NCBI RefSeq assembly: GCF_003977605.1
Contig: NZ_RYYU01000001.1
Location: forward strand, 1,812,539 to 1,876,538
Length of the DNA: 64,000 bases
DNA from: Prevotella koreensis
GTDB lineage: Bacteria; Bacteroidota; Bacteroidia; Bacteroidales; Bacteroidaceae
Direction of reading: 5' to 3'
Part shown: positions 1 through 64,000 of the stretch, piece after piece
Numbering within the stretch: position 1 is the stretch's first letter
Layout: each line of letters starts with the position of its first letter
Notes under the pieces: model-generated
The model's database searches: none
Seen by the model: the letters and a program-made list of their open reading frames with translations, nothing else
What the model was told of the DNA's origin: nothing
Translations under genes and position numbers: made by a program

Positions 1-1080
1 TTTCTTGGAGACGGGGAAAGTAATACGGACAAAATTATCTGTAAATGTAAAGCGATCTTCACCGTATGCTCTGAGTATGCGAGGAACTCCTGACCCCAAC
101 GACTCTACTAACTCCAAATCACGATAGATGCGCATTAATTCTTTATTTCGCGGAATAGATATTCCGTTAAAGAACTCTTCACGGCTTAGCGATTCTGGAA
201 GTCTTCCGGCAGAAGTTATCTCAATGCGGTCTGGGAAAATTTCAAACTTGGGTGGTGTCTCAAACGAATAGTCATTATGTACAATGGCGTTGACAACAGC
301 CTCGCGCAAAGCTATCTTATCCCATAAAGGGCTTTCGGTTCGTTCTGCGGAGGTGATGGTTGCAAAGACTTTATTCTCTATATCTAATTTTGCCAATACA
401 CTTTTTGTTGCCTTTATCAATGAACAATATCCGTATTCGTTGTTCTCTATTAAGTCGCATCTGTCAAGGCTTGAATATTTGGCAAGTTTTATAGAGTTGT
501 TGTTTTCGTCGGCCAGCAAATAAGCCACATAGTTAAGTCTTCCGTCCTCTGTCAATAGTTCCAAGCTATGCTTGAAATTCTCGTTCAGCCGTTTGCCACG
601 CTCGTCGTAATAAATACGAAGTTGCTCGAAAGATAAATCCTGCCTATTGGAGATAATCCTCCCAATGGAATTTCGTGTACGCATAGCAAACAGACGATCA
701 ATCTGTTGTTGCTGCATGGGCTCTGCAGAAGTACCTATCCGAATGAAAGTTCCTTTGGAAGTCATACCATACTTGGACTTAAAATAAGGTTTTTCTATAC
801 CACTTGCAATGGTAATCTTCACGACTGGGCAGCCGTTTCGGTCTTCTGCTGATATATCGAAAAGTCCCATAACCGAGGGTGAGATGTTGTTTTTGATGCG
901 ATCTTTCAATCGTAACATACAGGTATCTACGTCATCGACTCCTACTGTGTTTCCGTTTTTATCAACACCTATATATATGTAGCCCCCTTCCTTGTAATTC
1001 AGAAAGGCTATCACTTCTTTCTCTATATCCAAATCGGGGGTAAACTCCAACTTGTATTCTATACGATTAGTTTCACTCAT
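1..1080 (-). CDS. AlbA_2 / histidine-kinase-like ATPase domain protein (3' end outside window)
   Basis: I translated this frame directly from the ATG at 1080-1078; it stays open for 360 codons to the window edge, so the C-terminus is missing. Residues about 8-45 match the AlbA_2 (Schlafen-type) pattern, with EYKLEF and then GGYIYIGVDKNG. The second half has the RecG-like/HATPase_c_4 pattern: LREAVVNAIVHNDYS, then DRIEITSAGRLP, then LVESLGSGVPRI. Proteins of this family are often annotated as putative ATP-dependent DNA helicase or transcriptional regulator; their biochemical role is largely unknown. The start lies 6 bases after the stop of the helicase gene, so it is almost certainly co-transcribed with it and with the XRE gene. 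The context suggests a regulator or effector partner of the helicase, which is inference. Confidence 0.85.
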   Translation of the reverse strand, partial: MSETNRIEYKLEFTPDLDIEKEVIAFLNYKEGGYIYIGVDKNGNTVGVDDVDTCMLRLKDRIKNNISPSVMGLFDISAEDRNGCPVVKITIASGIEKPYFKSKYGMTSKGTFIRIGTSAEPMQQQQIDRLFAMRTRNSIGRIISNRQDLSFEQLRIYYDERGKRLNENFKHSLELLTEDGRLNYVAYLLADENNNSIKLAKYSSLDRCDLIENNEYGYCSLIKATKSVLAKLDIENKVFATITSAERTESPLWDKIALREAVVNAIVHNDYSFETPPKFEIFPDRIEITSAGRLPESLSREEFFNGISIPRNKELMRIYRDLELVESLGSGVPRILRAYGEDRFTFTDNFVRITFPVSKK

Positions 1081-1086
1081 AATCTA

Positions 1087-4000
1087 TCAAGAACAGAAAC
1101 TTTCAGAAATTATAACTTCGGGATTAAACAATTCTCTTTGCTGTTGTTTATTTACTGTAACATCGTCAGAGGTAATATTCTGATCTGCTAATAAAGGGTA
1201 CGATGAAAGAATTTTTATCATTTGTTCTAGAAGGACAGGCAACTTTACAGGCGTATTCTTTGTTGCTGTTTTCAGTTTGTTCACTTCTCGTTGCAGCTGT
1301 TGGAACTTACCTGTTGTAATCGCTCTCTTCGCTTGTCGGATTAGTTCAATTTCCTTTTCTGCAATATTTGGTATGGTCAAGAAACTGTCAAGATAGGCTA
1401 TAGCCTTTTTCTCGTTTGGTCCCTGTGTGGGATTAACTTTAAGTGTATTCCCTTTTTCTGCTTCTGCTCCCTCAGAAAAATTTTCAAGTGCTTTACCAAT
1501 TTGGAAATGATGAAGTTCATGCAGCGGAATCGCTTGCTCATTCACATCTGCCTTAAATATTTTTACTGCTTCAAGGAAAGTAAGTTCTTCCATTTTTCCA
1601 TCTTTATGAACAAGTGTGAAGGCATCTCTTTTGTTGTTACGAATAAATGCCAATGTTGATTTGTCTGTATTAGCGGTTCGTCTGCCTACACGGGCACGCA
1701 AAGGCATTTTTGCTATTGCTTTCAATAAATCGGGATATTCTTCTTTTTGTTTCCTCAACCACATTAAATAGCTTAACTTCTCATCGCGTTCTTCTTCAAG
1801 GCTCTTGTCAAACAAACCAAAGCTTTCTGGGGTTTCTTCATCAGAATATATCTGACTATCCTCTCCCAAGGCAGCATGGAAAGCAAAAAGTTTCATCTTG
1901 GCTTTTTTCACAAGTTCTATATCATTGTTCACCTTTTCCGTAGGAAAAAAGTTGTAAACATAGATATCTTTTGCAACACTTCCAATGCGGTTCACACGAC
2001 CTATGCGCTGCATTAGGCGTGTGGAGTTCCAAGGAGTATCATAATTCACAACGATATTGGCTCGATGCAAATTGACACCTTCTGCCAAGACTTCTGTTGT
2101 CAGTACAATATTATAATCGTTTTTCTTATTTCCTTTATAGTTTGCATCAAAATTGGCGTTCAGCAAAGGCATGTTTTCTGTACGGTTGTTGCTTCCGACC
2201 GATAAGACCTTGTTGTATCCTTGTTGTTTTAACTTTTCTGAGAGATATTTCGTAGTTTCCTTGCTTTCAGAGAATACTACCAATTTCCCTTCAAAATTAA
2301 TAGATTTATCGAATAATTGATTCTTCAGTTTATCAAGAAATACATCCAACTTCGGATCATAGTCTATCTTGTCCCATTCGGCTACCAAATTCTTCAATAA
2401 AGCATCATCTTGCTTCAACCCATCTAGATAAATTGGTTTGACAAAATCGTCTGGCGTACATACTTCTATCGTGGGGTCTGTATATGCCGACTGTTCAATT
2501 AATTTAATCAGTTCGTCTTCCTTCCCATTGCTCAATAGTTCGTTTACCTTCAAATTAGGAGCTATGTAGATAGTTCCTTTCTCAAACATTTTGAGCATCA
2601 CACAGTTTGCCTCATAGTATCGTTTCAACGACTGCTTGAAAGCGTAAAAGCTACTGTCGAGTCGTTTAACGAGCAAGGTCTTCATAATTCCTGTCAGCTG
2701 AATCGAGATTTGATCGGCTTTTTTATATTTCTTTTTTTTATCCTCGTTAAGATATTTAATGGCTTGGTATCGGAAATATGTCAGACCTTCTTTCTTATTG
2801 CTCAACACGTTGATGGTCTTGTCGTAAAGGGCACTCAAATTTTTTTCCAATTCATAATACAATGGCTGTGGCTGATGCACTGTCGGGAATTCAATCCCTT
2901 GTTCATCCAAATCTTTTTTGTAGGCTTCGTTTTCCAACAGATCTGTGCGTGTACGGCGAACTGTCAATGGCTCTACCACTTTTATACGTATCTTCTCGTA
3001 GATGCTCCTTACTTTATTTGCAATGACTGAACTGTTTTTCTCAGCTTTCACTTTCTTATAAGCATCAATCTGCTCCCTGAAGAAACGTTGCAGGTTTCCT
3101 TCTTCGAGTGTACTGTCCTTAGAATCTTGAAACAGATATACAAGGTTAGCAATATCTTCGGGCCTGTTGTTCAATGGTGTTGCCGAGACGAGAATTATTT
3201 TTTTATCGTATGGGGTTCCGTCTGTACGCAGGTGTCGAGTGGGAGTCTTGCATAACTTTTGGAGTTCGTTATACATAGTTGCAGTGTCAGTACGGAACTT
3301 ATGTGCTTCATCAACAATTATCAAGTCGTAAAGAGAAGCATCTTTTATCTTGTGTAGACTTCCATTTGTAATAATACTATAATTATCTATCTTGAATTTA
3401 GACAGGGTTTCGTCCCAACTTTCTTTCAATGCAGGTGGAACTATAACCAATGTATTGGAGCGATATGTAGGAAAATCATTGGCAAAGAAAAACTTCTTGG
3501 CTATCAAGGCTGCTACTACGGTTTTCCCCAATCCAACGACATCCGAGAGGAAAAAACCATTATGTTTCATCATCTTGGAAAAACCATCGTTTACAGCATC
3601 GACCTGATAGGACAACTTCTTAAAGCCTTTCGGTAAATCAGAGACAGAATTAGGATCAAAGTCGATGCTCTTTCCAAAGTATTCCAACAAAAACTTCAGA
3701 TACACTTCATAAGGTGTAAAGTTTGGGTTCAGATAGGATTTTTTCCTTATGGATTCTATGTGCGACAAGTCTATTTCCACAGCTTCGTTCCATAACTTTT
3801 CGAAAGTCTCGGTAGCAAATTGAATGTCGTCATCATAGCGCAGTTCTACGTTGAACTCAAAATTCTTTTCAAGTCCGGCGTCAGTAAGATTGCTTGATCC
3901 CGTTATGACAGAACCATATCCGTGCGGATGATATTCTTCTTCCCTGAAAATATAGATTTTAGCATGGATATTTTGCTTGGGGTGAATACGCATTTCTATT

Positions 4001-4359
4001 TTGCCAGACACAATGTCTTCTATGAATTGATACATACCCTCTTCTACATCCTTATCATATTGTGCTTCTTGTATGTTCTTTTTCAATTCATGAAAGAATT
4101 CTTCCTGGATTTCTTCTTCGTTTGGATTAAAAAGAAGCCCTTGCAGATTGGCTTGTGTCGTAAGTTTATCAACATTGATACCCACGAGAAACCTAATCTT
4201 GGGTGTTTGCTCTATGAACTTTCTAATTTTAAAATAGCCGGAAGCACGGAAATAGCCAACAAGCACATCAAAAAAATGCACTTTCTTATACTTGAATACT
4301 CCTTCGATTTTCTTCAAAAGCGTATTTTGTCCCTCATTGGTAAAAAAGTTAGTTACCAT
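1087..4359 (-). CDS. PLD-nuclease-domain SNF2-type helicase
   Basis: A 1090-residue fusion. The N-terminus carries a phospholipase-D-like nuclease half-site: HxK at 132-134 (IHAKIYIF) and GSSNLT at 154-159. Only one such motif is visible, as in PLD nucleases that act as dimers. An SNF2/HepA-like helicase core follows: Walker A SDVVGLGKT (272-280), DEAH (350-353), SATP (392-395), motif V around 751-765 and motif VI QRIGRVNRIG (784-793). Such proteins (COG0553 with a PLD N-terminus, sometimes called NgoFVII-like) translocate on DNA or remodel it, and in several defence contexts couple this to nucleic-acid cleavage. The gene starts 3 bases after the XRE stop codon and ends 6 bases before the AlbA_2 gene. 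A role in phage or plasmid defence is inferred from the domains and operon. Confidence 0.9.
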   Translation of the reverse strand: MVTNFFTNEGQNTLLKKIEGVFKYKKVHFFDVLVGYFRASGYFKIRKFIEQTPKIRFLVGINVDKLTTQANLQGLLFNPNEEEIQEEFFHELKKNIQEAQYDKDVEEGMYQFIEDIVSGKIEMRIHPKQNIHAKIYIFREEEYHPHGYGSVITGSSNLTDAGLEKNFEFNVELRYDDDIQFATETFEKLWNEAVEIDLSHIESIRKKSYLNPNFTPYEVYLKFLLEYFGKSIDFDPNSVSDLPKGFKKLSYQVDAVNDGFSKMMKHNGFFLSDVVGLGKTVVAALIAKKFFFANDFPTYRSNTLVIVPPALKESWDETLSKFKIDNYSIITNGSLHKIKDASLYDLIIVDEAHKFRTDTATMYNELQKLCKTPTRHLRTDGTPYDKKIILVSATPLNNRPEDIANLVYLFQDSKDSTLEEGNLQRFFREQIDAYKKVKAEKNSSVIANKVRSIYEKIRIKVVEPLTVRRTRTDLLENEAYKKDLDEQGIEFPTVHQPQPLYYELEKNLSALYDKTINVLSNKKEGLTYFRYQAIKYLNEDKKKKYKKADQISIQLTGIMKTLLVKRLDSSFYAFKQSLKRYYEANCVMLKMFEKGTIYIAPNLKVNELLSNGKEDELIKLIEQSAYTDPTIEVCTPDDFVKPIYLDGLKQDDALLKNLVAEWDKIDYDPKLDVFLDKLKNQLFDKSINFEGKLVVFSESKETTKYLSEKLKQQGYNKVLSVGSNNRTENMPLLNANFDANYKGNKKNDYNIVLTTEVLAEGVNLHRANIVVNYDTPWNSTRLMQRIGRVNRIGSVAKDIYVYNFFPTEKVNNDIELVKKAKMKLFAFHAALGEDSQIYSDEETPESFGLFDKSLEEERDEKLSYLMWLRKQKEEYPDLLKAIAKMPLRARVGRRTANTDKSTLAFIRNNKRDAFTLVHKDGKMEELTFLEAVKIFKADVNEQAIPLHELHHFQIGKALENFSEGAEAEKGNTLKVNPTQGPNEKKAIAYLDSFLTIPNIAEKEIELIRQAKRAITTGKFQQLQREVNKLKTATKNTPVKLPVLLEQMIKILSSYPLLADQNITSDDVTVNKQQQRELFNPEVIISESFCS

Positions 4360-4362
4360 GGC

Positions 4363-4584
4363 TTATTGTTTTGTTGATTTAATCAGTACTCTTACATCCA
4401 CATCCAATATCTGTGCGATTTGCACCAATATAGAAATTGATGGCTGTGTTTTATTTTGACACCAACGGGAAACAGTATGTTCTGTCTTACCTAATTGCTC
4501 TGCAAGCCATCTGTTTGTTCTTCCTTGTTCAACAAGGACAATTTTTAAGCGATTTGCAACGCTTGTATGTTCATTATTTGACAT
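4363..4584 (-). CDS. XRE-family helix-turn-helix regulator
   Basis: A 73-residue protein made almost entirely of an HTH_3 (Cro/CI-type) domain, with the recognition-helix pattern NRWLAEQLGKTEHTVSRWCQNKTQPS at roughly residues 23-48. It is the first gene of a three-gene minus-strand operon and its stop is 3 bases upstream of the helicase ATG. A Bacteroidetes-type promoter lies just upstream. A small XRE protein leading such an operon normally represses its own promoter and so controls the whole cassette; this is inferred by analogy. No operator palindrome was identified with confidence. Confidence 0.9.
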   Translation of the reverse strand: MSNNEHTSVANRLKIVLVEQGRTNRWLAEQLGKTEHTVSRWCQNKTQPSISILVQIAQILDVDVRVLIKSTKQ

Positions 4585-4605
4585 TTTATCACAATATATT
4601 GCTTA

Positions 4606-4637
4606 CAAAGATAATAAACTATTTGAAAAAATACAAG
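4606..4637 (-). promoter_or_regulatory. Promoter of the XRE-helicase operon
   Basis: On the minus strand a TATCTTTG element (complement of 4606-4613) lies 20 bases from a CTTG element (complement of 4634-4637). This fits the Bacteroidetes -7/-33 consensus and puts initiation shortly before the XRE start codon at 4584. Confidence 0.6.
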
Positions 4638-4792
4638 TTTTGTACTTAAATTGTTTTATAATCCGTTTTTTGCATTGCATCACTTTAATGTATAGTGCAT
4701 TTGGCAAGCTTAGATTGTAGTCAAGAGGGTAGTAGAGCTTATTTCCCATTCAACTACATTCTAACTGTTTTTTTTACCGTATTACAATGAAA

Positions 4793-4877
4793 ACCAAAAT
4801 AGGCGAATTTGCTGACCAAAATGGGCGAATTTGCAAACCAAAACAGGCGAAATTGGTGAGCAATTTCGCCTGTTTTG
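4793..4877. repeat. 22-nt-period GGCGAAWTTG repeat with terminal hairpin (copy 1 of 4)
   Basis: Two consecutive 22-base units (ACCAAAATAGGCGAATTTGC type) are followed by a third that ends in a perfect 16-bp hairpin: AAAACAGGCGAAATTG, a 4-5 base loop, then CAATTTCGCCTGTTTT. It lies between the XRE promoter and the regulator gene ending at 5052. Related copies occur at 23838, 49059 and 59129. The hairpin could end transcription, but the direct units before it need another explanation. Confidence 0.85.
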
Positions 4878-4879
4878 AT

Positions 4880-5051
4880 TTACCATTCAATATCTTTTTC
4901 ATTCCGGTTACGCATTAACATTGCATAAATCTCATAAGGATTGTAATGACCGATTTGTTTTTTAACTTTATGTCCTTTTTGTTTTTCTGTCCCCGGAACC
5001 TGTCTTTCTGTCCTAAACTTTCTGTCTTTCTGTCCCAAAAAACTGCAAATG
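4880..5051 (-). other. Intergenic stretch with an open frame lacking a clear start
   Basis: On the minus strand a frame runs in from inside the regulator gene and ends at TAA 4882-4880. Its tail reads GHYNPYEIYAMLMRNRNE followed by KDIEW. The region before this is rich in D, R, K and Q, from a repeated GACAGAAAGAC-type sequence at about 4985-5035. No start codon with a ribosome-binding site is visible. It may be the 3' remnant of a lost gene or an untranslated region. Confidence that it encodes anything is low. Confidence 0.3.
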
Positions 5052-5342
5052 TTACTTGATACCGATAATATATCCTTTCAAAGCCTCTACATATTCCTCA
5101 AACGCTTTCAGGCCTTTCTTTGTGATTTTGCAGGAAGTTTTGGGGCGTTTCCCTTCAAAACCCTTTGTCACATCGATGTATCCTGCCTGTTGCAGTTTGT
5201 CTATTTGTACGCTAAGGTTGCCCGCGGTAGCATCTGTATGTTCGCGAATATACGTGAAATCGGCTTCCCCCACGTTTATCAGTATCGACATTACCGCTAA
5301 TCTTAATTCGCTGTGTAACAGCGGGTCCAATTTCTCAAACAT
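5052..5342 (-). CDS. Winged-helix transcriptional regulator (HTH_34 type)
   Basis: A 96-residue single winged-helix domain: DPLLHSELRLAVMSILINVGEADFT, then HTDATAGNLSVQIDKLQQAGYI as the recognition helix, and the wing around KGFEGKRPKTSCKITKKG. This is the MarR/ArsR-like 'winged helix DNA-binding' family (PF13601) common in Bacteroidetes. It starts 5 bases after the stop of the membrane-protein gene upstream, so the two form an operon. In related loci such pairs link a small regulator to a membrane protein of unknown role. No effector-binding domain is present, so any signal probably comes through another protein, possibly its neighbour. Confidence 0.85.
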   Translation of the reverse strand: MFEKLDPLLHSELRLAVMSILINVGEADFTYIREHTDATAGNLSVQIDKLQQAGYIDVTKGFEGKRPKTSCKITKKGLKAFEEYVEALKGYIIGIK

Positions 5343-5347
5343 ACGCT

Positions 5348-5998
5348 TTAAATTTCGTTTTCTTTCATTCTTATTATCAGTGCCGGGATAATAAGTGCCA
5401 CTACAGATGACGCCGCGAATACTATCATTTCAGACGGACCGGCATAAATTATCGAGAGAATGCTGCCAACGCCTCCGGCAAGTAAGCAACTTATTATTAT
5501 TATCTTGCTTTTGAGCATGCAGCCGGTTATCATCCCTGCTATTCCCATTGAAAAAATAATGATGCAAGTGATAGGGAAGTGGCTGATTCTCGTTAATCCT
5601 TCGGCGAAGACAACCTGCACGGCTTGTGGTAGAATGTGGTTGAACCCGGCGATAATACCTGTGGTGAGTCCCATGGCTCCAGTCATTACTCCAAGGCATG
5701 TCCACACATAGGTAATGTTCTTTCCTAAGAAAGTGGAAGGTTTCTTCTTCTCTCTTTTCCTCATAAAATTGTCCACGAGCCCAATTATTCCCAACGCTCC
5801 CCACAGTCCGTTGGCCGCCGGTCCCATAGGATAGTGTGCCCACAGATGTCCCACTATTAGTGCGATGATGGTTACTGCCACGCCCCATAGTAGCATGAAT
5901 TTCCAACTTCCGCGCTCAATATCACGTCGAGCCTGTTCTATACTGCGGGTTATAATCTCCAAACTGCGTTCTGCAGTCATGTTGTTTTGTTCTTCCAT
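5348..5998 (-). CDS. Multi-pass membrane protein of unknown function
   Basis: 216 residues with a short soluble N-terminus (about 1-30, charged, ending in RRDIERGSWK), followed by about six hydrophobic segments: residues 33-50, 66-78, 97-117, 141-160, 165-185 and 190-210. It has no signal-peptide cleavage site and no catalytic motif I recognise. It is the promoter-proximal gene of a two-gene operon with the winged-helix regulator. In Bacteroidetes this pairing is common, and the membrane protein is usually left as hypothetical. A sensory or envelope role is inference only. Confidence 0.8.
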   Translation of the reverse strand: MEEQNNMTAERSLEIITRSIEQARRDIERGSWKFMLLWGVAVTIIALIVGHLWAHYPMGPAANGLWGALGIIGLVDNFMRKREKKKPSTFLGKNITYVWTCLGVMTGAMGLTTGIIAGFNHILPQAVQVVFAEGLTRISHFPITCIIIFSMGIAGMITGCMLKSKIIIISCLLAGGVGSILSIIYAGPSEMIVFAASSVVALIIPALIIRMKENEI

Positions 5999-6048
5999 AA
6001 TTCTTGTTTTTTAAAAGGTTTTCTACTATTCAGATTGTGATCACGTTG

Positions 6049-6080
6049 CAAAAGTAAATAAGTTTATGATATAAACCAAA
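6049..6080 (-). promoter_or_regulatory. Promoter of the membrane protein/regulator operon
   Basis: On the minus strand TTTG (complement of 6077-6080) and TACTTTTG (complement of 6049-6056) are separated by 20 bases, matching the Bacteroidetes promoter pattern. The initiation site would fall about 45 bases before the ATG at 5998. Confidence 0.65.
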
Positions 6081-6370
6081 TTATTTCATAAATATTTTGC
6101 TTGAACCCATTAATTTTAACATTTCGCATAGCATTTTTGTATGTTCCTTGTCGGTTTTATACAGGCATAGTCGTTACGTCATGTGCCTGACCGTTAGATG
6201 TTTGCTTTACCAAAACAACTTGTTTGTTATTTTTTCTTCAAAATATTTGTTCGTTTAAAATAAAAAGACTATTTTTGTGAAAATAACATAATAACACTAA
6301 TGATTATGAGAAATTCAATGAATTATCTTAACTCTGTTTGTTGCAGAAAGTAAAAAGACTCGCGTGTTAT
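6081..6370. other. Intergenic region before the tandem array
   Basis: About 290 A+T-rich bases between a divergent promoter and the first repeat unit. I see no ORF with a plausible start, no tRNA and no clear hairpin terminator. Confidence 0.6.
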
Positions 6371-6512
6371 TTTTTAGTTATCTATTGTGCTTTTGCAGGT
6401 AGCATTTACATGGTGTTTGGAACTGAGGTTTATGTAGTTCGTGGTTCCGATGGTCAAGATACGGATTCAAAGAAGTTGTGTGTTTACTAATTTATATATA
6501 GGAGATTTGGTT

Positions 6513-7355
6513 ATGAAACATTTGAAATTTTATTTGTTGTTTTTGTTTTCTGCAGTTTTGCCATTGTCTCATGCCAATGCTCAGGAGCATGAGGAGTATT
6601 ATCCACAAGGAACAACATGGGAAGAAGAGAAATTCTATGTTACAGACGATGGTAGGCTCTTTGCCGAATACCGGAAATATAAAGTGGATGGCGTTACGAC
6701 TTTCAATGGAAAGATATATAAGACAATCAAAGTGACCTATTCCAATCTTCTTGATGAGAGAACCTATTTCAACCCAATGGATACATGGAATTGGGTTGAA
6801 CAGCCGAAAATTCTCTTTCGCGAACAAGGCGATTCTATATTCTATACCAGATGGAGAAAGAATCATGAAGCATTGCGCTATGATTTCAACTGGAGTATAG
6901 GAAAAAAAATTCCCACATATTATGATTGGTGGTCAAGAGAATATCAGTATGAGGAAATAAAAGATATACATCAGGTTGTGTTATATGATGGTCAGATGTA
7001 TGATTGCATAGGGTATCATACATTGACAGATTCTGTTTCCTTTAAATTATACCAGATAAAAGGAGTCGGTTTTGTTGATAATTTTAGAGGTATTTTTGAT
7101 GTCCCCGGAGGTTATTCATTTTCCTTAAAATACCTAGATTACAAAGTAAGAATTTTCATCCGCAATGGTAAGATAATATATAAATGGGATCGTGATGTGG
7201 ACAAAATTCTTGGAATTGATAAGGTTGGAAACGACGACGGACAGAAGTGCGGGAAGACATACACGGCGTATGGAACAGAGGTTGATGCGAGCGATATGCA
7301 ATCACTGCCACGTGGAATATATATCCGCAACGGAAAGAAGTTTGTGGTGAAGTAG
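6513..7355 (+). CDS. Exported protein with C-terminal sorting-type tail (tandem copy 1)
   Basis: 280 residues from the ATG at 6513, chosen because AGGAG lies just upstream and the protein then begins with a signal peptide (residues 1-23, ending SHANA). The frame is open further upstream, but that part is repeated leader. The body is rich in aromatic and charged residues (Y, W, K, D) with no family I recognise. The last 50 residues carry GTEVDASDMQSLPRGIYI followed by RNGKKFVVK, the short tail seen on many Prevotella exported proteins and resembling type IX secretion sorting domains. The protein is probably surface-exposed or secreted. It is identical to copy 2. Confidence 0.85.
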   Translation: MKHLKFYLLFLFSAVLPLSHANAQEHEEYYPQGTTWEEEKFYVTDDGRLFAEYRKYKVDGVTTFNGKIYKTIKVTYSNLLDERTYFNPMDTWNWVEQPKILFREQGDSIFYTRWRKNHEALRYDFNWSIGKKIPTYYDWWSREYQYEEIKDIHQVVLYDGQMYDCIGYHTLTDSVSFKLYQIKGVGFVDNFRGIFDVPGGYSFSLKYLDYKVRIFIRNGKIIYKWDRDVDKILGIDKVGNDDGQKCGKTYTAYGTEVDASDMQSLPRGIYIRNGKKFVVK

Positions 7356-7499
7356 GCTTTTTAGTTATCTATTGTGCTTTTGCAGGTAGCATTTACATGG
7401 TGTTTGGAACTGAGGTTTATGTAGTTCGTGGTTCCGATGGTCAAGATACGGATTCAAAGAAGTTGTGTGTTTACTAATTTATATATAGGAGATTTGGTT

Positions 7500-8342
7500 A
7501 TGAAACATTTGAAATTTTATTTGTTGTTTTTGTTTTCTGCAGTTTTGCCATTGTCTCATGCCAATGCTCAGGAGCATGAGGAGTATTATCCACAAGGAAC
7601 AACATGGGAAGAAGAGAAATTCTATGTTACAGACGATGGTAGGCTCTTTGCCGAATACCGGAAATATAAAGTGGATGGCGTTACGACTTTCAATGGAAAG
7701 ATATATAAGACAATCAAAGTGACCTATTCCAATCTTCTTGATGAGAGAACCTATTTCAACCCAATGGATACATGGAATTGGGTTGAACAGCCGAAAATTC
7801 TCTTTCGCGAACAAGGCGATTCTATATTCTATACCAGATGGAGAAAGAATCATGAAGCATTGCGCTATGATTTCAACTGGAGTATAGGAAAAAAAATTCC
7901 CACATATTATGATTGGTGGTCAAGAGAATATCAGTATGAGGAAATAAAAGATATACATCAGGTTGTGTTATATGATGGTCAGATGTATGATTGCATAGGG
8001 TATCATACATTGACAGATTCTGTTTCCTTTAAATTATACCAGATAAAAGGAGTCGGTTTTGTTGATAATTTTAGAGGTATTTTTGATGTCCCCGGAGGTT
8101 ATTCATTTTCCTTAAAATACCTAGATTACAAAGTAAGAATTTTCATCCGCAATGGTAAGATAATATATAAATGGGATCGTGATGTGGACAAAATTCTTGG
8201 AATTGATAAGGTTGGAAACGACGACGGACAGAAGTGCGGGAAGACATACACGGCGTATGGAACAGAGGTTGATGCGAGCGATATGCAATCACTGCCACGT
8301 GGAATATATATCCGCAACGGAAAGAAGTTTGTGGTGAAGTAG
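7500..8342 (+). CDS. Exported protein with C-terminal sorting-type tail (tandem copy 2)
   Basis: The encoded protein is identical, residue for residue, to that at 6513-7355, and the DNA appears identical across the entire 987-bp unit. The start at 7500 follows the same AGGAG site and signal peptide. Because the leader is duplicated as well, each copy probably has its own promoter, so dosage may be the immediate effect. Identity at this level means either a duplication within recent generations, gene conversion, or an assembly artefact at a repeat; sequence alone cannot decide. Function is unknown. Confidence 0.85.
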   Translation: MKHLKFYLLFLFSAVLPLSHANAQEHEEYYPQGTTWEEEKFYVTDDGRLFAEYRKYKVDGVTTFNGKIYKTIKVTYSNLLDERTYFNPMDTWNWVEQPKILFREQGDSIFYTRWRKNHEALRYDFNWSIGKKIPTYYDWWSREYQYEEIKDIHQVVLYDGQMYDCIGYHTLTDSVSFKLYQIKGVGFVDNFRGIFDVPGGYSFSLKYLDYKVRIFIRNGKIIYKWDRDVDKILGIDKVGNDDGQKCGKTYTAYGTEVDASDMQSLPRGIYIRNGKKFVVK

Positions 8343-8486
8343 GCTTTTTAGTTATCTATTGTGCTTTTGCAGGTAGCATTTACATGGTGTTTGGAACTGA
8401 GGTTTATGTAGTTCGTGGTTCCGATGGTCAAGATACGGATTCAAAGAAGTTGTGTGTTTACTAATTTATATATAGGAGATTGGGTA

Positions 8487-9338
8487 ATGAAACATTTGAA
8501 ATTTTATTTGTTGTTTTTATTTTCAGCATTTTTGCCATTGTCTCATGCTAATGGTCAGGAGCATGGGGAGTATTATCCACAAGGAACAACATGGATTGAA
8601 GAGAAATTCTACGTTACATATAATGATGGATTCTTTTCCGAATTCCGTAAATACAGGGTGGATGGGGGAACGGATTTCAACGGAAAGAAATATAAGATAA
8701 TCAATGTGGATTATCGTAAGTTGGCCAATTCGGAAGACTATTACGACCCTATTGAAACATGGAATTGGATTGAACAGCCGAAAATTCTCATTCGCGAACA
8801 AGGCGATTCGATATACTATATTAGGCCGGGAAAAGACCATGAAGCCCTGCGCTATGATTTCGACTGGCATATAGGAAAACAGATTCCTATATATTATGAT
8901 TGGTATGAAAATAAATATTATTATGAGAAATTAAAAAAAATCTATAAGGTCAAATTGCTTGATGGTAACACTTATGCTTACATTAGATATCAAGTTGAGG
9001 GTGCTCCGGAACGTACGGATATATTCCAGATAAATGGAATTGGTTACACCGGTTACGATGGACTATACGAAGGGATTTTTGATGGTGCCGATGGTTTTTT
9101 TCTTTCCTTACGGTATAGAGATTACAAACTTATCAGTTTCACCCGAAATGATCAGTTGATATATAAATGGGATCGTGATGTGGACAAGATATTGGGTATT
9201 GATAAGGTTGAAAACGACGACGGACAGAAGTGCGGGAAGACATACACGGTATATGGAACAGAGGTTGATGCGAGCGATATGCAATCACTGCCACGTGGAA
9301 TATATATCCGCAATGGAAAGAAGTTTGTGGTGAAGTAG
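8487..9338 (+). CDS. Exported protein with C-terminal sorting-type tail (diverged tandem copy 3)
   Basis: 283 residues from the ATG at 8487. The leader, the first 20 or so residues (one V-to-F change and few others) and the last 55 residues nearly match copies 1 and 2. The central part (about residues 40-225) is only moderately similar: for example YNDGFFSEFRKYRVDGG replaces DDGRLFAEYRKYKVDGV, and a three-residue insertion is present. A conserved frame around a variable middle suggests diversifying selection on the exposed part, or end-to-end gene conversion. It has the same signal peptide and SLPRGIYIRNGKKFVVK tail. Function is unknown; a surface or secreted location is likely. Confidence 0.85.
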   Translation: MKHLKFYLLFLFSAFLPLSHANGQEHGEYYPQGTTWIEEKFYVTYNDGFFSEFRKYRVDGGTDFNGKKYKIINVDYRKLANSEDYYDPIETWNWIEQPKILIREQGDSIYYIRPGKDHEALRYDFDWHIGKQIPIYYDWYENKYYYEKLKKIYKVKLLDGNTYAYIRYQVEGAPERTDIFQINGIGYTGYDGLYEGIFDGADGFFLSLRYRDYKLISFTRNDQLIYKWDRDVDKILGIDKVENDDGQKCGKTYTVYGTEVDASDMQSLPRGIYIRNGKKFVVK

Positions 9339-9424
9339 TGTTTGGAGCGGAGGTTTTTTAAATTCGCGAATAAACTGTATGTAGGAAAAAACAATAATAT
9401 CCGATAAATCGGGTTTATATAGCA

Positions 9425-10462
9425 ATGGAAAGAAGACTTTGCTACATATCGCGCAATTATAAAGGACGGCATAGTGCCGGAAACAAGGCTAAAGGGGATT
9501 ATGAGGATATAGTGGCGCAGGCCGGAGCGCATAACTTGGGTCTTCGACGCACTTACTGCAAGGAAAAGATTCTTGCTTTCCTGATAGACTTAGCCGGAAT
9601 AGTGGTATATACGTTCTCGGTGAGGAAGGACGATGTGGTGTTTCTGCAATATCCGATAAAGAAATATTTCTCGTTTATATGCCGAATTGCACGATGGCGC
9701 GGCGCGAGCACGGTGGCTTTCATACACGACCTCGGCTCGTTCCGCCGCAAGCGTCTCAGCGTAGAACAGGAACTGCGCCGCTTGTCGAACGCCGACTACA
9801 TAATAGCGGCAAACGATGTGATGGCTCAATGGCTGAAGAAAAAAGGGCTGAAGCAACCCTGCATAGGGCTCGGACTGCATGACTATCGCTCGGAGTCGGA
9901 GCCTAAGAAGCGGCAGTATGAGTCTGCTCCGAGTAAGATTGTCTATGCCGGTTCAATTGCAGAGCGTAAGAATATGTTTCTTGTGAAGTTGTCAGGAGTT
10001 ATAAAACATTGCGAGATACACGTTTATGGGAGCAACCATATCGCCGACCTGAAACCTTCTGAGAATCTTATTCTTCACAGTGCGATGGAGTCTGACGACT
10101 TTATAGCAACGGCAACAGGCGATTTCGGACTTGTATGGGACGGCGGCTCACTTACCGGTTGCACCGGTGATTTCGGTGAGTATCTGCGTGTGAACACTCC
10201 ACACAAGGCATCGTTCTACCTGCGTGCAGGCTTGCCGCTGATTGTTTGGAGCGGTTCTGCCATAGCACAGATAGTGGAACGCGAGGGTATCGGCATCGTT
10301 GTGGATAGGATAGATAATATCGAAGACGTTCTTGGAAGCCTCACGGTGAATGATATGAGGCTGATGCGCGACAACGTGGAGCGCGTCTCGCGCGACCTTG
10401 CCAACGGAATGTCGATGCGAAGGGCATTAGCCCAAATCGGTTGTTTGGACGCATTTGCTTAG
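9425..10462 (+). CDS. Gtf3/galactofuranosyltransferase-like glycosyltransferase
   Basis: 345 residues with the two-lobed GT-B layout. The N-terminal lobe includes DVVFLQYPIKKYFSF and STVAFIHDLGSFR; the C-terminal lobe includes SKIVYAGSIAERKNMFL, GLVWDGGSLTGCTGDFGEY and NTPHKASFYLRAGLPLIVW. These match the beta-1,6-galactofuranosyltransferase (WbbI) and Gtf3-type family, which transfer a sugar from a nucleotide donor to a glycan or glycoprotein acceptor in the cytoplasm. Donor and acceptor cannot be told from sequence. It stands alone here, not inside a polysaccharide cluster, although a flippase gene lies 4 kb away. It follows the tandem array by 86 bases. Confidence 0.8.
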   Translation: MERRLCYISRNYKGRHSAGNKAKGDYEDIVAQAGAHNLGLRRTYCKEKILAFLIDLAGIVVYTFSVRKDDVVFLQYPIKKYFSFICRIARWRGASTVAFIHDLGSFRRKRLSVEQELRRLSNADYIIAANDVMAQWLKKKGLKQPCIGLGLHDYRSESEPKKRQYESAPSKIVYAGSIAERKNMFLVKLSGVIKHCEIHVYGSNHIADLKPSENLILHSAMESDDFIATATGDFGLVWDGGSLTGCTGDFGEYLRVNTPHKASFYLRAGLPLIVWSGSAIAQIVEREGIGIVVDRIDNIEDVLGSLTVNDMRLMRDNVERVSRDLANGMSMRRALAQIGCLDAFA

Positions 10463-10470
10463 ATTTGTTA

Positions 10471-10629
10471 TTATCGGTATGCTTCCTTACTGCTTTAGTC
10501 CGCTTGCCGACATCTGCGCTGCCATTACATCTCGCCGTAGCCCGCTACGCCTTCGATGAAACGTCAGCACATCTGTTCAACAATCTAACAAAATCAGTCA
10601 AGGACTCTAACGAACCGATTTGGGCTTTA
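10471..10629 (-). repeat. MITE-like element, copy A (long form)
   Basis: In reverse orientation this matches copy C (21918-22087) over nearly its whole length. It shares the inner block CTGCTTTAGTCCGCTTGCCG … CGCCGTAGCCCGCTACGC and the end GACTCTAACGAACCGATTTGG. It begins within 10 bases of the glycosyltransferase stop codon. A short ORF over it (10441-10671) is only the translated repeat. Confidence 0.8.
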
Positions 10630-10734
10630 GGAAATGTCATGGCAGAGATTGATGGAACGGCAATAAAATAGGCTGCAACGTGAAAAAATCCATGTTACAG
10701 CCCTTTGGTAGAATTCTTTTAATACCTGTATTTT

Positions 10735-11460
10735 CTATAATGAGTAATAGGTTATAGTACGTTTCTCTACCTCTTCCTCATTGGTTATTGTCTTGTTCTT
10801 TTCCTCGCCTTCTTCCCATTGCTCACTGTGTTGCTTGCACTTGCGCTCTATCCAGTTGCCTTGCTTGTCGAATTTGGTGTAAGTGTAAGTTCTCGTAAAC
10901 TTCCCGATATCCGCAGACATTAGCCAATCTTCTACTTGTTTGATGCAAAGACCATCGCTATTATATTTATATTCAATTTCGCTTCCGGTTTCCCAGCCAT
11001 TGCTCAAAAGTTTAATAACTTGCCCATTGGCGTTATAAGTAATTTCCTTGATATCGAGAAACCAGTGCCTATCATCTAATTTCGGTTCGTAAGCATATCT
11101 GATAAGTTGTCCTTTTGCATTCCGCTTAGACGAGAAATATTTGCCCACAGCGTTTCCGTTCTCGAATTTGAAGTCCTTTTCTTCGTCATTGCACGGGCAT
11201 GAAACAAGCATGCCATTCTCATCGAAGGTCACGGTATATGTTTCTTCTCCATCGTATTTCACTGTCTTGACATGACCTTTCACATCGAAGAGCATAAGGT
11301 CAGGGCTAACGAATTTGGCGTTGTCGGTAGCACTTTTTGCCACCTTGTCGTTTTTGTTTGAAATACTATCCGACTTTGAGCCGTCATTTTCCACTTTCTT
11401 GTTGAGATTGCATGAAGTCATAACCGCCATACAAAGCCCTAAAAAAATAATTCTCTTCAT
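10735..11460 (-). CDS. Lipoprotein with YD/RHS-like segments (paralogue 1)
   Basis: 241 residues with a lipoprotein signal: the lipobox MTSC places the modified cysteine at residue 17. The mature part has repeated short strands like those of RHS/YD proteins: TYNANGQVIKLLSNG, IEYKYNSDGLCIKQV and YTYTKFDKQGNWIERK. The order matches the gene next to it, 64 bases upstream on the same strand, and the C-termini end in near-identical KTITNEEEVEKRTITYY segments. It is probably anchored in the outer membrane, facing the periplasm or the surface. No enzymatic motif is visible and the function is unknown. Confidence 0.85.
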   Translation of the reverse strand: MKRIIFLGLCMAVMTSCNLNKKVENDGSKSDSISNKNDKVAKSATDNAKFVSPDLMLFDVKGHVKTVKYDGEETYTVTFDENGMLVSCPCNDEEKDFKFENGNAVGKYFSSKRNAKGQLIRYAYEPKLDDRHWFLDIKEITYNANGQVIKLLSNGWETGSEIEYKYNSDGLCIKQVEDWLMSADIGKFTRTYTYTKFDKQGNWIERKCKQHSEQWEEGEEKNKTITNEEEVEKRTITYYSL

Positions 11461-11523
11461 AGTTACTTTAAATTTATATATTGGTGTTATTTGGTAGGTT
11501 GCTAATGCCTGTATGATTTATAA

Positions 11524-12240
11524 TCAGTAGTAGGTGATTGTTCGTTTCTCTATCTTTTCCTCATTGGTTATTGTCTTGTCGTCTTCTTCATCGAATGTCC
11601 ATTCCTCACTGTGTTGCTTGCACTTGCGTTCTGTCCAGTTGCCTTGTTCGTCGAATTTGGTGTAAGTGTAAGTTGTCGTAGCCTTATAGACTAATGATTC
11701 CATTTGTGCATCATCTACTTCTTCGATGCAAAGGCCTTCGTTATTATATTTATATTCAGTTTCGCACATGCTTTCCCAGCCGGAAGTTAGAAGTTTAGAA
11801 ACTCGTCCGTCGGCATTATAAGTTATTTCCTTTACATCAAGGAAGTAGCATAATTCGCCTTCCGGTCTGTAAGCATATTCTGTAAGTTGGCCTTTGTTGT
11901 TGCGCTTAGACGAGAAATATTTGCCCACAGCCTTTCCGTTCTCGAACTTGAAGTCCTTGTATTCGTTATTATAATTGCATGAAGCAAGCATACCATTCTT
12001 GTCGAAAGTAATGACGTATGGGTTTTCACGATGATATTTTACCTCCTTGACATGGCCTTTCACCTCGAATAGCAAAAGGTCAGAGGTAATGAATTCGGCA
12101 TCGTCGAGAAAGGCTAATATGGCCTTGCCGTTAATGTTTGAGAGACTATCAGACTTAGACTTATCATTTTCCCCTTTCTTGTTGGTATTGCATGAAATCA
12201 TAATTCCCAAACAAAGCCCTAAAAAAATAATTTTCTTCAT
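11524..12240 (-). CDS. Lipoprotein with YD/RHS-like segments (paralogue 2)
   Basis: 238 residues, paralogous to the gene at 10735-11460 along its full length. The lipobox MISC gives a modified cysteine at residue 17. The matching landmarks are ITYNADGRVSKLLTSGWES, TEYKYNNEGLCIEEV and YTYTKFDEQGNWTERK. It is the promoter-proximal member of the pair. Divergence from its neighbour is substantial outside these segments, so the duplication is older than that of the 6.4-9.3 kb array. Function is unknown; an envelope location follows from the lipobox. Confidence 0.85.
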   Translation of the reverse strand: MKKIIFLGLCLGIMISCNTNKKGENDKSKSDSLSNINGKAILAFLDDAEFITSDLLLFEVKGHVKEVKYHRENPYVITFDKNGMLASCNYNNEYKDFKFENGKAVGKYFSSKRNNKGQLTEYAYRPEGELCYFLDVKEITYNADGRVSKLLTSGWESMCETEYKYNNEGLCIEEVDDAQMESLVYKATTTYTYTKFDEQGNWTERKCKQHSEEWTFDEEDDKTITNEEKIEKRTITYY

Positions 12241-12276
12241 AGTTGCATTGTATTTTAAGATTTGTGTTAATTTTTA

Positions 12277-12320
12277 GTTTTACCGCCTTCATAAAATAGC
12301 CTTTACAAAGGCGGTAAAAC
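12277..12320 (-). terminator. Hairpin after the S46 peptidase gene
   Basis: Perfect 13-bp inverted repeat GTTTTACCGCCTT … AAGGCGGTAAAAC with an 18-base loop. It is placed 58 bases beyond the stop codon of the minus-strand peptidase gene and before the lipoprotein genes. On the minus strand the second arm is followed by a short A/T-rich run only, so termination strength is uncertain. Confidence 0.55.
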
Positions 12321-12377
12321 CTATAAGGAACGTTCTCTGTGATACCGAATTGTCAGAATCCGTGAGAAAGATGGTTC

Positions 12378-14504
12378 TTATTGAGCGTTAATTTCTTTCA
12401 GCAGTCTGTCGGCATGTCCCCACTTGTCCATCATATAGAGCACGTAGCGAATGTCGGCACCGATGCAACGAGCCAGTTTTGTGTCGAAGAAGATATCGCT
12501 CGACAGGCTGTCCCAGTTGCCATCGAAAGCCAGTCCTATGAGTTCTCCCTTGCCGTTGAACATCGGCGAACCGCTGTTTCCGCCCGTGATGTCGTTGTTT
12601 GTTAGGAAGCACAGTTGCATTTTGCCTGTTCGTTTGTCAGAATAAGGCGCGTAATCGGTCTTGCTGAACAACTCGTGCATTATAGGTTCGGCATAATAGT
12701 CTTCCACCTCGTTGGCACGCTTCATCTTTGCGAGAAGACTCTCGGCTGTGGTGTAGTAGCCCGAAGGCGAGCCGTTGAGCATGAATCCGCCCACTTGGCC
12801 GTAACTGAGTCGCATGGTGAAGTTAGCGTCAGAGTAGTGAGGCATCTCCTCTTCCATGCGCAGTTTTGCTGCACAGAGCAGTTTCTCCTGCTTCTGAATC
12901 TTGTCATTGACATCTCCCATGTCAGCATACATTAATCCCAGTTCGGCCAAGAGGTCGATTCCCATGTTCACACCCGGGTCATTCACGAAGTTCTTTTTGT
13001 TAGGATAGAGTTTCTTGCCGCTCTTCATAAGGATAGACTTGCTATACAGATAATCAACATACTTGTTGTAGTTGCCACCGAATTTCTTGTCTATCGTTTC
13101 GTAGAAGTCGGGCAGATAGTCCGGTTTCACGTTCTCGCGATAGTTTTTCATCAGTGCAGCCAGCACCTCTTTGTCGAGTGCGGCATCCCATTGTTCGCTG
13201 TTATCTTCCAATACGCAATATTGTTTTTGGGGTTTGTCGGCCGGTCCCTGCATCTCAACATGACCTGAATTTACGTTCAGTGAGCGCGATACGAGTTCGT
13301 TAGAGCGGTAGAATGTTTCGATGAAGTAGTTCATCGCGCGTTTTGTCTCGAAGCGTTGCTTGTAGAGATTGCCCAGTTCGTCGATGTCGAGTTCTCCTTT
13401 CAGGTAGCCGGTTCTCTCTTGGAAGTCGCGTATTTTTGCCTCATGCTGCTGCTTGAGGTTCACGATGCCCACCGAGTCGATACATTTGTTCATGCCGATA
13501 GAGTTCTTCCAGTAGTTAGAACTCTGTGCATATTTTGAGTCATACTTGATTCTCACAGCCTCCGATGCGTCCATGTGTCTCTTCATTATCTTCTGTTTCA
13601 CACCGCGCACCTGTGCTCTCACGGCATTCTCTGCATCGCGCATTTCCTGTATTCCGAAACTTGACAGATAGCGATGTGTTGTTCCCGGATAGCCTATTGT
13701 CATGGCGAAGTCGCCTTCTTTATATCCGTCCATAGACACCTTTGCCCAACGTTTTGGCTTGTAAGGCACGTTATCTTTGCTGTATTCGGCCGGTTTGTTT
13801 GTCTTTGGGTCGGCATAGATGCGGAAAACGGCGTAGTCACACGTCTGGCGTGGATACATCCAGTTGTCTGTTTCACCTCCGAACTTACCCATAGACTTCG
13901 GGATTGTGAACACCAAACGCAGGTCGGTAAACATCTGATATGTCGTTGCGTAGTATTTGTTTCCCTCGTAGAAAGCATCGATTTCCATGTGGTATGAACT
14001 GTCTATTTTCTTCACCGAGTCAGTCATGGCGTTCTGCAGCGAGTCAATCATTTCGTCCCATTTGTTCTCTGCGATGCCTTTCGCTTTGGCAATTGCATTG
14101 AGTTGGTCGGTGATGTCACGCTGGTCAATCATGAAACTCACGAACATTCCTTTGTTCGGGAGTTCGTCTTCCGGTTTCTCTGCATAGAATCCGTTCAGCA
14201 TATAGTCATGTTCTAAAGTCGAATGGCTGCGTATGCTCTCGAAACCGCAGTGGTGATTGGTGAAAACCAGACCGTCCGGGCTTACCACAACACCCGAGCA
14301 AAAGCCGGAGAAATTGACAACGCAGCCTTTCAGTGCGTCCGGTCCTTGATACAAGGCATTGTAAGGCATTTCGAATCCCTCGGCCTTCATCTGTTCATAC
14401 ACTGCCGATGGCAGGTTGTACAATGTCCACATTCCTTCATCGGCGCGTGCTTGCTGCCATGAGAACATGGTTACCATTGAGATTAATAAGAATAATTTCT
14501 TCAT
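12378..14504 (-). CDS. dpp7: S46-family dipeptidyl-peptidase (DPP7-like)
   Basis: 708 residues, the usual length for the family, with a signal peptide (1-21, ending ARA). The chymotrypsin-like catalytic histidine is in FTNHHC (84-85), the aspartate region is MYPRQTCDYAVFRIY, and the serine is in GGNSGSP (Ser644). The residue 18 positions after the serine is glycine (Gly662, FDGNWD). From knowledge of Porphyromonas DPP7 and DPP11, glycine here goes with DPP7-type preference for hydrophobic P1 residues, whereas arginine marks the Asp/Glu-specific DPP11. The enzyme removes dipeptides from oligopeptide N-termini in the periplasm and feeds amino-acid metabolism, matching the OPT transporter and dipeptidase elsewhere in the window. 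Confidence 0.92.
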   Translation of the reverse strand: MKKLFLLISMVTMFSWQQARADEGMWTLYNLPSAVYEQMKAEGFEMPYNALYQGPDALKGCVVNFSGFCSGVVVSPDGLVFTNHHCGFESIRSHSTLEHDYMLNGFYAEKPEDELPNKGMFVSFMIDQRDITDQLNAIAKAKGIAENKWDEMIDSLQNAMTDSVKKIDSSYHMEIDAFYEGNKYYATTYQMFTDLRLVFTIPKSMGKFGGETDNWMYPRQTCDYAVFRIYADPKTNKPAEYSKDNVPYKPKRWAKVSMDGYKEGDFAMTIGYPGTTHRYLSSFGIQEMRDAENAVRAQVRGVKQKIMKRHMDASEAVRIKYDSKYAQSSNYWKNSIGMNKCIDSVGIVNLKQQHEAKIRDFQERTGYLKGELDIDELGNLYKQRFETKRAMNYFIETFYRSNELVSRSLNVNSGHVEMQGPADKPQKQYCVLEDNSEQWDAALDKEVLAALMKNYRENVKPDYLPDFYETIDKKFGGNYNKYVDYLYSKSILMKSGKKLYPNKKNFVNDPGVNMGIDLLAELGLMYADMGDVNDKIQKQEKLLCAAKLRMEEEMPHYSDANFTMRLSYGQVGGFMLNGSPSGYYTTAESLLAKMKRANEVEDYYAEPIMHELFSKTDYAPYSDKRTGKMQLCFLTNNDITGGNSGSPMFNGKGELIGLAFDGNWDSLSSDIFFDTKLARCIGADIRYVLYMMDKWGHADRLLKEINAQ

Positions 14505-14634
14505 TTTTTTATTGTTATTTATTATTAATGATGAATCTTTATTAAAGGAGTTTATGAGTAGGGGAGTATGGTATTTAGGTATTGTCCGATTCTCTCCACC
14601 ACTACGTTCATTCTCTCTTATTCTCTCCTGCTCC

Positions 14635-16107
14635 TCAATTCTTCCTCCTTTTTCTTAGTGGCAAATCCCTTTTCACCACCATTGCTGTGAAGATAAGCAC
14701 TAAGATGGTGTTCACCGAAAGTGCTGCCCACATATTCAGATTACTGTTGCTGACGCTTATTGCGGCATATAGCACTATTGCAATGCCGACGTATAAGAGT
14801 ATCTCGCCCACCGGATAGTTGATGGGGTAGTACTTCTGTCCGATGAAATAAGACAAGAGCATCGACACTGCGTAAGCCGCAAAACCGGCCCATGCGCATG
14901 CCATGTAACCGAAGTGGGGTATCAGCAGTATGTCTATCGTTATGAGCACCACTGCCCCTATGCCGGAGAAATAAGCCCCCCAAATGGTGCGGTCGGTGAG
15001 TTTATACCAGAACGAGAGGTTGAAGAACACGCCGAACATTATCTCGGCAGCCATAACTATGGGCACCACACGCAGTCCTTCCCAGTAAGTCTTGCCGATG
15101 ATGAACCTCAGCACATCCATATAACCCATTACGGCAAGGAATGCAAGTAGGGTGAATATGACGTAATATTTCATGGCCTTGGCGTATGTTTCGCGCTTAT
15201 CGGCATCCTTATTACCGAATACGAAAGGCTCGTAAGCGAAGCGGAATGCCTGCGTTATCATCACCATTATCATCGCAATCTTTATGCTTGCGCCGTATAT
15301 TCCGAGTTGTGTGCGTGCTTCTGCCACGCTGCCGTCATAAAAATGCGGGAACAATATCTGCGATGCTGCTTGATTGAGTTGCCCTGCCAGTCCCATCACG
15401 AGCAATGGCCAAGCGTATGAAAGCATTCTGAGGCACGCTCCCTTGTCGAACCCTACTGTTATGCCGCGCAGTTCTTTATATAGCAACAGCAGTGTGAACG
15501 CCGAGCATAAGATATTGATATAGAACACGAAAGCCACATCGAGCGTGAAATTACTGTCGTAAATCCCGAACGGATTCAACTCCAATGCCGGTAAGACAAC
15601 AAGGTATAACAGGTTGAGAATGATGTTCATGCCGATGTTGGCAATCTTCAGTACGGCAAACTTAATCGGTCTGTGCTTTATTCTCAGATAGGCGAACGGA
15701 ATAGCAGTGAAGGCATCCATTGCCACCGTTGCATACATCACGGCGACGTATTCGGGGTGGTCGGCATATCCCACAGCTGATGCAATGGGTGTCAGGAACA
15801 GCAAAACGAGTGCCGTTGAAGTGAGCGAAGTGAAGCCCACCATGCGCAATGTCGTGGAATATATACGTCCGGGCGACTCCCCCTCCTTTGTCATAAAGCG
15901 GAAGAAAGCAGTCTCCATGCCGTATGTGAGCAGTATTATTATCAGCGACACATAGGCATATACGTTGGTTATGATACCATATTCGCCACCCGACGCGGCA
16001 AAACATTCCGTCTGTATGGGCACCAACAAATAGTTGATGAAGCGTGCCACGATACTCGGAAGTCCGTATATGGCAGTATCTTTTGCCAGTGATTTCAGAT
16101 TAGCCAT
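14635..16107 (-). CDS. Oligosaccharide flippase (MVF/Wzx superfamily)
   Basis: 490 residues with about 12-14 hydrophobic helices and the typical opening SLAKDTAIYGLPSIVARFINYLLVPI of Bacteroidetes polysaccharide-biosynthesis flippases. A conserved loop EYGIITNVYAYVSLIIILLTYGMETAFFRF follows. Family members move lipid-linked oligosaccharides across the inner membrane for capsule, O-antigen or glycoprotein assembly. No other polysaccharide genes adjoin it. The next gene upstream ends 57 bases away on the same strand, so the two may be co-transcribed. The substrate is unknown. Confidence 0.88.
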   Translation of the reverse strand: MANLKSLAKDTAIYGLPSIVARFINYLLVPIQTECFAASGGEYGIITNVYAYVSLIIILLTYGMETAFFRFMTKEGESPGRIYSTTLRMVGFTSLTSTALVLLFLTPIASAVGYADHPEYVAVMYATVAMDAFTAIPFAYLRIKHRPIKFAVLKIANIGMNIILNLLYLVVLPALELNPFGIYDSNFTLDVAFVFYINILCSAFTLLLLYKELRGITVGFDKGACLRMLSYAWPLLVMGLAGQLNQAASQILFPHFYDGSVAEARTQLGIYGASIKIAMIMVMITQAFRFAYEPFVFGNKDADKRETYAKAMKYYVIFTLLAFLAVMGYMDVLRFIIGKTYWEGLRVVPIVMAAEIMFGVFFNLSFWYKLTDRTIWGAYFSGIGAVVLITIDILLIPHFGYMACAWAGFAAYAVSMLLSYFIGQKYYPINYPVGEILLYVGIAIVLYAAISVSNSNLNMWAALSVNTILVLIFTAMVVKRDLPLRKRRKN

Positions 16108-16164
16108 TTCCCTTTGTCTTTTTTTCAGTACTCCAAAACTCCTTCAGTCCTTGTTTCTCGCTCC

Positions 16165-17397
16165 TCATCCAAAGAACATATACCCGATGAATATCGCCGC
16201 AATAATACCTGCAAGGTCTGCAAGCAGTCCGCATGTAACGGCATGTCGGGTGTTTTTTACCGCCACACTACCGAAATATACTGCAAGTATATAGAACGTG
16301 GTGTCGGTGGAACCTTGGAAAATGCACGATAATCGACCCACGAAAGAGTCGGCTCCGTAAGTGGTCATCGTGTCCACCATCATGCCGCGTGCACCACTTC
16401 CGGAGAGCGGTTTCATGATAGCCGTGGGCAGTGCCGCCACGAAGTCGCTGTCTATTCCGCATAAACCGATGAGCCATCCGATGCCGTCGATGACCAGATC
16501 CATTGCTCCCGATGCGCGGAACACCCCGATGGCAACGAGTATTGCCACAAGATAAGGAATGATTCTCACGGCAGTCGAGAAGCCGTCTTTTGCCCCTTCG
16601 ATGAACGATTCATATACGTTTGTTTTCTTAACAATGCCCGCTATGATAAACACCACAATGATTGTCATGAGCAGAATATTGGCAGCCGACGTGCTTATGG
16701 TGTTCATCGCGGCCTTATCGATGGTAGAGAATCCCCATATTATTGCGGCCACGACAAGCGACAGTCCGCCGAGTGTCAGCAGCATTACTTTGTTCAGCAG
16801 GTTTATCCTTTGATAGAGCGATGTCACGATAACACCGGTAAGTGTCGAAAAGAATGTGGCAAGCAGTATGGGCACGAATATATCGGTGGGCTGTGCAGCC
16901 CCAAGTTGTGCGCGATACACCATCACCGACACCGGGATGATTGTCAGCCCTGACGTGTTCAGCACCAAGAACATAATCATCGGGTTGCTCGCCGTATCCT
17001 TCTTTGTGTTCAGTACCTGCAACTGTTCCATTGCTTTCAGTCCCAATGGAGTTGCGGCATTGTCAAGTCCCAGCATATTCGCCGCAATGTTCATGAATAT
17101 GCTTCCCGTCACGGGGTGCCCTTTCGGAACGTCAGGGAACAACTTGCAGAATACCGGTGACAGCACACGGGCGAAGGCATTGATAACTCCGCCCTTCTCA
17201 CCAATCTTCATAATGCCGAGCCAAAGCGATAATACCCCGGTCAGTCCGAGTGAAATCTCGAAGGCGGTCTTGGACGATGAGAATGTGGAATCCATCATTG
17301 CAGGGAATACTTCAACATCGCCAAAGAACAATAATTTTACTATTCCTATGACGAAAGCAATGATAAAAAATGCAATCCAAATGTAATTAAGCACCAT
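16165..17397 (-). CDS. SpmA-SpmB-like nucleoside-recognition (Gate) membrane protein
   Basis: 410 residues from the ATG at 17397. An upstream in-frame start at 17520 exists, but the sequence from 17397 begins directly with the first membrane helix and gives the normal family length. The protein joins two units that are separate spore-maturation proteins A and B in Firmicutes: residues about 1-200 are SpmA-like (AFEISLGLTGVLSLWLGIMKIGEKGG, MLGLDNAATPLGLKAM), and the rest is SpmB-like (IEGAKDGFSTAVRIIPYLVAILVAIGVFRASGAMD, FQGSTDTTFYILAVYFGSV). Both contain the nucleoside-recognition/Gate domain (PF07670). These fusions occur throughout non-sporulating Bacteroidetes and are suspected transporters; the substrate is unknown. 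Confidence 0.85.
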   Translation of the reverse strand: MVLNYIWIAFFIIAFVIGIVKLLFFGDVEVFPAMMDSTFSSSKTAFEISLGLTGVLSLWLGIMKIGEKGGVINAFARVLSPVFCKLFPDVPKGHPVTGSIFMNIAANMLGLDNAATPLGLKAMEQLQVLNTKKDTASNPMIMFLVLNTSGLTIIPVSVMVYRAQLGAAQPTDIFVPILLATFFSTLTGVIVTSLYQRINLLNKVMLLTLGGLSLVVAAIIWGFSTIDKAAMNTISTSAANILLMTIIVVFIIAGIVKKTNVYESFIEGAKDGFSTAVRIIPYLVAILVAIGVFRASGAMDLVIDGIGWLIGLCGIDSDFVAALPTAIMKPLSGSGARGMMVDTMTTYGADSFVGRLSCIFQGSTDTTFYILAVYFGSVAVKNTRHAVTCGLLADLAGIIAAIFIGYMFFG

Positions 17398-17566
17398 ACC
17401 GAGTGCAAAGATACTGCAAGACAAGCAAATAAAAAAGAAAATATCATGTTTTTTTGTTTGTCGCGAAGTAAAGACTCGGCCTGCAATTGCTATTTCAAGG
17501 TAAACGTTGTAAAACTCCAATCCGACTTAAACCACAATAGGTCATTGACGCGTAAATATATAAAGA

Positions 17567-17604
17567 TTAAGAGCAGGGATGTGTGCTACATCTCTGCTCT
17601 TAAT
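17567..17604 (-). terminator. Rho-independent-type terminator of the M28 gene
   Basis: The 17-bp hairpin (ATTAAGAGCAGGGATGT … ACATCTCTGCTCTTAAT, one G·U pair, 4-base loop) lies 18 bases past the stop of the minus-strand gene at 17622. On that strand it is followed by a T-rich run (CTTTATATATTT). Confidence 0.75.
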
Positions 17605-17621
17605 TCTATGCTTCATGATGT

Positions 17622-18659
17622 TCAGTTGTCTGAAAACAAGACTTGAATCAATGTCTGGCCAACCGCTTTGAGAGTGTTGTGGTCGATGTGGCTCATGTCA
17701 TCGCTGATGGTATGCCACGTCGGGCCGAAGGAACTCTGTTCGCAGTCGGGATAATGAGCAATGATGTCGGCAGTCGGTATCTTCATGTTTTCATTCACGG
17801 GTATATGGTCGTCGGTTACGTAACCACCGACCTTGTCGGGGAAATAACTTCCAAAGCCCACAACCTTTGATGCGGCATGTATCTTCTTCACTATCATAGG
17901 TGCAAAATTTATCGACATGCCCTCTTGGTAGAACTGTGCACCTTGTCCGCCTACCATGTCGAGCAATATGCCATACGTCGCTTCATAACCGCTACGATGC
18001 GGATTCTTCGACCAGTACTGCGCCCCCAATGCCCATGTGTCGCCAGGATCGGGTACGTCACTCCACTGCGGCATGCCATAATCTTCGGCATCGAAGCAGA
18101 CAAAGTCTATGCCCATGTTGAGCGAGTCGGCCTTGTTCACTATACGTGCTATCTCTAACATCATCGCCACTCCCGATGCTCCGTCGTTTGCTGCCATCAC
18201 CGGCGTATGCCGGTTGGCAGAGTCAGGGTCGTTGTCAGCCCACGGCCTGCTGTCCCAATGTGCGCACAGCAACACGCGAGTGCTGTTCTCCGGTTTGTAG
18301 GAAGCAATGATGTTGGTGCATTTAAGAGTCTTCCCATCCCATGCTTTGATGTCGAACTTCTGTTCTGTCACGGTGCAACCGTACTGCCGGAACCGGTCTG
18401 CTATCCATTTCCCGCATTTGTCATGCGCCTCCGAGTTCATCGTTCTCGGCCCGAAGTCGCACTGAACCTTGCAGAAGTTATAGGCACTGTCGGCGTTGAA
18501 GTCGGGTCCCACCGGTGTCTGTTTCACGAGTGTTTCCCCATCATTGGTCTGCTTGTTGGTGCTGCATCCGTACATCAATGGCATGAATATGATTACCACA
18601 CACACGGCGAAAGCAAGCCCTGCTGTTTTTAACTTATTACATATATACATGGTGTTCAT
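17622..18659 (-). CDS. M28-family glutaminyl-peptide cyclotransferase-like lipoprotein
   Basis: 345 residues from the ATG at 18659, which overlaps the upstream TGA (ATGA); a second ATG at 18650 is equally possible. The lipobox LMYGC ends a membrane-spanning signal. The zinc and active-site pattern is that of mammalian-type (type II) glutaminyl cyclases in the M28 fold: LLCAHWDSRPWADNDPD, AANDGASGVAMMLE, CFDAEDYG, and a distal DHIPVNE region. Homologues in Porphyromonas and Prevotella convert N-terminal glutamine of exported proteins to pyroglutamate in the periplasm. In many of these proteins Gln directly follows the signal peptide, as in several proteins here (…AQ|E or A|QS). An aminopeptidase role cannot be excluded. 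Confidence 0.8.
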   Translation of the reverse strand: MNTMYICNKLKTAGLAFAVCVVIIFMPLMYGCSTNKQTNDGETLVKQTPVGPDFNADSAYNFCKVQCDFGPRTMNSEAHDKCGKWIADRFRQYGCTVTEQKFDIKAWDGKTLKCTNIIASYKPENSTRVLLCAHWDSRPWADNDPDSANRHTPVMAANDGASGVAMMLEIARIVNKADSLNMGIDFVCFDAEDYGMPQWSDVPDPGDTWALGAQYWSKNPHRSGYEATYGILLDMVGGQGAQFYQEGMSINFAPMIVKKIHAASKVVGFGSYFPDKVGGYVTDDHIPVNENMKIPTADIIAHYPDCEQSSFGPTWHTISDDMSHIDHNTLKAVGQTLIQVLFSDN

Positions 18660-20410
18660 TTCTTTGTTGCTGCTGATTGTACTTGTGTCATCACCCTGAT
18701 CCAGTTTCCGCCCCATATCTTCTGTATGTCGCGTTCGCTGTATCGGTGTGCCATGAGGTGGCGGGTGAAGTTTATCATCTCCGACGCATCTGCCATACCG
18801 CGCACTCCACCGTCGCCATCGAAGTCGGTTCCTATTCCTACATGGTCTATCCCCATTACATCAATGGCATGTTCAAGATGCCTGAGAGCATCTGTCACGG
18901 TGGCCTCGCCCTGCGAACGGAGGAATCCCGGATAGAGCGTTATCTGTGCCACGCCACCCTTGTCGGCAAGCACGCGCAACTGGTCGTCGGTGAGATTGCG
19001 CGGATGATCGCACAATGCGCGACAGTTGCTGTGACTGCACACCACCGGCAGGCGACTCAATTCTGCCACATCATAGAATGTCTTCTCGCCGGCATGCGAA
19101 AGGTCTATCATCAGTCCGTAGTCGTTCATCTCCCTCACAACATCTCTACCGAACTTGCTCAGGCCGCCATGCGTGTTGCATCCTTTGGCTGAATCGCAGA
19201 TGTCATTGTCCCCATTATGGCAAAGGGTAATATATACCACGCCACGCTGTGCGAAGTGACGCACGTTCTGAAGGTCGTGACTGAGTGCCAATCCGTTCTC
19301 TATGCCGAACATCACCGACCGTCTGCCCTTCCGCTTATCTTCGTAAAGGTCGGCAGCGGTGCGTGCAATACTCAGATAATTGCGGTTGTTCTTCACTATC
19401 TCTTCTATCTTGTCGAAGATAAGGTCGGCATATTGCGTAGGACCTGCCACATCGAAAGCCACCTTTTGCGAGAACATCTCCCCAATCTTGGGCTGTGGAA
19501 GATAGGCCGCCATTATCACCGCGTCCTGCCTGCCCTCGGTCATCTTATGCAGGTCGTAGAGTATTCTTGGGTCGCGTTGTCCGAAGTTTATTCCTTTCGG
19601 GAAGAACATCGGGGTGTCGCAATGGGTGTCGAGCGTAAGCACGCGGCTGTGTATCTGTTTGGCGAGATAGAAATTCTCGGCCTCTTCTACAAGCCACCTG
19701 AACAGCGGTGCGCCCTCCGGCAGCCATTCGGGATGCCACTGCACACCGAGTATCGGTTTGTATTCGCTGCTCTCTATCGCCTCTATCACACCGTCGGCGG
19801 CACGTGCCGACACGTAGAAACGCTTACCCGGGTCGGCCACTGCCTGATGATGAATACTGTTTACGAACAACTTTTTCTCGCCATCGAATATCCGCTGCAA
19901 CACTGTTCCCGGCTCCACATTCACACTATGTGTCAGTTCTTCGCGCGGCGCATCTTGCGAATGTTTTATGTTCGAGATCACATGCTGCTGCACTTTCCCG
20001 TCGAGTGCCACCACCAATGTCTGTATGCCGCGGCATATTCCGAGTATCGGTATCTGTCTGTTGTATGCCAGTCGGGTGATGAGAAGTTCCGGAAGGTCGC
20101 GCATGCTGTTGATGTTGCTCAGATTCGTCACCGGCTCTTCTCCTGCCCATAGCGGGTTGATGTCGGCCCCGCCGGTAAGCATCAGTCCGTCGATATGTTC
20201 CAGTGTTGACACTATAACATCTCTGTCATCCACCGGAGGTATCAGCACCGGTGTTCCGCCTGCTTCCACAACAGACAGGTAATAACGGTCTGCAAGTCGC
20301 GCATCACGCTCTGCATAGTTTGTCGTGATGCCTATCACAGGCCGGCGTTTGCCCTCCGGATACTGCGCATAGAATTTCTCCAAATGGCATTTCAAGTCGT
20401 ATGTGCGCAT
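18656..20410 (-). CDS. Fusion of C26 glutamine-amidotransferase-like hydrolase and M19 dipeptidase
   Basis: 584 residues in two parts. Residues 24-245 are a PuuD/peptidase-C26 domain: LMLTGGADINPLW, nucleophile Cys126 in LGICRGIQ, and His226/Glu228 in GVQWHPEW. Residues about 254-580 are an M19 renal-dipeptidase domain: metal ligands in LDTHCDTP (His263, Asp265), HSHAGEKT-like DLSHAGEKTFYD, PVVCSHSNCRALCDHPRNL and DHVGIGTDFDGDGG. C26 enzymes split gamma-glutamyl bonds; M19 enzymes cleave dipeptides, including cysteinyl-glycine. Joined, they could process gamma-glutamyl peptides such as glutathione in two steps (inference). No signal peptide is seen. The gene overlaps the M28 gene by 4 bases. 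Confidence 0.9.
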   Translation of the reverse strand: MRTYDLKCHLEKFYAQYPEGKRRPVIGITTNYAERDARLADRYYLSVVEAGGTPVLIPPVDDRDVIVSTLEHIDGLMLTGGADINPLWAGEEPVTNLSNINSMRDLPELLITRLAYNRQIPILGICRGIQTLVVALDGKVQQHVISNIKHSQDAPREELTHSVNVEPGTVLQRIFDGEKKLFVNSIHHQAVADPGKRFYVSARAADGVIEAIESSEYKPILGVQWHPEWLPEGAPLFRWLVEEAENFYLAKQIHSRVLTLDTHCDTPMFFPKGINFGQRDPRILYDLHKMTEGRQDAVIMAAYLPQPKIGEMFSQKVAFDVAGPTQYADLIFDKIEEIVKNNRNYLSIARTAADLYEDKRKGRRSVMFGIENGLALSHDLQNVRHFAQRGVVYITLCHNGDNDICDSAKGCNTHGGLSKFGRDVVREMNDYGLMIDLSHAGEKTFYDVAELSRLPVVCSHSNCRALCDHPRNLTDDQLRVLADKGGVAQITLYPGFLRSQGEATVTDALRHLEHAIDVMGIDHVGIGTDFDGDGGVRGMADASEMINFTRHLMAHRYSERDIQKIWGGNWIRVMTQVQSAATKK

Positions 20411-20425
20411 GTTTTCTTTGTTTTG

Positions 20426-20511
20426 TTTAACCCAAATCGTTCATCAGAGTCCTTGACTGATTTTGTTCGCTTGTTGAGCAGATGTGCTGACGTTCTAATT
20501 ACCGATTGGAA
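20426..20511 (+). repeat. MITE-like element, copy B (short form)
   Basis: It runs from TTTAACCCAAATCGTTCATC to TTCTAATTACCGATTGG, with the inner motif TTTTGTTCGCTTGTTGAGC. The ends are imperfect inverted repeats. It fills the gap between the fusion-enzyme start and the stop codon of the Lrp-type gene, ending 2 bases from that stop. Confidence 0.8.
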
Positions 20512-20512
20512 T

Positions 20513-20980
20513 TTATTTTCCCTCGGTTACTACCGGCACTTCCCTCTTGATGCTTTGTTCGAGCGAAATGAGCGTTTCCGTAGCCACAACTCCGTCAATG
20601 CTCTGCATCTTGTTGTTGAGCAAGTCCATGAGTTGTCCGTTGTCGCGTGCGTATAGTTTCACAAGCATTGTGTAAGGCCCCGTAGTGAAGTGACACTCCA
20701 CTATCTCCGGGATATGCAGCAGTCGCTCAACCACCGTCTTATACATACTCCCGCGTTCGAGCGTAATGCCCACGTAGGTGCATGTGTTGTAGCCGAGCGA
20801 CTTCGGGTTCACGTCGAAACCACTGCCTGTAATCACCCCGTTTTCAATCATGTGTTGAACGCGTTGGTGAATGGCGGCACGACTCACGCCACACTCTGCT
20901 GCCACATCCTTGAATGGCATGCGTGCATTGCTTGAGAGGAGGCTCAATATCTTAGTATCGAGCGCATCTATTTTCTCCAT
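20513..20980 (-). CDS. Lrp/AsnC-family transcriptional regulator
   Basis: 155 residues with the standard layout: an N-terminal helix-turn-helix (ALDTKILSLLSSNARMPFKDVAAECGVSRAAIHQRVQHMIENGVI, residues 6-50) and a C-terminal RAM/AsnC effector domain (about 75-150; TYVGITLERGSMYKTVVERLLHIPEIVECHFTTGPYTMLVKLYA). Such regulators bind DNA as octamers and usually respond to amino acids. Lying between peptidase genes and three prolyl isomerase genes, it could sense peptide-derived amino acids; that is inference. It begins 4 bases after the stop of the FKBP gene at 20984, so it is probably in the same operon. Confidence 0.92.
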   Translation of the reverse strand: MEKIDALDTKILSLLSSNARMPFKDVAAECGVSRAAIHQRVQHMIENGVITGSGFDVNPKSLGYNTCTYVGITLERGSMYKTVVERLLHIPEIVECHFTTGPYTMLVKLYARDNGQLMDLLNNKMQSIDGVVATETLISLEQSIKREVPVVTEGK

Positions 20981-20983
20981 TCC

Positions 20984-21895
20984 TTAATCGTTGTTCTCGA
21001 TGCCCAATATCTCTACGTCGAAGATGAGCGTGGCATAAGGCTTGATGTCTTGGCCTGCACCGCGCTGTCCGTAAGCAAGGTTCTGAGGAATGAACAACTG
21101 CCACTTAGAGCCTACCGGCATCATTGTGAGAGCCTCTGTCCAGCCTTTTATCACCTGATTTGGTTTGAAAGTAACGCCTGTGGCATCATGTCTTGCACTG
21201 GCATCGAACACTGTTCCGTCGATGAGTCGTCCCTCATAGGTTACGCGCACCTTGTCGTCTTCCTTCGGCACAATGCCCGTTCCTTCCTTCAACACCTTGT
21301 ATTGCAGTCCGCTTGGCAGAACCACCACACCTTCTTTCTTGGCATTCTCGGCAAGGAAGTCTTCGCCTGCTTTCTTTACTCTTTCGTTTGCTTGCTCTTT
21401 CAACTGCATCATCTTCTCGCGCGAAATCTGCTGTGCCTGTTCGTTTGTAATCAGTGCCTGTTTATCGCTTATTCCGCTTACGAATGCCGAGAGGAATGCG
21501 TTGCGGTCGAAAACGAGTGTCGCGTCGGCAGCCTTGATGTCTTTCTCCATCGATGGAATCATTGTTTTTGACACCTGTAATCCTATCGAATGGCCTGCAA
21601 AGCGTGCCGCTTCCTCCTCTGTGAGTTGTGTGTTTGCCACACTCAGGAATCCCTCGATGAAAGCGTCCATATATGTAGTATCCACCTTTAGTTGGTTTGA
21701 GATGTACGATTTCAGTCCATTGCTCTGTGAGAATCCCAGTGCATAGCACAGAGAGTCGATGCCGTTTGTCAGAATCACCGGTTGCAATGTCGTAGTCTTG
21801 CAGTTCTTGTTTTTCTTGTCTTTCTTGGCTGCTGTCGCCGTTGTGACGGTCGCACCGGCAATGATGAGCATTGCCAAAAGTAATGTCTTTTTCAT
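20984..21895 (-). CDS. Exported FKBP-type peptidyl-prolyl isomerase (FkpA-like, 1 of 3)
   Basis: 303 residues with a cleavable signal peptide (1-22). An FkpA-type dimerisation N-domain (about 45-175, LCYALGFSQSNGLKSYI) precedes a C-terminal FKBP domain (about 205-300): VRVTYEGRLIDGTVFD, VIKGWTEALTMMPVGSKWQLFIPQNLAYG and ATLIFDVEILGI. It catalyses cis-trans isomerisation of prolyl bonds and acts as a chaperone, here in the periplasm. It is the middle-downstream member of three consecutive FKBP genes and is followed within 4 bases by the Lrp-type regulator. A MITE-like element separates it from the next FKBP gene upstream. Confidence 0.92.
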   Translation of the reverse strand: MKKTLLLAMLIIAGATVTTATAAKKDKKNKNCKTTTLQPVILTNGIDSLCYALGFSQSNGLKSYISNQLKVDTTYMDAFIEGFLSVANTQLTEEEAARFAGHSIGLQVSKTMIPSMEKDIKAADATLVFDRNAFLSAFVSGISDKQALITNEQAQQISREKMMQLKEQANERVKKAGEDFLAENAKKEGVVVLPSGLQYKVLKEGTGIVPKEDDKVRVTYEGRLIDGTVFDASARHDATGVTFKPNQVIKGWTEALTMMPVGSKWQLFIPQNLAYGQRGAGQDIKPYATLIFDVEILGIENND

Positions 21896-21917
21896 GTTTC
21901 TATTTCGTTTTTTATTG

Positions 21918-22087
21918 TTAAACTCAAATCGGTCATTTGAGTCTTTGACTGATTTTGTTCGATTGTTGAGCAGATGTGCAGCCGTTTCATCGAAAGCGTA
22001 GCGGGCTACGGCGAGATGTAATGGCAGCGAAGATGCCGGTAAGCGGACTAAAGCAGTTAAGGACTCTAATGACCGATTTGGGTTAAA
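21918..22087 (+). repeat. MITE-like element, copy C (long form, best-preserved ends)
   Basis: 170 bases bounded by inverted repeats: TTAAACTCAAATCGGTCATT on the left, AATGACCGATTTGGGTTAA on the right. The inner block (TCATCGAAAGCGTAGCGGGC … GCGGACTAAAGCAGTTAAGG) is shared with copy A. It carries no ORF. It lies between two FKBP genes, ending 11 bases from the stop codon of the upstream one. Confidence 0.85.
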
Positions 22088-22098
22088 TTAGTGTTTTC

Positions 22099-22977
22099 TT
22101 ATTTCTTTTCTCCCAGCGAAACGAGTTCAATCTTGAAAACGAGAGCCGAGAATGGCTTTATCTGGCCGGCCTCACGTGGTCCGTAAGCCTGATCCTGAGG
22201 TATGCAAACCTCCCATACGCTGCCCACAGGCATGTGGAGCAAAGCCTCGGTAAATCCGGGGATTACCTGATTTACGCGCATCGGCACTGCCTGTCCGCGC
22301 TGGTAAGAACTGTCGAATACTGTTCCGTCGATGAGTTTTCCCTCATATTGCAGAGTGACTAAAGAGGTGTCTTTAGGCAGAGGACCGTTGCCCTCTTTGA
22401 TAACGGTGTAGTAGATACCCTTGTTGAGTTTCTTCACACCCTCTTTCTTTGCATATTTGGCAACAAACTCTTCGCTCTTTTTCTTGTTGTCGCCATACTG
22501 CTTCTCCATGCTCACGGCCTTGATTTTGTCCATCTTTACCTGCACGGCCTGCATAGCCTGCTCTTGGGTCATGAGTCCCTTGCCACCCTGAACGGCTGTG
22601 GCAAAACCTGCCATGAAGTTCTTCAGAGAGATTGTCTGTGTGGAGTCGTCGCCGAAGAGTTCCTGATTGATGCCCTTCACCATTTGGTTGCTGATCTGCT
22701 GACCAATCTGCAGACCTGCCATATAGGCATTCTTTTTCTTGTCGTCACCGGCATTCACACCCTCGTTCACACCCTTGAGGAAGTCGTCCATATAAGCGGT
22801 GTCAACGCCGAGGCGCATTACGAGATAGTCCTTCAGACCGTTTGTCTGTGCCATACCGATGGCATAACTCAGAGTGTCGAGGTCTGTTTTGAGGTCGGCT
22901 TTTGGTGCCGCGTTGTCACAAGCCGTAAAAGAAGCGGCAGCAATGGCAATTACAGCCACGAAAGATAATTTTTTCAT
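22099..22977 (-). CDS. FKBP-type peptidyl-prolyl isomerase lipoprotein (2 of 3)
   Basis: 292 residues with a lipoprotein signal (SFTAC, modified cysteine at residue 20). The N-domain has LSYAIGMAQTNGLKDYL and a long helical linker rich in K and E. The FKBP domain (about 195-288) has VTLQYEGKLIDGTVFDSSY, VIPGFTEALLHMPVGSVWEVCIPQDQAYG and FSALVFKIELVSL. It should be anchored to a membrane and fold proline-containing periplasmic or outer-membrane proteins. It is clearly paralogous to the gene at 20984, but more divergent than a recent duplication would give. Confidence 0.92.
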   Translation of the reverse strand: MKKLSFVAVIAIAAASFTACDNAAPKADLKTDLDTLSYAIGMAQTNGLKDYLVMRLGVDTAYMDDFLKGVNEGVNAGDDKKKNAYMAGLQIGQQISNQMVKGINQELFGDDSTQTISLKNFMAGFATAVQGGKGLMTQEQAMQAVQVKMDKIKAVSMEKQYGDNKKKSEEFVAKYAKKEGVKKLNKGIYYTVIKEGNGPLPKDTSLVTLQYEGKLIDGTVFDSSYQRGQAVPMRVNQVIPGFTEALLHMPVGSVWEVCIPQDQAYGPREAGQIKPFSALVFKIELVSLGEKK

Positions 22978-23093
22978 TGTTCTGTTTTTTTTATTTTTAT
23001 TGGTTTATTTTCTTTTGTTTCCGATGGATTTCTGACTGACATTAATATGCCGGCCGTCAGCAGCCACGATATGTGAACAGTATGCCGTAGGCG

Positions 23094-23699
23094 TTACAGC
23101 ACCTCAAGCAGTTCTACATCGAACACGAGTGTTGCGAATGGAGGAATGCTTGCACCTGCTCCGTTTTCGCCGTATGCCAGTCTGTAAGGAATGAAGAAAC
23201 GTGTTTTTCCACCCTCTTTCATCAACTGCAGTCCCTCGGTCCAGCCCACAATCACACCGTCGAGTGGGAATACTGCCGGCTCGCCGCGCTGAACGCTCGA
23301 GTCGAACACTGTTCCGTCGATTAGGAATCCCTCATAGTGGCAGCGCACTTGGTCGGTAGCCTTCGGCTGCTTGCCGGTGCCTTCTTTCAGTACGGTGTAC
23401 TGCAAGCCGCTTTCTGTGGTTGTCACTCCTTCTTTCTTGGCATTCTCTGCGAGATATTTCTCACCCTCTGCCTTTGCCACCTTGCCTTTCTCTGCACGCT
23501 CAGCCTGCAATTTCTGCTCCTGTGCCGCAAAGTGTTTCTGCACGATTTCTTGTGCCTCGCGGTGTTCCATCTTCAGTGGTTTGTTCTCTATTACATCTCT
23601 GATTGCGTCTGCAAAGTCGTCGATGTTCAAGCCTTCTATGTTCATCTGTGCCAACTGTCGGCCTATACCGAGTCCGAGCCCATAACTAAGTTTGTTCAT
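23094..23699 (-). CDS. FKBP-type peptidyl-prolyl isomerase without signal peptide (FklB-like, 3 of 3)
   Basis: 201 residues with no signal sequence: the protein begins MNKLSYGLGLGIGRQLAQMN, directly in the FkpA/FklB N-domain. The FKBP domain (about 105-200) has QVRCHYEGFLIDGTVFDSSV, VIVGWTEGLQLMKEGGKTRFFIPYRLAYG and ATLVFDVELLEVL. It is probably cytoplasmic, in contrast to its two exported neighbours, so the cluster covers three locations. A good promoter lies just upstream, making it the first gene of the series. Confidence 0.92.
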   Translation of the reverse strand: MNKLSYGLGLGIGRQLAQMNIEGLNIDDFADAIRDVIENKPLKMEHREAQEIVQKHFAAQEQKLQAERAEKGKVAKAEGEKYLAENAKKEGVTTTESGLQYTVLKEGTGKQPKATDQVRCHYEGFLIDGTVFDSSVQRGEPAVFPLDGVIVGWTEGLQLMKEGGKTRFFIPYRLAYGENGAGASIPPFATLVFDVELLEVL

Positions 23700-23742
23700 T
23701 CTTTTGCTTTAAAAATAAGATTGTTAATATAAATATAGGTTG

Positions 23743-23774
23743 CAAAAGTAGTAATAAAATTCATTACATGCAAA
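23743..23774 (-). promoter_or_regulatory. Promoter of the FKBP gene series
   Basis: On the minus strand TTTG (complement of 23771-23774) and TACTTTTG (complement of 23743-23750) are 20 bases apart. Initiation would fall about 40 bases before the start codon at 23699. Confidence 0.65.
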
Positions 23775-23837
23775 CAATAATCTGTTTATTATAATCATTT
23801 AGCAATCTTTTCTATGACGAAAGATATGCCATGGAAA

Positions 23838-23928
23838 ACCAATCCGGGCGAAATTGCAAAGCAAAATGGGCGAATTTGAAAAGTAATTTCGCCCATTTTG
23901 GTCAGCAATTTCGCCCATTTTGCTCTGC
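23838..23928. repeat. 22-nt-period GGCGAAWTTG repeat with hairpin (copy 2 of 4)
   Basis: Two direct units (GGGCGAAATTGCAAAG and CAAAATGGGCGAATTTG) are followed by two inverted units (TAATTTCGCCCATTTTG, CAATTTCGCCCATTTTG). The arrangement is therefore a two-by-two palindrome. It occupies the divergent region between the FKBP promoter and the gene at 24351. Confidence 0.85.
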
Positions 23929-23973
23929 TAAACATATGCTTTGGGAAACCCGAAGAGAAACCATTTGGTTTTC

Positions 23974-24120
23974 TTTAAACCCAAATTAGTCATTAGAGCC
24001 TTGACTGATTTTGTTCGATTGCCGGCAGCACATCTGCCGGCAATCGAACAAAAGAATTATGGAAGCATTACATCAATAGCAAATCTAAGTAAATGTGTTA
24101 TAATTAAACATCAGGTAATA
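23974..24120 (+). repeat. MITE-like element, copy D, with inner perfect hairpin
   Basis: The left end is CTTTAAACCCAAATTAGTC. Inside, 24009-24053 is a perfect 20-bp stem (TTTTGTTCGATTGCCGGCAG, 5-base loop CACAT). The right part (GCAAATCTAAGTAAATGTG and on) is shared with copy F at 37092 rather than with copies A and C, so two right-end types exist. Confidence 0.75.
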
Positions 24121-24197
24121 GAAACTATGGCAGGAGCGTTAGCAATTCATGTCCTTGCTCTTCTAATCGCACCATCAAAGAAATACATTAAGAAATA

Positions 24198-24229
24198 TTT
24201 GGTATTAAGAAATAAATTTACTATATTTG
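24198..24229 (+). promoter_or_regulatory. Promoter of the repeat-protein gene
   Basis: TTTG at 24198-24201, 20 bases, then TATATTTG at 24222-24229, followed by C. This is a good match to the Bacteroidetes promoter, leaving a leader of about 115 bases before the ATG at 24351. Confidence 0.7.
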
Positions 24230-24350
24230 CAAAAGTTAGATACATTAATCTATACAGAAAAACAAATATCCTAATCAGCAAACAAATGCCCGATCCTCCG
24301 ATTTGGCGTTGGCTTTAATGGGTAGTTTCAATAGTGAGATATTACTAACA

Positions 24351-25763
24351 ATGAAATCAAAAATACTAAAGAATGTGTATGCAACCATCGCTGCACTGTT
24401 CATCGCACTGTTCGCCATGCCCACCATGGTGCAGGCAGAGACTTACGACCTTAAAATTTGTGGCACGGCTGTAACTTCTGACAACTGTAACGACCTTTCC
24501 GTGATTGAAGGTGTAAGAGGAACGGTAAAGTACGACCCGGTCAACAAGGTTCTTACGCTGCAAGATGCTACAATCAGTAGTTCTGACTACAATGCCATTG
24601 TTTCGTTCATCGACGACTTGACGATAAAGGTTATTGACAGAAACCACCTTGAAACTACAGACAAAACAACTGTCATTGCCTATAAGCCGCTGAGTATCAC
24701 AGGTGACGGATTACTTGAAGTGAGAAGCGTTGACGACAGTGCTATTATTTTAGAGAGCACCAACCTCACCATCCAAGACTGTGCCGTGAATGCTGAAGGT
24801 GGGAAATGGGGCATAGCGGGAAAGTATGGCAATAACGAGAAATTGTCTGTCATAAATGCTATGGTAAAAGCCATAGGAAAAGAATGCGGTTCTATCTGCC
24901 ACATCGCCGAGTTATATCTGGAGGACTGTAATATTTTTGAGCCTTCAATAGCATGGTTTAATGAATCAGAGCACGCTGTAGTTATGAACGGAGAAATAGT
25001 AAAAAGCGAGGTGATGATACTGAATTATATGGTATATAACCTTAAAATCTATGGCGAGTATGTAACTTATGTAAATTTTAACGACCTTTCTGTGATTGAC
25101 GGTGTCAGCGGAACAGTGAAGTATGACCCGATTGCCAGGGTTCTTACGCTGCATGATGCTACAATCAGTTGTTATAGCGGCGATGCCATTCATTCTAACA
25201 TTGACGGCTTGACGATAAAGATTATTGGTACAAACAACATTACAACAGAAAACAGTTCAACTGTTAAAGCCTATAAGCCGATGAGTATCATAGGCAGCGG
25301 AGTTCTTAATGTGAAGAGCAATGCCGAATGTGCTATTTATGTAGAAGGAACCGATCTTACAATCGAAAACTGTACCGTGAATGCTGAGGGTATAGATTGC
25401 GGCATAGCAGGATTAGAGGGAGAAAACGAGAAGTTGACCATCAGAAATGCCAAGGTAACAGCCTTAGGTACAGAAAAAGGTTCTATCCGCGACTTCTCCG
25501 AACTCAATATGATAGGCTGTTGCATCACCGAGCCTATGGGAGCATGGTTCAGTAAATCAAAGCACGCTGTAGTTCTGAATGGAGAAATAGTAAAGAGCAA
25601 GGTGGTGATTGATGAAATTCCTGCCGGCGTTGAAACTCCTGTTTCCGACAATACAGGCGTACAAGGCACATATACCCTTAGCGGTATCCGCCTGTCCGGT
25701 GAACCGGAAGACCTTCCAAAGGGCGTTTACATCGTGAACGGTAAGAAAGTAGTGAAGCCATAG
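24351..25763 (+). CDS. Exported two-repeat beta-helix-like protein with sorting-type tail
   Basis: 470 residues from the ATG at 24351, where a signal peptide begins (residues 1-24, ending VQA); the longer upstream frame lacks support. Two homologous blocks of about 195 residues follow. Each has DLSVI.GV.GTVKYDP, LTL.DATIS, LTIK.I, then LTI..C.VNAEG, LT/S.(R)NA.V.A.G and EHAVV.NGEIVKS. The short regularly spaced strands suggest a right-handed beta-helix like those of adhesins and carbohydrate-active proteins, but no catalytic signature is visible. The C-terminus ends DLPKGVYIVNGKKVVKP, the sorting-type tail shared by several exported proteins in this window. Function is unknown. Confidence 0.85.
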   Translation: MKSKILKNVYATIAALFIALFAMPTMVQAETYDLKICGTAVTSDNCNDLSVIEGVRGTVKYDPVNKVLTLQDATISSSDYNAIVSFIDDLTIKVIDRNHLETTDKTTVIAYKPLSITGDGLLEVRSVDDSAIILESTNLTIQDCAVNAEGGKWGIAGKYGNNEKLSVINAMVKAIGKECGSICHIAELYLEDCNIFEPSIAWFNESEHAVVMNGEIVKSEVMILNYMVYNLKIYGEYVTYVNFNDLSVIDGVSGTVKYDPIARVLTLHDATISCYSGDAIHSNIDGLTIKIIGTNNITTENSSTVKAYKPMSIIGSGVLNVKSNAECAIYVEGTDLTIENCTVNAEGIDCGIAGLEGENEKLTIRNAKVTALGTEKGSIRDFSELNMIGCCITEPMGAWFSKSKHAVVLNGEIVKSKVVIDEIPAGVETPVSDNTGVQGTYTLSGIRLSGEPEDLPKGVYIVNGKKVVKP

Positions 25764-25790
25764 ATAAGGCTTGCAGGGGTACGGAACATC

Positions 25791-25875
25791 GAATTCTTAG
25801 ACTCTATGAAATGTCAGCACATCTGCTCAACAATCGAACAAAGTCAGTTTGGGGCTCTAATGACCGGTTTAGGAT
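25791..25875 (-). repeat. MITE-like element, copy E, abutting an IS relic
   Basis: In reverse orientation it corresponds to short copy B: CAGCACATCTGCTCAACAATCG, then TCTAATGACCGGTTTAGG. Its outer end joins directly to transposase-like sequence after the 22nd codon of that relic, so the element seems to have inserted into, or recombined with, the IS. Confidence 0.75.
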
Positions 25876-26036
25876 TAAAATTCTTGTAAAATCCGTAGAT
25901 AATACAGAAAATTTGTATATCTTTGTCCTCGGTAATCATAGCGAATTTTGTTTGTGTTTTATTGATTTAGAACACTATAAAGTGTACAATGATTTCCATA
26001 GATTACCAAATTTTATGATGAGTTTTTATCTCGACT
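25876..26036 (-). mobile_element. IS982-like relic: 5' end of transposase gene
   Basis: On the minus strand an ATG at 25939 gives MITEDKDIQIFCIIYGFYK and a few more residues before the MITE junction. About 160 bases, including upstream non-coding sequence, match the relic at 32127-32292 in opposite orientation (for example CACTTTATAGTGTT). The MIxEDK…FCII opening is typical of Bacteroidetes IS982-family transposases. This family call is from memory of the family pattern. Confidence 0.65.
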
Positions 26037-26060
26037 CGCGTATATTTTATAAGACTCGAT

Positions 26061-27115
26061 ATGGAGAATAATGATATAATAAAGCAAACGTTAGGTCAAC
26101 TGCAAGCCAATGATCCCGAATATGTGATACTTGTCTCACAAATCTCAGATCTTGGGGGAATGCAAAGAATAAGGCTGTATATGCGGTAAATGCAGAACTG
26201 CTCGTTGCAAACTGGCTAACCGGTCAGTATATTGTTGAGTTTGAGCAAGGGGGTAACGTTAAGGCAAAGTATGGAGATAGGTTATTGGCTAATCTATCCA
26301 AGGACTTAACACGGCTAAAAGGTCGTGGATTCAGTCGCTCGAATCTTACATACATGCGTAAGTTATATCTGTTGTTCCCAAAATGTGAGACGCTGTCTCA
26401 CAAATTGACTTGGAGTCATTACTTTGAACTTCTCAAATGTGATGACCCTATGGAGATGCATTTCTATATGAAAGAATGTATCAAAGAGGGTTGGAAAGTC
26501 CGAGACCTGAAGCGTCAGATTAACTCTTCTCTCTTTCAGAGGCTTGCTCTCAGTACAGACAAAGAAGGTGTACTTGCTTTAGCAAATGAAGGACATCAAG
26601 TTCTGTCGGCATCTGATATTATACGCGATCCATATATATTAGAGTTTACTGGCATTCCACAACAGAAACACTATAAAGAGTCAGAACTCGAGGAGGCTTT
26701 GAAAGTTAATATGGAGAAATTCCTGTTAGAGTTGGGAAGAGGCTTTGCATTCATGGGACGCCAGTATGTCATACTGATAGGAAGTAGGCGGTTTAAGATT
26801 GATTTGGTTTTCTATAATGCGATTCTGAAATGCTATGTTTTGATTGATTTGAAACGAGCAGAAATAAAGCATGGAGATATAGGTCAGATGAATCTGTATC
26901 TGAACTATTTTAAAAATGAGATTTGTCAGCCAGACGATAACCCACCAATTGGTATTGTTTTGGGAGCAAAGAAAGATGAGTTGTTGATGGAATATGCTCT
27001 TCAAGACATAGATAACCAATTATTTGCTGCACGTTATCAACTCTACCTGCCTAATCGCGAAGAACTTCAAACTCAATTAGATTTGTTGCTTGATAACACA
27101 AAAGAAAAGAAATGA
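26061..27115 (+). pseudogene. Frameshifted DUF1016/YhcG-type PDDEXK nuclease
   Basis: The natural start appears to be the ATG at 26061 (MENNDIIKQTLGQLQAND…). Near 26150, at CTTGGGGGAATGC, the frame breaks. The continuation AVNAELLVANWLTG, YIVEFEQGGNVKAKYGDRLL and so on lies in another frame up to 27115. One added base would give a product of about 350 residues, normal for the family. The N-terminal DUF1016 part (GFSRSNLTYMRKLY) and the C-terminal PDDEXK core (FKIDLVFYNAILKCYVLIDLK, GQMNLYLNYF) are otherwise intact. These proteins are suspected nucleases of mobile or defence origin. The break is at a G-run, so it could be a sequencing error or phase-variable. Confidence 0.8.
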
Positions 27116-27485
27116 ATATACTCGAGTTCTTATCCGGAACTTACGTAACATATTGCCTTGATAATAAAATAGTTGTATTTTTCTGAAGGTTTTTGAGATA
27201 CTTCCTAAGTAAATCGAAAAAGTGTAGCTTAACATTTGATTGTGGAATATAACGTGTTCTGAAAAGTGTTAAAATGGGTAAAACCGTCTTGAATTGTAAT
27301 GATTTATTGCTAACTTTGCTCCCCCTATCAAGGATTTACCTTTATTAGTATTGCAGCTCTAAATGGCAACATCTTTGTTTGGGTATGCCCTCCGCACTAT
27401 TTTTTAAATTGTTCGGAGAGTATTTTTGTGTGTAAAAAAGGCTGCATCATCTAATGATTTTTTAAATCTAAATTAAAAAATTATA
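27116..27485 (+). promoter_or_regulatory. Intergenic leader with promoter (27289-27318)
   Basis: TTGA at 27289-27292 and TAACTTTG at 27311-27318 form an acceptable Bacteroidetes promoter. The remaining 165 bases are leader, including a weak stem CTCCG … CGGAG at about 27389-27418. Near 27130-27150 there is a short resemblance to the end of the IS relics (TATCCGGAACTTACGTAA), too weak to call. No ORF is supported. Confidence 0.5.
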
Positions 27486-30400
27486 ATGAAACAATTAAAT
27501 TCAATGACAACAAAGGTGTTGGCACTATGCCTGTGGCTATGCCTTTTTGGTCTGGTAAAAGCACAGGCACAAGAGACGTTGGACTTTTCGTCGCTAAGCG
27601 AAGATAATCCGCAGTCCGGCATCTCGATAAACGAAAATTACAAGGAGGCTCTCGATGGGAATCTTTGGAAATCAATATTCACGTATGCCGGAAAGAAATG
27701 GATGGCACCGTATAAGAATATTTATTTCCAACAATCGAACTCTGCAATAGACAAGAATGCCTATACGAGTTACCTTGTTTCGCCGGCATTGACACTTAGT
27801 GATATTTCCGGTAAGAAACTCACGTTCGAGTATGAGGCCACTTTGGTTAAGGGAGACATCAAGTTGCAGATGCTTGTTATCGACAAGACCGGCGCAACCA
27901 AGGCCACTATCGGCGAGATAACAGGAGTGGTTGGCTCGAAGCCGGGCGACTGGAAAGTGTTCGACGCCACCATACCGGCAGACTTGAGTGGCGTGGGCTT
28001 CGTTGCTTTTGCCACATCGGGAAACAATGCCAACCGTGCGCAGTTCCGAGTTAGAAACATACAGACTGTGGCAGGTGCTCTTCCTGTTACGGTATCGGTT
28101 ACTCCGCAGGAACTCGAATTTAGCGAGACAAACGTAGGAGAGACAAGTTACAAGAAGAGTGTGAACGTGTTGATAGCAAACTTCACAGAGACTCCCACCG
28201 CAACACTTGCAGGAAACAATGCTACCGATTTCACCATCGTGGCCGATGCTCTGACCTCTACCGGCGGAACAATAGACGTTTATCTGACACCGAAATCCAA
28301 TGGAACAAAGAACGCTACGATTAACATAACCGCAGGCGATGCCGTTGCTACCGTTACGCTGACAGGCTCGGCTGTTGGCGGAGCTGCACCTGACGGCCCG
28401 ACCGTGCAACTTCTCGAAGACCAGTTCTTCTACAATTTCAATGGCAATACACCCGAAAAATGGCAGACAGCAGGCACTGTGACGAAACTCGAAGGCGTGG
28501 AAAGATATAATTCCGACACCGGTTTCGGAGTGGGTATCGAAACCGATGCCATTATGGGATTCCTGAAACAGGAAATTGATCTCAAGGCAGAAGGAAAGGC
28601 CGTAGTACAGGGTGACGAACTGGAATGTCTCATACACTACCTCACCGTTGAGTCTGCACGCGAAGAAGGGCCGTTCCGTCTTGCGCTGAACTGGCTGGAC
28701 GCTTCCGGCAATATCATAGAAAGTGCAGAGAAAGACTTCATCTGCAACCCTGACATTTACTTCGGAAGAAGGAAGGCTTGGGGCGAATTGAAGTTCCGCA
28801 CAATCTGTCCGGCAGGTGCGGAGAAACTCGTATTCAACATTGTTGTGGCACCTAATAGCAAGGTGCGCATGGACGATTTCAGCGTGACACGTCTGGCTAA
28901 CAAAGACAAGACTCCGCTCGTTGCTATCCTTCCGCAGTATCGCACAATCATGGGAGAGGTCGGCGTGCCGGCAGAATACCCTGTGGCAATACAAGGAATG
29001 CACCTCGGTGCAGAGCAAGAGCCTAACTTCGGCGGTACCGATGCAGACAATGTAATGAAACTGAGCGTTGCAAAACTGCCGGATAACGGCACTAAAAAGG
29101 CAACACTGACAATGACTCCGACAAAGAAAGGAGCATTCGTGGGAAGTGATTCGTACTCGATGAAATTCAGTGGAGCAGAGGCAGAGAACAGTGGTTCGCT
29201 CACACTTATGGCTTACTTCAAGGGACAAGGCGCTACTCCTAAAATCGCATTGAAAGAAGGAGTTACTGTACGTGAAATGAAGGCAGCACAGGGAAAGACC
29301 GACGAGCAGACTCTTGAGTTCGATATAAATGATGTTATAACAAGCGTAAATCTTGCCGTTGTTCAGGATGTTGCAGGTACGTTCATTATAGATAAGTCAC
29401 AGTTCTATTATTCACAACCTAAAGAACAACTCTATAATGGTCCGGTAAAGGTTACATTCAAACCTAAGAAGGCCGGTGAATTCAATGCCACACTGATGCT
29501 TACAAGCGCATTGGCAGATACTCTGAGAATCAGTTTGAAGGGTGTTTGCAGTGCTAATCCGGATGCAGATGTGATAGAGAAATTCGGTGAAGACCAAAAA
29601 ATGGATCCTCGTTACACAGGTGAGGCATGGAAAAACTATCACAAATTCGATCTCGGATACTGGAAACTCGACGGAAAATGGAATGCCGCAAACAACGTAA
29701 CACTCAACAAGGACGGCGTTCTGTACCTTGACGAAATTTTCGCAAACGGTGTGAACAACATAATTTTGGAACCTGCCGCAAACGCTGCTGACTGCAAAGC
29801 GCAGTACTCAATAGATGGTGGCGGACACTGGATGGATGCCGGTAGTGCCGATGCCGAAGGAAAGTTCACCGTGAACACTCACCGTCCTACTTTCATTCGC
29901 TTCGTTGCCAACAACGAAATCAACGTTACATCTGTTTCATTCAACCTCAATAAGGCTGAGGACAGAGAGGAATTCAGCAAGATTGAAGACGCTATGATTA
30001 AGTCGGCTGATGCTGAGGCTAAGGCTCTCATCACGGAGACATTCAACGGACTGCGTCACACCCGCGTACTTGGTCTTGAAGGATGGCAGAACATTGCAGT
30101 GAGAGGCGAACGCCCATTCTATGCATGGCAGCAGAAGAATCAGGCACAGACAGAAATAGAGAATGAAGTTGCACAGATTTCTTTCTTCCGCTGGGCTACT
30201 ACCGACAGACGCGAACACGAGACATGGCTCATCTCTCCGACACTCTCATACAACAACGCCGAGAGCAAGGTGCTGACCTTCAGCCTGCGCTTCAACAATC
30301 CGACACAGGATGCTCAGGAGGCTTTCGGACTCTATGTGATCACCGAGAAGGATGGTCAGGCTAAGCAGCACTATATCAATCTCGTTGACCATGGTCCGAT

Positions 30401-31118
30401 CGGAGTGACCATAGAACCTGAAACATGGTATGACTATCGCATAGACCTGTCAAAAATAAATGGTTTGCAGATTGACGATAAATTCCACGTTGCATACTCG
30501 TTCTACAGTCCGGTGGGCGGAAATGAGACATCACTCAACTTCATGATTGACGACTTTACGTTCGGACGTACAGACCTTCCGAAGATAAACGTTGACAAGA
30601 ATCTTCTCAGTTTCTCTTTCCAGACCGGTATCACAACAGATCCGCAGGGAGTGAACATCACAACAGAACGTGCCACTGCTCCTGTTACCGTTACGCTGTT
30701 GCCATCGAAGATGAAGAGTTACTTCAAGTTCAACAATGAACAACTTCCAAAAGAGGGAGGTTTTGTTGATGTGAGATTCAAGAGCGAAGATAATAACACT
30801 CGTGCTGCGGCACTGCTGGTTCAGACACGTGGTGCAGAACCTGTGATTATAAAGTTGCTTGCACAACTTGTTGGTACAAACGGTGTTGATACTGCAGCAG
30901 GCGACAGCAATGACGCTCTCGCACCTGTATTTACCACCGATGGCATCCGCATCAACGGCAAGTACAAGACTTTCCGCATCTACTCTGCAGCAGGACAACT
31001 GTTGAAGCAGGGCAGCTATCAGGAGAACATAAGTACTCTTGGACTCACCGGAGGCGTCGCAATACTGCAACTCGTTACCGAAGAAGGCACCAAATCGTTC
31101 GCGTTCCAACTGAAATAA
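27486..31118 (+). CDS. Large exported multidomain protein with type IX-like sorting domain
   Basis: 1210 residues with a signal peptide (1-28, ending AQA). Two segments look like choice-of-anchor-J/cleaved-adhesin jelly-roll domains: about 35-195 (YTSYLVSPALTLSDISGKKLTFEY) and about 845-1025 (HETWLISPTLSYNNAESKVLTFSLRF … FMIDDFTF). Between them lie Ig-like segments, including VTPQELEFSETNVGE and VDVYLTPKSNGTKNATI-type strands. The last 70 residues (IRINGKYKTFRIYSAAGQLLKQG … FAFQLK) resemble a full type IX sorting domain. It is probably secreted and attached to the cell surface, binding glycans or host proteins; the ligand is unknown. A strong terminator follows. Confidence 0.85.
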   Translation: MKQLNSMTTKVLALCLWLCLFGLVKAQAQETLDFSSLSEDNPQSGISINENYKEALDGNLWKSIFTYAGKKWMAPYKNIYFQQSNSAIDKNAYTSYLVSPALTLSDISGKKLTFEYEATLVKGDIKLQMLVIDKTGATKATIGEITGVVGSKPGDWKVFDATIPADLSGVGFVAFATSGNNANRAQFRVRNIQTVAGALPVTVSVTPQELEFSETNVGETSYKKSVNVLIANFTETPTATLAGNNATDFTIVADALTSTGGTIDVYLTPKSNGTKNATINITAGDAVATVTLTGSAVGGAAPDGPTVQLLEDQFFYNFNGNTPEKWQTAGTVTKLEGVERYNSDTGFGVGIETDAIMGFLKQEIDLKAEGKAVVQGDELECLIHYLTVESAREEGPFRLALNWLDASGNIIESAEKDFICNPDIYFGRRKAWGELKFRTICPAGAEKLVFNIVVAPNSKVRMDDFSVTRLANKDKTPLVAILPQYRTIMGEVGVPAEYPVAIQGMHLGAEQEPNFGGTDADNVMKLSVAKLPDNGTKKATLTMTPTKKGAFVGSDSYSMKFSGAEAENSGSLTLMAYFKGQGATPKIALKEGVTVREMKAAQGKTDEQTLEFDINDVITSVNLAVVQDVAGTFIIDKSQFYYSQPKEQLYNGPVKVTFKPKKAGEFNATLMLTSALADTLRISLKGVCSANPDADVIEKFGEDQKMDPRYTGEAWKNYHKFDLGYWKLDGKWNAANNVTLNKDGVLYLDEIFANGVNNIILEPAANAADCKAQYSIDGGGHWMDAGSADAEGKFTVNTHRPTFIRFVANNEINVTSVSFNLNKAEDREEFSKIEDAMIKSADAEAKALITETFNGLRHTRVLGLEGWQNIAVRGERPFYAWQQKNQAQTEIENEVAQISFFRWATTDRREHETWLISPTLSYNNAESKVLTFSLRFNNPTQDAQEAFGLYVITEKDGQAKQHYINLVDHGPIGVTIEPETWYDYRIDLSKINGLQIDDKFHVAYSFYSPVGGNETSLNFMIDDFTFGRTDLPKINVDKNLLSFSFQTGITTDPQGVNITTERATAPVTVTLLPSKMKSYFKFNNEQLPKEGGFVDVRFKSEDNNTRAAALLVQTRGAEPVIIKLLAQLVGTNGVDTAAGDSNDALAPVFTTDGIRINGKYKTFRIYSAAGQLLKQGSYQENISTLGLTGGVAILQLVTEEGTKSFAFQLK

Positions 31119-31147
31119 GTAAGGGACAGACACTCGAAAACACATGA

Positions 31148-31183
31148 AATAATGCCCGGCCGTGAAAATGGTCGGGCATTATT
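31148..31183 (+). terminator. Terminator after the large exported protein gene
   Basis: A 14-bp hairpin (AATAATGCCCGGCC / GGTCGGGCATTATT, one G·U pair, 8-base loop), 29 bases after the stop codon and followed by a T-containing run. Confidence 0.75.
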
Positions 31184-31232
31184 GTGTTGTGTAAAGTAGG
31201 AAATAAGGCGTATATATAGCGAACATCTCTAA

Positions 31233-31288
31233 AATAAGCACATTTTTGTCATATAAGCCAAATAAGCACACTTTTGTCACTTAAGCCA
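31233..31288. repeat. 28-nt tandem direct repeat (2 copies)
   Basis: Two adjacent 28-base units, AATAAGCACA(T/C)TTTTGTCA followed by (TA/CT)TAAGCCA, differ at three or so positions. They lie just after the 3' end of the truncated Fic gene on the other strand. Their role is unknown; a protein-binding site is possible. Confidence 0.75.
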
Positions 31289-31293
31289 ACATT

Positions 31294-32037
31294 TTAGATA
31301 CAACTCAATCCGTTATACACAGCCAACCCTTTCTCTGTCAACAGATATTTCTGTCGAGGATGTCGAGGAGATTTTGGATAAAGCAAACGAACATAGCCTT
31401 CAGTCACAGCAGGCTTAAGATAAAGGTTGATAAAGTTGTCTCTTCCCTTTAGTTCCAAAGCATTCATCATATTTTTTACCGACAACTGCTGATTGCCGAT
31501 GGCAATGACCAAACGCTTGATATTGGCATTGTCTGTATGGAAGTTGTCTTGTACTTGTCCTGTACTTGTCTTGCACTTATGCTCTACTTTTGTTCTGGTT
31601 GATTGGCTTGCAAGGTTTGGCTGCATTTTCCACTCTTCTGTAGCGTTGATATGAAGATACCTATTACGAAGATCCCATTGCTCTCCTAACAGAAGATTTC
31701 GGAAGAAGCGCTCAAGATATACAATCGTATAGTCTATACCCAGTCTTGCGTTTTTGTAGTTCGCACGAACTAAAGCATTTCTGAAGTACCATGAGTGGCG
31801 AGCAAAGAGATCATTGCTTACCTCAAATCCAATTGAACGAAAATAGAGTATTGTGAAAACTGCTGTTGTCCGGGTATTGCCCTCACCAAAAGCATGTATC
31901 TGCCACAATTTAGACACGAAGCGAGTGACGTGCTGTACCATCTCATCTGATGAAATATCCTTGTAACTGAACTCTCGCTCTTGTGTGATGTTGACATATA
32001 TTTTATAAATATTCACATGTCTGATTAATAAATGCAA
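31294..32037 (-). pseudogene. N-terminally truncated Fic-family protein
   Basis: The open frame gives 247 residues. From about residue 22 (REFSYKDISSDEM) it matches Fic proteins of Bacteroidetes, including the active-site loop HAFGEGNTRTTAVF, a variant of the canonical HPFxxGNGR motif. A winged-helix-like C-terminal domain follows (IAIGNQQLSVKNMMNAL … YLLTEKGLAVYN). Full-length relatives have about 100 more N-terminal residues. Here the first 20 residues (MHLLIRHVNIYKIYV…) look unrelated and the upstream DNA contains an IS relic, so the 5' part was probably lost. Fic proteins transfer AMP or other groups to target proteins. Whether the remnant is made or active is unclear. Confidence 0.75.
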
Positions 32038-32126
32038 TTGACTCTCTCATATTTATTTGTTATCATAGAATTGAAAATGACATTATATTAATCATCAGAT
32101 TCTTTCATTGTTTGAACATTATCATT

Positions 32127-32383
32127 ACGTGAGTTCGGGATAAAACTCATCATAAATTTGGTAATCTGCAGAAATTGTTGTGCACTTTATAGTGTTATAA
32201 GTCAGCAAAATATAAACAAAATCCGCTATGATTAGCGAGGACAAAATTATAGATTTTTTCTGTATTATCAACGAATTTAACAAGAATTTTAATGCCGAAC
32301 TTGATAAAAATCTGTTTTTACCATCGTTAGATGGCATCGGCAGACGTTATCGTAACCGCAAAAGTCAAATGTCAGAAAGTTGA
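32127..32383 (+). mobile_element. IS982-like relic: non-coding end plus first 51 codons of transposase
   Basis: The ATG at 32228 opens MISEDKIIDFFCIINEFNKN and continues to a TGA at 32381. A one-base shift after 32379 continues as EIMTIMICCHFG (to about 32415), fitting the conserved SE(V/I)MTI…HFG block of IS982-type transposases, after which similarity stops. About 100 bases upstream match the second relic at 25876-26036. The gene is thus frameshifted and truncated. It lies directly upstream of the truncated Fic gene. Confidence 0.7.
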
Positions 32384-32473
32384 ATAATGACCATTATGAT
32401 ATGTTGTCATTTCGGACTTCCGCTGACACACGGCTTTGTTTTCTTTATTTATGCGAAATAATGCGGTGGTTTG

Positions 32474-32505
32474 TTTGCTATTAATAAAATTTATCGTTAT
32501 TTTTG
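32474..32505 (+). promoter_or_regulatory. Promoter of the sirtuin-OPT operon
   Basis: TTTG at 32474-32477, 20 bases, TATTTTTG at 32498-32505, then C. The leader to the ATG at 32583 is about 70 bases. Confidence 0.65.
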
Positions 32506-32582
32506 CAAACGGAAAAACATGATAATAAACTACGCGAGGAGCGTGGGAAACATACCGAATAAGCCAAGTTAATTCTGATGAT

Positions 32583-33287
32583 ATGAAAAAGATAGTTGTA
32601 TTGACAGGTGCCGGAATGTCTGTGGAAAGCGGATTGAGCACGTTCCGCAGCGAGGATGGGCTTTGGGAGAACAATCCGGTGTCTCGTGTGGCAACGCATG
32701 AGGCGTGGGAGAGCGATCCTGAATACGTGAATGCTTTCTATAACATGCTGCGCAAAAAATACTCGGATGTTGCTCCGAATAAAGGACATTTGCTCGTGGC
32801 TAAACTCGAAGAACAGTATGACGTGACGGTGATAACACAGAATGTGGACAATCTGCACGAAATGGCGGGTAGCACAAAGGTGGTTCATCTGCATGGTGAA
32901 TTGATGAAAGCATGCTCTTGTAGGGACGTTGACGACCCGCGTTACCACGTGAAACTGTCAGCGGAACGACTCGAAATAAAGCCCGGAGAACGTGCCGGCG
33001 ATGGTTCGTTGTTGCGCCCGTACATCGTGTTCTTCGGCGAAGCCGTGCCTAATATCAGCATCGCTGCCGGAATAGTTGCCGATGCCGACATTGTCATTAT
33101 CATCGGAACATCTATGGTGGTATATCCCGCCGCAGGTTTGGTGCAGCATGCACGCCGCGATGTGCCAATCTATCTCATCGACCCTAACGATGTGATGGGT
33201 AGAAGAAAGTGCGAAATAACGCATATAAAGAAAGGAGCAACGGCAGGAATGGAGCAACTTTTTGCGGAACTTATGGAAGGGCAATAA
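32583..33287 (+). CDS. NAD-dependent protein deacylase (sirtuin, CobB-like)
   Basis: 234 residues with all the NAD-binding sirtuin motifs: GAGMSVESGLSTFR (9-22), TQNVDNLHE (85-93), the catalytic HLHGE (102-106; His104), and FFGEAVPN, IIGTSMVVYPA and YLIDPN further on. It removes acyl groups from lysines using NAD+ in the cytoplasm. The structural zinc site seems absent: only a CSC near residues 111-113 is present and no second CxxC pair follows. The class III acyl-binding YxxR is here FYNMLRKK, with leucine at the usual arginine position. It precedes the OPT transporter gene by 31 bases and is probably co-transcribed with it. Confidence 0.92.
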   Translation: MKKIVVLTGAGMSVESGLSTFRSEDGLWENNPVSRVATHEAWESDPEYVNAFYNMLRKKYSDVAPNKGHLLVAKLEEQYDVTVITQNVDNLHEMAGSTKVVHLHGELMKACSCRDVDDPRYHVKLSAERLEIKPGERAGDGSLLRPYIVFFGEAVPNISIAAGIVADADIVIIIGTSMVVYPAAGLVQHARRDVPIYLIDPNDVMGRRKCEITHIKKGATAGMEQLFAELMEGQ

Positions 33288-33318
33288 AAGATAAAACAAA
33301 TAATTACCAATAAAAACC

Positions 33319-35322
33319 ATGAACAAAAAAGAGCAAACACAACTTCCCGAAAATGCCTTTCGGGAACTGAAAGAGGGTGAGGAGTATAAACCGTTGATGT
33401 CTCCCGACCGCCAATATCCGGAGGTAAATGCGTGGAGCGTGACATGGGGTATCGTGATGGCGGTGCTGTTCTCGGCTGCTGCGGCATACCTCGGACTGAA
33501 GGTAGGTCAGGTGTTCGAAGCGGCAATACCGATCGCTATCATTGCCGTGGGAGTGAGTACGGCAGCCAAACGCAAGCAAGGCTTGGGCGAGAATGTCATA
33601 ATACAGAGCATCGGAGCATGTTCCGGAGCAGTAGTTGCGGGTGCAATATTCACCCTGCCGGCTATCTATATACTTCAGGCCAAGTATGGTGATGCGATGA
33701 GTGCATCGTTCTTCAAAGTATTCTTCGCATCACTTCTCGGTGGTATATTGGGAATACTGTTCCTCATTCCGTTCCGCAAATATTTCGTGAAAGACATGCA
33801 CGGAAAGTATCCTTTCCCCGAAGCCACGGCCACAACACAGGTGCTTGTGAGCGGTGAGAAAGGTGGTTCGCAGGCCAAACCGTTGCTTTTGGCCGGAATT
33901 ATCGGTGGTCTTTATGACTTCATCGTAAGTACATTCGGTTGGTGGAATGAGAATTTCACAACCCGCGTGGTAGGCTTTGGTGAAACATTGGCAGAGAAAG
34001 CAAAACTCGTATTTAAGGTGAATACGGGTGCAGCGGTTCTCGGTCTTGGTTTTATTATCGGTCTGAAGTATTCGTTCATTATCTGTATCGGTTCACTTGC
34101 GGTATGGTGGATTATTGTGCCGGGTATGGCATTGCTCTTCCCTGACACCGTCCTTAATCAGTGGGATCCAACCATTTCTGTCGCAGTGGGGGATATGTCT
34201 CCCGAAGATATATTCAAAGCCTATGGCAAGAGTATCGGTATCGGTGGCATTGCGATGTCGGGAGTGATTGGCATAATAAAGAGTTGGTCTATAATAAAGG
34301 CTGCGATAATGCGACTTAATCCGAAGAACAGCGCAACGGCAATGGTACAGAACGAAGTCGGCAAGAGTGCCGAGACTGCCGAAGAGATGAGAACAGACAA
34401 GGATCTTCCATTTAAGATAATCGCTGTTGGTACGGTATTGACGCTTATCGTTACGTTCATATTCTTCTGGTTAGGTGTAATGAACAATCTCCTCTTCGCA
34501 GTTGTGGGTATATTGCTCGTCGCTGTCATCGCGTTCCTTTTCACTACTGTTGCGGCAAACGCCATTGCCATTGTCGGCTCTAACCCCGTTTCCGGCATGA
34601 CACTCATGACGCTTATCCTTGCCTCCGTGGTGATGGTTGCCGTGGGAATGGAAGGCCCGGGTGGTATGCTTGCGGCATTGATAATGGGTGGTGTGGTATG
34701 TACCGCACTCTCGGTTGCCGGCTCTTTCATTACCGACCTTAAGATAGGATACTGGCTTGGTACCACTCCAAAGAAACAAGAGACTTGGAAATTCCTCGGC
34801 ACATTGGTTTCTGCGGCTACCGTAGGCGGTGTGATGATAGTGCTTAATCAAACCTATAACTTCGCATCAGGCGAACTCGCAGCACCGCAGGCAAATGCCA
34901 TGGCTGCTGTGATAGAGCCACTTATGAGCGGCGTTGGTGCTCCTTGGGTGCTCTATGCCATTGGTGCAGTGATAGCCATAGTGCTCACTTTCTGCAAGAT
35001 ACCGGCTCTGCCGTTCGCCCTTGGTATGTTCATTCCTATACAGTTGAACATCCCTTTGCTCGTGGGCGGTGCCGTAAACTGGTACGTTACGTCACGTTCG
35101 AAGAATGAGGACGTGAACAAAGAACGCGGCGAGAAAGGAACACTCATTGCCTCCGGATTCATCGCCGGTGGTGCGCTTATGGGCGTTGTGAGTGCATTGA
35201 TGCGTTTTGCCGGTCTGAATATGCTAAACAATGAATGGCTTCAGAATAGTCTGTCGGAGGTTCTTTCGCTTGCGGCATATATCTGTCTGATAGTCTATTT
35301 CATCAGGGCAACAAAGAAATAA
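33319..35322 (+). CDS. OPT-family oligopeptide transporter
   Basis: 667 residues with about 15-16 membrane helices and the characteristic opening RQYPEVNAWSVTWGIVMAVLFSAAAAYLGLKVGQVFEAAIP, a GENVIIQSIGACSGAVVAGAIFTLPA segment and NPVSGMTLMTLI. Members of the bacterial OPT branch (TIGR00728-type) import short peptides, probably by proton symport, across the inner membrane. With the DPP7-like peptidase and the dipeptidase fusion in the same window it fits a peptide-fuelled metabolism, though these genes are not in one operon. A terminator follows immediately. Confidence 0.92.
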   Translation: MNKKEQTQLPENAFRELKEGEEYKPLMSPDRQYPEVNAWSVTWGIVMAVLFSAAAAYLGLKVGQVFEAAIPIAIIAVGVSTAAKRKQGLGENVIIQSIGACSGAVVAGAIFTLPAIYILQAKYGDAMSASFFKVFFASLLGGILGILFLIPFRKYFVKDMHGKYPFPEATATTQVLVSGEKGGSQAKPLLLAGIIGGLYDFIVSTFGWWNENFTTRVVGFGETLAEKAKLVFKVNTGAAVLGLGFIIGLKYSFIICIGSLAVWWIIVPGMALLFPDTVLNQWDPTISVAVGDMSPEDIFKAYGKSIGIGGIAMSGVIGIIKSWSIIKAAIMRLNPKNSATAMVQNEVGKSAETAEEMRTDKDLPFKIIAVGTVLTLIVTFIFFWLGVMNNLLFAVVGILLVAVIAFLFTTVAANAIAIVGSNPVSGMTLMTLILASVVMVAVGMEGPGGMLAALIMGGVVCTALSVAGSFITDLKIGYWLGTTPKKQETWKFLGTLVSAATVGGVMIVLNQTYNFASGELAAPQANAMAAVIEPLMSGVGAPWVLYAIGAVIAIVLTFCKIPALPFALGMFIPIQLNIPLLVGGAVNWYVTSRSKNEDVNKERGEKGTLIASGFIAGGALMGVVSALMRFAGLNMLNNEWLQNSLSEVLSLAAYICLIVYFIRATKK

Positions 35323-35338
35323 TAATATGAAATCCATC

Positions 35339-35366
35339 AACAGGACGTGTCACGGCACGTCCTGTT
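35339..35366 (+). terminator. Terminator after the OPT gene
   Basis: Perfect 11-bp hairpin AACAGGACGTG / CACGTCCTGTT with a 6-base loop, 17 bases after the stop codon. Only a short T run (TTATACTTTG) follows. A second weaker stem with ACACGCCCCGCGTGT lies at about 35398-35412. Confidence 0.7.
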
Positions 35367-35494
35367 ATACTTTGACAGTCTGCTAACTTGTAGGGACACA
35401 CGCCCCGCGTGTCTGAAAGAATGTATTATAACTGACACGCGCCGTGAACATATCCCCACAGGTTAGCAATATCAAGAGTTGCAGAAAGAAAAAG

Positions 35495-36028
35495 ATGAAT
35501 AACGATAGAAACAACAAGGATTTAACGAGAGCAGAACATGTGTGTGAAAAGAAAACGTCTTCTTACAATGAACATGTTAAAGGTTCGGCAAGGCATGGGT
35601 TTGGTATAGAGGAGATTATGCTCCGCCGTAACATAAACCCCACCGCCACCCGTATCCTCATTCTTCGTCAGATGTATCGTGGTGATGAAATGGTTTCGCT
35701 GCCCGAATTAGAGCGGTTGCTGCCAACTGTTGACAAAAGCACTATCTCGCGTGCTCTCAATCTCTTTCTTGCACATGGACTCATACATGCCGTTGACGAT
35801 GGAAGCGGCTCGATAAAGTATAATGTTTGTCCTGTCGATTGCGAATGTGAAGAGGTTATAGAGGACGAGCACACGCATTTCTACTGCACTATCTGTCACC
35901 GCGCTTTCTGTCTTACGAAGATTCATGTGCCGATAGTAGAACTCCCCAACGGTTTCCAATTGCAAAGCATCAATTATGTACTCAAAGGCATCTGCCCCGA
36001 ATGTAGTATGAAGTCCCAATACAAATAA
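35495..36028 (+). CDS. Fur-family transcriptional regulator
   Basis: 177 residues from the ATG at 35495 (AGAAAGAAAAAG upstream); an earlier in-frame start at 35444 is less likely. The N-terminal 40 residues are charged and not part of the family. The winged helix follows (NPTATRILILRQMYRGDEMVSLPELERLLPTVDKSTISRALNLFLAHGLIHAV). The C-terminal part has EDEHTHFYCTICHRAFCL and CPEC: two CxxC pairs that would bind structural zinc, plus the HxH of the Fur/Zur regulatory site. It senses a metal or peroxide and represses uptake or stress genes; which signal (Fe, Zn or peroxide) is not decidable. It lies downstream of the OPT gene after a terminator. Confidence 0.9.
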   Translation: MNNDRNNKDLTRAEHVCEKKTSSYNEHVKGSARHGFGIEEIMLRRNINPTATRILILRQMYRGDEMVSLPELERLLPTVDKSTISRALNLFLAHGLIHAVDDGSGSIKYNVCPVDCECEEVIEDEHTHFYCTICHRAFCLTKIHVPIVELPNGFQLQSINYVLKGICPECSMKSQYK

Positions 36029-36479
36029 TCCACATTCTGCCTCCCCCTCCTTATTTATTATTTGAGAAAATATTTTTTGCAATAGGTCTCCCATAGTATC
36101 CTGAAATTCTTTCTGTTTTTAATGGTTTTGTCATCCAATATTTAAATTATATACACAAATTGCAACTATATTAATGCTTATTAACAAAGAGAGGAGTGAT
36201 ATATAATATATATAATGTATTTTTGCCGCGTCATACTCGTAACGAACTCCTAAGATGGTAAAGGCTGGGTAGGCATATACATAATAAAAGGCGTTCTGAC
36301 ACTTTGCTTTTGACGATTTATGAACTTTACAAACTCATTTCAATAAATAGGTGATGAGGAAGTCTATGATCGTAGAACGAGTGGCAGATTGGCTCCACGT
36401 TCTTGCGTTTTGTATATTACAAATTAAATTGTTTTTCAGTTGTGGTAGCCGTACTGTCATCTTAATAATCAAGTAGAAG
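36029..36479 (+). other. Intergenic region with possible long leader
   Basis: 451 A+T-rich bases. A TATTTTTGC at 36218-36226 resembles a -7 element but lacks a good -33 partner; if used it would give a leader of about 250 bases for the gene at 36480. No ORF, tRNA or strong hairpin is seen. Confidence 0.4.
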
Positions 36480-37019
36480 ATGAAAAAGTTTTTATTCTTA
36501 ACCGTCGCATTATTCACAATGTCGGTATCATTCAGTTTTGCCCAAACAAAGGCAGAGATTCAGGCAAGCGTTGACCGTAATGCCAAATTGCAAAAATTAT
36601 GTGCCAAGCAGCCAAAGGAAACAGGTGTTTCTGATGTAGATGCATACGTATCGGGTGTTTACAAAGCCGCTATTGCTTCATTAAAATCTTCTGAACTTCT
36701 CCATAATCTTTATTATCGTCAGATTGGCGAAACGAAGGATGGTGTGACTGACGCAAACAGTAATCAGCCTACAGTAGAAGAATTGGTGGCCTTGGGTGAA
36801 ACTCTGACAGAAGAAGCTGCATCTATTGCAAAGGCGGGCAAAGGCGCAGAAGCGGCGATTAAGTCATCAAAAGAAAACAAGAACCCACTAAAGGCTGTTA
36901 AGATTGCTACTGCGATTGGCTTTACAACAGATGTTTATCCTATTTTGGTTGAAGAGTCAAGCGCAAGGATTTCAATCATAAAGAAGATGATAGAAACAGC
37001 CAAATCAGCTAAGATGTAA
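36480..37019 (+). CDS. Small exported protein, helical, unknown function
   Basis: 179 residues with a clear signal peptide (1-21, ending FSFAQ). The mature part is rich in Ala, Lys, Glu and Ser and is predicted by eye to be mostly alpha-helical: AEIQASVDRNAKLQKLCAKQ, TLTEEAASIAKAGKGAEAAIKSSK, KMIETAKSAKM. Just one cysteine is left in the mature part, so no disulfide is formed within the chain. No known family is recognised. It stands alone between the Fur-like regulator and the rimP operon. Periplasmic location is likely; no role can be proposed. Confidence 0.75.
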   Translation: MKKFLFLTVALFTMSVSFSFAQTKAEIQASVDRNAKLQKLCAKQPKETGVSDVDAYVSGVYKAAIASLKSSELLHNLYYRQIGETKDGVTDANSNQPTVEELVALGETLTEEAASIAKAGKGAEAAIKSSKENKNPLKAVKIATAIGFTTDVYPILVEESSARISIIKKMIETAKSAKM

Positions 37020-37091
37020 AGAAACGAATATACATTTTATTTGTGATTTATGATACATGGGCATACCCCCGTGCTATTATATTTCTACTTA

Positions 37092-37236
37092 TTAAACCCC
37101 CAACCGGCATTAGATTCCTTGGCAGATTTTGTTCGATTGTTGAGTAGATTTCGGCAAGCGGAGTGAAGCAATAAGCAGGCATTCCGGCAATAGAAAATCT
37201 AAGCAAATGCGTTATAATGAACGATTGGAGGTTAAT
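37092..37236 (+). repeat. MITE-like element, copy F
   Basis: The left end TTAAACCCCCAACCGGCATT is followed by TTTTGTTCGATTGTTGAG and by GCGGAGTGAAGCAATAAGC. The right part (GAAAATCTAAGCAAATGCG, GAACGATTGGAGGTTAA) is shared with copy D. The terminal repeats CCAACCGGCATTAG and ACGATTGGAGG are more eroded than in copy C. It ends about 40 bases before the rimP promoter. Confidence 0.7.
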
Positions 37237-37273
37237 AGTTTAACCGTTCAATAGCAATATTTTACAGAAATTC

Positions 37274-37305
37274 TTGGTTAATAAGAAATAATTTTGTACC
37301 TTTGC
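37274..37305 (+). promoter_or_regulatory. Promoter of rimP-nusA-infB
   Basis: TTGG at 37274-37277, 19 bases, TACCTTTGC at 37297-37305: one of the best matches to the Bacteroidetes consensus in the window. Confidence 0.75.
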
Positions 37306-37318
37306 ACCCGTTCGGTGG

Positions 37319-37346
37319 AATGTGGGACTTCTCGGAGTCCCACATT
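37319..37346 (+). promoter_or_regulatory. Leader hairpin between promoter and rimP
   Basis: Perfect 11-bp stem AATGTGGGACT / AGTCCCACATT with loop TCTCGG, followed by TTCATTT. It starts within about 10 bases of the expected transcription start and 33 bases before the rimP start codon. The shape fits an attenuator or a stability stem, and the operon encodes NusA, which acts on such hairpins. A described 'rimP leader' motif may correspond; I cannot confirm this. Confidence 0.6.
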
Positions 37347-37378
37347 TTCATTTAAATAACAGATTGTAAAACAAGAGA

Positions 37379-37843
37379 ATGATTGACAAGAAGATTGTAG
37401 AAGAACTTGTAAACCAATGGTTGGAAGGTAAGGAGTATTTCCTTGTGGACATTGATGTGAATGCCAGCGACAAGATTGTGGTTGAGATAGACCATGCCGA
37501 TGGCGTGTGGATTGAGGACTGTGTGGAACTTAGCCGTTTCATAGAGAGTCATCTGAGTCGTGATGACGAGGACTACGAACTTGAGGTTGGTTCGGCTGGG
37601 CTGGGTCAGCCGTTCAAGGTTGAGCAGCAGTATCTGAACTTCATTGGCAAGGAAGTAGAGGTTCTTACTGCCGATGGTAAGAAAATTAAAGGAGTGTTGA
37701 AGGCTGTTGACGGTAGAAAGTTCACCGTGAGCGTTCAGGAGAAAGTGAAAGTTGAGGGCAAGAAACGCCCCGTGTTGCAGGATGTGGATCATGAATACTG
37801 CATGGACGAGGTGAAATACTGCAAGTATCTGATAAAGTTCTGA
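37379..37843 (+). CDS. rimP: Ribosome maturation factor RimP
   Basis: 154 residues with the two-domain RimP layout: the N-terminal part contains the motif VDINASDKIVVEIDHADGVWIEDCVELSRFIESHL, with DYELEVGSAGLGQPF at about 64-78, and a C-terminal SH3-like barrel follows (EVEVLTADGKKIKGVLKAVDG). It binds the 30S subunit and helps late maturation. It is the first gene of the conserved rimP-nusA-infB operon, preceded by its own promoter and a leader hairpin; the next gene starts 100 bases downstream. Confidence 0.93.
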   Translation: MIDKKIVEELVNQWLEGKEYFLVDIDVNASDKIVVEIDHADGVWIEDCVELSRFIESHLSRDDEDYELEVGSAGLGQPFKVEQQYLNFIGKEVEVLTADGKKIKGVLKAVDGRKFTVSVQEKVKVEGKKRPVLQDVDHEYCMDEVKYCKYLIKF

Positions 37844-37943
37844 AGCCCGGACTTTCCTTGTAAAGGCGCGGGTGCTGTCGGTATGATAAACGCACGGCGG
37901 TTCGCGTGGCAAATGATAAAGATAAAATAAAAACAAATATACA

Positions 37944-39200
37944 ATGGCAATAAAGAAAGAGACCATCAGCATGGTCGATACTTTTAAAGAGTTCAACGAG
38001 TCGAAACACATAGACCGTACAACTCTTGTTAGCGTGCTTGAGGAGAGTTTCCGCAATGTGATAGCGAAGATTTTCGGTTCTGACGAGAATTTCGATGTCA
38101 TCGTAAACCCCGACAAGGGCGACTTTGAGATTTACCGCAATCGCGTGGTGGTTGCAGATGGCGAGGTTCAGGACGAGAACAAGGAGATTGCTCTCACCGA
38201 GGCACGCAAGATAGAGGCTGACTATGAGGTCGGTGAGGATGTATCAGAGCCTGTGGATTTTGCCAAGTTCGGCCGTCGTGCGATACTGAACCTGCGTCAG
38301 ACCCTCGCATCCAAGATTCTCGAACTGGAGCACGACTCATTATATAATAAGTATAAGGATCGTGTCGGACAGGTGATAAGTGCCGAAGTCTATCAGATTT
38401 GGAAGCGTGAGGTGCTGCTTGTTGACGATGAGAACAATGAATTGGTGCTCCCTAAGAGCGAACAGATACAGAAAGATACGTATCGCAAAGGAGAGACGGT
38501 GCGTGCCGTGATACTTCGTGTGGATAACGAAAACAACAATCCGAAGATTATACTGAGCCGTACCAGTCCGATTTTCCTTGAGCGTCTGCTTGAGGCAGAG
38601 GTACCGGAGATTGCCGACGGACTGATAACAATACGCCGTGTGGCACGTATGCCGGGAGAGAGAGCAAAGGTTGCAGTGGAGAGTTACGATGAACGTATCG
38701 ATCCGGTCGGCGCATGTGTCGGCGTGAATGGCGGTCGCGTTCGCGGAATTGTTCGTGAACTTTGCAATGAAAACATTGACGTTATCAACTTCACGGCGAA
38801 CACCAAACTGTTCATACAGCGTTCGCTCAGTCCGGCAAAGGTGTCAAGTCTCAATCTCGACGACGAGAACTTGAAAGCCGAAGTTTATCTGAAGCCGGAG
38901 GAAGTGTCACTTGCCATAGGTCGTGGCGGTCTGAACATCAAACTTGCTTCGATGCTTACGGGATATACAATCGACGTATTCCGTGAAGTAGATGAGAATG
39001 AGGCCGATGAGGATATCTACTTGGACGAGTTCTCTGACGAAATAGACCAGTGGGTTATCGAAGCCATAAAGGGAATTGGTCTTGACACGGCGAAAGCGGT
39101 TATAAATGCTCCGCGAGAAATGCTTATCGAAAAAGCAGACCTTGAGGAAGAGACCGTTGATAATGTTGTGCGCATACTGAAGGCCGAGTTCGAGCAGTAA
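37944..39200 (+). CDS. nusA: Transcription termination/antitermination factor NusA
   Basis: 418 residues, normal for Bacteroidetes, which lack the long C-terminal acidic repeats of E. coli NusA. In order: N-terminal RNA-polymerase-binding domain (1-125), S1 domain (about 130-195, DRVGQVISAEVYQIWKREVLLVDD), then two KH domains (about 225-345) with DPVGACVGVNGGRVRGIVREL and EVSLAIGRGGLNIKLASMLTGY. A short helical tail follows. It modulates pausing, termination and ribosome coupling. It lies between rimP and infB, the standard order. Confidence 0.95.
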   Translation: MAIKKETISMVDTFKEFNESKHIDRTTLVSVLEESFRNVIAKIFGSDENFDVIVNPDKGDFEIYRNRVVVADGEVQDENKEIALTEARKIEADYEVGEDVSEPVDFAKFGRRAILNLRQTLASKILELEHDSLYNKYKDRVGQVISAEVYQIWKREVLLVDDENNELVLPKSEQIQKDTYRKGETVRAVILRVDNENNNPKIILSRTSPIFLERLLEAEVPEIADGLITIRRVARMPGERAKVAVESYDERIDPVGACVGVNGGRVRGIVRELCNENIDVINFTANTKLFIQRSLSPAKVSSLNLDDENLKAEVYLKPEEVSLAIGRGGLNIKLASMLTGYTIDVFREVDENEADEDIYLDEFSDEIDQWVIEAIKGIGLDTAKAVINAPREMLIEKADLEEETVDNVVRILKAEFEQ

Positions 39201-39381
39201 GCGTTGAATGTAGAGCATTCTTTCCGTGTTTCGTCATGAAATACTCTCCCGGTGGAGAGTGGCAGAATGTCGAGCATTTCGGAAATGGAACTTTATACCT
39301 CTCAAGGGACAACGGCCGCGAAGAACGGCTCAAGTGTAAATAGCGAAGAACAAAAAAGAACAAGAAACCTGATAAGTATAG

Positions 39382-42249
39382 ATGAGCGTAAGATTAAATA
39401 AGGCAATAAGAGAATTAAACATAGGGCTTCAAACGGCAGTTGAATTCCTTGAGAAAAAGCCCAACCTCGGTGAAGTGAAACCCGAAATGAGTTTCAAACT
39501 GAGTGATGCGCAATATAGTGCATTAGTTGAGGCTTTTAAGAAAGACAAGGAAGTGAAAGTGGATGCCAACAAACTGTTCCCGAAGAAGTCGAAAGAAAAA
39601 GAAAAGCGGAAAAGCGAACACCGTGCTGAACCTAAGGCAGAGCCGGCAAAGCATCAGAAATATACGCCGCTCGGAAAAATAGATCTCGACAGTATCGGTA
39701 AGCCTGCACCTAAGCAGGAGAAACCGGAGAAGCCTGTGGAAGAGAAGAAAGAATCGGCAGTGGCGGTGGAGAAACCGGTGGGACAGCCAGAGAACAAACC
39801 GAAGGCTGAAGAAAAGGTCATGCCTAAAACGGAAACAAAGACCGTGGAGGAACCCAAGCATAATGAGACTCCGAAGCAACATAAGATTGCACAACCGGAA
39901 CAGAAGAAGCATGATAAGCATCATGCAGAGAAAGAACAGCCAAAGGTAGAGCAACCAATTGTTGCCGAACCGGAAAATAAGAAGGAGGAACGCGAGGACA
40001 GCGGAATATTCACGCTGAAGAGCGAGAAGAAACTTGCACCGCAGGTTAAGGTTCTCGGATCAATAAACCTCGATGAAATAAACCAAAGCACTCGTCCTAA
40101 GAAGAAAACTAAGGAGGAGAAACGTCGTGAACGTGAGGAAAAAGCCGCGCAGGCAAAACCACAGAATGGCGAGAAAAAGAAACGTCAGCGCATCACCAAA
40201 GAGCGTGTGGATATAGATGCCGCAGCACGTCAGGCCTCACAGCAGCAAAGCGGTGGAGGCAAAGGACAGCAGGGTGGCGGCAATAAACAACAGCAAGGCG
40301 CAGGCAAGAAAAAGAAGAGAAACCGTCCGCAGAAGCCACTTGAGGTAAACGAGGAAGACGTAGCACGTCAGGTAAAGGAGACCTTGGCACGTCTGACATC
40401 GAAGACCCAGAACAAGAAAGGCGCGAAATACCGTAAGGAGAAACGTGATGCCGTGCAGGAAAAGATTGATGCACAGAAGGCAGAGGCACGCGCAGAGAGC
40501 AAGGTTCTGAAACTAACGGAGTTTGTTACCGTGAGCGAACTCGCCACGATGATGGACGTTGGTGTGAACCAGGTAATCGGTACTTGTATGTCAATCGGCA
40601 TAATGGTTAGTATCAACCAGCGTCTTGATGCCGAGACAATCAACATTGTTGCCGAAGAGTTCGGTTTCAAGACCGAGTATGTAAGTGCCGAAGTACAGGA
40701 GGCTATCACAGAAGAGGTGGACGACGAGAACGACCTTGTGTCGCGTGCTCCTATCGTTACGGTGATGGGACACGTTGACCACGGAAAGACTTCTCTGCTC
40801 GACTATATCCGCAAAGCGAACGTTATTGCCGGTGAGGCGGGAGGTATAACGCAGCACATCGGTGCATACAGTGTGACGCTTAGCGACGGAAGAGAAATCA
40901 CATTCCTCGATACTCCGGGACATGAGGCCTTCACGGCCATGCGTGCTCGTGGTGCTCAGGTAACCGACATCGCAATCATCATCATTTCGGCAGACGACTC
41001 GGTGATGCCCACCACTAAGGAGGCAATCGCCCATGCACAGGCTGCCAATGTGCCGATGGTGTTTGCGATAAACAAGATAGATAAGCCCGGAGCCAATCCG
41101 GACAAGATACGAGAAGACCTTGCGAACATGAACCTGCTTGTGGAAGAGTGGGGTGGAAAATACCAGTGTCAGGAAATATCGGCAAAGAAAGGTATCGGTG
41201 TCGATGAACTGCTTGAGAAAGTGCTTCTCGAAGCCGAGATGCTCGACCTCAAGGCAAACCCCAACCGCAACGCATCAGGTTCTATTATAGAGTCATCTCT
41301 CGACAAAGGTCGTGGATATGTCAGCACGGTACTTGTGTCTAACGGTACGCTGAAGATTGGCGATGTGGTGCTGGCCGGAACTTCATACGGACGCATCAAG
41401 GCCATGTTCAACGAGCGCAACCAGCGCATTCAGGAGGCAGGACCTGCCGCACCGGCAATAATACTTGGTCTTAACGGTGCGCCGACAGCCGGCGACTTGT
41501 TCCATGTGATGGGCTCTGAACAGGAAGCACGTGACATTACCAACAAGCGAACACAGTTGCAGCGTGAACAAAGTCTGCGCACAACCAAGACACTCGGACT
41601 CGACGATATCAGTCACCGCATTGCTCTTGGCGAGTTCCACGAACTTAATATTATCGTCAAGGGTGATACCGACGGTAGTATCGAGGCTCTCTCTGACTCG
41701 TTCATAAAACTCTCAACCGAGAAAGTTCAGGTGAACGTGATCAACAAAGCCGTGGGACAAATCAGCGAGAACGACGTTATGCTGGCAAGTGCGTCAGATG
41801 CCATTATCGTGGGATTCCAAGTGCGTCCTTCTGCCGATGCTCGCAGAGTTGCCGAGCGTGAAGGCGTGGAAATCAATACCTACTCTATTATATACGATGC
41901 TATCGATGAGGTGAGATCTACGATGGAGGGTATGCTCGACAAGGTTATGAAAGAGATTGTGACCGGAGAGATAGAGGTTAAGCAGGTGTTCAAGATTTCA
42001 AAGGTTGGTACCGTAGCCGGCGGACTCGTAATCGAGGGCAAGGTGCACAGCAAGGACAAGGCACGTGTTGTTCGCGATGGAATCGTGGTACACACCGCTC
42101 CTATCGATGCTTTGAAGCGTTATAAAGACGATGTCAAGGAGGTTGCTACAGGATTGGAGTGTGGTATCTCACTCGTTAATTTCAACGATATTCAGACCGG
42201 TGACATCATAGAGACGTTCACTGAGATAGAAGTTGAACAGAAACTTTAG
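39382..42249 (+). CDS. infB: Translation initiation factor IF-2
   Basis: 955 residues. The N-terminal 330 residues are low-complexity, rich in K, E, P and Q, as usual for the family and variable between species. The GTPase domain has G1 [16 protein letters not shown] (about 463-478), the [12 protein letters not shown] switch, G3 [15 protein letters not shown], and G4 [10 protein letters not shown]; domains II-IV follow, with [27 protein letters not shown] and the C-terminal fMet-tRNA-binding barrel ([21 protein letters not shown]). It brings initiator tRNA to the 30S subunit. It is the last of the rimP-nusA-infB set; 181 bases separate it from nusA. Confidence 0.96.
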
Positions 42250-42419
42250 TATAATTGGAAATGGGTAGTTGACAACCGAAAGTTTTGTCGGGCATGAATT
42301 GCAGGGCAGACAACAGTTGTGGATTATCCATTTTTAATTTGTCAATTAAGTAGGCGTTCACCATTATACTTTATATTGTGGACAACTACTTATAAATTTT
42401 AATTGTTAATAAAAACATT

Positions 42420-43877
42420 GTGAGTCCAAATAATAATGAATTTGTGCGCGAGGTGGCGGAGCGGAAATATGAATTCGGCTTCACCACCGATGTGCATACG
42501 GATATAATAGAAAGGGGACTTAACGAAGATGTGGTGCGTCTTATCTCAGGAAAGAAAGGCGAACCCGACTGGATGCTCGACTTCCGACTGAAGGCTTTCC
42601 GCCATTGGCAGACGATGAAGCAGCCGGAATGGGGGCATCTGCATCTGCCACCGATTGACTATCAGGCCATTTCTTACTACGCCGACCCATTAGCAAAGCC
42701 GAAAAAGAAAGGGCCTGAAACCATTGATGACATTGACCCGGAACTGATGAAGACGTTCGACAAACTGGGCATTCCGCTCGAAGAACGTCTCGCACTTAGC
42801 GGGACAGCCGTCGATGCCATAATGGACTCGGTGTCTGTGAAGACCACTTTTAAAGAGAAACTTGCCGAGAAAGGCATAATATTCTGCTCGATAGGCGAGG
42901 CAGTAAAGGAACATCCCGACCTCGTAAAGCAATATCTTGGGACGGTGGTGCCGTATCGTGATAACTTCTTTGCCGCTCTTAACAGTGCGGTGTTCAGCGA
43001 TGGTTCGTTCGTATATATCCCGAAAGGGGTGCGTTCGCCGATGGAACTGAGCAGTTATTTCCGCATCAATGCCCGCAATACGGGTCAGTTCGAACGAACA
43101 TTGATTATTGCAGATGATGATGCCTACGTGTCTTATCTTGAAGGTTGCACCGCTCCGATGCGCGATGAGAACCAACTCCATGCCGCAATAGTGGAAATAA
43201 TAGTGAAAGACCGTGCCGAAGTGAAATACTCCACGGTGCAGAACTGGTATCCGGGAGATGAGAACGGAAAGGGCGGAGTGCTCAACCTTGTCACCAAACG
43301 AGGTGACCTGCGTGGCGAAGGGGCGAAACTTTCGTGGACGCAAGTTGAGACAGGTAGTGCCATAACGTGGAAATATCCATCGTGCATATTGCGTGGTGAT
43401 AACTCTCAAGCCGAGTTTTACAGTGTCGCAGTGACAAATAACTATCAGGAGGCAGACACCGGAACGAAGATGATACATCTCGGACGGAACACCAAATCCA
43501 CGATAATATCAAAAGGAATTTCTGCCGGACACTCGCAGAACTCTTACCGAGGACTTGTCCGTGCGGCATCAACGGCCGAGAATGCACGTAATTACAGTTC
43601 GTGCGACTCACTGCTGCTGGGTAGCGACTGCGGTGCTCACACATTCCCTTATATGGATGTGCATAACGATACCGCCATCTTCGAGCACGAGGCAACGACA
43701 AGCAAAATATCGGAAGACCAACTCTTCTATTGCAACCAGCGAGGCATAACGACCGAGCAAGCCGTAGGATTGATAGTCAACGGATATACCAAGGAGGTGC
43801 TCAACAAACTGCCGATGGAGTTTGCAGTGGAAGCGCAGAAACTGCTATCTGTATCGCTCGAGGGCACGGTAGGATAA
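42420..43877 (+). CDS. sufB: Fe-S cluster assembly scaffold subunit SufB
   Basis: 485 residues from a GTG start at 42420; no in-frame ATG precedes the conserved N-terminus ([31 protein letters not shown]). It has the typical SufB core: [85 protein letters not shown] and [21 protein letters not shown], including cysteines near the C-terminus. It forms the scaffold with SufC and SufD on which clusters are built. It is the first gene of the suf operon, but the next ORF is an unusual small exported protein rather than sufC. Confidence 0.95.
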
Positions 43878-43890
43878 AGAATAACAGAGA

Positions 43891-44256
43891 ATGAAAAAAG
43901 TTATTGCCATTTGTTTCGTATGGTTCAACGTGATAACGCTTTCCTTTGCACAAATGCCGAGAGTGTTTGAGCCCACAGCGAACGCAACAGATTCTGCCAT
44001 GACAATGCTCCGAATACGCTTCGACCCTTACCGCCTTTATGTCCCCAAGACCGACGGTGGTATGCAGCAGTCGGTAATGTTTGCGGGAAAGAAGATGTGT
44101 CCGAAAGTCAATACACGGCAGTTCATTGCCGGGCCGTTCTGGGTTCCCGACCCGCCTTCATTGTTCGAGGAGGAAGATAGGTACTATCGCATGTCGAGAA
44201 ATCAGTCGCTTGGAGAGTGCATTTTTGAAACATTGGTTAATATGCTTTTATTATAA
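43891..44256 (+). CDS. Small exported protein inserted between sufB and sufC
   Basis: 121 residues beginning with a signal peptide (1-21, ending LSFAQ). The rest contains PRVFEPTANATDSAMTMLRIRFDPYRLYVPKTDGG and a tail with two cysteines (one near residue 93, one near 111). No family is recognised. It starts 13 bases after the sufB stop and ends 22 bases before sufC, so it must share their mRNA. Suf proteins are cytoplasmic, which makes an exported partner surprising; it may simply be a rider gene acquired into the operon. It is supported as a gene by its tight spacing and signal peptide, but is not known to be translated. Confidence 0.6.
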   Translation: MKKVIAICFVWFNVITLSFAQMPRVFEPTANATDSAMTMLRIRFDPYRLYVPKTDGGMQQSVMFAGKKMCPKVNTRQFIAGPFWVPDPPSLFEEEDRYYRMSRNQSLGECIFETLVNMLLL

Positions 44257-44278
44257 TGGATATAAAACAAATCAATAG

Positions 44279-45034
44279 ATGTTAGAGGTAAGAAACTTAC
44301 ACGCCCGTATCGGCGACAAAGAAATACTTAGAGGCGTTGACCTCGTTATAAACGATGGTGAGACTCATGCCATAATGGGGCCTAACGGGTCAGGAAAATC
44401 AACGCTCAGTGCGGTGCTCGTAGGCAATCCGCTGTATGAAGTTACAGAGGGTTCGGCTTTCTTCAACGGAAAGAATTTGCTTGAAATGAAGCCCGAAGAC
44501 CGCGCACACGAGGGAATATTTCTCTCGTTTCAGTATCCGGTGGAAATCCCCGGAGTGTCAATGACAAACTTCATGAGAGCTGCGGTGAACGAGAAACGCA
44601 AGTATCTCGGCGAAGAACCGTTGAACGCTGCCGAGTTTTTAAAGATGATGCGAGAGAAGCGAAAGGTCGTTGACCTTGACTCGAAACTGTCAAGTCGCTC
44701 GGTCAACGAGGGCTTCAGCGGCGGTGAGAAGAAGCGTAACGAGATTTTCCAGATGGCTATGCTCGAACCCAAGATGAGCATTCTCGACGAGACAGATTCG
44801 GGTCTTGATGTCGATGCCATGCGCATTGTGGCAGAGGGAGTGAACAAACTGGCAACTCCGGAGAGTTCGTGCATAGTGATAACCCACTACGACCGCCTGC
44901 TCGAAATGATTCGTCCGCAGTTCGTACACGTGCTCTATAAGGGAAAAATCGTGAAGACCGCCGGTCCTGAACTGGCGCGAGCCATTCAGGAACATGGCTA
45001 CGACTGGATAAAGGAAGAAGTTGGAGAAGACTGA
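44279..45034 (+). CDS. sufC: Fe-S cluster assembly ATPase SufC
   Basis: 251 residues, an ABC-type ATPase: Walker A GPNGSGKST (about 33-41), ABC signature FSGGEKKRNE (about 146-155), and Walker B MSILDETDSGLD followed by the H-loop in VITHYDR. The FSFQYPVEIPGVSMTNFM segment is characteristic of SufC. It powers conformational change in the SufBCD scaffold in the cytoplasm. It is followed by sufD after 34 bases. Confidence 0.96.
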   Translation: MLEVRNLHARIGDKEILRGVDLVINDGETHAIMGPNGSGKSTLSAVLVGNPLYEVTEGSAFFNGKNLLEMKPEDRAHEGIFLSFQYPVEIPGVSMTNFMRAAVNEKRKYLGEEPLNAAEFLKMMREKRKVVDLDSKLSSRSVNEGFSGGEKKRNEIFQMAMLEPKMSILDETDSGLDVDAMRIVAEGVNKLATPESSCIVITHYDRLLEMIRPQFVHVLYKGKIVKTAGPELARAIQEHGYDWIKEEVGED

Positions 45035-45068
45035 ATAATTGACAATTTAAAATAAAGGATTGACAATT

Positions 45069-46433
45069 ATGAGAAGCGAACAGCAATACATAGACCTGTA
45101 TCGACAGTCTGCCGACCTCATAAAGGCTTACAGCACCGATGTGATGAACAGCCTGCGAGATGAGGCTTTCGGCGATTTCCAACGATTGGGATTTCCCACC
45201 AAGAAGGTGGAGAGATATAAATATACTGACATACCGTCGCTATTCGAACCTGACTACGGACTGAACTTGAAACGCTTAGGCATTTCGGTTAATCCGTATG
45301 ATGCTTTCCGCTGCGATGTTCCTAACCTCAGCACATCACTATATTTCGTGCTGAACGACGGCTTTTACGACAAGGCATTGCCAAAGAGCCATCTTCCGGA
45401 AGGAGTGATAGTCAATAGTTTGTCGAAGGTTGCTGCCGAACATTCTGATTTGGTGGCAAAATATTACGGCAAGATGGCGAAGTCTTCCGAGGACGGTATT
45501 ACCGCTCTTAACACCATGCTGGCACAAGACGGTCTCTTCGTTTATGTGCCACGGGGCGTAAAAGTGGAGCGTGCAATACAGGTTATAAACATGTTGAAAT
45601 CGCCTTCGGGCACTGGCTCGTCGTCAATGAACTTCATGATAAACCGCCGTGTGCTTATAGTTGTGGAGGAAAACGCCGAGATTAAACTGCTCTTCTGCGA
45701 CCATACTGCCGATGATAGCAATTTCCTTACCACACAGGTTGTGGAGGCAAGTGTGGCCGAGGGTGCGCATCTGGAGTTCTATTGCCTTGAGGAAACTCAT
45801 GCAAAGAATGTCAGAGTGAGCAATGTGTATATCGACCAGCAGGCCAACAGCAGCGTCAATCACAACGTCATAACGCTGCACAACGGTGTCACACGCAATC
45901 GTACCGATCTCGTTTTCAACGGTGAAGGGGCGGAATGTAACCTTTGCGGGTGTGTCATAGCCGACAAGCGTCAGCATGTGGACAACAATACGGTCATTGA
46001 CCATCGTGCCGCTCATTGCATTAGCAACGAACTATATAAATATGTTCTTGACGACAATGCCGTAGGAGCATTCGCCGGTCTGATTCTCGTTGAACACGGA
46101 GCACAGAAGACAATATCACAGGAAACAAACCAAAACCTGTGTGCATCGAAAACGGCACGCATGTACTCGCAACCGATGTTGGAGATTTATGCCGATGATG
46201 TGAAGTGCGCCCACGGCAGCACCGTAGGCCAACTCAACGATGCAGCATTGTTCTACATGCGTCAGCGTGGTATTCCTTTAAATGAAGCGAAACTCTTACT
46301 CGAACTCGCTTTTATAAACGAAGTAATTGATAAAATGGAACTCGAGCCACTACGCGATCGCTTGCATCATCTTGTGGAACAGCGTTTTAGAGGACAGTTG
46401 GGCAAATGCTCCGGCTGTAATCTGTGCCGATAG
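45069..46433 (+). CDS. sufD: Fe-S cluster assembly protein SufD
   Basis: 454 residues from the ATG at 45069, chosen because AAAGGA lies 9 bases upstream; a TTG three codons earlier is less likely. The core beta-helix of the SufBD fold is clear: FVYVPRGVKVERAIQVINML, HNVITLHNGVTRNRTDLVFNGEGAECNLCG, KQHVDNNTVIDHRAAHC-like KRQHVDNNTV, and SQPMLEIYADDVKCAHGSTVGQLNDAALFYMRQRGI near the C-terminus. The tail ends GKCSGCNLCR. It is a paralogue of SufB and pairs with it in the SufBC2D complex. Its own downstream partner sufS is separated by about 9 kb of unrelated genes. Confidence 0.94.
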   Translation: MRSEQQYIDLYRQSADLIKAYSTDVMNSLRDEAFGDFQRLGFPTKKVERYKYTDIPSLFEPDYGLNLKRLGISVNPYDAFRCDVPNLSTSLYFVLNDGFYDKALPKSHLPEGVIVNSLSKVAAEHSDLVAKYYGKMAKSSEDGITALNTMLAQDGLFVYVPRGVKVERAIQVINMLKSPSGTGSSSMNFMINRRVLIVVEENAEIKLLFCDHTADDSNFLTTQVVEASVAEGAHLEFYCLEETHAKNVRVSNVYIDQQANSSVNHNVITLHNGVTRNRTDLVFNGEGAECNLCGCVIADKRQHVDNNTVIDHRAAHCISNELYKYVLDDNAVGAFAGLILVEHGAQKTISQETNQNLCASKTARMYSQPMLEIYADDVKCAHGSTVGQLNDAALFYMRQRGIPLNEAKLLLELAFINEVIDKMELEPLRDRLHHLVEQRFRGQLGKCSGCNLCR

Positions 46434-46612
46434 GAATCAAGTAATAAAAAAACATGTTTCCTAAAAACAGTTACGATTTCTCGAATTAGAAATAAAAAGA
46501 TATATTTTTAGTCGCAAAAGAAAATCATATTAAATACTTTTACCACCTGGTTTTAATGACTATATTAATTTAAAAGTTAACAAGATTAATCATATTTAAA
46601 TTCGTAGTACTA

Positions 46613-48196
46613 ATGAATCACTTTTTACTTAAAAATTTAATGCTCGTGTTGGCTGTTTTCATGTTTCAAGCAGTCGGCGCACAAGAAAACCCTGTAAGAA
46701 AGCACATGGCGGAAACAGACTCTTATGTCTGTGCTGCACGGAAAAAGACAGTGAAAGGCCAAGAAGGAGGGTGGAAACCTCTTGGTAAGGGATTGTTCCG
46801 TGACGACATGGTAACCGCTTTGTACTTGGTGGATAATTACGAGTTTGAGGTGGATATGGAAGAAAGTTTGTCCACCCCGGGACTTTATCGTTTGGTAACA
46901 CCTTACAAAAATTACCCGACGAATCCGGCAACGCTTACCACCGATACTTATATGGAAGTTGACGCGACAGATCCGGATCATGTCTTCTTCCGTAGATATG
47001 ACACCGGTATGAACTGGGGTAATGGAAATATCATTATCAATTCCATAGCCGGTGACTATTATGTTTCAGGAAGGTTTGATGAAGCCAAAGAAGAGGGACT
47101 TTGCGGTGTCCTCAAAGATGGTATTATCACTTTCCCGGAGCGTACTTTGCTTGTAAAAGACGAAACAGTGGCCGGTGAAAATAATTATAAAATTGCCAAT
47201 GCCAACAACAAGTTTCGCCTGAAACTTCCCGGAACTCCTGATCTTGATGTCGTGCCTACCATAAAAGGCAAGGTTGATGAAGGAGACAAGTCGTACGTAA
47301 ATGTTAATTTCACGATTGGCAAAGATCTGGAGAAGATAAAAATAGCGATGTTTGAAGGCGAATATGAACAAAATATGGCTGTTGGCATAGTTAATGGTAC
47401 TATCGAATCTTCCGAGATGACAGCAAGTGGCGATCATCTTTTCCCATTAGATAAAGACGGATTATTTACGTTTGTGGCTGTTCCTTATTATAAAGGAAAT
47501 GCTATGGAGGCAGTATATTTAACCAAGGAATTATCATTCTTCCATGCAGGATGGAAAGATATCGGTACCGCATCTTATACCGATGGTTTCCTTGCAGATT
47601 CTGAAGTTGGAATTGGCGTAGATGTTGTAACCACAGAAGTCCAAGTTCAGGAAAGTACAGAGCATCCGCGTTTGTTCCGCCTTATTGACCCCTATGGCTT
47701 GAACTATCCATATTCCACAGTGCAAAACTATGACACCAGCCGTCCTTATTATATGGAGATTGATGTGACCGATCCCGAACGTGTTGTAATTCATAAAATG
47801 GAAGATGGCTGTGGTCTTGTTTTTAATGTTGGAAAAATGCTACTTTGGAGCAGGGCAGACAGATACATTACCGAGGGACTGAAAACAAAGCAAGAGGTGG
47901 AGGAAATGAATCTTTACGGTAAATGTAATGGCAAGGTGATAACGTTCCCGAATGGGGCTTTGTGCATCAATTTTATTGATGTTAGGGATGTATGGTATAA
48001 GGCAAATCTTAAAGGATCATTCAAACTCGTTCTTCCCGTAGATGTAACTGCCGATATATCTGCTGTAGATAATGACAATACATCTCCAATTGAGTTTTTC
48101 ACTCTCGAAGGCATGAAAGTAGAGAAAGAATCTTTAAAACCTGGCATATACATCAAAAAGCAAGGTTCAAAAGGCTCAAAAGTAATAATAAAATAA
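46613..48196 (+). CDS. Exported two-domain protein with sorting-type tail
   Basis: 527 residues with a signal peptide (1-23, ending VGAQ). Two copies of a Bacteroidetes-specific beta-rich domain occur: about 50-200 (WKPLGKGLFRDDMVTALY … PGLYRLVTPYKNYPTN) and about 305-455 (WKDIGTASYTDGFLADSEVG … PRLFRLIDPYGLNYPY). Each continues into a YYMEVDATDPDHVF / YYMEIDVTDPERVV segment. The same domain occurs in many Prevotella and Bacteroides exported proteins and has no assigned function. The tail IEFFTLEGMKVEKESLKPGIYI, then KKQGSKGSKVIIK, is a sorting-type end. It lies between sufD and the toxin-antitoxin pair. A perfect hairpin follows. Confidence 0.85.
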   Translation: MNHFLLKNLMLVLAVFMFQAVGAQENPVRKHMAETDSYVCAARKKTVKGQEGGWKPLGKGLFRDDMVTALYLVDNYEFEVDMEESLSTPGLYRLVTPYKNYPTNPATLTTDTYMEVDATDPDHVFFRRYDTGMNWGNGNIIINSIAGDYYVSGRFDEAKEEGLCGVLKDGIITFPERTLLVKDETVAGENNYKIANANNKFRLKLPGTPDLDVVPTIKGKVDEGDKSYVNVNFTIGKDLEKIKIAMFEGEYEQNMAVGIVNGTIESSEMTASGDHLFPLDKDGLFTFVAVPYYKGNAMEAVYLTKELSFFHAGWKDIGTASYTDGFLADSEVGIGVDVVTTEVQVQESTEHPRLFRLIDPYGLNYPYSTVQNYDTSRPYYMEIDVTDPERVVIHKMEDGCGLVFNVGKMLLWSRADRYITEGLKTKQEVEEMNLYGKCNGKVITFPNGALCINFIDVRDVWYKANLKGSFKLVLPVDVTADISAVDNDNTSPIEFFTLEGMKVEKESLKPGIYIKKQGSKGSKVIIK

Positions 48197-48210
48197 GCAT
48201 CAAATAAGAG

Positions 48211-48264
48211 ATTAAACCTCAATCGGTCATTAGTTCACAAGCTAATGACCGATTGAGGTTTAAT
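48211..48264 (+). terminator. 23-bp perfect hairpin with MITE-type ends
   Basis: ATTAAACCTCAATCGGTCATTAG is repeated exactly inverted after an 8-base loop (TTCACAA type), 14 bases past the stop codon. It can end transcription. Its arm contains CAATCGGTCATTAG, the same sequence as the ends of the MITE-like family, so it could be a copy that has lost its interior. Confidence 0.7.
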
Positions 48265-48323
48265 GTGAGTTAGGTATATGTAACCCGCGTAATATTTGAC
48301 AAAAATGAAAATTTGTGCTGATA

Positions 48324-48355
48324 TTTGGAGTTGCCAATGAAAAGTTGTATATTTG
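48324..48355 (+). promoter_or_regulatory. Promoter of the toxin-antitoxin pair
   Basis: TTTG at 48324-48327, then 20 bases, then TATATTTG at 48348-48355, followed by C. The start codon is 35 bases further. Confidence 0.7.
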
Positions 48356-48390
48356 CACCGAAACAATATTAATGGATAAGGAGGTAAAAT

Positions 48391-48609
48391 ATGAATACTA
48401 CAACAAAAAATGGAAATACACAATTCGTGTATCTAAATATACCACGGAGCGATTGGCAACTGTTGAAAGACCTTTCTAAGAAATTAGGTTGGCAGGCAGA
48501 AACAAGTGAACAGCGATTAGACGCATTTGTTAAGAGTCGTCCGAAAGCATTGGAACTGTCTGAAGACGACATCATGAACGAGGTAAATGCTATAAGATAT
48601 GGCAAGTAA
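48391..48609 (+). CDS. Putative antitoxin of a PIN-type toxin-antitoxin pair
   Basis: 72 residues, beginning MNTTTKNGNTQFVYLNIPRSDWQLLKDLSKKLGW, a short beta-strand then helix like a ribbon-helix-helix DNA-binding domain, with an acidic C-terminus (SEDDIMNEVNAIRYGK) suited to toxin binding. The stop codon is immediately followed by the toxin start (TAA ATG, no gap). By the usual pattern of such pairs it would neutralise the toxin and repress the shared promoter. Its specific family was not recognised. Confidence 0.75.
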   Translation: MNTTTKNGNTQFVYLNIPRSDWQLLKDLSKKLGWQAETSEQRLDAFVKSRPKALELSEDDIMNEVNAIRYGK

Positions 48610-49017
48610 ATGAAAGTTATCATTGATTGTAATATTTGGATTTCATTCCTGCTGGGTCATCAAACTTTTCTTGTGCGAAAGATTTTGATAAACCCGACGT
48701 TTGATATCTTTGTATGTCATGAACTTCTAACAGAGATAAAGGACGTGGCCAGCAGGGAAAAAATACGCAAATACATAGACATATCTGATATTGATGATTT
48801 ATTGAATTTAATTCATGACTTTTGCATTTATGCAGAAATACAGCATGTTGCTGCAAGTCAGATAAGAGATGCAAAAGACTTATATCTTCTGTCATTGTCA
48901 GAAACGGTCGGGGCAGATTATATCGTGTCCGGCGATAAATATCTATTGGTTTTGGAACGTCATGGACAGACAAAAATGATAAAACTTATGGATTTTAAAT
49001 TGTTGTGTGGTTTGTGA
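48610..49017 (+). CDS. PIN-domain toxin (putative ribonuclease)
   Basis: 135 residues with the PIN-domain pattern: conserved Asp near the N-terminus (KVIIDCNIWISFLL, Asp6), a glutamate in CHELLTEIKDVA, and RDAKDLYLLSLSETVGADYIVSGDKYLL, supplying the remaining acidic residues. It belongs to the 'putative toxin-antitoxin system toxin component, PIN family' (COG1569). Such proteins cut RNA when freed from their antitoxin. It follows the antitoxin gene without a gap and lies inside the 9-kb block that separates sufBCD from sufS. Confidence 0.85.
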   Translation: MKVIIDCNIWISFLLGHQTFLVRKILINPTFDIFVCHELLTEIKDVASREKIRKYIDISDIDDLLNLIHDFCIYAEIQHVAASQIRDAKDLYLLSLSETVGADYIVSGDKYLLVLERHGQTKMIKLMDFKLLCGL

Positions 49018-49058
49018 ACATAATCGTTTTCGTTGCTATTTGCTAAGAACTTCTTTTT

Positions 49059-49122
49059 AATTTCGGCGATTTTGAAAAGTAAATTCGCCGAAATTGGTCT
49101 GCAAATTGGGCGAGATTGCTGA
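49059..49122. repeat. 22-nt-period GGCGAAWTTG repeat (copy 3 of 4, degenerate)
   Basis: AATTTCGGCGATTTTGAAAAG, then TAAATTCGCCGAAATTGGTC, then CAAATTGGGCGAGATTG. The first two form a stem of AATTTCGGCGA with TCGCCGAAATT. It lies between the toxin gene and the next promoter. Confidence 0.7.
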
Positions 49123-49206
49123 GGTAAAGGTGATGTATGAGAAACTAAGACGGTATTAATGATTGGCTTGTATTAGGTTTCTTGTTCAGAAAAGTGTGGC
49201 GTACTA

Positions 49207-49237
49207 TTGGTTTTATTGTTTAAATATTTTATATTTG
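49207..49237 (+). promoter_or_regulatory. Promoter of the alpha-2-macroglobulin-like gene
   Basis: TTGG at 49207-49210, 19 bases, TATATTTG at 49230-49237, followed by C; the start codon lies about 50 bases further on. Confidence 0.7.
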
Positions 49238-49294
49238 CACATGTTATGCAGGGAATGCAAGTATAAAAAAGAGTAACATTGAATTTTTGTTGAT

Positions 49295-52200
49295 ATGAGG
49301 AAGTTTATATTGTTGGTGTTGCTGACGGTTTCTTGTCTGTCGGCATCGGCGCAGAGTTATGATGAGTTGTGGGGCGAGGTAGAGAAGGAGCGAGGTTTCA
49401 AACCGCAGTCGTATATTGCAACAATGGAGAAAATAAAGGCGAAAGCAGAGAGGGAAGGCAATATGCCGCAACTGCTGAAAGCCGATTTCGACATCGCCTC
49501 TTGTCGTGTGTTGCTCAGTCCGGAAGTTGTAAACGACGTTCTGGAGTACATGAAGAAAGAAGAACTGAAGTGGAGAGAGAAAGATGGTGTGGCATCGGCT
49601 TTCTACTGTGTTTTCCTGCATCAGTCGATAATTGGCGACACTGTGTATTCGCGACAGGCACTTGCCAATCCCGACTTGCTCGCAAGCAAGAAAGCGTCAG
49701 ACTATCAACCGCTGGTGAATATATTGCGTGAAGCGGATAATGTTTCAGGGAGTGACGACCTGCTTTATCTCATCGGCAACGCCGTTGGCAAGACTCGTTT
49801 CCTTAACGACTACTATACAAGGAAAGGAAACCGCAGGGCAGCACTACTCACCGCACTCGATATTTTAGACGAATCCACGTCTGCTCCTCGCTCGGTTACG
49901 GCAGGAAACGCTACCGAAACTACTCAGGGAAGACACGCCAGCCTATCAACATACGAAATACTTGATTCTTTGCAGAACTTATATGGAGATTTGAGTATAG
50001 CACCGGAGATTGACATTCGCCGGTGTATAAAGATGCGAAGCGACAAAATATACTCTGTGAAAGAAACTTATGATGCCATAGTAGAGACCATCAATCGCAA
50101 TGCTACCTATCCTCGTATGGATGTTCTGCGCAACATATTGTCGGCAATTACCGTTCCGAGCGTATATTACAAACTCGACAAGTCGTTGTTCTCGTCGCGC
50201 GATTCCATCGAACTTAACATGGAATATGTCAATGTCAAGGAAGTGAAGATTACGTTATACAAGATTGACGAGTCACTCAATGTCAAGACTCTTGAAAGCG
50301 ATTATGATTTTGATAATATAACGAAAGGACAGATTGCAGCAGAGAATGTTTTCACGCTTCCTTCGTTGGAGCCATACCTTAGGGGAAAGACTAAACTGTG
50401 TATGCCGCCCTTGCCGTTGGGCGGATATGTCTTGGAGATAATGGCCGACACGCTTAAAGCGTTCAAAATTCCGGTGAGGGTCAGCGACTTGCGACTTATT
50501 ATGATGAGTTATCCACATGATGTGGCGCGAATTATGGCGGTTGATGCTAATAGTGGCAAGCCCGTTTCCGGTGTCAGTTTGATTGCTTTTGAAGATGATG
50601 TGCAGACGCAAGTTGCTGTGACCGACAGTAAAGGGGAGGCAAAGGTGGAATATAAAATGCAGTCGCCCATTATGCCACAGACCACCACCGACCGCTGGTC
50701 AACATTATGTCACATGTATATTTTCACCGAAGCGGAGCGTGACAATGATCAGAAACTGCTCGTTCTCACCGACCGTGACATATATCGTCCGGGACAGGAA
50801 GTAAATGTAACGGCATTGATATACCGAAATTTCGAGTATCCTAATGCCAAAGCGATAAAGGGAGAAAAGGTAGTGTTTACAGTGGAAGACACCAATGGTA
50901 AGGAAATTTTTAAGGCAAAGGGGAAGACCGACGAGTATGGTTGCTGCAGCGTTAAATTCACTATACCTAAGTCAGGAACGACAGGAAAATATGATATTTG
51001 TGTAGAGACGGAAGATGAGGAAGAATATAAATCGTTCTCTGTGGAGGAATACAAACGGCCCACTTTCATCGTTTCGCTTGACGAAGAATCTGCTCCCTAT
51101 GTCCTCGGTGACACGATACACTTGTCGGGAAAAACCGAAACGCTGATGGGCTCGCCGGTACAGGACGCTACGGTGGTGCTTGAATTGAGTTGTATCAGTA
51201 TGTCGAGTGAGAGTAAAGTATGTAAAAATGATACGCTGATTACGGTAGTCACCGATTCTAAAGGGTGCTTTAATGCCGTGGTGACTCCCGCCATATATAG
51301 TAAGGAAAGCGATGATAAGTCGCCAATATATATTAATGTCACGGCGAAAGTGACCGACAGGGCAGGCGAAACGCACAGCCAAAGATATTATCAGATGACG
51401 CTTTCCGAGAAGCCGGTAAGCATGATGTGCAATATCTTTTACGACAATGTGTATGAACGTAAGAGCATCGGCAACCTCAAATTGTGGAGTGTCAACGGCA
51501 ACAAGGTTGTGCAGTCGCTGCCAATTACCTATTGGTTCGAGGGCTATGAGAAATATTCCGTGACAAAGCAGGGTAATAAAAAGGTGAGCGTGGAAATACC
51601 GGCAGAGGTGCCCGACGGCAAGTATTGGCTCTATGCCACTTGTATGGGCGACACCCTGAAGCGCGAAGTGATAGTGTTCGACATTGCCAACAAACGCCCT
51701 TGTTACGACACTCGTTCATGGTTCTATGCCACGAGCTCCGTTTTAGACCCGACCGGAAAGACCCCCGTAACGATACAGATTGGTTCGAGCGATGCCGATG
51801 TCAGCGTTGCATACGCAATATTTTCCGGCAATAAAGTCCTTGAGGAAGGGCGCTTTGATATGACAGACAGCATAGTGAGTCGGGATATATACTATCAGAA
51901 ACGTTATGGCGACGGAATACTGGTGGCTGTGATGTGGTATCGTGACGGAAAACTCTACGAGCATAATTTCAGGATTACGAAGAAGAAAGACGATTACCAT
52001 CTGAAAATGAAATGGGAAACCTTCCGCGACAGATTGCAGCCCGGACAGACCGAACAATGGATGCTCAACGTGACGAAGCCCGACGGTACTGCAGCACGAG
52101 CCAATGTCTTTGCAACGATGTATGATGCTGCGCTCGACTTGATAGAGAGTCATTGGTGGCCGCATTATTTGGAAAACAATAGTCATGATGTTCCTAATAT

Positions 52201-55033
52201 TAGTGTCATTTCAAGTGAGATATTGGTAGGCGAGAACATGTTTTCATACGCATTGCCGTTAGTGCTGTTGCCCGAACATTTTCTTCATGGAACGGCTCTG
52301 ATGGTGAACAGCGTGAGACCTTACGTTTATGGAAAGGTAATAGATATAAATAAAGAGCCAGTGATTGGTGCCACAGTGATGTCGATGGACGAAAAAGTCG
52401 GTACCTTTACAGATATAGACGGTAATTTCAAGATTGATATTCCTGTGGGAACGCCTTTTATGGTGAAGTTTATAGGGTGTGCAACTTGGACGGGAATCAG
52501 CACTCCCAACAATATGCTCATTCGTCTTGACAACGATGGAGTTCCGATAGATGAAGTGGTGGTGTCGGCTTATGCAATTGCCACAAATAAGAGTTTCAAA
52601 GGAAGTGAAGTGCGTGTTCGGGGCAGATCATCTATCGTTGCAGATGGTGTATATGGCTGTTATAGCAACGATGAAATAGAATCTGCCCTTTTCGGAGCCA
52701 CTGCCGGTATAGCCATTAGCAATTTAGTGTCTTTCGAACCGACAAAATCCGCGCCGGATAAGACTGCCTCAACCGATTTCAGTGCAGTTCCGGTGCGTGA
52801 AAATCTCAACGAACTTGCATTCTGTTATCCCAACCTGCGCACCGATGACCGTGGCAATGTGGCAATAGGATTCACCATGCCGGAAAGTCTGACAAAATGG
52901 CAACTGAAAATGTTCGCACATACCAAGGATCTATATGTCGGTAATATGGATTGCAGTATTGTGGCGGCCAAGGACTTCATGCTACAGCCTAACATGCCGC
53001 GATTCTTGCGTGTAGGCGACGATGCGCACCTCTCTGCCCGCATCCTCAATATCTCCGACCGCAACGTAAAGGGCACAGCGCGCCTCGTGCTCATAGATCC
53101 GGAGACGGAACGTGAGGTCTATACGGAGGATGTGGAGTTTGACGCAGCGGCCGAGCAGACCGCAGTAGCAACGTTCCATTATGCCCCGCAGGCTGACGAT
53201 CCTACATTGCTTATTTGTAAGATGATGGCCTCCGATGGCATTTCTTCAGACGGCGAGCAACACTATCTGCCGTTGCTCAGTCGTCGCGAACTCGTTATGC
53301 GTACACGGCCTTTCACTATGTATGGCAGCGGAAAGAAGACTATTGACATCGCCTCTTTACTCTCTCCTTCATCACTCGACGCATCACTCTCAATCGAATA
53401 CACTAATAACCCATCGATGTTAATGCTACAGTCTCTTCATGCTTATACCACTCCGTTTGACGATTGCATACTTTGTCAGAGCGGAGCGTTGTTCGTGAAC
53501 AGTTTCGGAAAGCGTCTTGTTACCGAAAATCCGGCACTTGCCGACTCGCTCGTGGCATGGAACAAGGCCGATAGCGAGGCAGACACACCGACCGGAAACC
53601 TGCAACGCAACGAACAACTGTTAAACATTGTGCTGCAAGAAACACCTTGGGCAATGGCGGCAAAGAACGAGACGGAACAGAAACGCCGTCTTGCCGAATT
53701 CCTGAATGTCAGGTCGCTGACGAAGAAAATAGATAAAGACATGGAACGTATAGACGATAGGCAAAATGAAGACGGTTCGTGGGGGTGGTTCCCGGGAATG
53801 AATGGCAGTGAGAGCATAACTCTGCTGACACTCGATGCGCTTGTAAACGCACAGATGGTAGGTCTCACAGACAATAAAATAAAGATGAATACGATGCAAA
53901 CTAAAGCGTTCGCCTATCTCGCCTCGGCAATGGAAGAGCATGTCAAGGCATTGAAAAAGGAGGAACGGCAGGTACCATCGCGCTTCATGGTGGAATATCT
54001 TTATCTTTGTGCCAAGGCAAAACCGCAACTAACGCAGCAACAGAACGAAGACAAGGACTATCTTGTCTCGCTGCTCGACGGATGCTTCCGACACGGTTCT
54101 ATATACGAACGTGCGCTCTGTGCTATAATATTCCATGACATGGGTAAGGACTCTTTGGCGCGCGACTATGCCGAGAGTGTGAAACAATATTCCATATCAG
54201 ATCCGGAGCGAGGTCGTTATTTCGATACCGGAAAGGCGTTGTATTCATGGCGTAGTTATAAGATTCCGACGCAGACAAAGGCTATAGAGGCTCTCGCATT
54301 GATAACACCCGACGACCGTGAGACCATTGGCGAGATGCAACGCTGGCTGTTGCAAGAGAAGCGTACACAGATGTGGGAGTCGTCGATTGCCGCAGTAGAT
54401 GCAGTGAATGCTTTCATTACAGGTCGTGAAAATGCCTTTGGATTGGGTGGTTCGCCGGCAAGCATCACCGTGGATGGCGACCCATTGCCGATGGAGGGTG
54501 TCACACGTGCCGAGGGTTATGTGAAAGTTACGATGCCGGCAGAGGGGAAGCGGCAGGTTGTTATAGACAAACCGGCTGACGGAACATCGTGGGGAGCGGT
54601 GTATGCACAGATGATATGCGATGTCGATGATGTGGAATCGTCAGGCAGTGACATAACGGTGAAGCGAGAGATATTGAAAGACGGAAAGCCTGCAGACCAT
54701 CTGCGACTTGGCGACAGGGTTACGGTGCGCATCACGGTGAAAGCCGTGCGCGACTTCGATTTCGTGCAAGTGTCCGACCGTAGGCCCGCTTGTCTCGAAC
54801 CGGTGATGCAGACCAGTGGTTACGACTATACTCTGAGATGCTATGTGAGTTCGCGCGATACACGTACGGACTATTTCATTGCCCAAATGCCACGTGGCGA
54901 GTGGGTGATAGAGAAGATGTTCTATGTTGACCGTGTCGGAACTTACAAGTCGGGAACAGTGACCGCACAGTGCGCCTATGCTCCCGAATACACCGGCACG
55001 GGGACGGCTGTAACGGTGGTAGTTGACGAATGA
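49295..55033 (+). CDS. Alpha-2-macroglobulin-family exported protein with inserted carboxypeptidase-regulatory-like domain
   Basis: 1912 residues with a signal peptide (1-20). The MG2-type segment has LTDRDIYRPGQEVNVTALIYRNF (about 490-515). The A2M core, from about 1170 on, has NLRTDDRGNVAIGFTMPESLTKWQLKMFAHTKDLYVG, NDMPRFLRVGDDAHL-type QPNMPRFLRVGDDAHLSARI, and later EDGSWGWFPGMNGSESITLLTLDAL. A CarboxypepD_reg-like/SusC-plug-like domain sits inside at about 1011-1090 (VYGKVIDINKEPVIGATVMS … EVVVSAYA), an unusual addition. The thioester site (normally C-x-EQ) is replaced by DDCILCQSG near residue 1391, so covalent trapping is unlikely. Family members bind proteases in the periplasm; here it probably acts as a structural or protease-binding scaffold (inference). 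Confidence 0.9.
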   Translation: MRKFILLVLLTVSCLSASAQSYDELWGEVEKERGFKPQSYIATMEKIKAKAEREGNMPQLLKADFDIASCRVLLSPEVVNDVLEYMKKEELKWREKDGVASAFYCVFLHQSIIGDTVYSRQALANPDLLASKKASDYQPLVNILREADNVSGSDDLLYLIGNAVGKTRFLNDYYTRKGNRRAALLTALDILDESTSAPRSVTAGNATETTQGRHASLSTYEILDSLQNLYGDLSIAPEIDIRRCIKMRSDKIYSVKETYDAIVETINRNATYPRMDVLRNILSAITVPSVYYKLDKSLFSSRDSIELNMEYVNVKEVKITLYKIDESLNVKTLESDYDFDNITKGQIAAENVFTLPSLEPYLRGKTKLCMPPLPLGGYVLEIMADTLKAFKIPVRVSDLRLIMMSYPHDVARIMAVDANSGKPVSGVSLIAFEDDVQTQVAVTDSKGEAKVEYKMQSPIMPQTTTDRWSTLCHMYIFTEAERDNDQKLLVLTDRDIYRPGQEVNVTALIYRNFEYPNAKAIKGEKVVFTVEDTNGKEIFKAKGKTDEYGCCSVKFTIPKSGTTGKYDICVETEDEEEYKSFSVEEYKRPTFIVSLDEESAPYVLGDTIHLSGKTETLMGSPVQDATVVLELSCISMSSESKVCKNDTLITVVTDSKGCFNAVVTPAIYSKESDDKSPIYINVTAKVTDRAGETHSQRYYQMTLSEKPVSMMCNIFYDNVYERKSIGNLKLWSVNGNKVVQSLPITYWFEGYEKYSVTKQGNKKVSVEIPAEVPDGKYWLYATCMGDTLKREVIVFDIANKRPCYDTRSWFYATSSVLDPTGKTPVTIQIGSSDADVSVAYAIFSGNKVLEEGRFDMTDSIVSRDIYYQKRYGDGILVAVMWYRDGKLYEHNFRITKKKDDYHLKMKWETFRDRLQPGQTEQWMLNVTKPDGTAARANVFATMYDAALDLIESHWWPHYLENNSHDVPNISVISSEILVGENMFSYALPLVLLPEHFLHGTALMVNSVRPYVYGKVIDINKEPVIGATVMSMDEKVGTFTDIDGNFKIDIPVGTPFMVKFIGCATWTGISTPNNMLIRLDNDGVPIDEVVVSAYAIATNKSFKGSEVRVRGRSSIVADGVYGCYSNDEIESALFGATAGIAISNLVSFEPTKSAPDKTASTDFSAVPVRENLNELAFCYPNLRTDDRGNVAIGFTMPESLTKWQLKMFAHTKDLYVGNMDCSIVAAKDFMLQPNMPRFLRVGDDAHLSARILNISDRNVKGTARLVLIDPETEREVYTEDVEFDAAAEQTAVATFHYAPQADDPTLLICKMMASDGISSDGEQHYLPLLSRRELVMRTRPFTMYGSGKKTIDIASLLSPSSLDASLSIEYTNNPSMLMLQSLHAYTTPFDDCILCQSGALFVNSFGKRLVTENPALADSLVAWNKADSEADTPTGNLQRNEQLLNIVLQETPWAMAAKNETEQKRRLAEFLNVRSLTKKIDKDMERIDDRQNEDGSWGWFPGMNGSESITLLTLDALVNAQMVGLTDNKIKMNTMQTKAFAYLASAMEEHVKALKKEERQVPSRFMVEYLYLCAKAKPQLTQQQNEDKDYLVSLLDGCFRHGSIYERALCAIIFHDMGKDSLARDYAESVKQYSISDPERGRYFDTGKALYSWRSYKIPTQTKAIEALALITPDDRETIGEMQRWLLQEKRTQMWESSIAAVDAVNAFITGRENAFGLGGSPASITVDGDPLPMEGVTRAEGYVKVTMPAEGKRQVVIDKPADGTSWGAVYAQMICDVDDVESSGSDITVKREILKDGKPADHLRLGDRVTVRITVKAVRDFDFVQVSDRRPACLEPVMQTSGYDYTLRCYVSSRDTRTDYFIAQMPRGEWVIEKMFYVDRVGTYKSGTVTAQCAYAPEYTGTGTAVTVVVDE

Positions 55034-55058
55034 CGGAGCGTAAAAATATGGTGCATTG

Positions 55059-55089
55059 TTGCCTTTTTCGCTGAAAAGTATTAAATTTG
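55059..55089 (+). promoter_or_regulatory. Possible promoter of sufS
   Basis: TTGC at 55059-55062, 19 bases, then TAAATTTG at 55082-55089, followed by C. This would make sufS transcriptionally independent of sufBCD. Confidence 0.5.
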
Positions 55090-55191
55090 CAGTCATGATA
55101 AGTGCAAAGAGATACAGCGAATGATATTGCCGTCTCTTCGTCTTTTGATATTCAACATTTAGTGTTTAACATTTTATTTTTAATATAGCAA

Positions 55192-56544
55192 GTGTACGAT
55201 ATAAATAAAGTGCGGGAAGATTTCCCGATATTGAGCCGCGAGGTGTATGGCAAACCGCTGGTATATCTCGACAATGCGGCTACCACGCAGAAGCCGCGTA
55301 TGGTGGTGGATGCGATGACTGAAGAATACTACAACGTCAATGCGAATGTTCACCGCGGTGTGCATTACCTCTCGCAGCAGGCCACCGACCTGCATGAGGC
55401 TGCCCGTGAAAATGTTCGTAAGTTCATCAATGCAGAAAAGATAGAGGAGGTTATCTTCACCCGCGGCACCACAGAGAGTCTTAATCTTGTGGCTTCGTCG
55501 TTCTCTGAGCAGTTCATGAAAGAGGGCGATGAGGTGATAGTATCGACAATGGAACACCATTCCAACATCGTTCCGTGGCAACTTCAGGCTGCGAAACGCG
55601 GTATAAAACTGCGCGTCATACCAATGACCGACGACGGACAACTGGTAATTGACGAATACGAACGGCTGTTCACTAATCGCACTAAGATAGTGAGCGTGGC
55701 CCATGTGAGCAATGCTCTGGGCACGGTTAACCCTGTTGCCGAAATAATACGCATTGCCCACGAACATGATGTGCCGGTGATGATAGACGGTGCGCAGAGT
55801 GCTCCGCACTTCAAGATTGATGTCAGGGAACTCGATTGCGACTTCTTCGCATTTTCCGGACATAAGATGTATGGCCCCACCGGTATCGGCGTGCTCTACG
55901 GAAAGGAGCGGTGGCTTGAGCAGATGCCGCCTTATCAGGGTGGGGGAGAGATGATAGACCGTGTCACTTTCGAGCATACCACTTTCGAGCGGTTGCCTTT
56001 CAAGTTTGAGGCCGGCACTCCCGACTATATCGCTACGCATGGACTGTCGCGTGCAATCGACTATATCGAGACTCTCGGCATGGACAATATCTCTGCCCAT
56101 GAGCACGAACTGACACGCTATGCGATGGAAAAACTGAGCGAGATTGAAGGCTTGCAAATCTACGGTCTGCCACTTTCCGCACCTGCGGGAACTCACGATG
56201 CCGTAGTCTCTTTCAATTTATTCAACCCCACCTCATCCCTCAACGCTCAACCATCATCCCTCAACGCTCCGCTCGGCTCCGACAATGGACGCTTTAACAG
56301 TGAAGCAGAGAAACAACGCTCAACGCTCAACGCTCAACGCTCAACCCTCATCCACCACCTCGACATCGGCACCCTCCTTGACCGTCTCGGCATCGCTGTG
56401 CGCACCGGACACCACTGCGCGCAGCCTATCATGGTTCGTCTCGGCATACTCGGAACCGTGCGTGCTTCTTTCGCACTCTATAATACGAAAGACGAGGTAG
56501 ATATACTTGCGGCGGGAATAGCCAGAGTGGCTAAAATGTTCTGA
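55192..56544 (+). CDS. sufS: Cysteine desulfurase SufS carrying an in-frame repeat insertion
   Basis: 450 residues from a GTG start, about 44 more than the usual 406. The fold-type-I PLP enzyme motifs are intact: IEEVIFTRGTTESLNLVA, EHHSNIVPWQ, DGAQSAPH, PLP lysine 225 in FSGHKMYGPTG, and catalytic Cys409 in RTGHHCAQP. Between AVVSFNLF (337-344) and LDIGTLLDRLGIAVRTGHHC (from 390) lies a block at about 345-389, SSLNAPLGSDNGRFNSEAEK plus QRSTLNAQRSTL, which is the translated dispersed element described separately. It is just N-terminal of the active-site cysteine segment. SufS supplies sulfur to SufBCD. Activity probably survives, as all catalytic residues remain, but this is untested. Confidence 0.9.
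   Translation: MYDINKVREDFPILSREVYGKPLVYLDNAATTQKPRMVVDAMTEEYYNVNANVHRGVHYLSQQATDLHEAARENVRKFINAEKIEEVIFTRGTTESLNLVASSFSEQFMKEGDEVIVSTMEHHSNIVPWQLQAAKRGIKLRVIPMTDDGQLVIDEYERLFTNRTKIVSVAHVSNALGTVNPVAEIIRIAHEHDVPVMIDGAQSAPHFKIDVRELDCDFFAFSGHKMYGPTGIGVLYGKERWLEQMPPYQGGGEMIDRVTFEHTTFERLPFKFEAGTPDYIATHGLSRAIDYIETLGMDNISAHEHELTRYAMEKLSEIEGLQIYGLPLSAPAGTHDAVVSFNLFNPTSSLNAQPSSLNAPLGSDNGRFNSEAEKQRSTLNAQRSTLIHHLDIGTLLDRLGIAVRTGHHCAQPIMVRLGILGTVRASFALYNTKDEVDILAAGIARVAKMF
56226..56353 (+). repeat. Protein-inserted element: heptamer arrays plus core (copy in sufS)
   Basis: On the left, 7-base-period sequence (CTCATCC, CTCAACG, CTCAACC …). A core of about 50 bases follows (CTCGGCTCCGACAATGGACG … GAAGCAGAGAAAC), then four exact CAACGCT units and one variant (56314-56348). 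Translated in the sufS frame, the core reads PLGSDNGRFNSEAEK. Three heptamers make 21 bases, exactly seven codons (STLNAQR), so copy-number changes by one or two would shift the frame. Confidence 0.85.
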
Positions 56545-56560
56545 CATTGACAGCATTACA

Positions 56561-56601
56561 AATCCTTTCCATACGATTTCTTGTAAGGAAAGGATTTTTT
56601 T
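56561..56601 (+). terminator. Rho-independent terminator of sufS
   Basis: AATCCTTTCC and GGAAAGGATT form a perfect 10-bp stem with a 16-base loop, followed directly by TTTTTTT. It is 17 bases after the stop codon. Confidence 0.8.
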
Positions 56602-56696
56602 ATTGTTTTTACTGAAACAAAATCCGAAAAAATGCGTCCTTGATATAGAAAGCGCTTCAAACAACGTATTTTTATTAACTGAAAAAAAGAAAAACA

Positions 56697-57167
56697 ATGA
56701 AGAAACTATTTGTAACTTTGGTGATTATGGTCTTGGCAATGCCTATGATGGCGCAGAGCATACAGAAATTTATCGACAAATACAGTGCCATATCTGGAGT
56801 GGAATTAGTGAATTTAGGCCCGGAAATGCTTAAAAACGGCTTTAGTAAAAGTGGTATCAATATAGGTCCGATAGACAAAATGCCGGGAATGGTGAGGCTC
56901 GATTCCATTAATATTCTTACTATGGAAAAAGCCGGAAAGCGCGTTAAGAAGTTCGTTAAAGATGCCAAGAAACTCAATATTGAGGCCGATGGCTACAGCG
57001 AAGTAATAAATACTATTAGCGATGGAGATTACGTAAGGATTCTTGCACGCGGAGAAATGAACGATGCTAATGAGTTCGTGGTCATCGCTACAGACAAGGA
57101 AGACGAATCGTTTACGGTGGTCAGGATGTGCGGCAAGATGAATCTTGAAAGTTTGATGAACCAATAG
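56697..57167 (+). CDS. DUF4252 exported protein (first of two flanking the sigma-factor gene)
   Basis: 156 residues with a signal peptide (1-19, ending MMAQ). The body fits DUF4252: IQKFIDKYSAISGVELVNLGPEM, a middle LDSINILTMEKAGKRVKKFVKDAKKLNIE, and a C-terminal EFVVIATDKEDESFTVVRMCGKMNLESLMNQ. DUF4252 proteins occur in Bacteroidetes beside ECF sigma factors and small membrane proteins; their activity is unknown, possibly as envelope stress sensors or effectors. It starts 96 bases after the sufS terminator and ends 13 bases before the sigma-factor gene, with which it is probably co-transcribed. Confidence 0.85.
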   Translation: MKKLFVTLVIMVLAMPMMAQSIQKFIDKYSAISGVELVNLGPEMLKNGFSKSGINIGPIDKMPGMVRLDSINILTMEKAGKRVKKFVKDAKKLNIEADGYSEVINTISDGDYVRILARGEMNDANEFVVIATDKEDESFTVVRMCGKMNLESLMNQ

Positions 57168-57180
57168 AACCATTCATCTG

Positions 57181-57693
57181 ATGACCGCTTCAGATTTTAA
57201 ATACCTTTTCCTGCCCTGTCATAAGCAGATGTATTGGGTAGCAATGCGTCTCACCGCTAATACTGCAGAGGCTGAAGACTTGGTGCAGGAGGCTTTTATG
57301 AGGTTGTGGCTGAAGCGCAACGATATTCATGACCTTGAGAGTCCGCTCTCTTTTGGCATACGTACAATGCGCAACATATTCCTTGACAAGCAACGGAGAA
57401 GGCATATTGAAGAACGAGACTGCGACCCGGCAAGCATCGTAGTAAAGGAGAACAGCACTCCCGACAGCAATATGATTGCGGCGGAAACGATGCAACGCGT
57501 ACTCCTATTGATAGAAAAACTGCCCGAACAGCAGCGCCGGATAATAACGATGAAAGACCTCGAAGGCTATACGTTCGAGCAGATAGCACAGCAGATAGGA
57601 CTGTCTGAGGCAGGGGTGAGGACTTCGCTGAGCCGCGCACGACAAACCATAAGACAACAATTCAAAACAAACAATGAAGATGAAAAAATCTGA
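57181..57693 (+). CDS. ECF-type RNA polymerase sigma factor
   Basis: 170 residues with the sigma-70 region 2 (YLFLPCHKQMYWVAMRLTANTAEAEDLVQEAFMRLWLKRNDI, about 8-50; -10 recognition and core binding) and region 4 (LPEQQRRIITMKDLEGYTFEQIAQQIGLSEAGVRTSLSRARQTIRQQF, about 117-163; -35 recognition HTH). No other sigma regions are present, so it is ECF class. It directs RNA polymerase to a small regulon, likely including its neighbours. The following gene overlaps its 3' end by 20 bases, as expected of a sigma/anti-sigma-like pair. The inducing signal is unknown. Confidence 0.92.
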   Translation: MTASDFKYLFLPCHKQMYWVAMRLTANTAEAEDLVQEAFMRLWLKRNDIHDLESPLSFGIRTMRNIFLDKQRRRHIEERDCDPASIVVKENSTPDSNMIAAETMQRVLLLIEKLPEQQRRIITMKDLEGYTFEQIAQQIGLSEAGVRTSLSRARQTIRQQFKTNNEDEKI

Positions 57694-58228
57694 AACGGAC
57701 ATACTGGTAGAGAAATTCTTCAACGGAGAAACTACCGAAGAGGAGGAAAAACTGCTTCATGAAGCATCGCTCAACGCTCCTCTCGGCTCTGATAGGAAAC
57801 TCTTTCAAAGCGAAGCGGAGAAAGAACATTCATCGCTCATCGCTCAACGCTCAACACTCAACGCTCACCGCTCATCGCTCCTCCAATCCCTCACCCCCCA
57901 ACCTGAGGTTCCCCTCGGACTGGAACATCGACTTTCAAGACAGATAGACCAATGGAACAGCATTGAGAGAAGGTCGGAAAAGCGTGTCAGAATAGCAGTA
58001 ATGCGCTGGACGATAGGCATTGCCGCCGGTATCGCCCTCATCGTTGGAATAGCCATTCCGACACTACGTGAACCCGATGCCGTGAAGTATGCCGAGGAAC
58101 AGGAAACATATAACGACCCCGAAATGGCACAGAGAGAGGCGGAGAAAGCACTCGCAAAATTCTCTGACTGTATCAACAAAGGGTTTGACATAATGGATAA
58201 AACAACTAATAAAAACGTAAAACAATGA
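57674..58228 (+). CDS. Putative anti-sigma-like membrane protein carrying an in-frame repeat insertion
   Basis: 184 residues. The N-terminus (TDILVEKFFNGETTEEEEKLLHE, about 8-30) matches the cytoplasmic part of small Bacteroidetes proteins next to ECF sigma factors. A single transmembrane helix lies at about 111-132 (WTIGIAAGIALIVGIAIPTL) and a C-terminal soluble part follows. Between them residues about 31-72 (SLNAPLGSDRKLFQSEAEK, then EHSSLIAQRSTLNAHRSS) are the dispersed element also found in sufS, in the same frame. It overlaps the sigma gene (an alternative ATG is at 57680) and ends overlapping the next ATG by 4 bases. An anti-sigma role is inferred from position, not from a recognised domain. 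Confidence 0.75.
   Translation: MKMKKSETDILVEKFFNGETTEEEEKLLHEASLNAPLGSDRKLFQSEAEKEHSSLIAQRSTLNAHRSSLLQSLTPQPEVPLGLEHRLSRQIDQWNSIERRSEKRVRIAVMRWTIGIAAGIALIVGIAIPTLREPDAVKYAEEQETYNDPEMAQREAEKALAKFSDCINKGFDIMDKTTNKNVKQ
57764..57893 (+). repeat. Protein-inserted element: heptamer arrays plus core (copy in anti-sigma-like gene)
   Basis: Same order as in sufS: CATCGCT and CAACGCT units, a core (CTCGGCTCTGATAGGAAACT … TTCAAAGCGAAGCGGAGAAAG), then seven variable heptamers (TCATCGC, TCATCGC, TCAACGC, TCAACAC, TCAACGC, TCACCGC, TCATCGC). The core is translated in the same frame as in sufS: PLGSDRKLFQSEAEK. Confidence 0.85.
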
Positions 58229-58674
58229 AAAGAATAATGGTTATTGCAATGCTTGCAATGATTTGCAGCATGACATTCGCGCAGGCAACTGTGTTTGACA
58301 AGTATAAGAACAACAAAGACGTATCTGTTGTTTACATAGGTAAGGCGATGTTGTCGATGATGAAAAACAAAAAAATCGGCGAATATGACGCAGGGAAAAT
58401 CAGTTCCGGGATAGACAAAATATACATTTTGGATTGCGAGAAAAAGAGACTGTTAGGAGAAATCAAGGCGTATGTGGTTTCTTACATGAAACGAAACAAA
58501 TATGAGGTTGCGATGACTGTCAACGACGATGGCGAAGACGTTACAATCTATCATAAGTCCCTGCCGGGAAATAAGAACGACTTCTATCTGCTGAACGTTG
58601 AAAGTGATGAAGTCACGGTGATAAACATGTCGGGCACAGTTTCGCTTCAGGACATCCAGGCTTTCAATCAATAG
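58225..58674 (+). CDS. DUF4252 exported protein (second)
   Basis: 149 residues with a signal peptide (1-20, ending FAQA). It has DUF4252 landmarks, TVFDKYKNNKDVSVVYIGKAML and GEDVTIYHKSLPGNKNDFYLL, and the C-terminal IINMSGTVSLQDIQAF-type ending (VINMSGTVSLQDI). The ATG overlaps the TGA of the preceding gene (ATGA), confirming the operon sigma factor, anti-sigma-like protein, DUF4252. It is only distantly similar to the DUF4252 protein at 56697. Its role is unknown. Confidence 0.85.
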   Translation: MKRIMVIAMLAMICSMTFAQATVFDKYKNNKDVSVVYIGKAMLSMMKNKKIGEYDAGKISSGIDKIYILDCEKKRLLGEIKAYVVSYMKRNKYEVAMTVNDDGEDVTIYHKSLPGNKNDFYLLNVESDEVTVINMSGTVSLQDIQAFNQ

Positions 58675-58702
58675 TGATGTTTGCACCATTGATCTGATTA
58701 TT

Positions 58703-58770
58703 CTCACACACATTCGTAGAATATGCTAATGCCTTTCTTCAGAGCATCAGTTACTACGATTGTGTGTGAG
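58703..58770. other. Long imperfect hairpin, possible structured RNA or terminator
   Basis: CTCACACACATTCGTAG and CTACGATTGTGTGTGAG pair over 16 of 17 positions around a 34-base loop that contains a smaller stem (ATGCT … AGCAT). It starts 29 bases after the sigma-cluster operon ends. No T run follows it, so a simple intrinsic terminator is doubtful. Confidence 0.5.
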
Positions 58771-58884
58771 GTATGTAATACATAAGTCCAAGGATTATTC
58801 AATATCAAGCCCCATTTTTGATATTTTGGGCAAGAAAATAGCAGATGGTATGCAGTGATATTACTCATAACTTTTGTTATATAG

Positions 58885-58956
58885 TAGTCCCACCGAGAAT
58901 CGAACTCGGATCTAATCTTTAGGAGAGACTTGTTCTATCCATTGAACTATGGGACC
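58885..58956 (-). tRNA. tRNA-Arg (anticodon CCU)
   Basis: On the minus strand the acceptor is GGTCCCA/TGGGACT with A as discriminator. The D stem is GTTC/GAAC, the anticodon stem AGTCT/AGATT with loop CTCCTAA (anticodon CCT), and the T arm CCGAG-TTCGATT-CTCGG. All stems pair with only G·U exceptions. The CCA end is not encoded. It is 72 bases long. Confidence 0.93.
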
Positions 58957-59128
58957 GTTATGACTTTGCAACTGCAACCGTGGCATAAATAAAAAATGTT
59001 GCATTTGCGCTTGCAAAGTTACTGTTTTTATGCTTTATATCCAAATTTGCTACACTTTTATTTTCCAAAAGTTTGTGGATATGAAAGTGCTTGAATATCG
59101 TGGAAAATACTATCTGCCATAAATCGCA

Positions 59129-59214
59129 GAACAAAATGGGCGAAATTGCAAATCAATTTGGGCGAATTTGAAAACCAAAACAGGCGAAATTGATGAGCAA
59201 TTTCGCCTGTTTTG
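59129..59214. repeat. 22-nt-period GGCGAAWTTG repeat with hairpin (copy 4 of 4)
   Basis: Three direct units (CAAAATGGGCGAAATTGC, CAATTTGGGCGAATTTG, CCAAAACAGGCGAAATTG) end in the same hairpin as copy 1 (CAAAACAGGCGAAATTG with CAATTTCGCCTGTTTTG). It lies between the tRNA and metG. Confidence 0.85.
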
Positions 59215-59280
59215 CATTATATAAGTTGCTTCTTGGTTTGCTTTTGTGGCATAAGTCGTTGGCAAATAAGAGGTTAATCC

Positions 59281-59396
59281 GCTCACCGTTCATCACTCCA
59301 CTCGTTTCCGACAGGAAACGCTTTCAAAGCGAAGCGGAGAAAGAACGCTAAACATTCATCGCTCAACGCTCAACGCTCAACACTTACCGCTCAACC
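59281..59396 (+). repeat. Intergenic copy of the heptamer/core element
   Basis: The core here is the best palindrome of the three copies: CGTTTCC-GACA-GGAAACG and CGCTT-TCA-AAGCG, followed by GAAGCGGAGAAAGAACGC. Heptamer units follow (TCATCGC, TCAACGC, TCAACGC, TCAACAC). In the frame used by the coding copies the core reads PLVSDRKRFQSEAEKER and then a stop. It ends 3 bases before the metG stop codon. Confidence 0.85.
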
Positions 59397-59399
59397 AAA

Positions 59400-61511
59400 C
59401 TACCCTACCTGACTACCCGGCTTCACCTCATCATGAACCGTTGTCACATGTAGCGAACCATCAGCATTTACAGCAGAGAGAATCATGCCTTGACTTTCGA
59501 TGCCCATCATCTTGCGCGGTGCGAAGTTGGCAACGAACAACACCTGTTTCCCTATGAGTTGTTCCGGTTCGTAGTAGGCAGCAATACCACTGAGAATGGT
59601 GCGCTCCACGCCACTGCCATCGTCTATTGCGAACTGCAGAAGTTTCTTGGACTTCTTCACTTTCTCGCATCTCAAAACCTTTCCTACACGTATGTCCATC
59701 TTCTCGAAAGTGTCGAAGTCAACGTCAGCCTTTATCGGTTCGGCCTTATATTCGGCAGCCTCGTTGGCCTTCTTTGTATCTTCGAGTTTCCGGATTTGTT
59801 TTTCTATGGTCTCATCTTCTATTTTCTCGAAGAGCAGAGCAGGTTCTGCCAAGCGATGTCCTGGCTTCAAAATGTCGGCGCTTCCGAGACATTCCCATGT
59901 GAGTTGTGTCTCCGTTGTCGTTGCTTGTGTTGTGGCAGAAGAGTCGGCCATGTCGATGTTCAACATGTCCTGAAGTTTCTTTGACGAGAACGGCAGGAAC
60001 GGTTCGAAGGCGATGGATAGGTTTGCAGTGAGTTGCAGACAGATATTAAGTACCGTCTCCACGCGTTTCGGGTCAGATTTCCACACTTTCCATGGTTCAC
60101 ATTCCGTGATATAACGGTTGCCGAGACGTGCAAGATTCATTGCCTCGAACTGTGCTTCGCGGAACTTGAACTGGTCGAGCAACGTTTCGATTTTTGCTTT
60201 CACGCAACCGAGTTCTTCGAGAGTAGTCTTGTCTATGTCGAGCAACTCGCCACGCTCCGGCACCACACCATCGAAATATTTTTTGGTGAGTTGCAATGCG
60301 CGATTCACGAAGTTGCCATAGATCGCCACCAACTCCGAGTTGTTGTGCTCCTGAAAGTCCTTCCACATGAAGTTGTTGTCTTTCGTCTCCGGAGCGTTTG
60401 CTGTTAGCACATAGCGCAGCACATCTTGTTTGTCGGGCATTTCCACAAGATACTCATGCAGCCATACGGCCCAGTTGCGGCTTGTGCTTATCTTGTCGTT
60501 CTCAAGGTTCAGGAACTCGTTTGACGGCACGTTGTCGGGCATGATATACTTGCCGTGCGCCTTCATCATTGTCGGGAAGATGATACAATGGAACACAATG
60601 TTGTCTTTTCCGATGAAATGCACGAGTCGTGTATCCTTATCCTGCCACCATTTCTGCCATGTTCCCCACTTGTCAGGGTTGCTTTCGCAGAGTTCTTTGG
60701 TGTTTGATACGTAACCGATAGGCGCATCGAACCATACGTATAGCACTTTACCTTCAGCCCCTTCCACCGGAACCGGAATGCCCCAGTCGAGGTCGCGCGT
60801 CATTGCTCGCGGCTGTAAGTCCATATCGAGCCATGACTTGCACTGTCCGTAAACGTTCGGTCGCCATTCCTTATGTCCTTCCAAAATCCACTTTCTGAGC
60901 CAGTCCTGATACTTGTCGAGCGGCAGATACCAGTTCTTGGTGTCTTTAAGCACCGGTTCCGAGCCACTTATCGTACTCTTGGGATTGATGAGTTCTGTCG
61001 GCGACAGGTCGCGTCCGCATTTCTCACACTGGTCGCCATAAGCCCCCTCGCTGTGGCAGTATGGACACTCACCTATGATGTATCTGTCAGCAAGGAACTG
61101 ACGGGTTTCCTCGTCATAGTATTGTTTTGTTGTCTCCTCTATCAGTTTGCCCTCGTTATACAGTTTTTTGAAAAACTCTGAGGCGAACTTATGGTGCGTC
61201 TTGCTTGTTGTGCGGCTATACACATCGAATGATATGCCGAACTGCTCGAATGAGTCTTTTATCATTTTGTGGTAGCGGTCAACCACATCTTGCGGTGTAA
61301 TGCCCTCTTTTCTTGCGCGCATTGTCACCGGTACACCGTGCTCGTCCGAGCCTCCGATGAACACCACTTCTTCTTTTTTCAGCCTGAGATAGCGCACATA
61401 AATGTCGGCCGGTACATACACTCCGGCCAAGTGTCCGATGTGCACTCCGCCATTTGCATAGGGCAATGCCGATGTTACCGTTGTGCGCTTAAAGTTTTTC
61501 TTCTGTTCCAT
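59400..61511 (-). CDS. metG: Methionyl-tRNA synthetase
   Basis: 703 residues from the ATG at 61511, preferred over 61535 because the HIGH region then lies at the usual distance. HIGH is at residues 24-27 ([10 protein letters not shown]), the zinc knuckle in [18 protein letters not shown], and the KMSKS loop appears as KISTSRNW. Residues about 590-703 form a C-terminal tRNA-binding (EMAP-like) domain ([34 protein letters not shown]), which helps dimerisation. It charges tRNA-Met in the cytoplasm. A TATCTTTG element lies upstream (complement of about 61533-61540). A repeat element abuts the stop codon. Confidence 0.96.
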
Positions 61512-61628
61512 TGCAATTAAAATATTTGTGCGCAAAGATACGAAATTACTATGAAAAATAGTGTCCTTGAGAGTAAAGAAATTCTGAAATTCGGAATAAT
61601 TATATTCTGAAATAAGGCGATTGCGCGT

Positions 61629-62135
61629 TCAACAGCAGTTTGTAAACGGGTTGCCGCACAGCCATTCCTCCTCTATCCATCCCGTATGTTTCTTGTCGAG
61701 TGTCTGTACTTTCACCCAACCGTTTTTTATATCCATTGGTCGCAGTTCTATTTCTTCGTTGAAAGTATATACCACAGCCGATTTTTCGTTTGCCGCTTTA
61801 CGCAGATAGAGACGTTGCCCTCCATAGTTGCGCGTACCTACAGCAATTGTGGAGTAGTGGATAAAGTAATCGTGATTCGAGTTATCAAGATCTATCTCTT
61901 TCTCTTCATCGCAGTCGAATATGTCGTCATCTATCTCCCACCAGCCGTTTCGCGGGTCTTCCACTTCGAGAATAAATGTTCCTTTGGTACTCAATTTCTT
62001 CACTATCTTTCCGTTAGGAGTACTTCTGAGGTTAGTGTATTTTCCGTTGGTGTCGTGAATAAAAACTGTTAATGACTGTGCCTTGCCACAAATGGCAATA
62101 AGCATGAATGTAAATACTAATCCGATAGTTTTCAT
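61629..62135 (-). CDS. Exported protein with two SH3-like domains
   Basis: 168 residues with a signal peptide (1-18, ending GKA). Two SH3b-like halves: residues about 22-75 (IHDTNGKYTNLRSTPNGKIVKKLSTKGTFILEVEDPRNGWWEI) and about 105-158 (GGQRLYLRKAANEKSAVVYTFNEEIELRPMDIKNGWVKVQTLDKKHTGWIEEEWL). The NLRSTPNG and YLRKAAN cores are typical. Bacterial SH3b domains bind cell-wall peptides or other ligands. No catalytic domain is present, so it is probably a periplasmic binding protein of unknown partner. The C-terminus ends in CC. Confidence 0.8.
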   Translation of the reverse strand: MKTIGLVFTFMLIAICGKAQSLTVFIHDTNGKYTNLRSTPNGKIVKKLSTKGTFILEVEDPRNGWWEIDDDIFDCDEEKEIDLDNSNHDYFIHYSTIAVGTRNYGGQRLYLRKAANEKSAVVYTFNEEIELRPMDIKNGWVKVQTLDKKHTGWIEEEWLCGNPFTNCC

Positions 62136-62210
62136 AAATAAAATGTTTATTTGTTTTAATATTATTCGTTATATATTTCTTTGATTTTCAAAATGTTGTT
62201 CGTTGCGAAA

Positions 62211-62236
62211 AATTTCGTTGCGAAAAATTTCGCAAT
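62211..62236. repeat. Palindrome TTGCGAAAAATTTCGCAA downstream of the ATPase gene
   Basis: CGTTGCGAAAAATTT occurs twice in tandem and the second copy completes the 18-base palindrome (62218-62235). Exactly its reverse complement lies upstream of the same gene at 63361-63378. Confidence 0.8.
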
Positions 62237-62273
62237 TAATGAGATGTGGGATTTATATTACTGTCTGTTGTTA

Positions 62274-63344
62274 TTATTTTTGTCTTTCTGTAATCCACTG
62301 TTTAAAGAACGGGTCTTCTATGTCGTAACGATTTTCACGGATAATAAAACCGCTTTTCAGTAGTCGTTTCAAACTGCTGAAAGTTGTGCTTGTTGCTTTA
62401 TCGAGTGAATGTATGGGGTTTTTTCCTTGGCATATTTCAATCATTGTGTGCCTGTCGGTCTTGTTCAGTGCCATCCAAAGACGCTCGAAGTCTAAGTCAT
62501 GTGCCAATACAATGCCCTTTACGGCCTCTTCTGCGACGTTATCTTCTATTCCTTGGTATTCCGCCAATTCCCATACTCTGGATGCAAGTTGCTGAGTATA
62601 GTACGGATGACATCTTGTTGTTTCTATTATATTGTGTGTTACGGCATCCGCTTTTTCTTCTAAAATGGGTTTTAACCTTGTCGTGAGATATTCTTGGAAA
62701 TCGCTTTCGGGTATATTGTTCAGTCGCATCAACATACCAAAATGATAGAAAGGAGATTTCTTATGCTCGAAAATCTCTGCCATCATCGACTCCTGACTTC
62801 CAAGGAAAATGTAGTTTATGTTTTGTTGTAACTGCATTATGCTACGCAGTTTTTTGTCGAGTCCTTTATCTATTGATGTTATTTCCTGAAACTCATCAAG
62901 TACCACTACAAGTCGTTTGTCTTTGTCGGCCACTTTTGCGAGCATCGACATGGCATCTTCAAGAACTGTATCAGAGTTTATTCTTGGTTGGAACGACACA
63001 TCTATTGCGTTGCTTACGGGATTTACCGAGATTGTCGGCGTTACACGAAAGTGCGTCATAAGGTGTTTGAGGTGTTCCCAAGGATAGATTTTGAAGACAG
63101 CCTTTATCAGTTTGGCTGATAGGTCTTCCGTGCTCACAACGTCTTGCATATTGAGCATGATGTATGGCATCTCTGACAGTTTAACGGCTTTCATCACCAA
63201 ACTTGTCTTGCCATATCTGCGCGGACTGATGAGTACGAGATGATTATCGCTCTGCAATATATGCCTTATCTGCTCCAGTTCGTTCACCCTGTCGGTGAAG
63301 AACTCGCCGTCAACCACGGTACCGAACTTAAATGGATTTCTCAT
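62274..63344 (-). CDS. AAA-type ATPase of the archaeal ATPase_2 family
   Basis: 356 residues. Residues 1-20 (NPFKFGTVVDGEFFTDRVNEL) precede Walker A PRRYGKTSLV (41-50) and Walker B LVVVLDEFQEI (145-155), followed by the sensor region INYIFLGSQESMM. The C-terminal third is a winged-helix-like part (TSTTFSSLKRLLKSGFIIRENRYDIEDPFFKQWI). These STAND-like ATPases (PF01637) are abundant in Prevotella and Porphyromonas, often in many copies. Their role is unknown; links to mobile elements or to DNA binding have been suggested. The promoter overlaps a palindrome which also occurs after the gene, suggesting autoregulation or a mobile unit. Confidence 0.85.
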   Translation of the reverse strand: MRNPFKFGTVVDGEFFTDRVNELEQIRHILQSDNHLVLISPRRYGKTSLVMKAVKLSEMPYIMLNMQDVVSTEDLSAKLIKAVFKIYPWEHLKHLMTHFRVTPTISVNPVSNAIDVSFQPRINSDTVLEDAMSMLAKVADKDKRLVVVLDEFQEITSIDKGLDKKLRSIMQLQQNINYIFLGSQESMMAEIFEHKKSPFYHFGMLMRLNNIPESDFQEYLTTRLKPILEEKADAVTHNIIETTRCHPYYTQQLASRVWELAEYQGIEDNVAEEAVKGIVLAHDLDFERLWMALNKTDRHTMIEICQGKNPIHSLDKATSTTFSSLKRLLKSGFIIRENRYDIEDPFFKQWITERQK

Positions 63345-63360
63345 ATTGCGAAGATGTTTG

Positions 63361-63382
63361 TTGCGAAATTTTTCGCAAATAT
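63361..63382 (-). promoter_or_regulatory. Palindromic operator overlapping the ATPase promoter
   Basis: On the minus strand TATATTTG (complement of 63375-63382) runs directly into the palindrome TTGCGAAAAATTTCGCAA (complement of 63361-63378). The palindrome therefore covers the end of the -7 element and the expected start site, 17 bases before the ATG at 63344. Confidence 0.65.
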
Positions 63383-63549
63383 AGTGATTTCTTTTGATAG
63401 AAAGAAAACATAGCGCGTTATTTTTTTGTCTTGTTGCGTTTTACGTGGTAAGATATGTGTGTCTGCGGAGTTGCAGTTGGTTTCGTCTGATTAATGAATT
63501 GTGATGGAGGTGTAGTGATATGCTATGGCAAGATAGCAGGAATGATGAT

Positions 63550-63586
63550 AAAAAACATCGGACCCGACAGAGTGTCGAGCCCGATG
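63550..63586 (-). terminator. Terminator of the exported protein gene at the right edge
   Basis: On the minus strand CATCGGGCTCGACA and TGTCGGGTCCGATG form a stem with a few wobble pairs, followed by TTTTTT (complement of 63550-63555), about 55 bases beyond the stop codon at 63642. Confidence 0.75.
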
Positions 63587-63641
63587 ATATATAGGTTTTG
63601 ATAAGTGACGTTTCATTTAACACCATGCTTTTACCGTTTTC

Positions 63642-64000
63642 TTATTTCACGATTTTCTTTCCGCCAACGATATAAAGTCCTCTGCCGAGAGCGTTAATGT
63701 CATTGCCGAGATAGCGGCCGTCGATGCTATATACGCGCATGCTCTTGTCGTCTTTCATGGTGTTGATGATGTTTATACCTGTTGTGGCTTCTTTAATCAG
63801 GGTGATGTCGTCAAGGAAGAAACGCTTTCCTTTAACTGCGAACGTTAGTTTGGTGTCGCCGTTTCCGGTCAGTGTTACGGTAATTTCGTTCCATACGTTG
63901 TTGTTCATTGCGAAATCGGTTTTTGATACGACAACATTCTCGTTCGAGGATGTCACTTCCAAAGTGCTTTGGTCGTTGCTCCAAGGTGCTGCCTTGAATG
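63642..64000 (-). CDS. C-terminal part of an exported protein with sorting-type tail (5' end outside window)
   Basis: The frame is open from the window edge (…FKAAPWSNDQSTLEVTSSN…) through 119 codons. The visible part has a carbohydrate-binding-like beta segment (VWNEITVTLTGNGDTKLTFAVKGKRFFLDDITLIKEA) resembling the end of a choice-of-anchor or CBM-like jelly roll. Then comes the tail SMRVYSIDGRYLGNDINALGRGLYIVGGKKIVK (residue groups MRVYSIDGRYLG and LGRGLYIVGGKKIVK), matching the sorting-type ends of the other exported proteins here. The catalytic or binding part lies outside the window, so function is unknown. A terminator follows. Confidence 0.8.
   Translation of the reverse strand, partial: FKAAPWSNDQSTLEVTSSNENVVVSKTDFAMNNNVWNEITVTLTGNGDTKLTFAVKGKRFFLDDITLIKEATTGINIINTMKDDKSMRVYSIDGRYLGNDINALGRGLYIVGGKKIVK

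Follow-up and report, generated by a model that had tools for sequence, protein, structure and literature searches.

Three tandem units of a gene for a probable T9SS-type exported protein in Prevotella koreensis, likely shaped by duplication and exchange

Within a 64-kb stretch of the Prevotella koreensis chromosome (hereafter the window) three units of one gene lie head to tail, the first two identical and the third nearly so at both ends and diverged in its middle, and in a sister species the same locus holds a single copy. We consider it probable that the gene encodes a T9SS-type exported protein and that duplication, together with exchange between the units, has shaped its tandem array. 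By this explanation all units would be read in one direction from a single promoter, and copy number would shift when the identical leaders (and gene ends) undergo unequal homologous recombination, most recently in a duplication of unit 1 that would have given unit 2. Gene conversion or crossing over would keep the leader, the signal peptide and the C-terminal export tail near-identical, with the central domain of unit 3 remaining different while the ends exchange. The observation is sound, and its interpretation half proven.

Layout of the array and the sister locus

The array comprises the following features:
6371..7357, + strand: unit 1 (leader 6371-6512, coding sequence 6513-7355, 280 aa)
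7358..8344, + strand: unit 2 (leader 7358-7499, coding sequence 7500-8342, 280 aa), identical to unit 1
8345..9338, + strand: unit 3 (leader 8345-8486, coding sequence 8487-9338, 283 aa), a mosaic
8577..9170, + strand: diverged middle of unit 3, equivalent to codons 31-225 of unit 1 (dS 0.49-0.83 against unit 1, about 0.2 at the ends)
9171..9335, + strand: C-terminal sorting-like tail of unit 3, near-identical to 7188-7352 and 8175-8339

An initial sequence-only reading had proposed that units 1 and 2 are identical over 987 bases, leaders included, and 6371-7357 does equal 7358-8344 letter for letter; the exact match at offset 987 runs from 6371 to 7494 (1124 nt), and a perfect 987-nt repeat is far beyond chance. 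Zero differences place the 95% upper bound on divergence between these two units at 0.3%. The same reading described unit 3 as alike at both ends with a diverged middle, which is borne out by the difference counts: compared with unit 2, there are none in the first 137 nt (non-coding leader), 11 in the first 260 nt and 13 at the 3' end (8160-8345), just 3 of them within 8216-8342, and identity in the middle falls to 11/30 in single 30-nt bins. The proteins of units 1 and 3 are 66% identical. No further copy of the gene was found in the genome beyond the three units, one extra place (E 0.005) matching only in the tail of another, longer protein, and no leader copy was found in the genome beyond the three, the six further matches being short and weak.

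The genome (2.69 Mb, 2 contigs, 99.9% complete) carries the window on a contig of 2,685,380 bases. The other contig (6160 bases) is unplaced and holds chromosomal-type genes, which we take to be U32-peptidase-like and TonB-receptor-like; its first large gene is absent elsewhere in the genome. Two other kinds of repeat were seen in the window. A second tandem pair (10735-11460 and 11524-12240, - strand) is lipoprotein-like, with repeat segments 76-84% alike and a weak RHS-repeat similarity below the cut-off, and the sister locus retains only a remnant of it near 7880-8122. A 22-nt repeat (CAAAATGGGCGAAATTG core) forms four small arrays (4795-4877, 23840-23922, 49058-49118 and 59132-59214), every one with units on both strands, and matches 14 times with at most 3 mismatches, against 0.44 expected.

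The sister species is represented by the MAG Prevotellaceae bacterium SUG1800 (locus L068; G391 in the wider sample), which has the gene order of the window: winged-helix protein, membrane protein, family gene, glycosyltransferase, then two more. Five flanking proteins are 72.0-90.4% identical between the two, and the two outer flank genes are presumably those of an S46-peptidase-like and a flippase-like protein. The family gene is established there as a single copy, with about 64% identity and a broken reading frame (6002-6842), the break being either real or a MAG sequencing error, and no direct repeats of at least 30 nt were found in the 12.8-kb sister stretch. Since a sister with the same neighbour genes has a single, frame-broken copy, the array is confined, as far as the searched genomes go, to the lineage of the window.

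Exchange between units and relics of lost copies

Between units 1 and 3, dS (NG86) is 0.21 in codons 1-30, 0.53 in 31-78, 0.49 in 79-140, 0.83 in 141-225 and 0.19 in 226-280, and the corresponding values between unit 1 and the sister are 0.56, 0.92, 1.04, 1.04 and 0.91. Counted as synonymous differences per site, units 1 and 3 differ by 0.175 (9/51) at the ends and 0.431 (48/111) in the middle (Fisher p=0.0014, somewhat optimistic because the segment borders were set after viewing the alignment). The same counts are 0.485 (25/52) and 0.555 (61/110) between unit 1 and the sister (p=0.40), and 0.513 (26/51) and 0.553 (61/110) between unit 3 and the sister (p=0.61). End-specific homogenisation of the units is established by this comparison, and since divergence at the ends is low between units but not between species, the likeness of the ends would point to recombination rather than constraint. 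The exact repeat and this synonymous contrast together support the proposal of a recent tandem duplication with a mosaic third copy.

Recombination breakpoints had also been suggested as a check, and the affinity of the units to the sister does shift along the gene: the order of the 149 sites joining one unit to the sister against the other unit is non-random (permutation p=0.0058, strongest change near codon 141), in a test that uses one outgroup with a frame-broken gene and whose signal a faster right half of unit 3 could mimic. Unit 3 is nearer the sister in codons 79-140 (dS 0.54, versus 1.04 for unit 1) and unit 1 is nearer in codons 141-225 (dN 0.27, versus 0.48 for unit 3). A longest-run test was moderate (p=0.018 to 0.043, with p=0.018 for the runs at columns 789-828 and 286-304), and one of the two longest runs (columns 286-304) lies mid-gene and not at an end, which was less expected. 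The segments disagree on which came first, the separation of units 1 and 3 or the divergence from the sister.

Around and within the leaders three further features were located:
6246..6277, + strand: promoter-like site TTTG-N20-TATTTTTG (Bacteroidota type) upstream of unit 1, from a pattern scan
6407..6434, also 7394-7421 and 8381-8408, + strand: fossil of the gene's own 3' coding end in the leader, 24/28 nt equal to the 3' end of the sister gene
9339..9356, + strand: possible leader remnant directly after the unit 3 stop, 16/18 nt matching the leader; weak

The promoter pattern, which we take to be the Bacteroidota consensus, is weak alone, with 15 matches in the 64-kb window on both strands, two of them inside unit coding sequence. 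A like site stands shortly before the single gene in the sister (5936), its position conserved by alignment. The pattern scan found no Bacteroidota-type promoter-like sites within the leaders, and no terminators were found between units on the + strand. Since the one promoter-like site lies upstream of unit 1 and the leaders have none, the units look co-transcribed, not alternately expressed.

The leader fossil is established: its match to the sister 3' end scores 40, the best of 2000 shuffles reaching 26.5, and it also matches the 3' end of unit 2 at 22/28 nt (0/2000 shuffles as high). Only a short spacer separates the promoter-like site from the start codon in the sister, and the window has about 200 extra nt there. 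In the simplest history an upstream unit would have been lost except for its 3' end, and the remaining piece would then have been copied along with the units.

The leader remnant that the sequence-only reading had placed after unit 3 fared less well. The 16/18 nt similarity stands (2/2000 shuffles reach its score with one scoring scheme, 0/2000 with another), but it is weaker evidence than the fossil, one of the 1264 other 86-nt window segments compared with the leader scoring above the post-unit-3 stretch (28 versus 26). Nor does that stretch look clearly like ancestral flank, because the sister 3' flank gives no significant alignment there (690/2000 shuffles as good). Repeated expansion and loss, as had been proposed, is supported mainly by the fossil and less by the remnant.

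Three other ideas about the leader region and the array found no support. Positions 6290-6370 do not resemble the start of a lost unit (46/2000 shuffles as good against the unit 1 start, 445/2000 against the sister start). The leader matches no Rfam family or structured RNA, and its folding is on average poorer than that of shuffled versions (z 1.63). A mobile-element origin was rejected, with no protein match in plasmids and no exact 31-nt leader piece in viral contigs.

The encoded protein and its export tail

Each unit protein (280-283 aa) starts with a signal peptide whose expected cleavage lies before Gln, continues in a beta-rich central domain and ends in a C-terminal tail that resembles T9SS sorting domains. 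The expected cleavage site reads (A/G)Q in 11/11 aligned homologues, with Gln at residue 19-26 and at 24 in the units; the Sec signal peptide in Bacteroidota is usually cleaved before Gln (Q-rule; PMC5837995, excerpt). The whole protein matched no named family in Pfam and NCBIfam, the sorting-domain models TIGR04183 and PF18962 gave no match in the unit proteins, and the units are absent among the 34 TIGR04183 places of the genome (E<=1). When 12 family tails were aligned by hhalign with 12 TIGR04183-matching tails of the same genome, the two sets showed a resemblance (91.8%, E 7e-7, 35 columns). That genome has 22 places above the TIGR04183 cut-off (1/14 control genomes also has matches above it) and T9SS machinery, with SprA_N present, versus 0/14 control genomes. 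It also encodes a C25 protein in a 1194-aa frame, and this large protein may be PorU-like. The unit proteins are therefore predicted to be exported by the T9SS to the surface or the extracellular space, and the earlier claim of an exported protein gains support from the signal peptide and the T9SS-like tail.

The predicted structure (a model built from 8 sequences, mean pLDDT 72.7) has a mostly beta central domain. Foldseek returned no match to it at E<=0.001 (best E-value 0.045), and VIA-align of model residues 30-217 gave 3fzx (Z 7.1, rmsd 5.7, 157 aligned) and 4fvs (Z 6.7, rmsd 5.0, 145 aligned), a likeness to YmcC-like and LolA-like folds no higher than a common arrangement alone can give. 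By sequence, the solved relatives match only in the tail (arabinanase 4kca, E 1.5e-7), and the other ten solved-structure hits (E 0.27-0.86) are not credible. Naming a function from the fold was dropped, the structural matches being too weak and no solved relative convincing. Codons 141-225 show a dN/dS of about 0.55 between units 1 and 3 (dN 0.463, dS 0.834), high yet below 1. Our best guess is an exported, surface-held or released protein that would meet outside ligands, its central domain drifting fast and its export signals kept alike.

The named relatives found belong to Prevotella and Prevotellaceae, plus one Bacteroidaceae. Among 398 genomes of the genus no close relative was found besides the window genome and SUG1800 (next best E 2.3e-35). 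In a sample of 299, matches at E<=0.001 occur in 77 genomes, that of the window among them, mostly covering the last 50-70 residues alone within larger proteins, and the roughly full-length family places outside the window genome number 13 in 12 genomes. Since tail-only matches are common and full-length ones few, the tail is a module shared among proteins, and the central domain belongs to a family found less often. A similar LPKGVYIVNGKK-type tail was seen in the window at 24303-25763, in a 486-aa frame with an internal duplication (24448 and 25039, 76%).

We compared 15 full-length loci (the window, L068, L069, L070, L007, L008, L071, L072, L011, L012, L014, L015, L073, L091 and L092; a second G281 place and the G199 and G071 places, all full-length, were left out). 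The family gene is single in the sister and in most loci looked at. In at least six the family gene is directly preceded by a C25 peptidase frame that Pfam confirms, a lower bound since the remaining loci were judged from open-frame lists, some with short flanks; the window and the sister locus have none directly upstream. The six loci with the gingipain-like C25 peptidase are:
L008, L072 (tested as L010), L011, L014, L073 and L092

The peptidase is a candidate partner of the family gene in these loci, perhaps in a substrate or inhibitor relation. In L072 the C25 and family gene pair is flanked by 98-nt direct repeats (3383-3480 and 6818-6915, 98% alike).

The family's export tail could work as a cassette for recombination: cargo genes that lie side by side, whether related or not, would copy one another's 3' ends roughly as far as the stop codon, which would let them trade central domains under a constant export address; on present evidence we think this rather unlikely. 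In L073, from a Bacteroidaceae MAG, two family genes lie behind a C25 peptidase gene, and their 3' ends are identical over more than 240 nt (four 60-column bins in a row match fully), the identity running out at the stop codon. In L069 the end of the family gene, stop included, recurs at 92% over 74 nt in an upstream frame of a different kind (233-306 versus 1347-1420). Both sequences come from MAGs, in which assembly errors are possible. Among the other T9SS clusters of the window genome 0/6 have direct repeats of at least 40 nt, so such exchange is not general in this genome.

Alternative readings and comparison with known systems

The duplication may have been transient, neutral or dosage-driven and of no lasting importance, with unit 3 simply an older paralogue, a possibility to which we give somewhat less than an even chance. 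Tandem duplications are common and unstable in bacteria, the absence of differences between units 1 and 2 implies a very young event or very recent exchange, and the broken sister copy suggests that the gene may be dispensable there. Alone, however, such a history predicts neither the end-specific homogenisation of units 1 and 3 nor the leader fossil, and it concerns the consequence of the array, being compatible with duplication and exchange as the explanation of its structure.

A dedicated surface-variation system, in which the units serve as donors to one expressed copy, is improbable. It would fit a likely exported protein with shared ends and a diverged, fast middle (dN/dS about 0.55), but that ratio lies below 1, the three units are all complete genes with no silent partial cassettes, the promoter-like site stands before unit 1 with none in the leaders, and the gene is single in the sister and most loci seen. 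It is plausible, as the sequence-only reading had proposed, that recombination in the array could create new surface variants.

An origin of unit 2 as an assembly artefact is quite improbable. The leaders of units 1 and 3 are identical over 137 nt, so a graph loop through unit 1 could have been walked twice to give two copies of unit 1 followed by unit 3, and the data look as a double walk would leave them, with no differences between units 1 and 2 and divergence to unit 3 starting only at 7495; moreover the genome is in two pieces, the second (6160 bases with chromosomal-type genes) unplaced. Against this, the 2.685 Mb main contig holds at least 3 16S loci, two of them complete with equal score, so long repeats were resolved, and the N runs in rRNA, whose ends fall on the 2500-base grid that the window start also follows, look like masking rather than gaps. 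Even if unit 2 were an artefact, units 1 and 3 stay a tandem pair.

Selection on the signal peptide and export tail without recombination is very improbable and already disfavoured: the tail is indeed the most widely shared part of the protein, but synonymous divergence at the ends is low between units only, not between species, and the leader that is identical over 137 nt is non-coding.

Duplication with exchange between units, the reading we prefer, has counterparts elsewhere. The bab paralogues of Helicobacter pylori have N-terminal homology, middle variable and C-terminal homology regions, with gene conversion in the 5' and 3' regions (PMC4552749, excerpt). As in the array, conserved ends surround a variable middle and the ends are homogenised (for the array, p=0.0014 between units, 0.40 between species). 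The bab genes, however, lie at separate loci whereas the window units are adjacent, and babB has CT repeats for phase variation whereas none were seen in the units, whose export looks T9SS-like; the comparison is one of working alike and not of membership of the Bab family. In Porphyromonas gingivalis the T9SS cargo proteins Kgp, RgpA and HagA have diversified by domain rearrangement and recombination (PMC5266723, excerpt). They share with the array a conserved C-terminal domain and T9SS-type cargo, but are large proteases or adhesins with repeated internal domains, whereas the array has tandem units of a 280-aa protein. The Paraprevotella clara proteins 00502 and 00509, T9SS-dependent surface proteins that recruit trypsin (PMC9477747, excerpt), exemplify a cargo role in a related gut genus, with no sequence link claimed. 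Targeted searches found no literature on the family of the unit proteins, nor on an exchange of tails among T9SS cargo genes.

With its single-copy sister locus for comparison, the array is a small and clear instance of duplication, fossil copies and end homogenisation among exported-protein genes. As the evidence stands, it neatly illustrates a known process in a protein family that has been little studied, and the locus gains interest only if tail-centred exchange proves general. If that were true, the export tail as a general recombination handle would help to account for the diversification of secreted proteins in Bacteroidota.

Follow-up and report, generated by a model that had tools for sequence, protein, structure and literature searches.

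A dispersed heptamer-and-core repeat in Prevotella koreensis with copies probably filtered by their orientation relative to genes

A short repeat has probably spread through the genome of Prevotella koreensis, its surviving copies being filtered by their orientation relative to genes. The repeat comprises two parts, tandem arrays of the heptamer TCAWCNC and a core of about 48-53 nt that usually lies between arrays. Three copies occur in the window, the whole stretch of 64,000 nt analysed here: one in SufS, one in the open reading frame (ORF) that follows an ECF sigma factor, and one in the intergenic segment 59284-59400. The features concerned are the following, in window coordinates.

55192-56544, forward strand: gene for the cysteine desulfurase SufS (Pfam Aminotran_5, 1e-145)
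56233-56350, forward strand: element in SufS (heptamers 56233-56266, core 56267-56319, heptamers 56320-56347)
57181-57693, forward strand: ECF sigma factor gene, upstream of the second host (Pfam Sigma70_r2 and Sigma70_r4_2)
57674-58228, forward strand: second host ORF, 184 aa with an insert of about 36 aa, a small membrane protein directly after the ECF sigma factor
57764-57893, forward strand: whole element in that ORF (heptamer-like CATCGCTCAACGCTC, core, seven heptamers, then CATCGCTC again)
57777-57829, forward strand: core in this anti-sigma-like gene, frame 2, read PLGSDRKLFQSEAEKEH (genome position C1:1870315)
57830-57878, forward strand: seven tandem TCAWCNC heptamers in the same gene, read SSLIAQRSTLNAHRSS
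59284-59400, forward strand: intergenic copy, antisense to metG and just 3' of the metG stop codon

The product of the ORF at 57674-58228 is probably an anti-sigma factor; its operon comprises the ECF sigma factor and two DUF4252 proteins, and a Pfam search with the protein gave no match. A sequence-only reading had placed an element at 57764-57893 in this gene, and it does lie there, in frame within the 184-aa ORF.

The source genome (2.69 Mb, 99.9% complete) carries TCAWCNC arrays, the core of about 53 nt, or both at some 47 places, a count from which weak copies may be missing; 18-19 of the 47 are intragenic and the remainder lie outside ORFs. The stretches examined contain 30 core copies, and tandem cores stand at several sites. 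This recurrence is far beyond chance: the 57764-57893 block has 59 BLAST matches across the genome, the best non-self one with E 3.7e-28, and TCAACGCTCAACGCTCA occurs 188 times when two mismatches are allowed, versus 0 for a reversed-pattern control. Among 398 genomes of the same genus, heptamer arrays, including other TCAWCNC variants, were present in 173, and a core-plus-heptamer query matched 49, the core being a genus-wide repeat. Other Prevotella species also have the core without heptamers, between host-specific inverted flanks, some of which stem from a tRNA T-arm (loci L291, L292, L296, L305 and L306), and several of these heptamer-free cores lie inside duplicated tRNA T-arm sequence. 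A search of open-access literature gave no prior description of this repeat in Prevotella or bacterial genomes, and other journals may have one.

The repeat has been inserted cleanly into conserved enzymes. Judged from sequence, the inserts sit in otherwise intact AlaS, Era, Dxs, TopA, PurL, CbiD, TatD, PepP, and SufS; aligned to solved structures, SufS, Era, Dxs (two sites), and AlaS are interrupted nowhere but at the element, and Pfam domains run on both sides of the inserts in TopA, PurL, PcnB, CbiJ-CbiD, TatD, MatE, and others. The SufS insert lies between the strand VVSFN and IHHLD, where query residues 344-390 replace about 7 residues. It is absent in 29 relatives, and a search of the source genome found no second full SufS. 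The closest relative found (G390) is syntenic at the sigma operon, where the protein of the source genome is about 38 residues longer overall than its 81% identical counterpart, and G390 has EASLIPHLYPQSPVPEGLE at the position of the insert of about 36 aa. At the DNA level, G390 shows CATCGCTC and no array at this site, whereas the source genome has CATCGCTC on both sides of extra DNA spanning roughly 57772-57879. At the metG intergenic site, G390 has degenerate heptamers and no core. This DNA-level comparison of empty sites covers three loci and this one relative. The orthologue comparison proposed in the earlier reading thus yielded insert-free forms for both window proteins, and its expectation that a flexible insert can be accommodated is supported, the hosts being open and their nearest relatives having the empty form. 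The insert was also considered as a substitute for a native helix of the sigma-operon protein, a reading that was rejected since G390 and a further genome, G389, already lack that segment.

PepP carries related inserts at the same place in the source genome, G390, and G035; either an insertion may persist through speciation or this position is an insertion hotspot. The SufS proteins of G006 (L084) and G018 (L094) contain different heptad-like peptides in a neighbouring loop, which suggests independent insertions in the same protein. Elsewhere in the genus, 17 in-frame heptamers (about 40 aa) directly precede the LDLCAAPGGKS motif of an RsmF-like methyltransferase (L144, genome G120), and a CobT-like (nicotinate phosphoribosyltransferase) gene of another Prevotella species contains core and heptamers in frame (L299, genome G336).

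The two strands of the heptamer array differ sharply in stop content. A stop codon is impossible in any of the three forward frames of tandem TCAWCNC, because none of the trinucleotides in its concatenations starts with TA or TG; the complement, GNGWTGA, brings a TGA once per 21 nt in each frame. The distribution of copies follows this asymmetry. All 10 intragenic cores are in the sense orientation (two-sided binomial p about 0.002). Antisense arms do occur inside genes, namely AlaS, PurL (twice), PcnB, TopA, and Dxs, and there the in-frame TGA has been lost at 13 of 13 positions, becoming TTA, GTA, GGA, or something further removed, versus 8 of 41 positions in the other phases, where 33 are intact (Fisher p = 1.8e-7). 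Heptamer units in non-coding DNA retain TGA in 209 of 270 cases. This phase contrast is real even though openness is a condition of ORF calling, because the hosts are conserved genes with homology extending beyond the arm.

Outside genes, single-orientation arrays abutting a gene end are antisense to that gene in 14 of 14 cases, and inverted array pairs, a separate form of the heptamer arrays that is palindromic, are found chiefly where two genes converge, each arm being antisense to its own gene. The gene stop codon falls within the array in 17 of 27 cases, 15 of them in the TGA register of the heptamer, yielding tails such as LSVEG; examples from the 27 in the source genome are L014 (513323, 514634, and 515975), L028, L035, and the window copy 59284-59400. 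The orientation pattern is partially replicated in other Prevotella species, whose array-bearing loci (leaving out L113, which belongs to the source genome) include 12 intragenic sense copies, 9 antisense and 2 sense copies at 3' ends, and 8 that are unclassified.

These observations are best accommodated if the repeat lands largely irrespective of genes and its copies are then sorted through selection on their orientation. With stop-proof heptamers and a stop-poor core, sense copies whose length is a multiple of three would survive in tolerant loops as in-frame linkers. Antisense copies, which carry TGA in every heptamer frame, would survive only at a gene end, often supplying the stop codon, or inside a gene only after every in-frame TGA has mutated. 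The most likely copying process would be recombination or gene conversion between heptamer arrays serving as homology arms, together with array slippage, and the copies would be neutral or mildly costly rather than useful. Neighbouring copies in the source genome lie less than 3 kb apart in 11 pairs versus 2.4 expected (0 of 5000 simulations), and the same 33-nt arm, ATGTTGAGCGTTGAGCGTTTAGCGTTGAGCGAAAA, is found at two PurL sites; the clustering, this arm, and the tandem cores would suit such exchange through heptamer arms. No mobilising enzyme was found, and no transposition event was observed. More speculatively, the repeat may be a genus-wide spreading element that is useful both ways, as an any-frame linker in sense and a stop or terminator cassette in antisense, and that, through transposase-free array recombination, acts as a source of new loops and C-termini in housekeeping genes; this extension is conceivable but doubtful.

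A functional gene-end signal, in which antisense 3' arrays provide all-frame stops or transcription termination and intragenic copies are by-products, is an unlikely account that nonetheless draws on the same orientation data. Besides the consistent antisense placement at 3' ends, the stops inside arrays, and the partial recurrence in other Prevotella species, the inverted pairs at converging genes would fold into long hairpins, and UCAACGC repeats are predicted to be unstructured. Rho-loading sites are C-rich and unstructured, and the UCAACGC strand may be said to resemble them. Arrays also hug stop codons more tightly than filtering alone would lead one to expect, since a sense copy immediately 3' of a stop should do no more harm than an antisense one; an added function or a target preference is therefore possible. 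However, array-bearing genes are a minority, the intragenic places are numerous, and much of the pattern is expected from filtering by stop content.

Mobilisation by a transposase, as a miniature element of the MITE type or as a REP sequence moved by a RAYT or Y1 transposase, is distinctly unlikely. The core is a discrete module that recurs throughout the genus in varied contexts, frequently flanked by host-specific inverted sequences. The genus-wide core alignment contains two pairs with compensatory changes, and a conserved CTTTC/GAAAG pair becomes CTTGC/GCAAG in three sequences. The form with core and direct heptamers, however, lacks the terminal inverted repeats of MITEs, the cores of the source genome being flanked by direct heptamers, and neither the core nor the core with heptamers folds better than shuffled sequences (z -0.78 and +0.72). 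As to target site duplication, CATCGCTC flanks the sigma-operon insert on either side, but these letters double as heptamer sequence. A RAYT origin was rejected on adjacency, as the sole Y1_Tnp gene of the source genome has no heptamers beside it; this gene (C1:94459-94800, L257) is flanked by its own unrelated REP-like repeats. REP and REPIN sequences are likewise short, high-copy, and dispersed, but the core in the source genome is not clearly palindromic and many copies are intragenic. A Porphyromonas gingivalis MITE with a minisatellite (PMC4596501) is, as far as its description goes, a comparable dispersed repeat of the Bacteroidales that combines tandem units with an element body. Rfam gave no family match at the core in 12 loci, and two sub-threshold Acido-Lenti-1 matches fell elsewhere in those loci.

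Independent expansion of heptamers from short seeds by slippage, with the core as an unrelated passenger, would fit the other TCAWCNC variant arrays among the 173 array-bearing genomes and the heptad-like peptides in the neighbouring SufS loop of G006 and G018, but it is quite improbable. The recurrence of the core in one setting at 30 places, the identical arm at the two PurL sites, and the local clustering together require copying between sites.

Lastly, the proposal that one reading frame is kept through selection on the hydrophilic linker peptide it encodes fits the shared frame of the two window hosts, their hydrophilic inserts, and the predicted flexibility of the SufS insert, but it is very improbable indeed, being largely refuted by frame usage and synonymous counts. 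The core is translated as PLGSDRKLFQSEAEK in the anti-sigma-like gene and PLGSDNGRFNSEAEK in SufS, and the sequence-only reading was right that both use one frame. All three frames are nevertheless occupied by the 10 intragenic cores: two in frame 0 (PurL and an LPG-synthase-like protein), four in frame 1 (Era, TatD, MatE, and the first core in CbiD), and four in frame 2 (SufS, the sigma-operon protein, the second core in CbiD, and Nth, whose N-terminal call is uncertain). A common frame in two hosts is therefore a 1-in-3 event, and the copies are spread across frames while their hosts are not disrupted, which is half of the outcome that the sequence-only reading had named as refuting it. The heptamers are free of stops in the frame described earlier, but this is not specific to it: the peptide S-T-L-N-A-Q-R has the same cyclic reading in all three forward frames, as a 7-nt repeat must give. 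Peptides expected from inserts in SufS, Era, or AlaS include STLNAQR and SEAEKEHSSLIAQR.

Substitution counts point the same way. Relative to the consensus, nine intragenic cores show 16 synonymous and 28 non-synonymous changes (16/44), and the synonymous shares of non-coding cores in frames 0, 1, and 2 (24%, 54%, and 25%) lead to an expectation of about 14, so that substitutions once taken to preserve the peptide carry no sign of selection for it. Coding cores contain no stops in the frame used and 8 across the other two frames. Openness is protected, and the core peptide shows no sign of protection; of the suggested selection for an open linker, the openness stands, but selection on frame or peptide is not supported. 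The intergenic window copy has a notional peptide matching the coding copies and encodes PLVSDRKRFQSEAEKER in the same notional frame, and the SEAEK likeness therefore reflects common descent. Openness itself is unremarkable, since 14% of mononucleotide shuffles of the core lack stops in three forward frames, and 69% of all possible heptamers lack them in the forward direction; dinucleotide shuffles say nothing about stops, as TA and TG are both absent from the core. Among non-coding cores, 14 of 20 are open in all three forward frames.

The description of the inserts as disordered, hydrophilic linkers holds in part. Both window inserts are hydrophilic (GRAVY -0.72 and -0.99), and the AlphaFold model of SufS assigns the insert a pLDDT of 43-61 versus mostly >90 elsewhere, which is consistent with a flexible loop. 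The sigma-operon protein, by contrast, is modelled with a helix through the insert rather than disorder, in a weak model (pTM 0.26).

The closest behavioural parallel is with the palindromic elements of Rickettsia (RPE) and Wolbachia, dispersed selfish-type repeats of 100-150 bp, of which many RPEs lie in frame in preexisting ORFs, in exposed regions, with their hosts undestroyed (PMC3767692, PMC10969869). The Prevotella repeat is similarly dispersed in and outside ORFs and forms in-frame inserts in intact hosts (SufS, Era, Dxs, and AlaS). RPEs, however, are palindromic with a conserved peptide, whereas the Prevotella repeat consists largely of direct heptamers, uses three frames without peptide conservation, has its outcome decided by orientation to the gene, and belongs to another phylum. 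It may be regarded as functionally like RPE and is not filed as a member. The TAACTGA heptamer repeats of Beggiatoaceae are also tandem 7-nt direct repeats at many loci that are strain-specific and whose mechanism of spread is not known, but they are mostly intergenic and found mainly before start codons (PMC4679880), whereas the Prevotella arrays lie inside genes or hug stop codons at 3' ends, and many flank a core. Among other bacteria, the cyanobacterial heptanucleotide STRRs are comparable, with direct repeats of 7 nt in tandem at many loci.

Repeats that invade protein genes in frame have been described mainly in Rickettsia and Wolbachia, and a comparable process can now be followed in a free-living gut and rumen genus with many sequenced species. 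A simple rule, namely which strand bears the stops, would explain copy survival, and insertion, loss, and protein tolerance are testable across hundreds of genomes. Two cautions follow for annotation: a frame and peptide shared among repeat copies need not mean peptide selection, and annotated proteins of these species contain non-native segments.

The window also holds a second dispersed family, intergenic palindromic units of about 22 bp (GGCGAAATT), at 4795-4904, 23818-23949, 49065-49145, and 59110-59241, and this family is present near metG in G390 too. Long tandem repeats of about 987 and 780 nt occupy 6371-9343 and 10720-12280, respectively.
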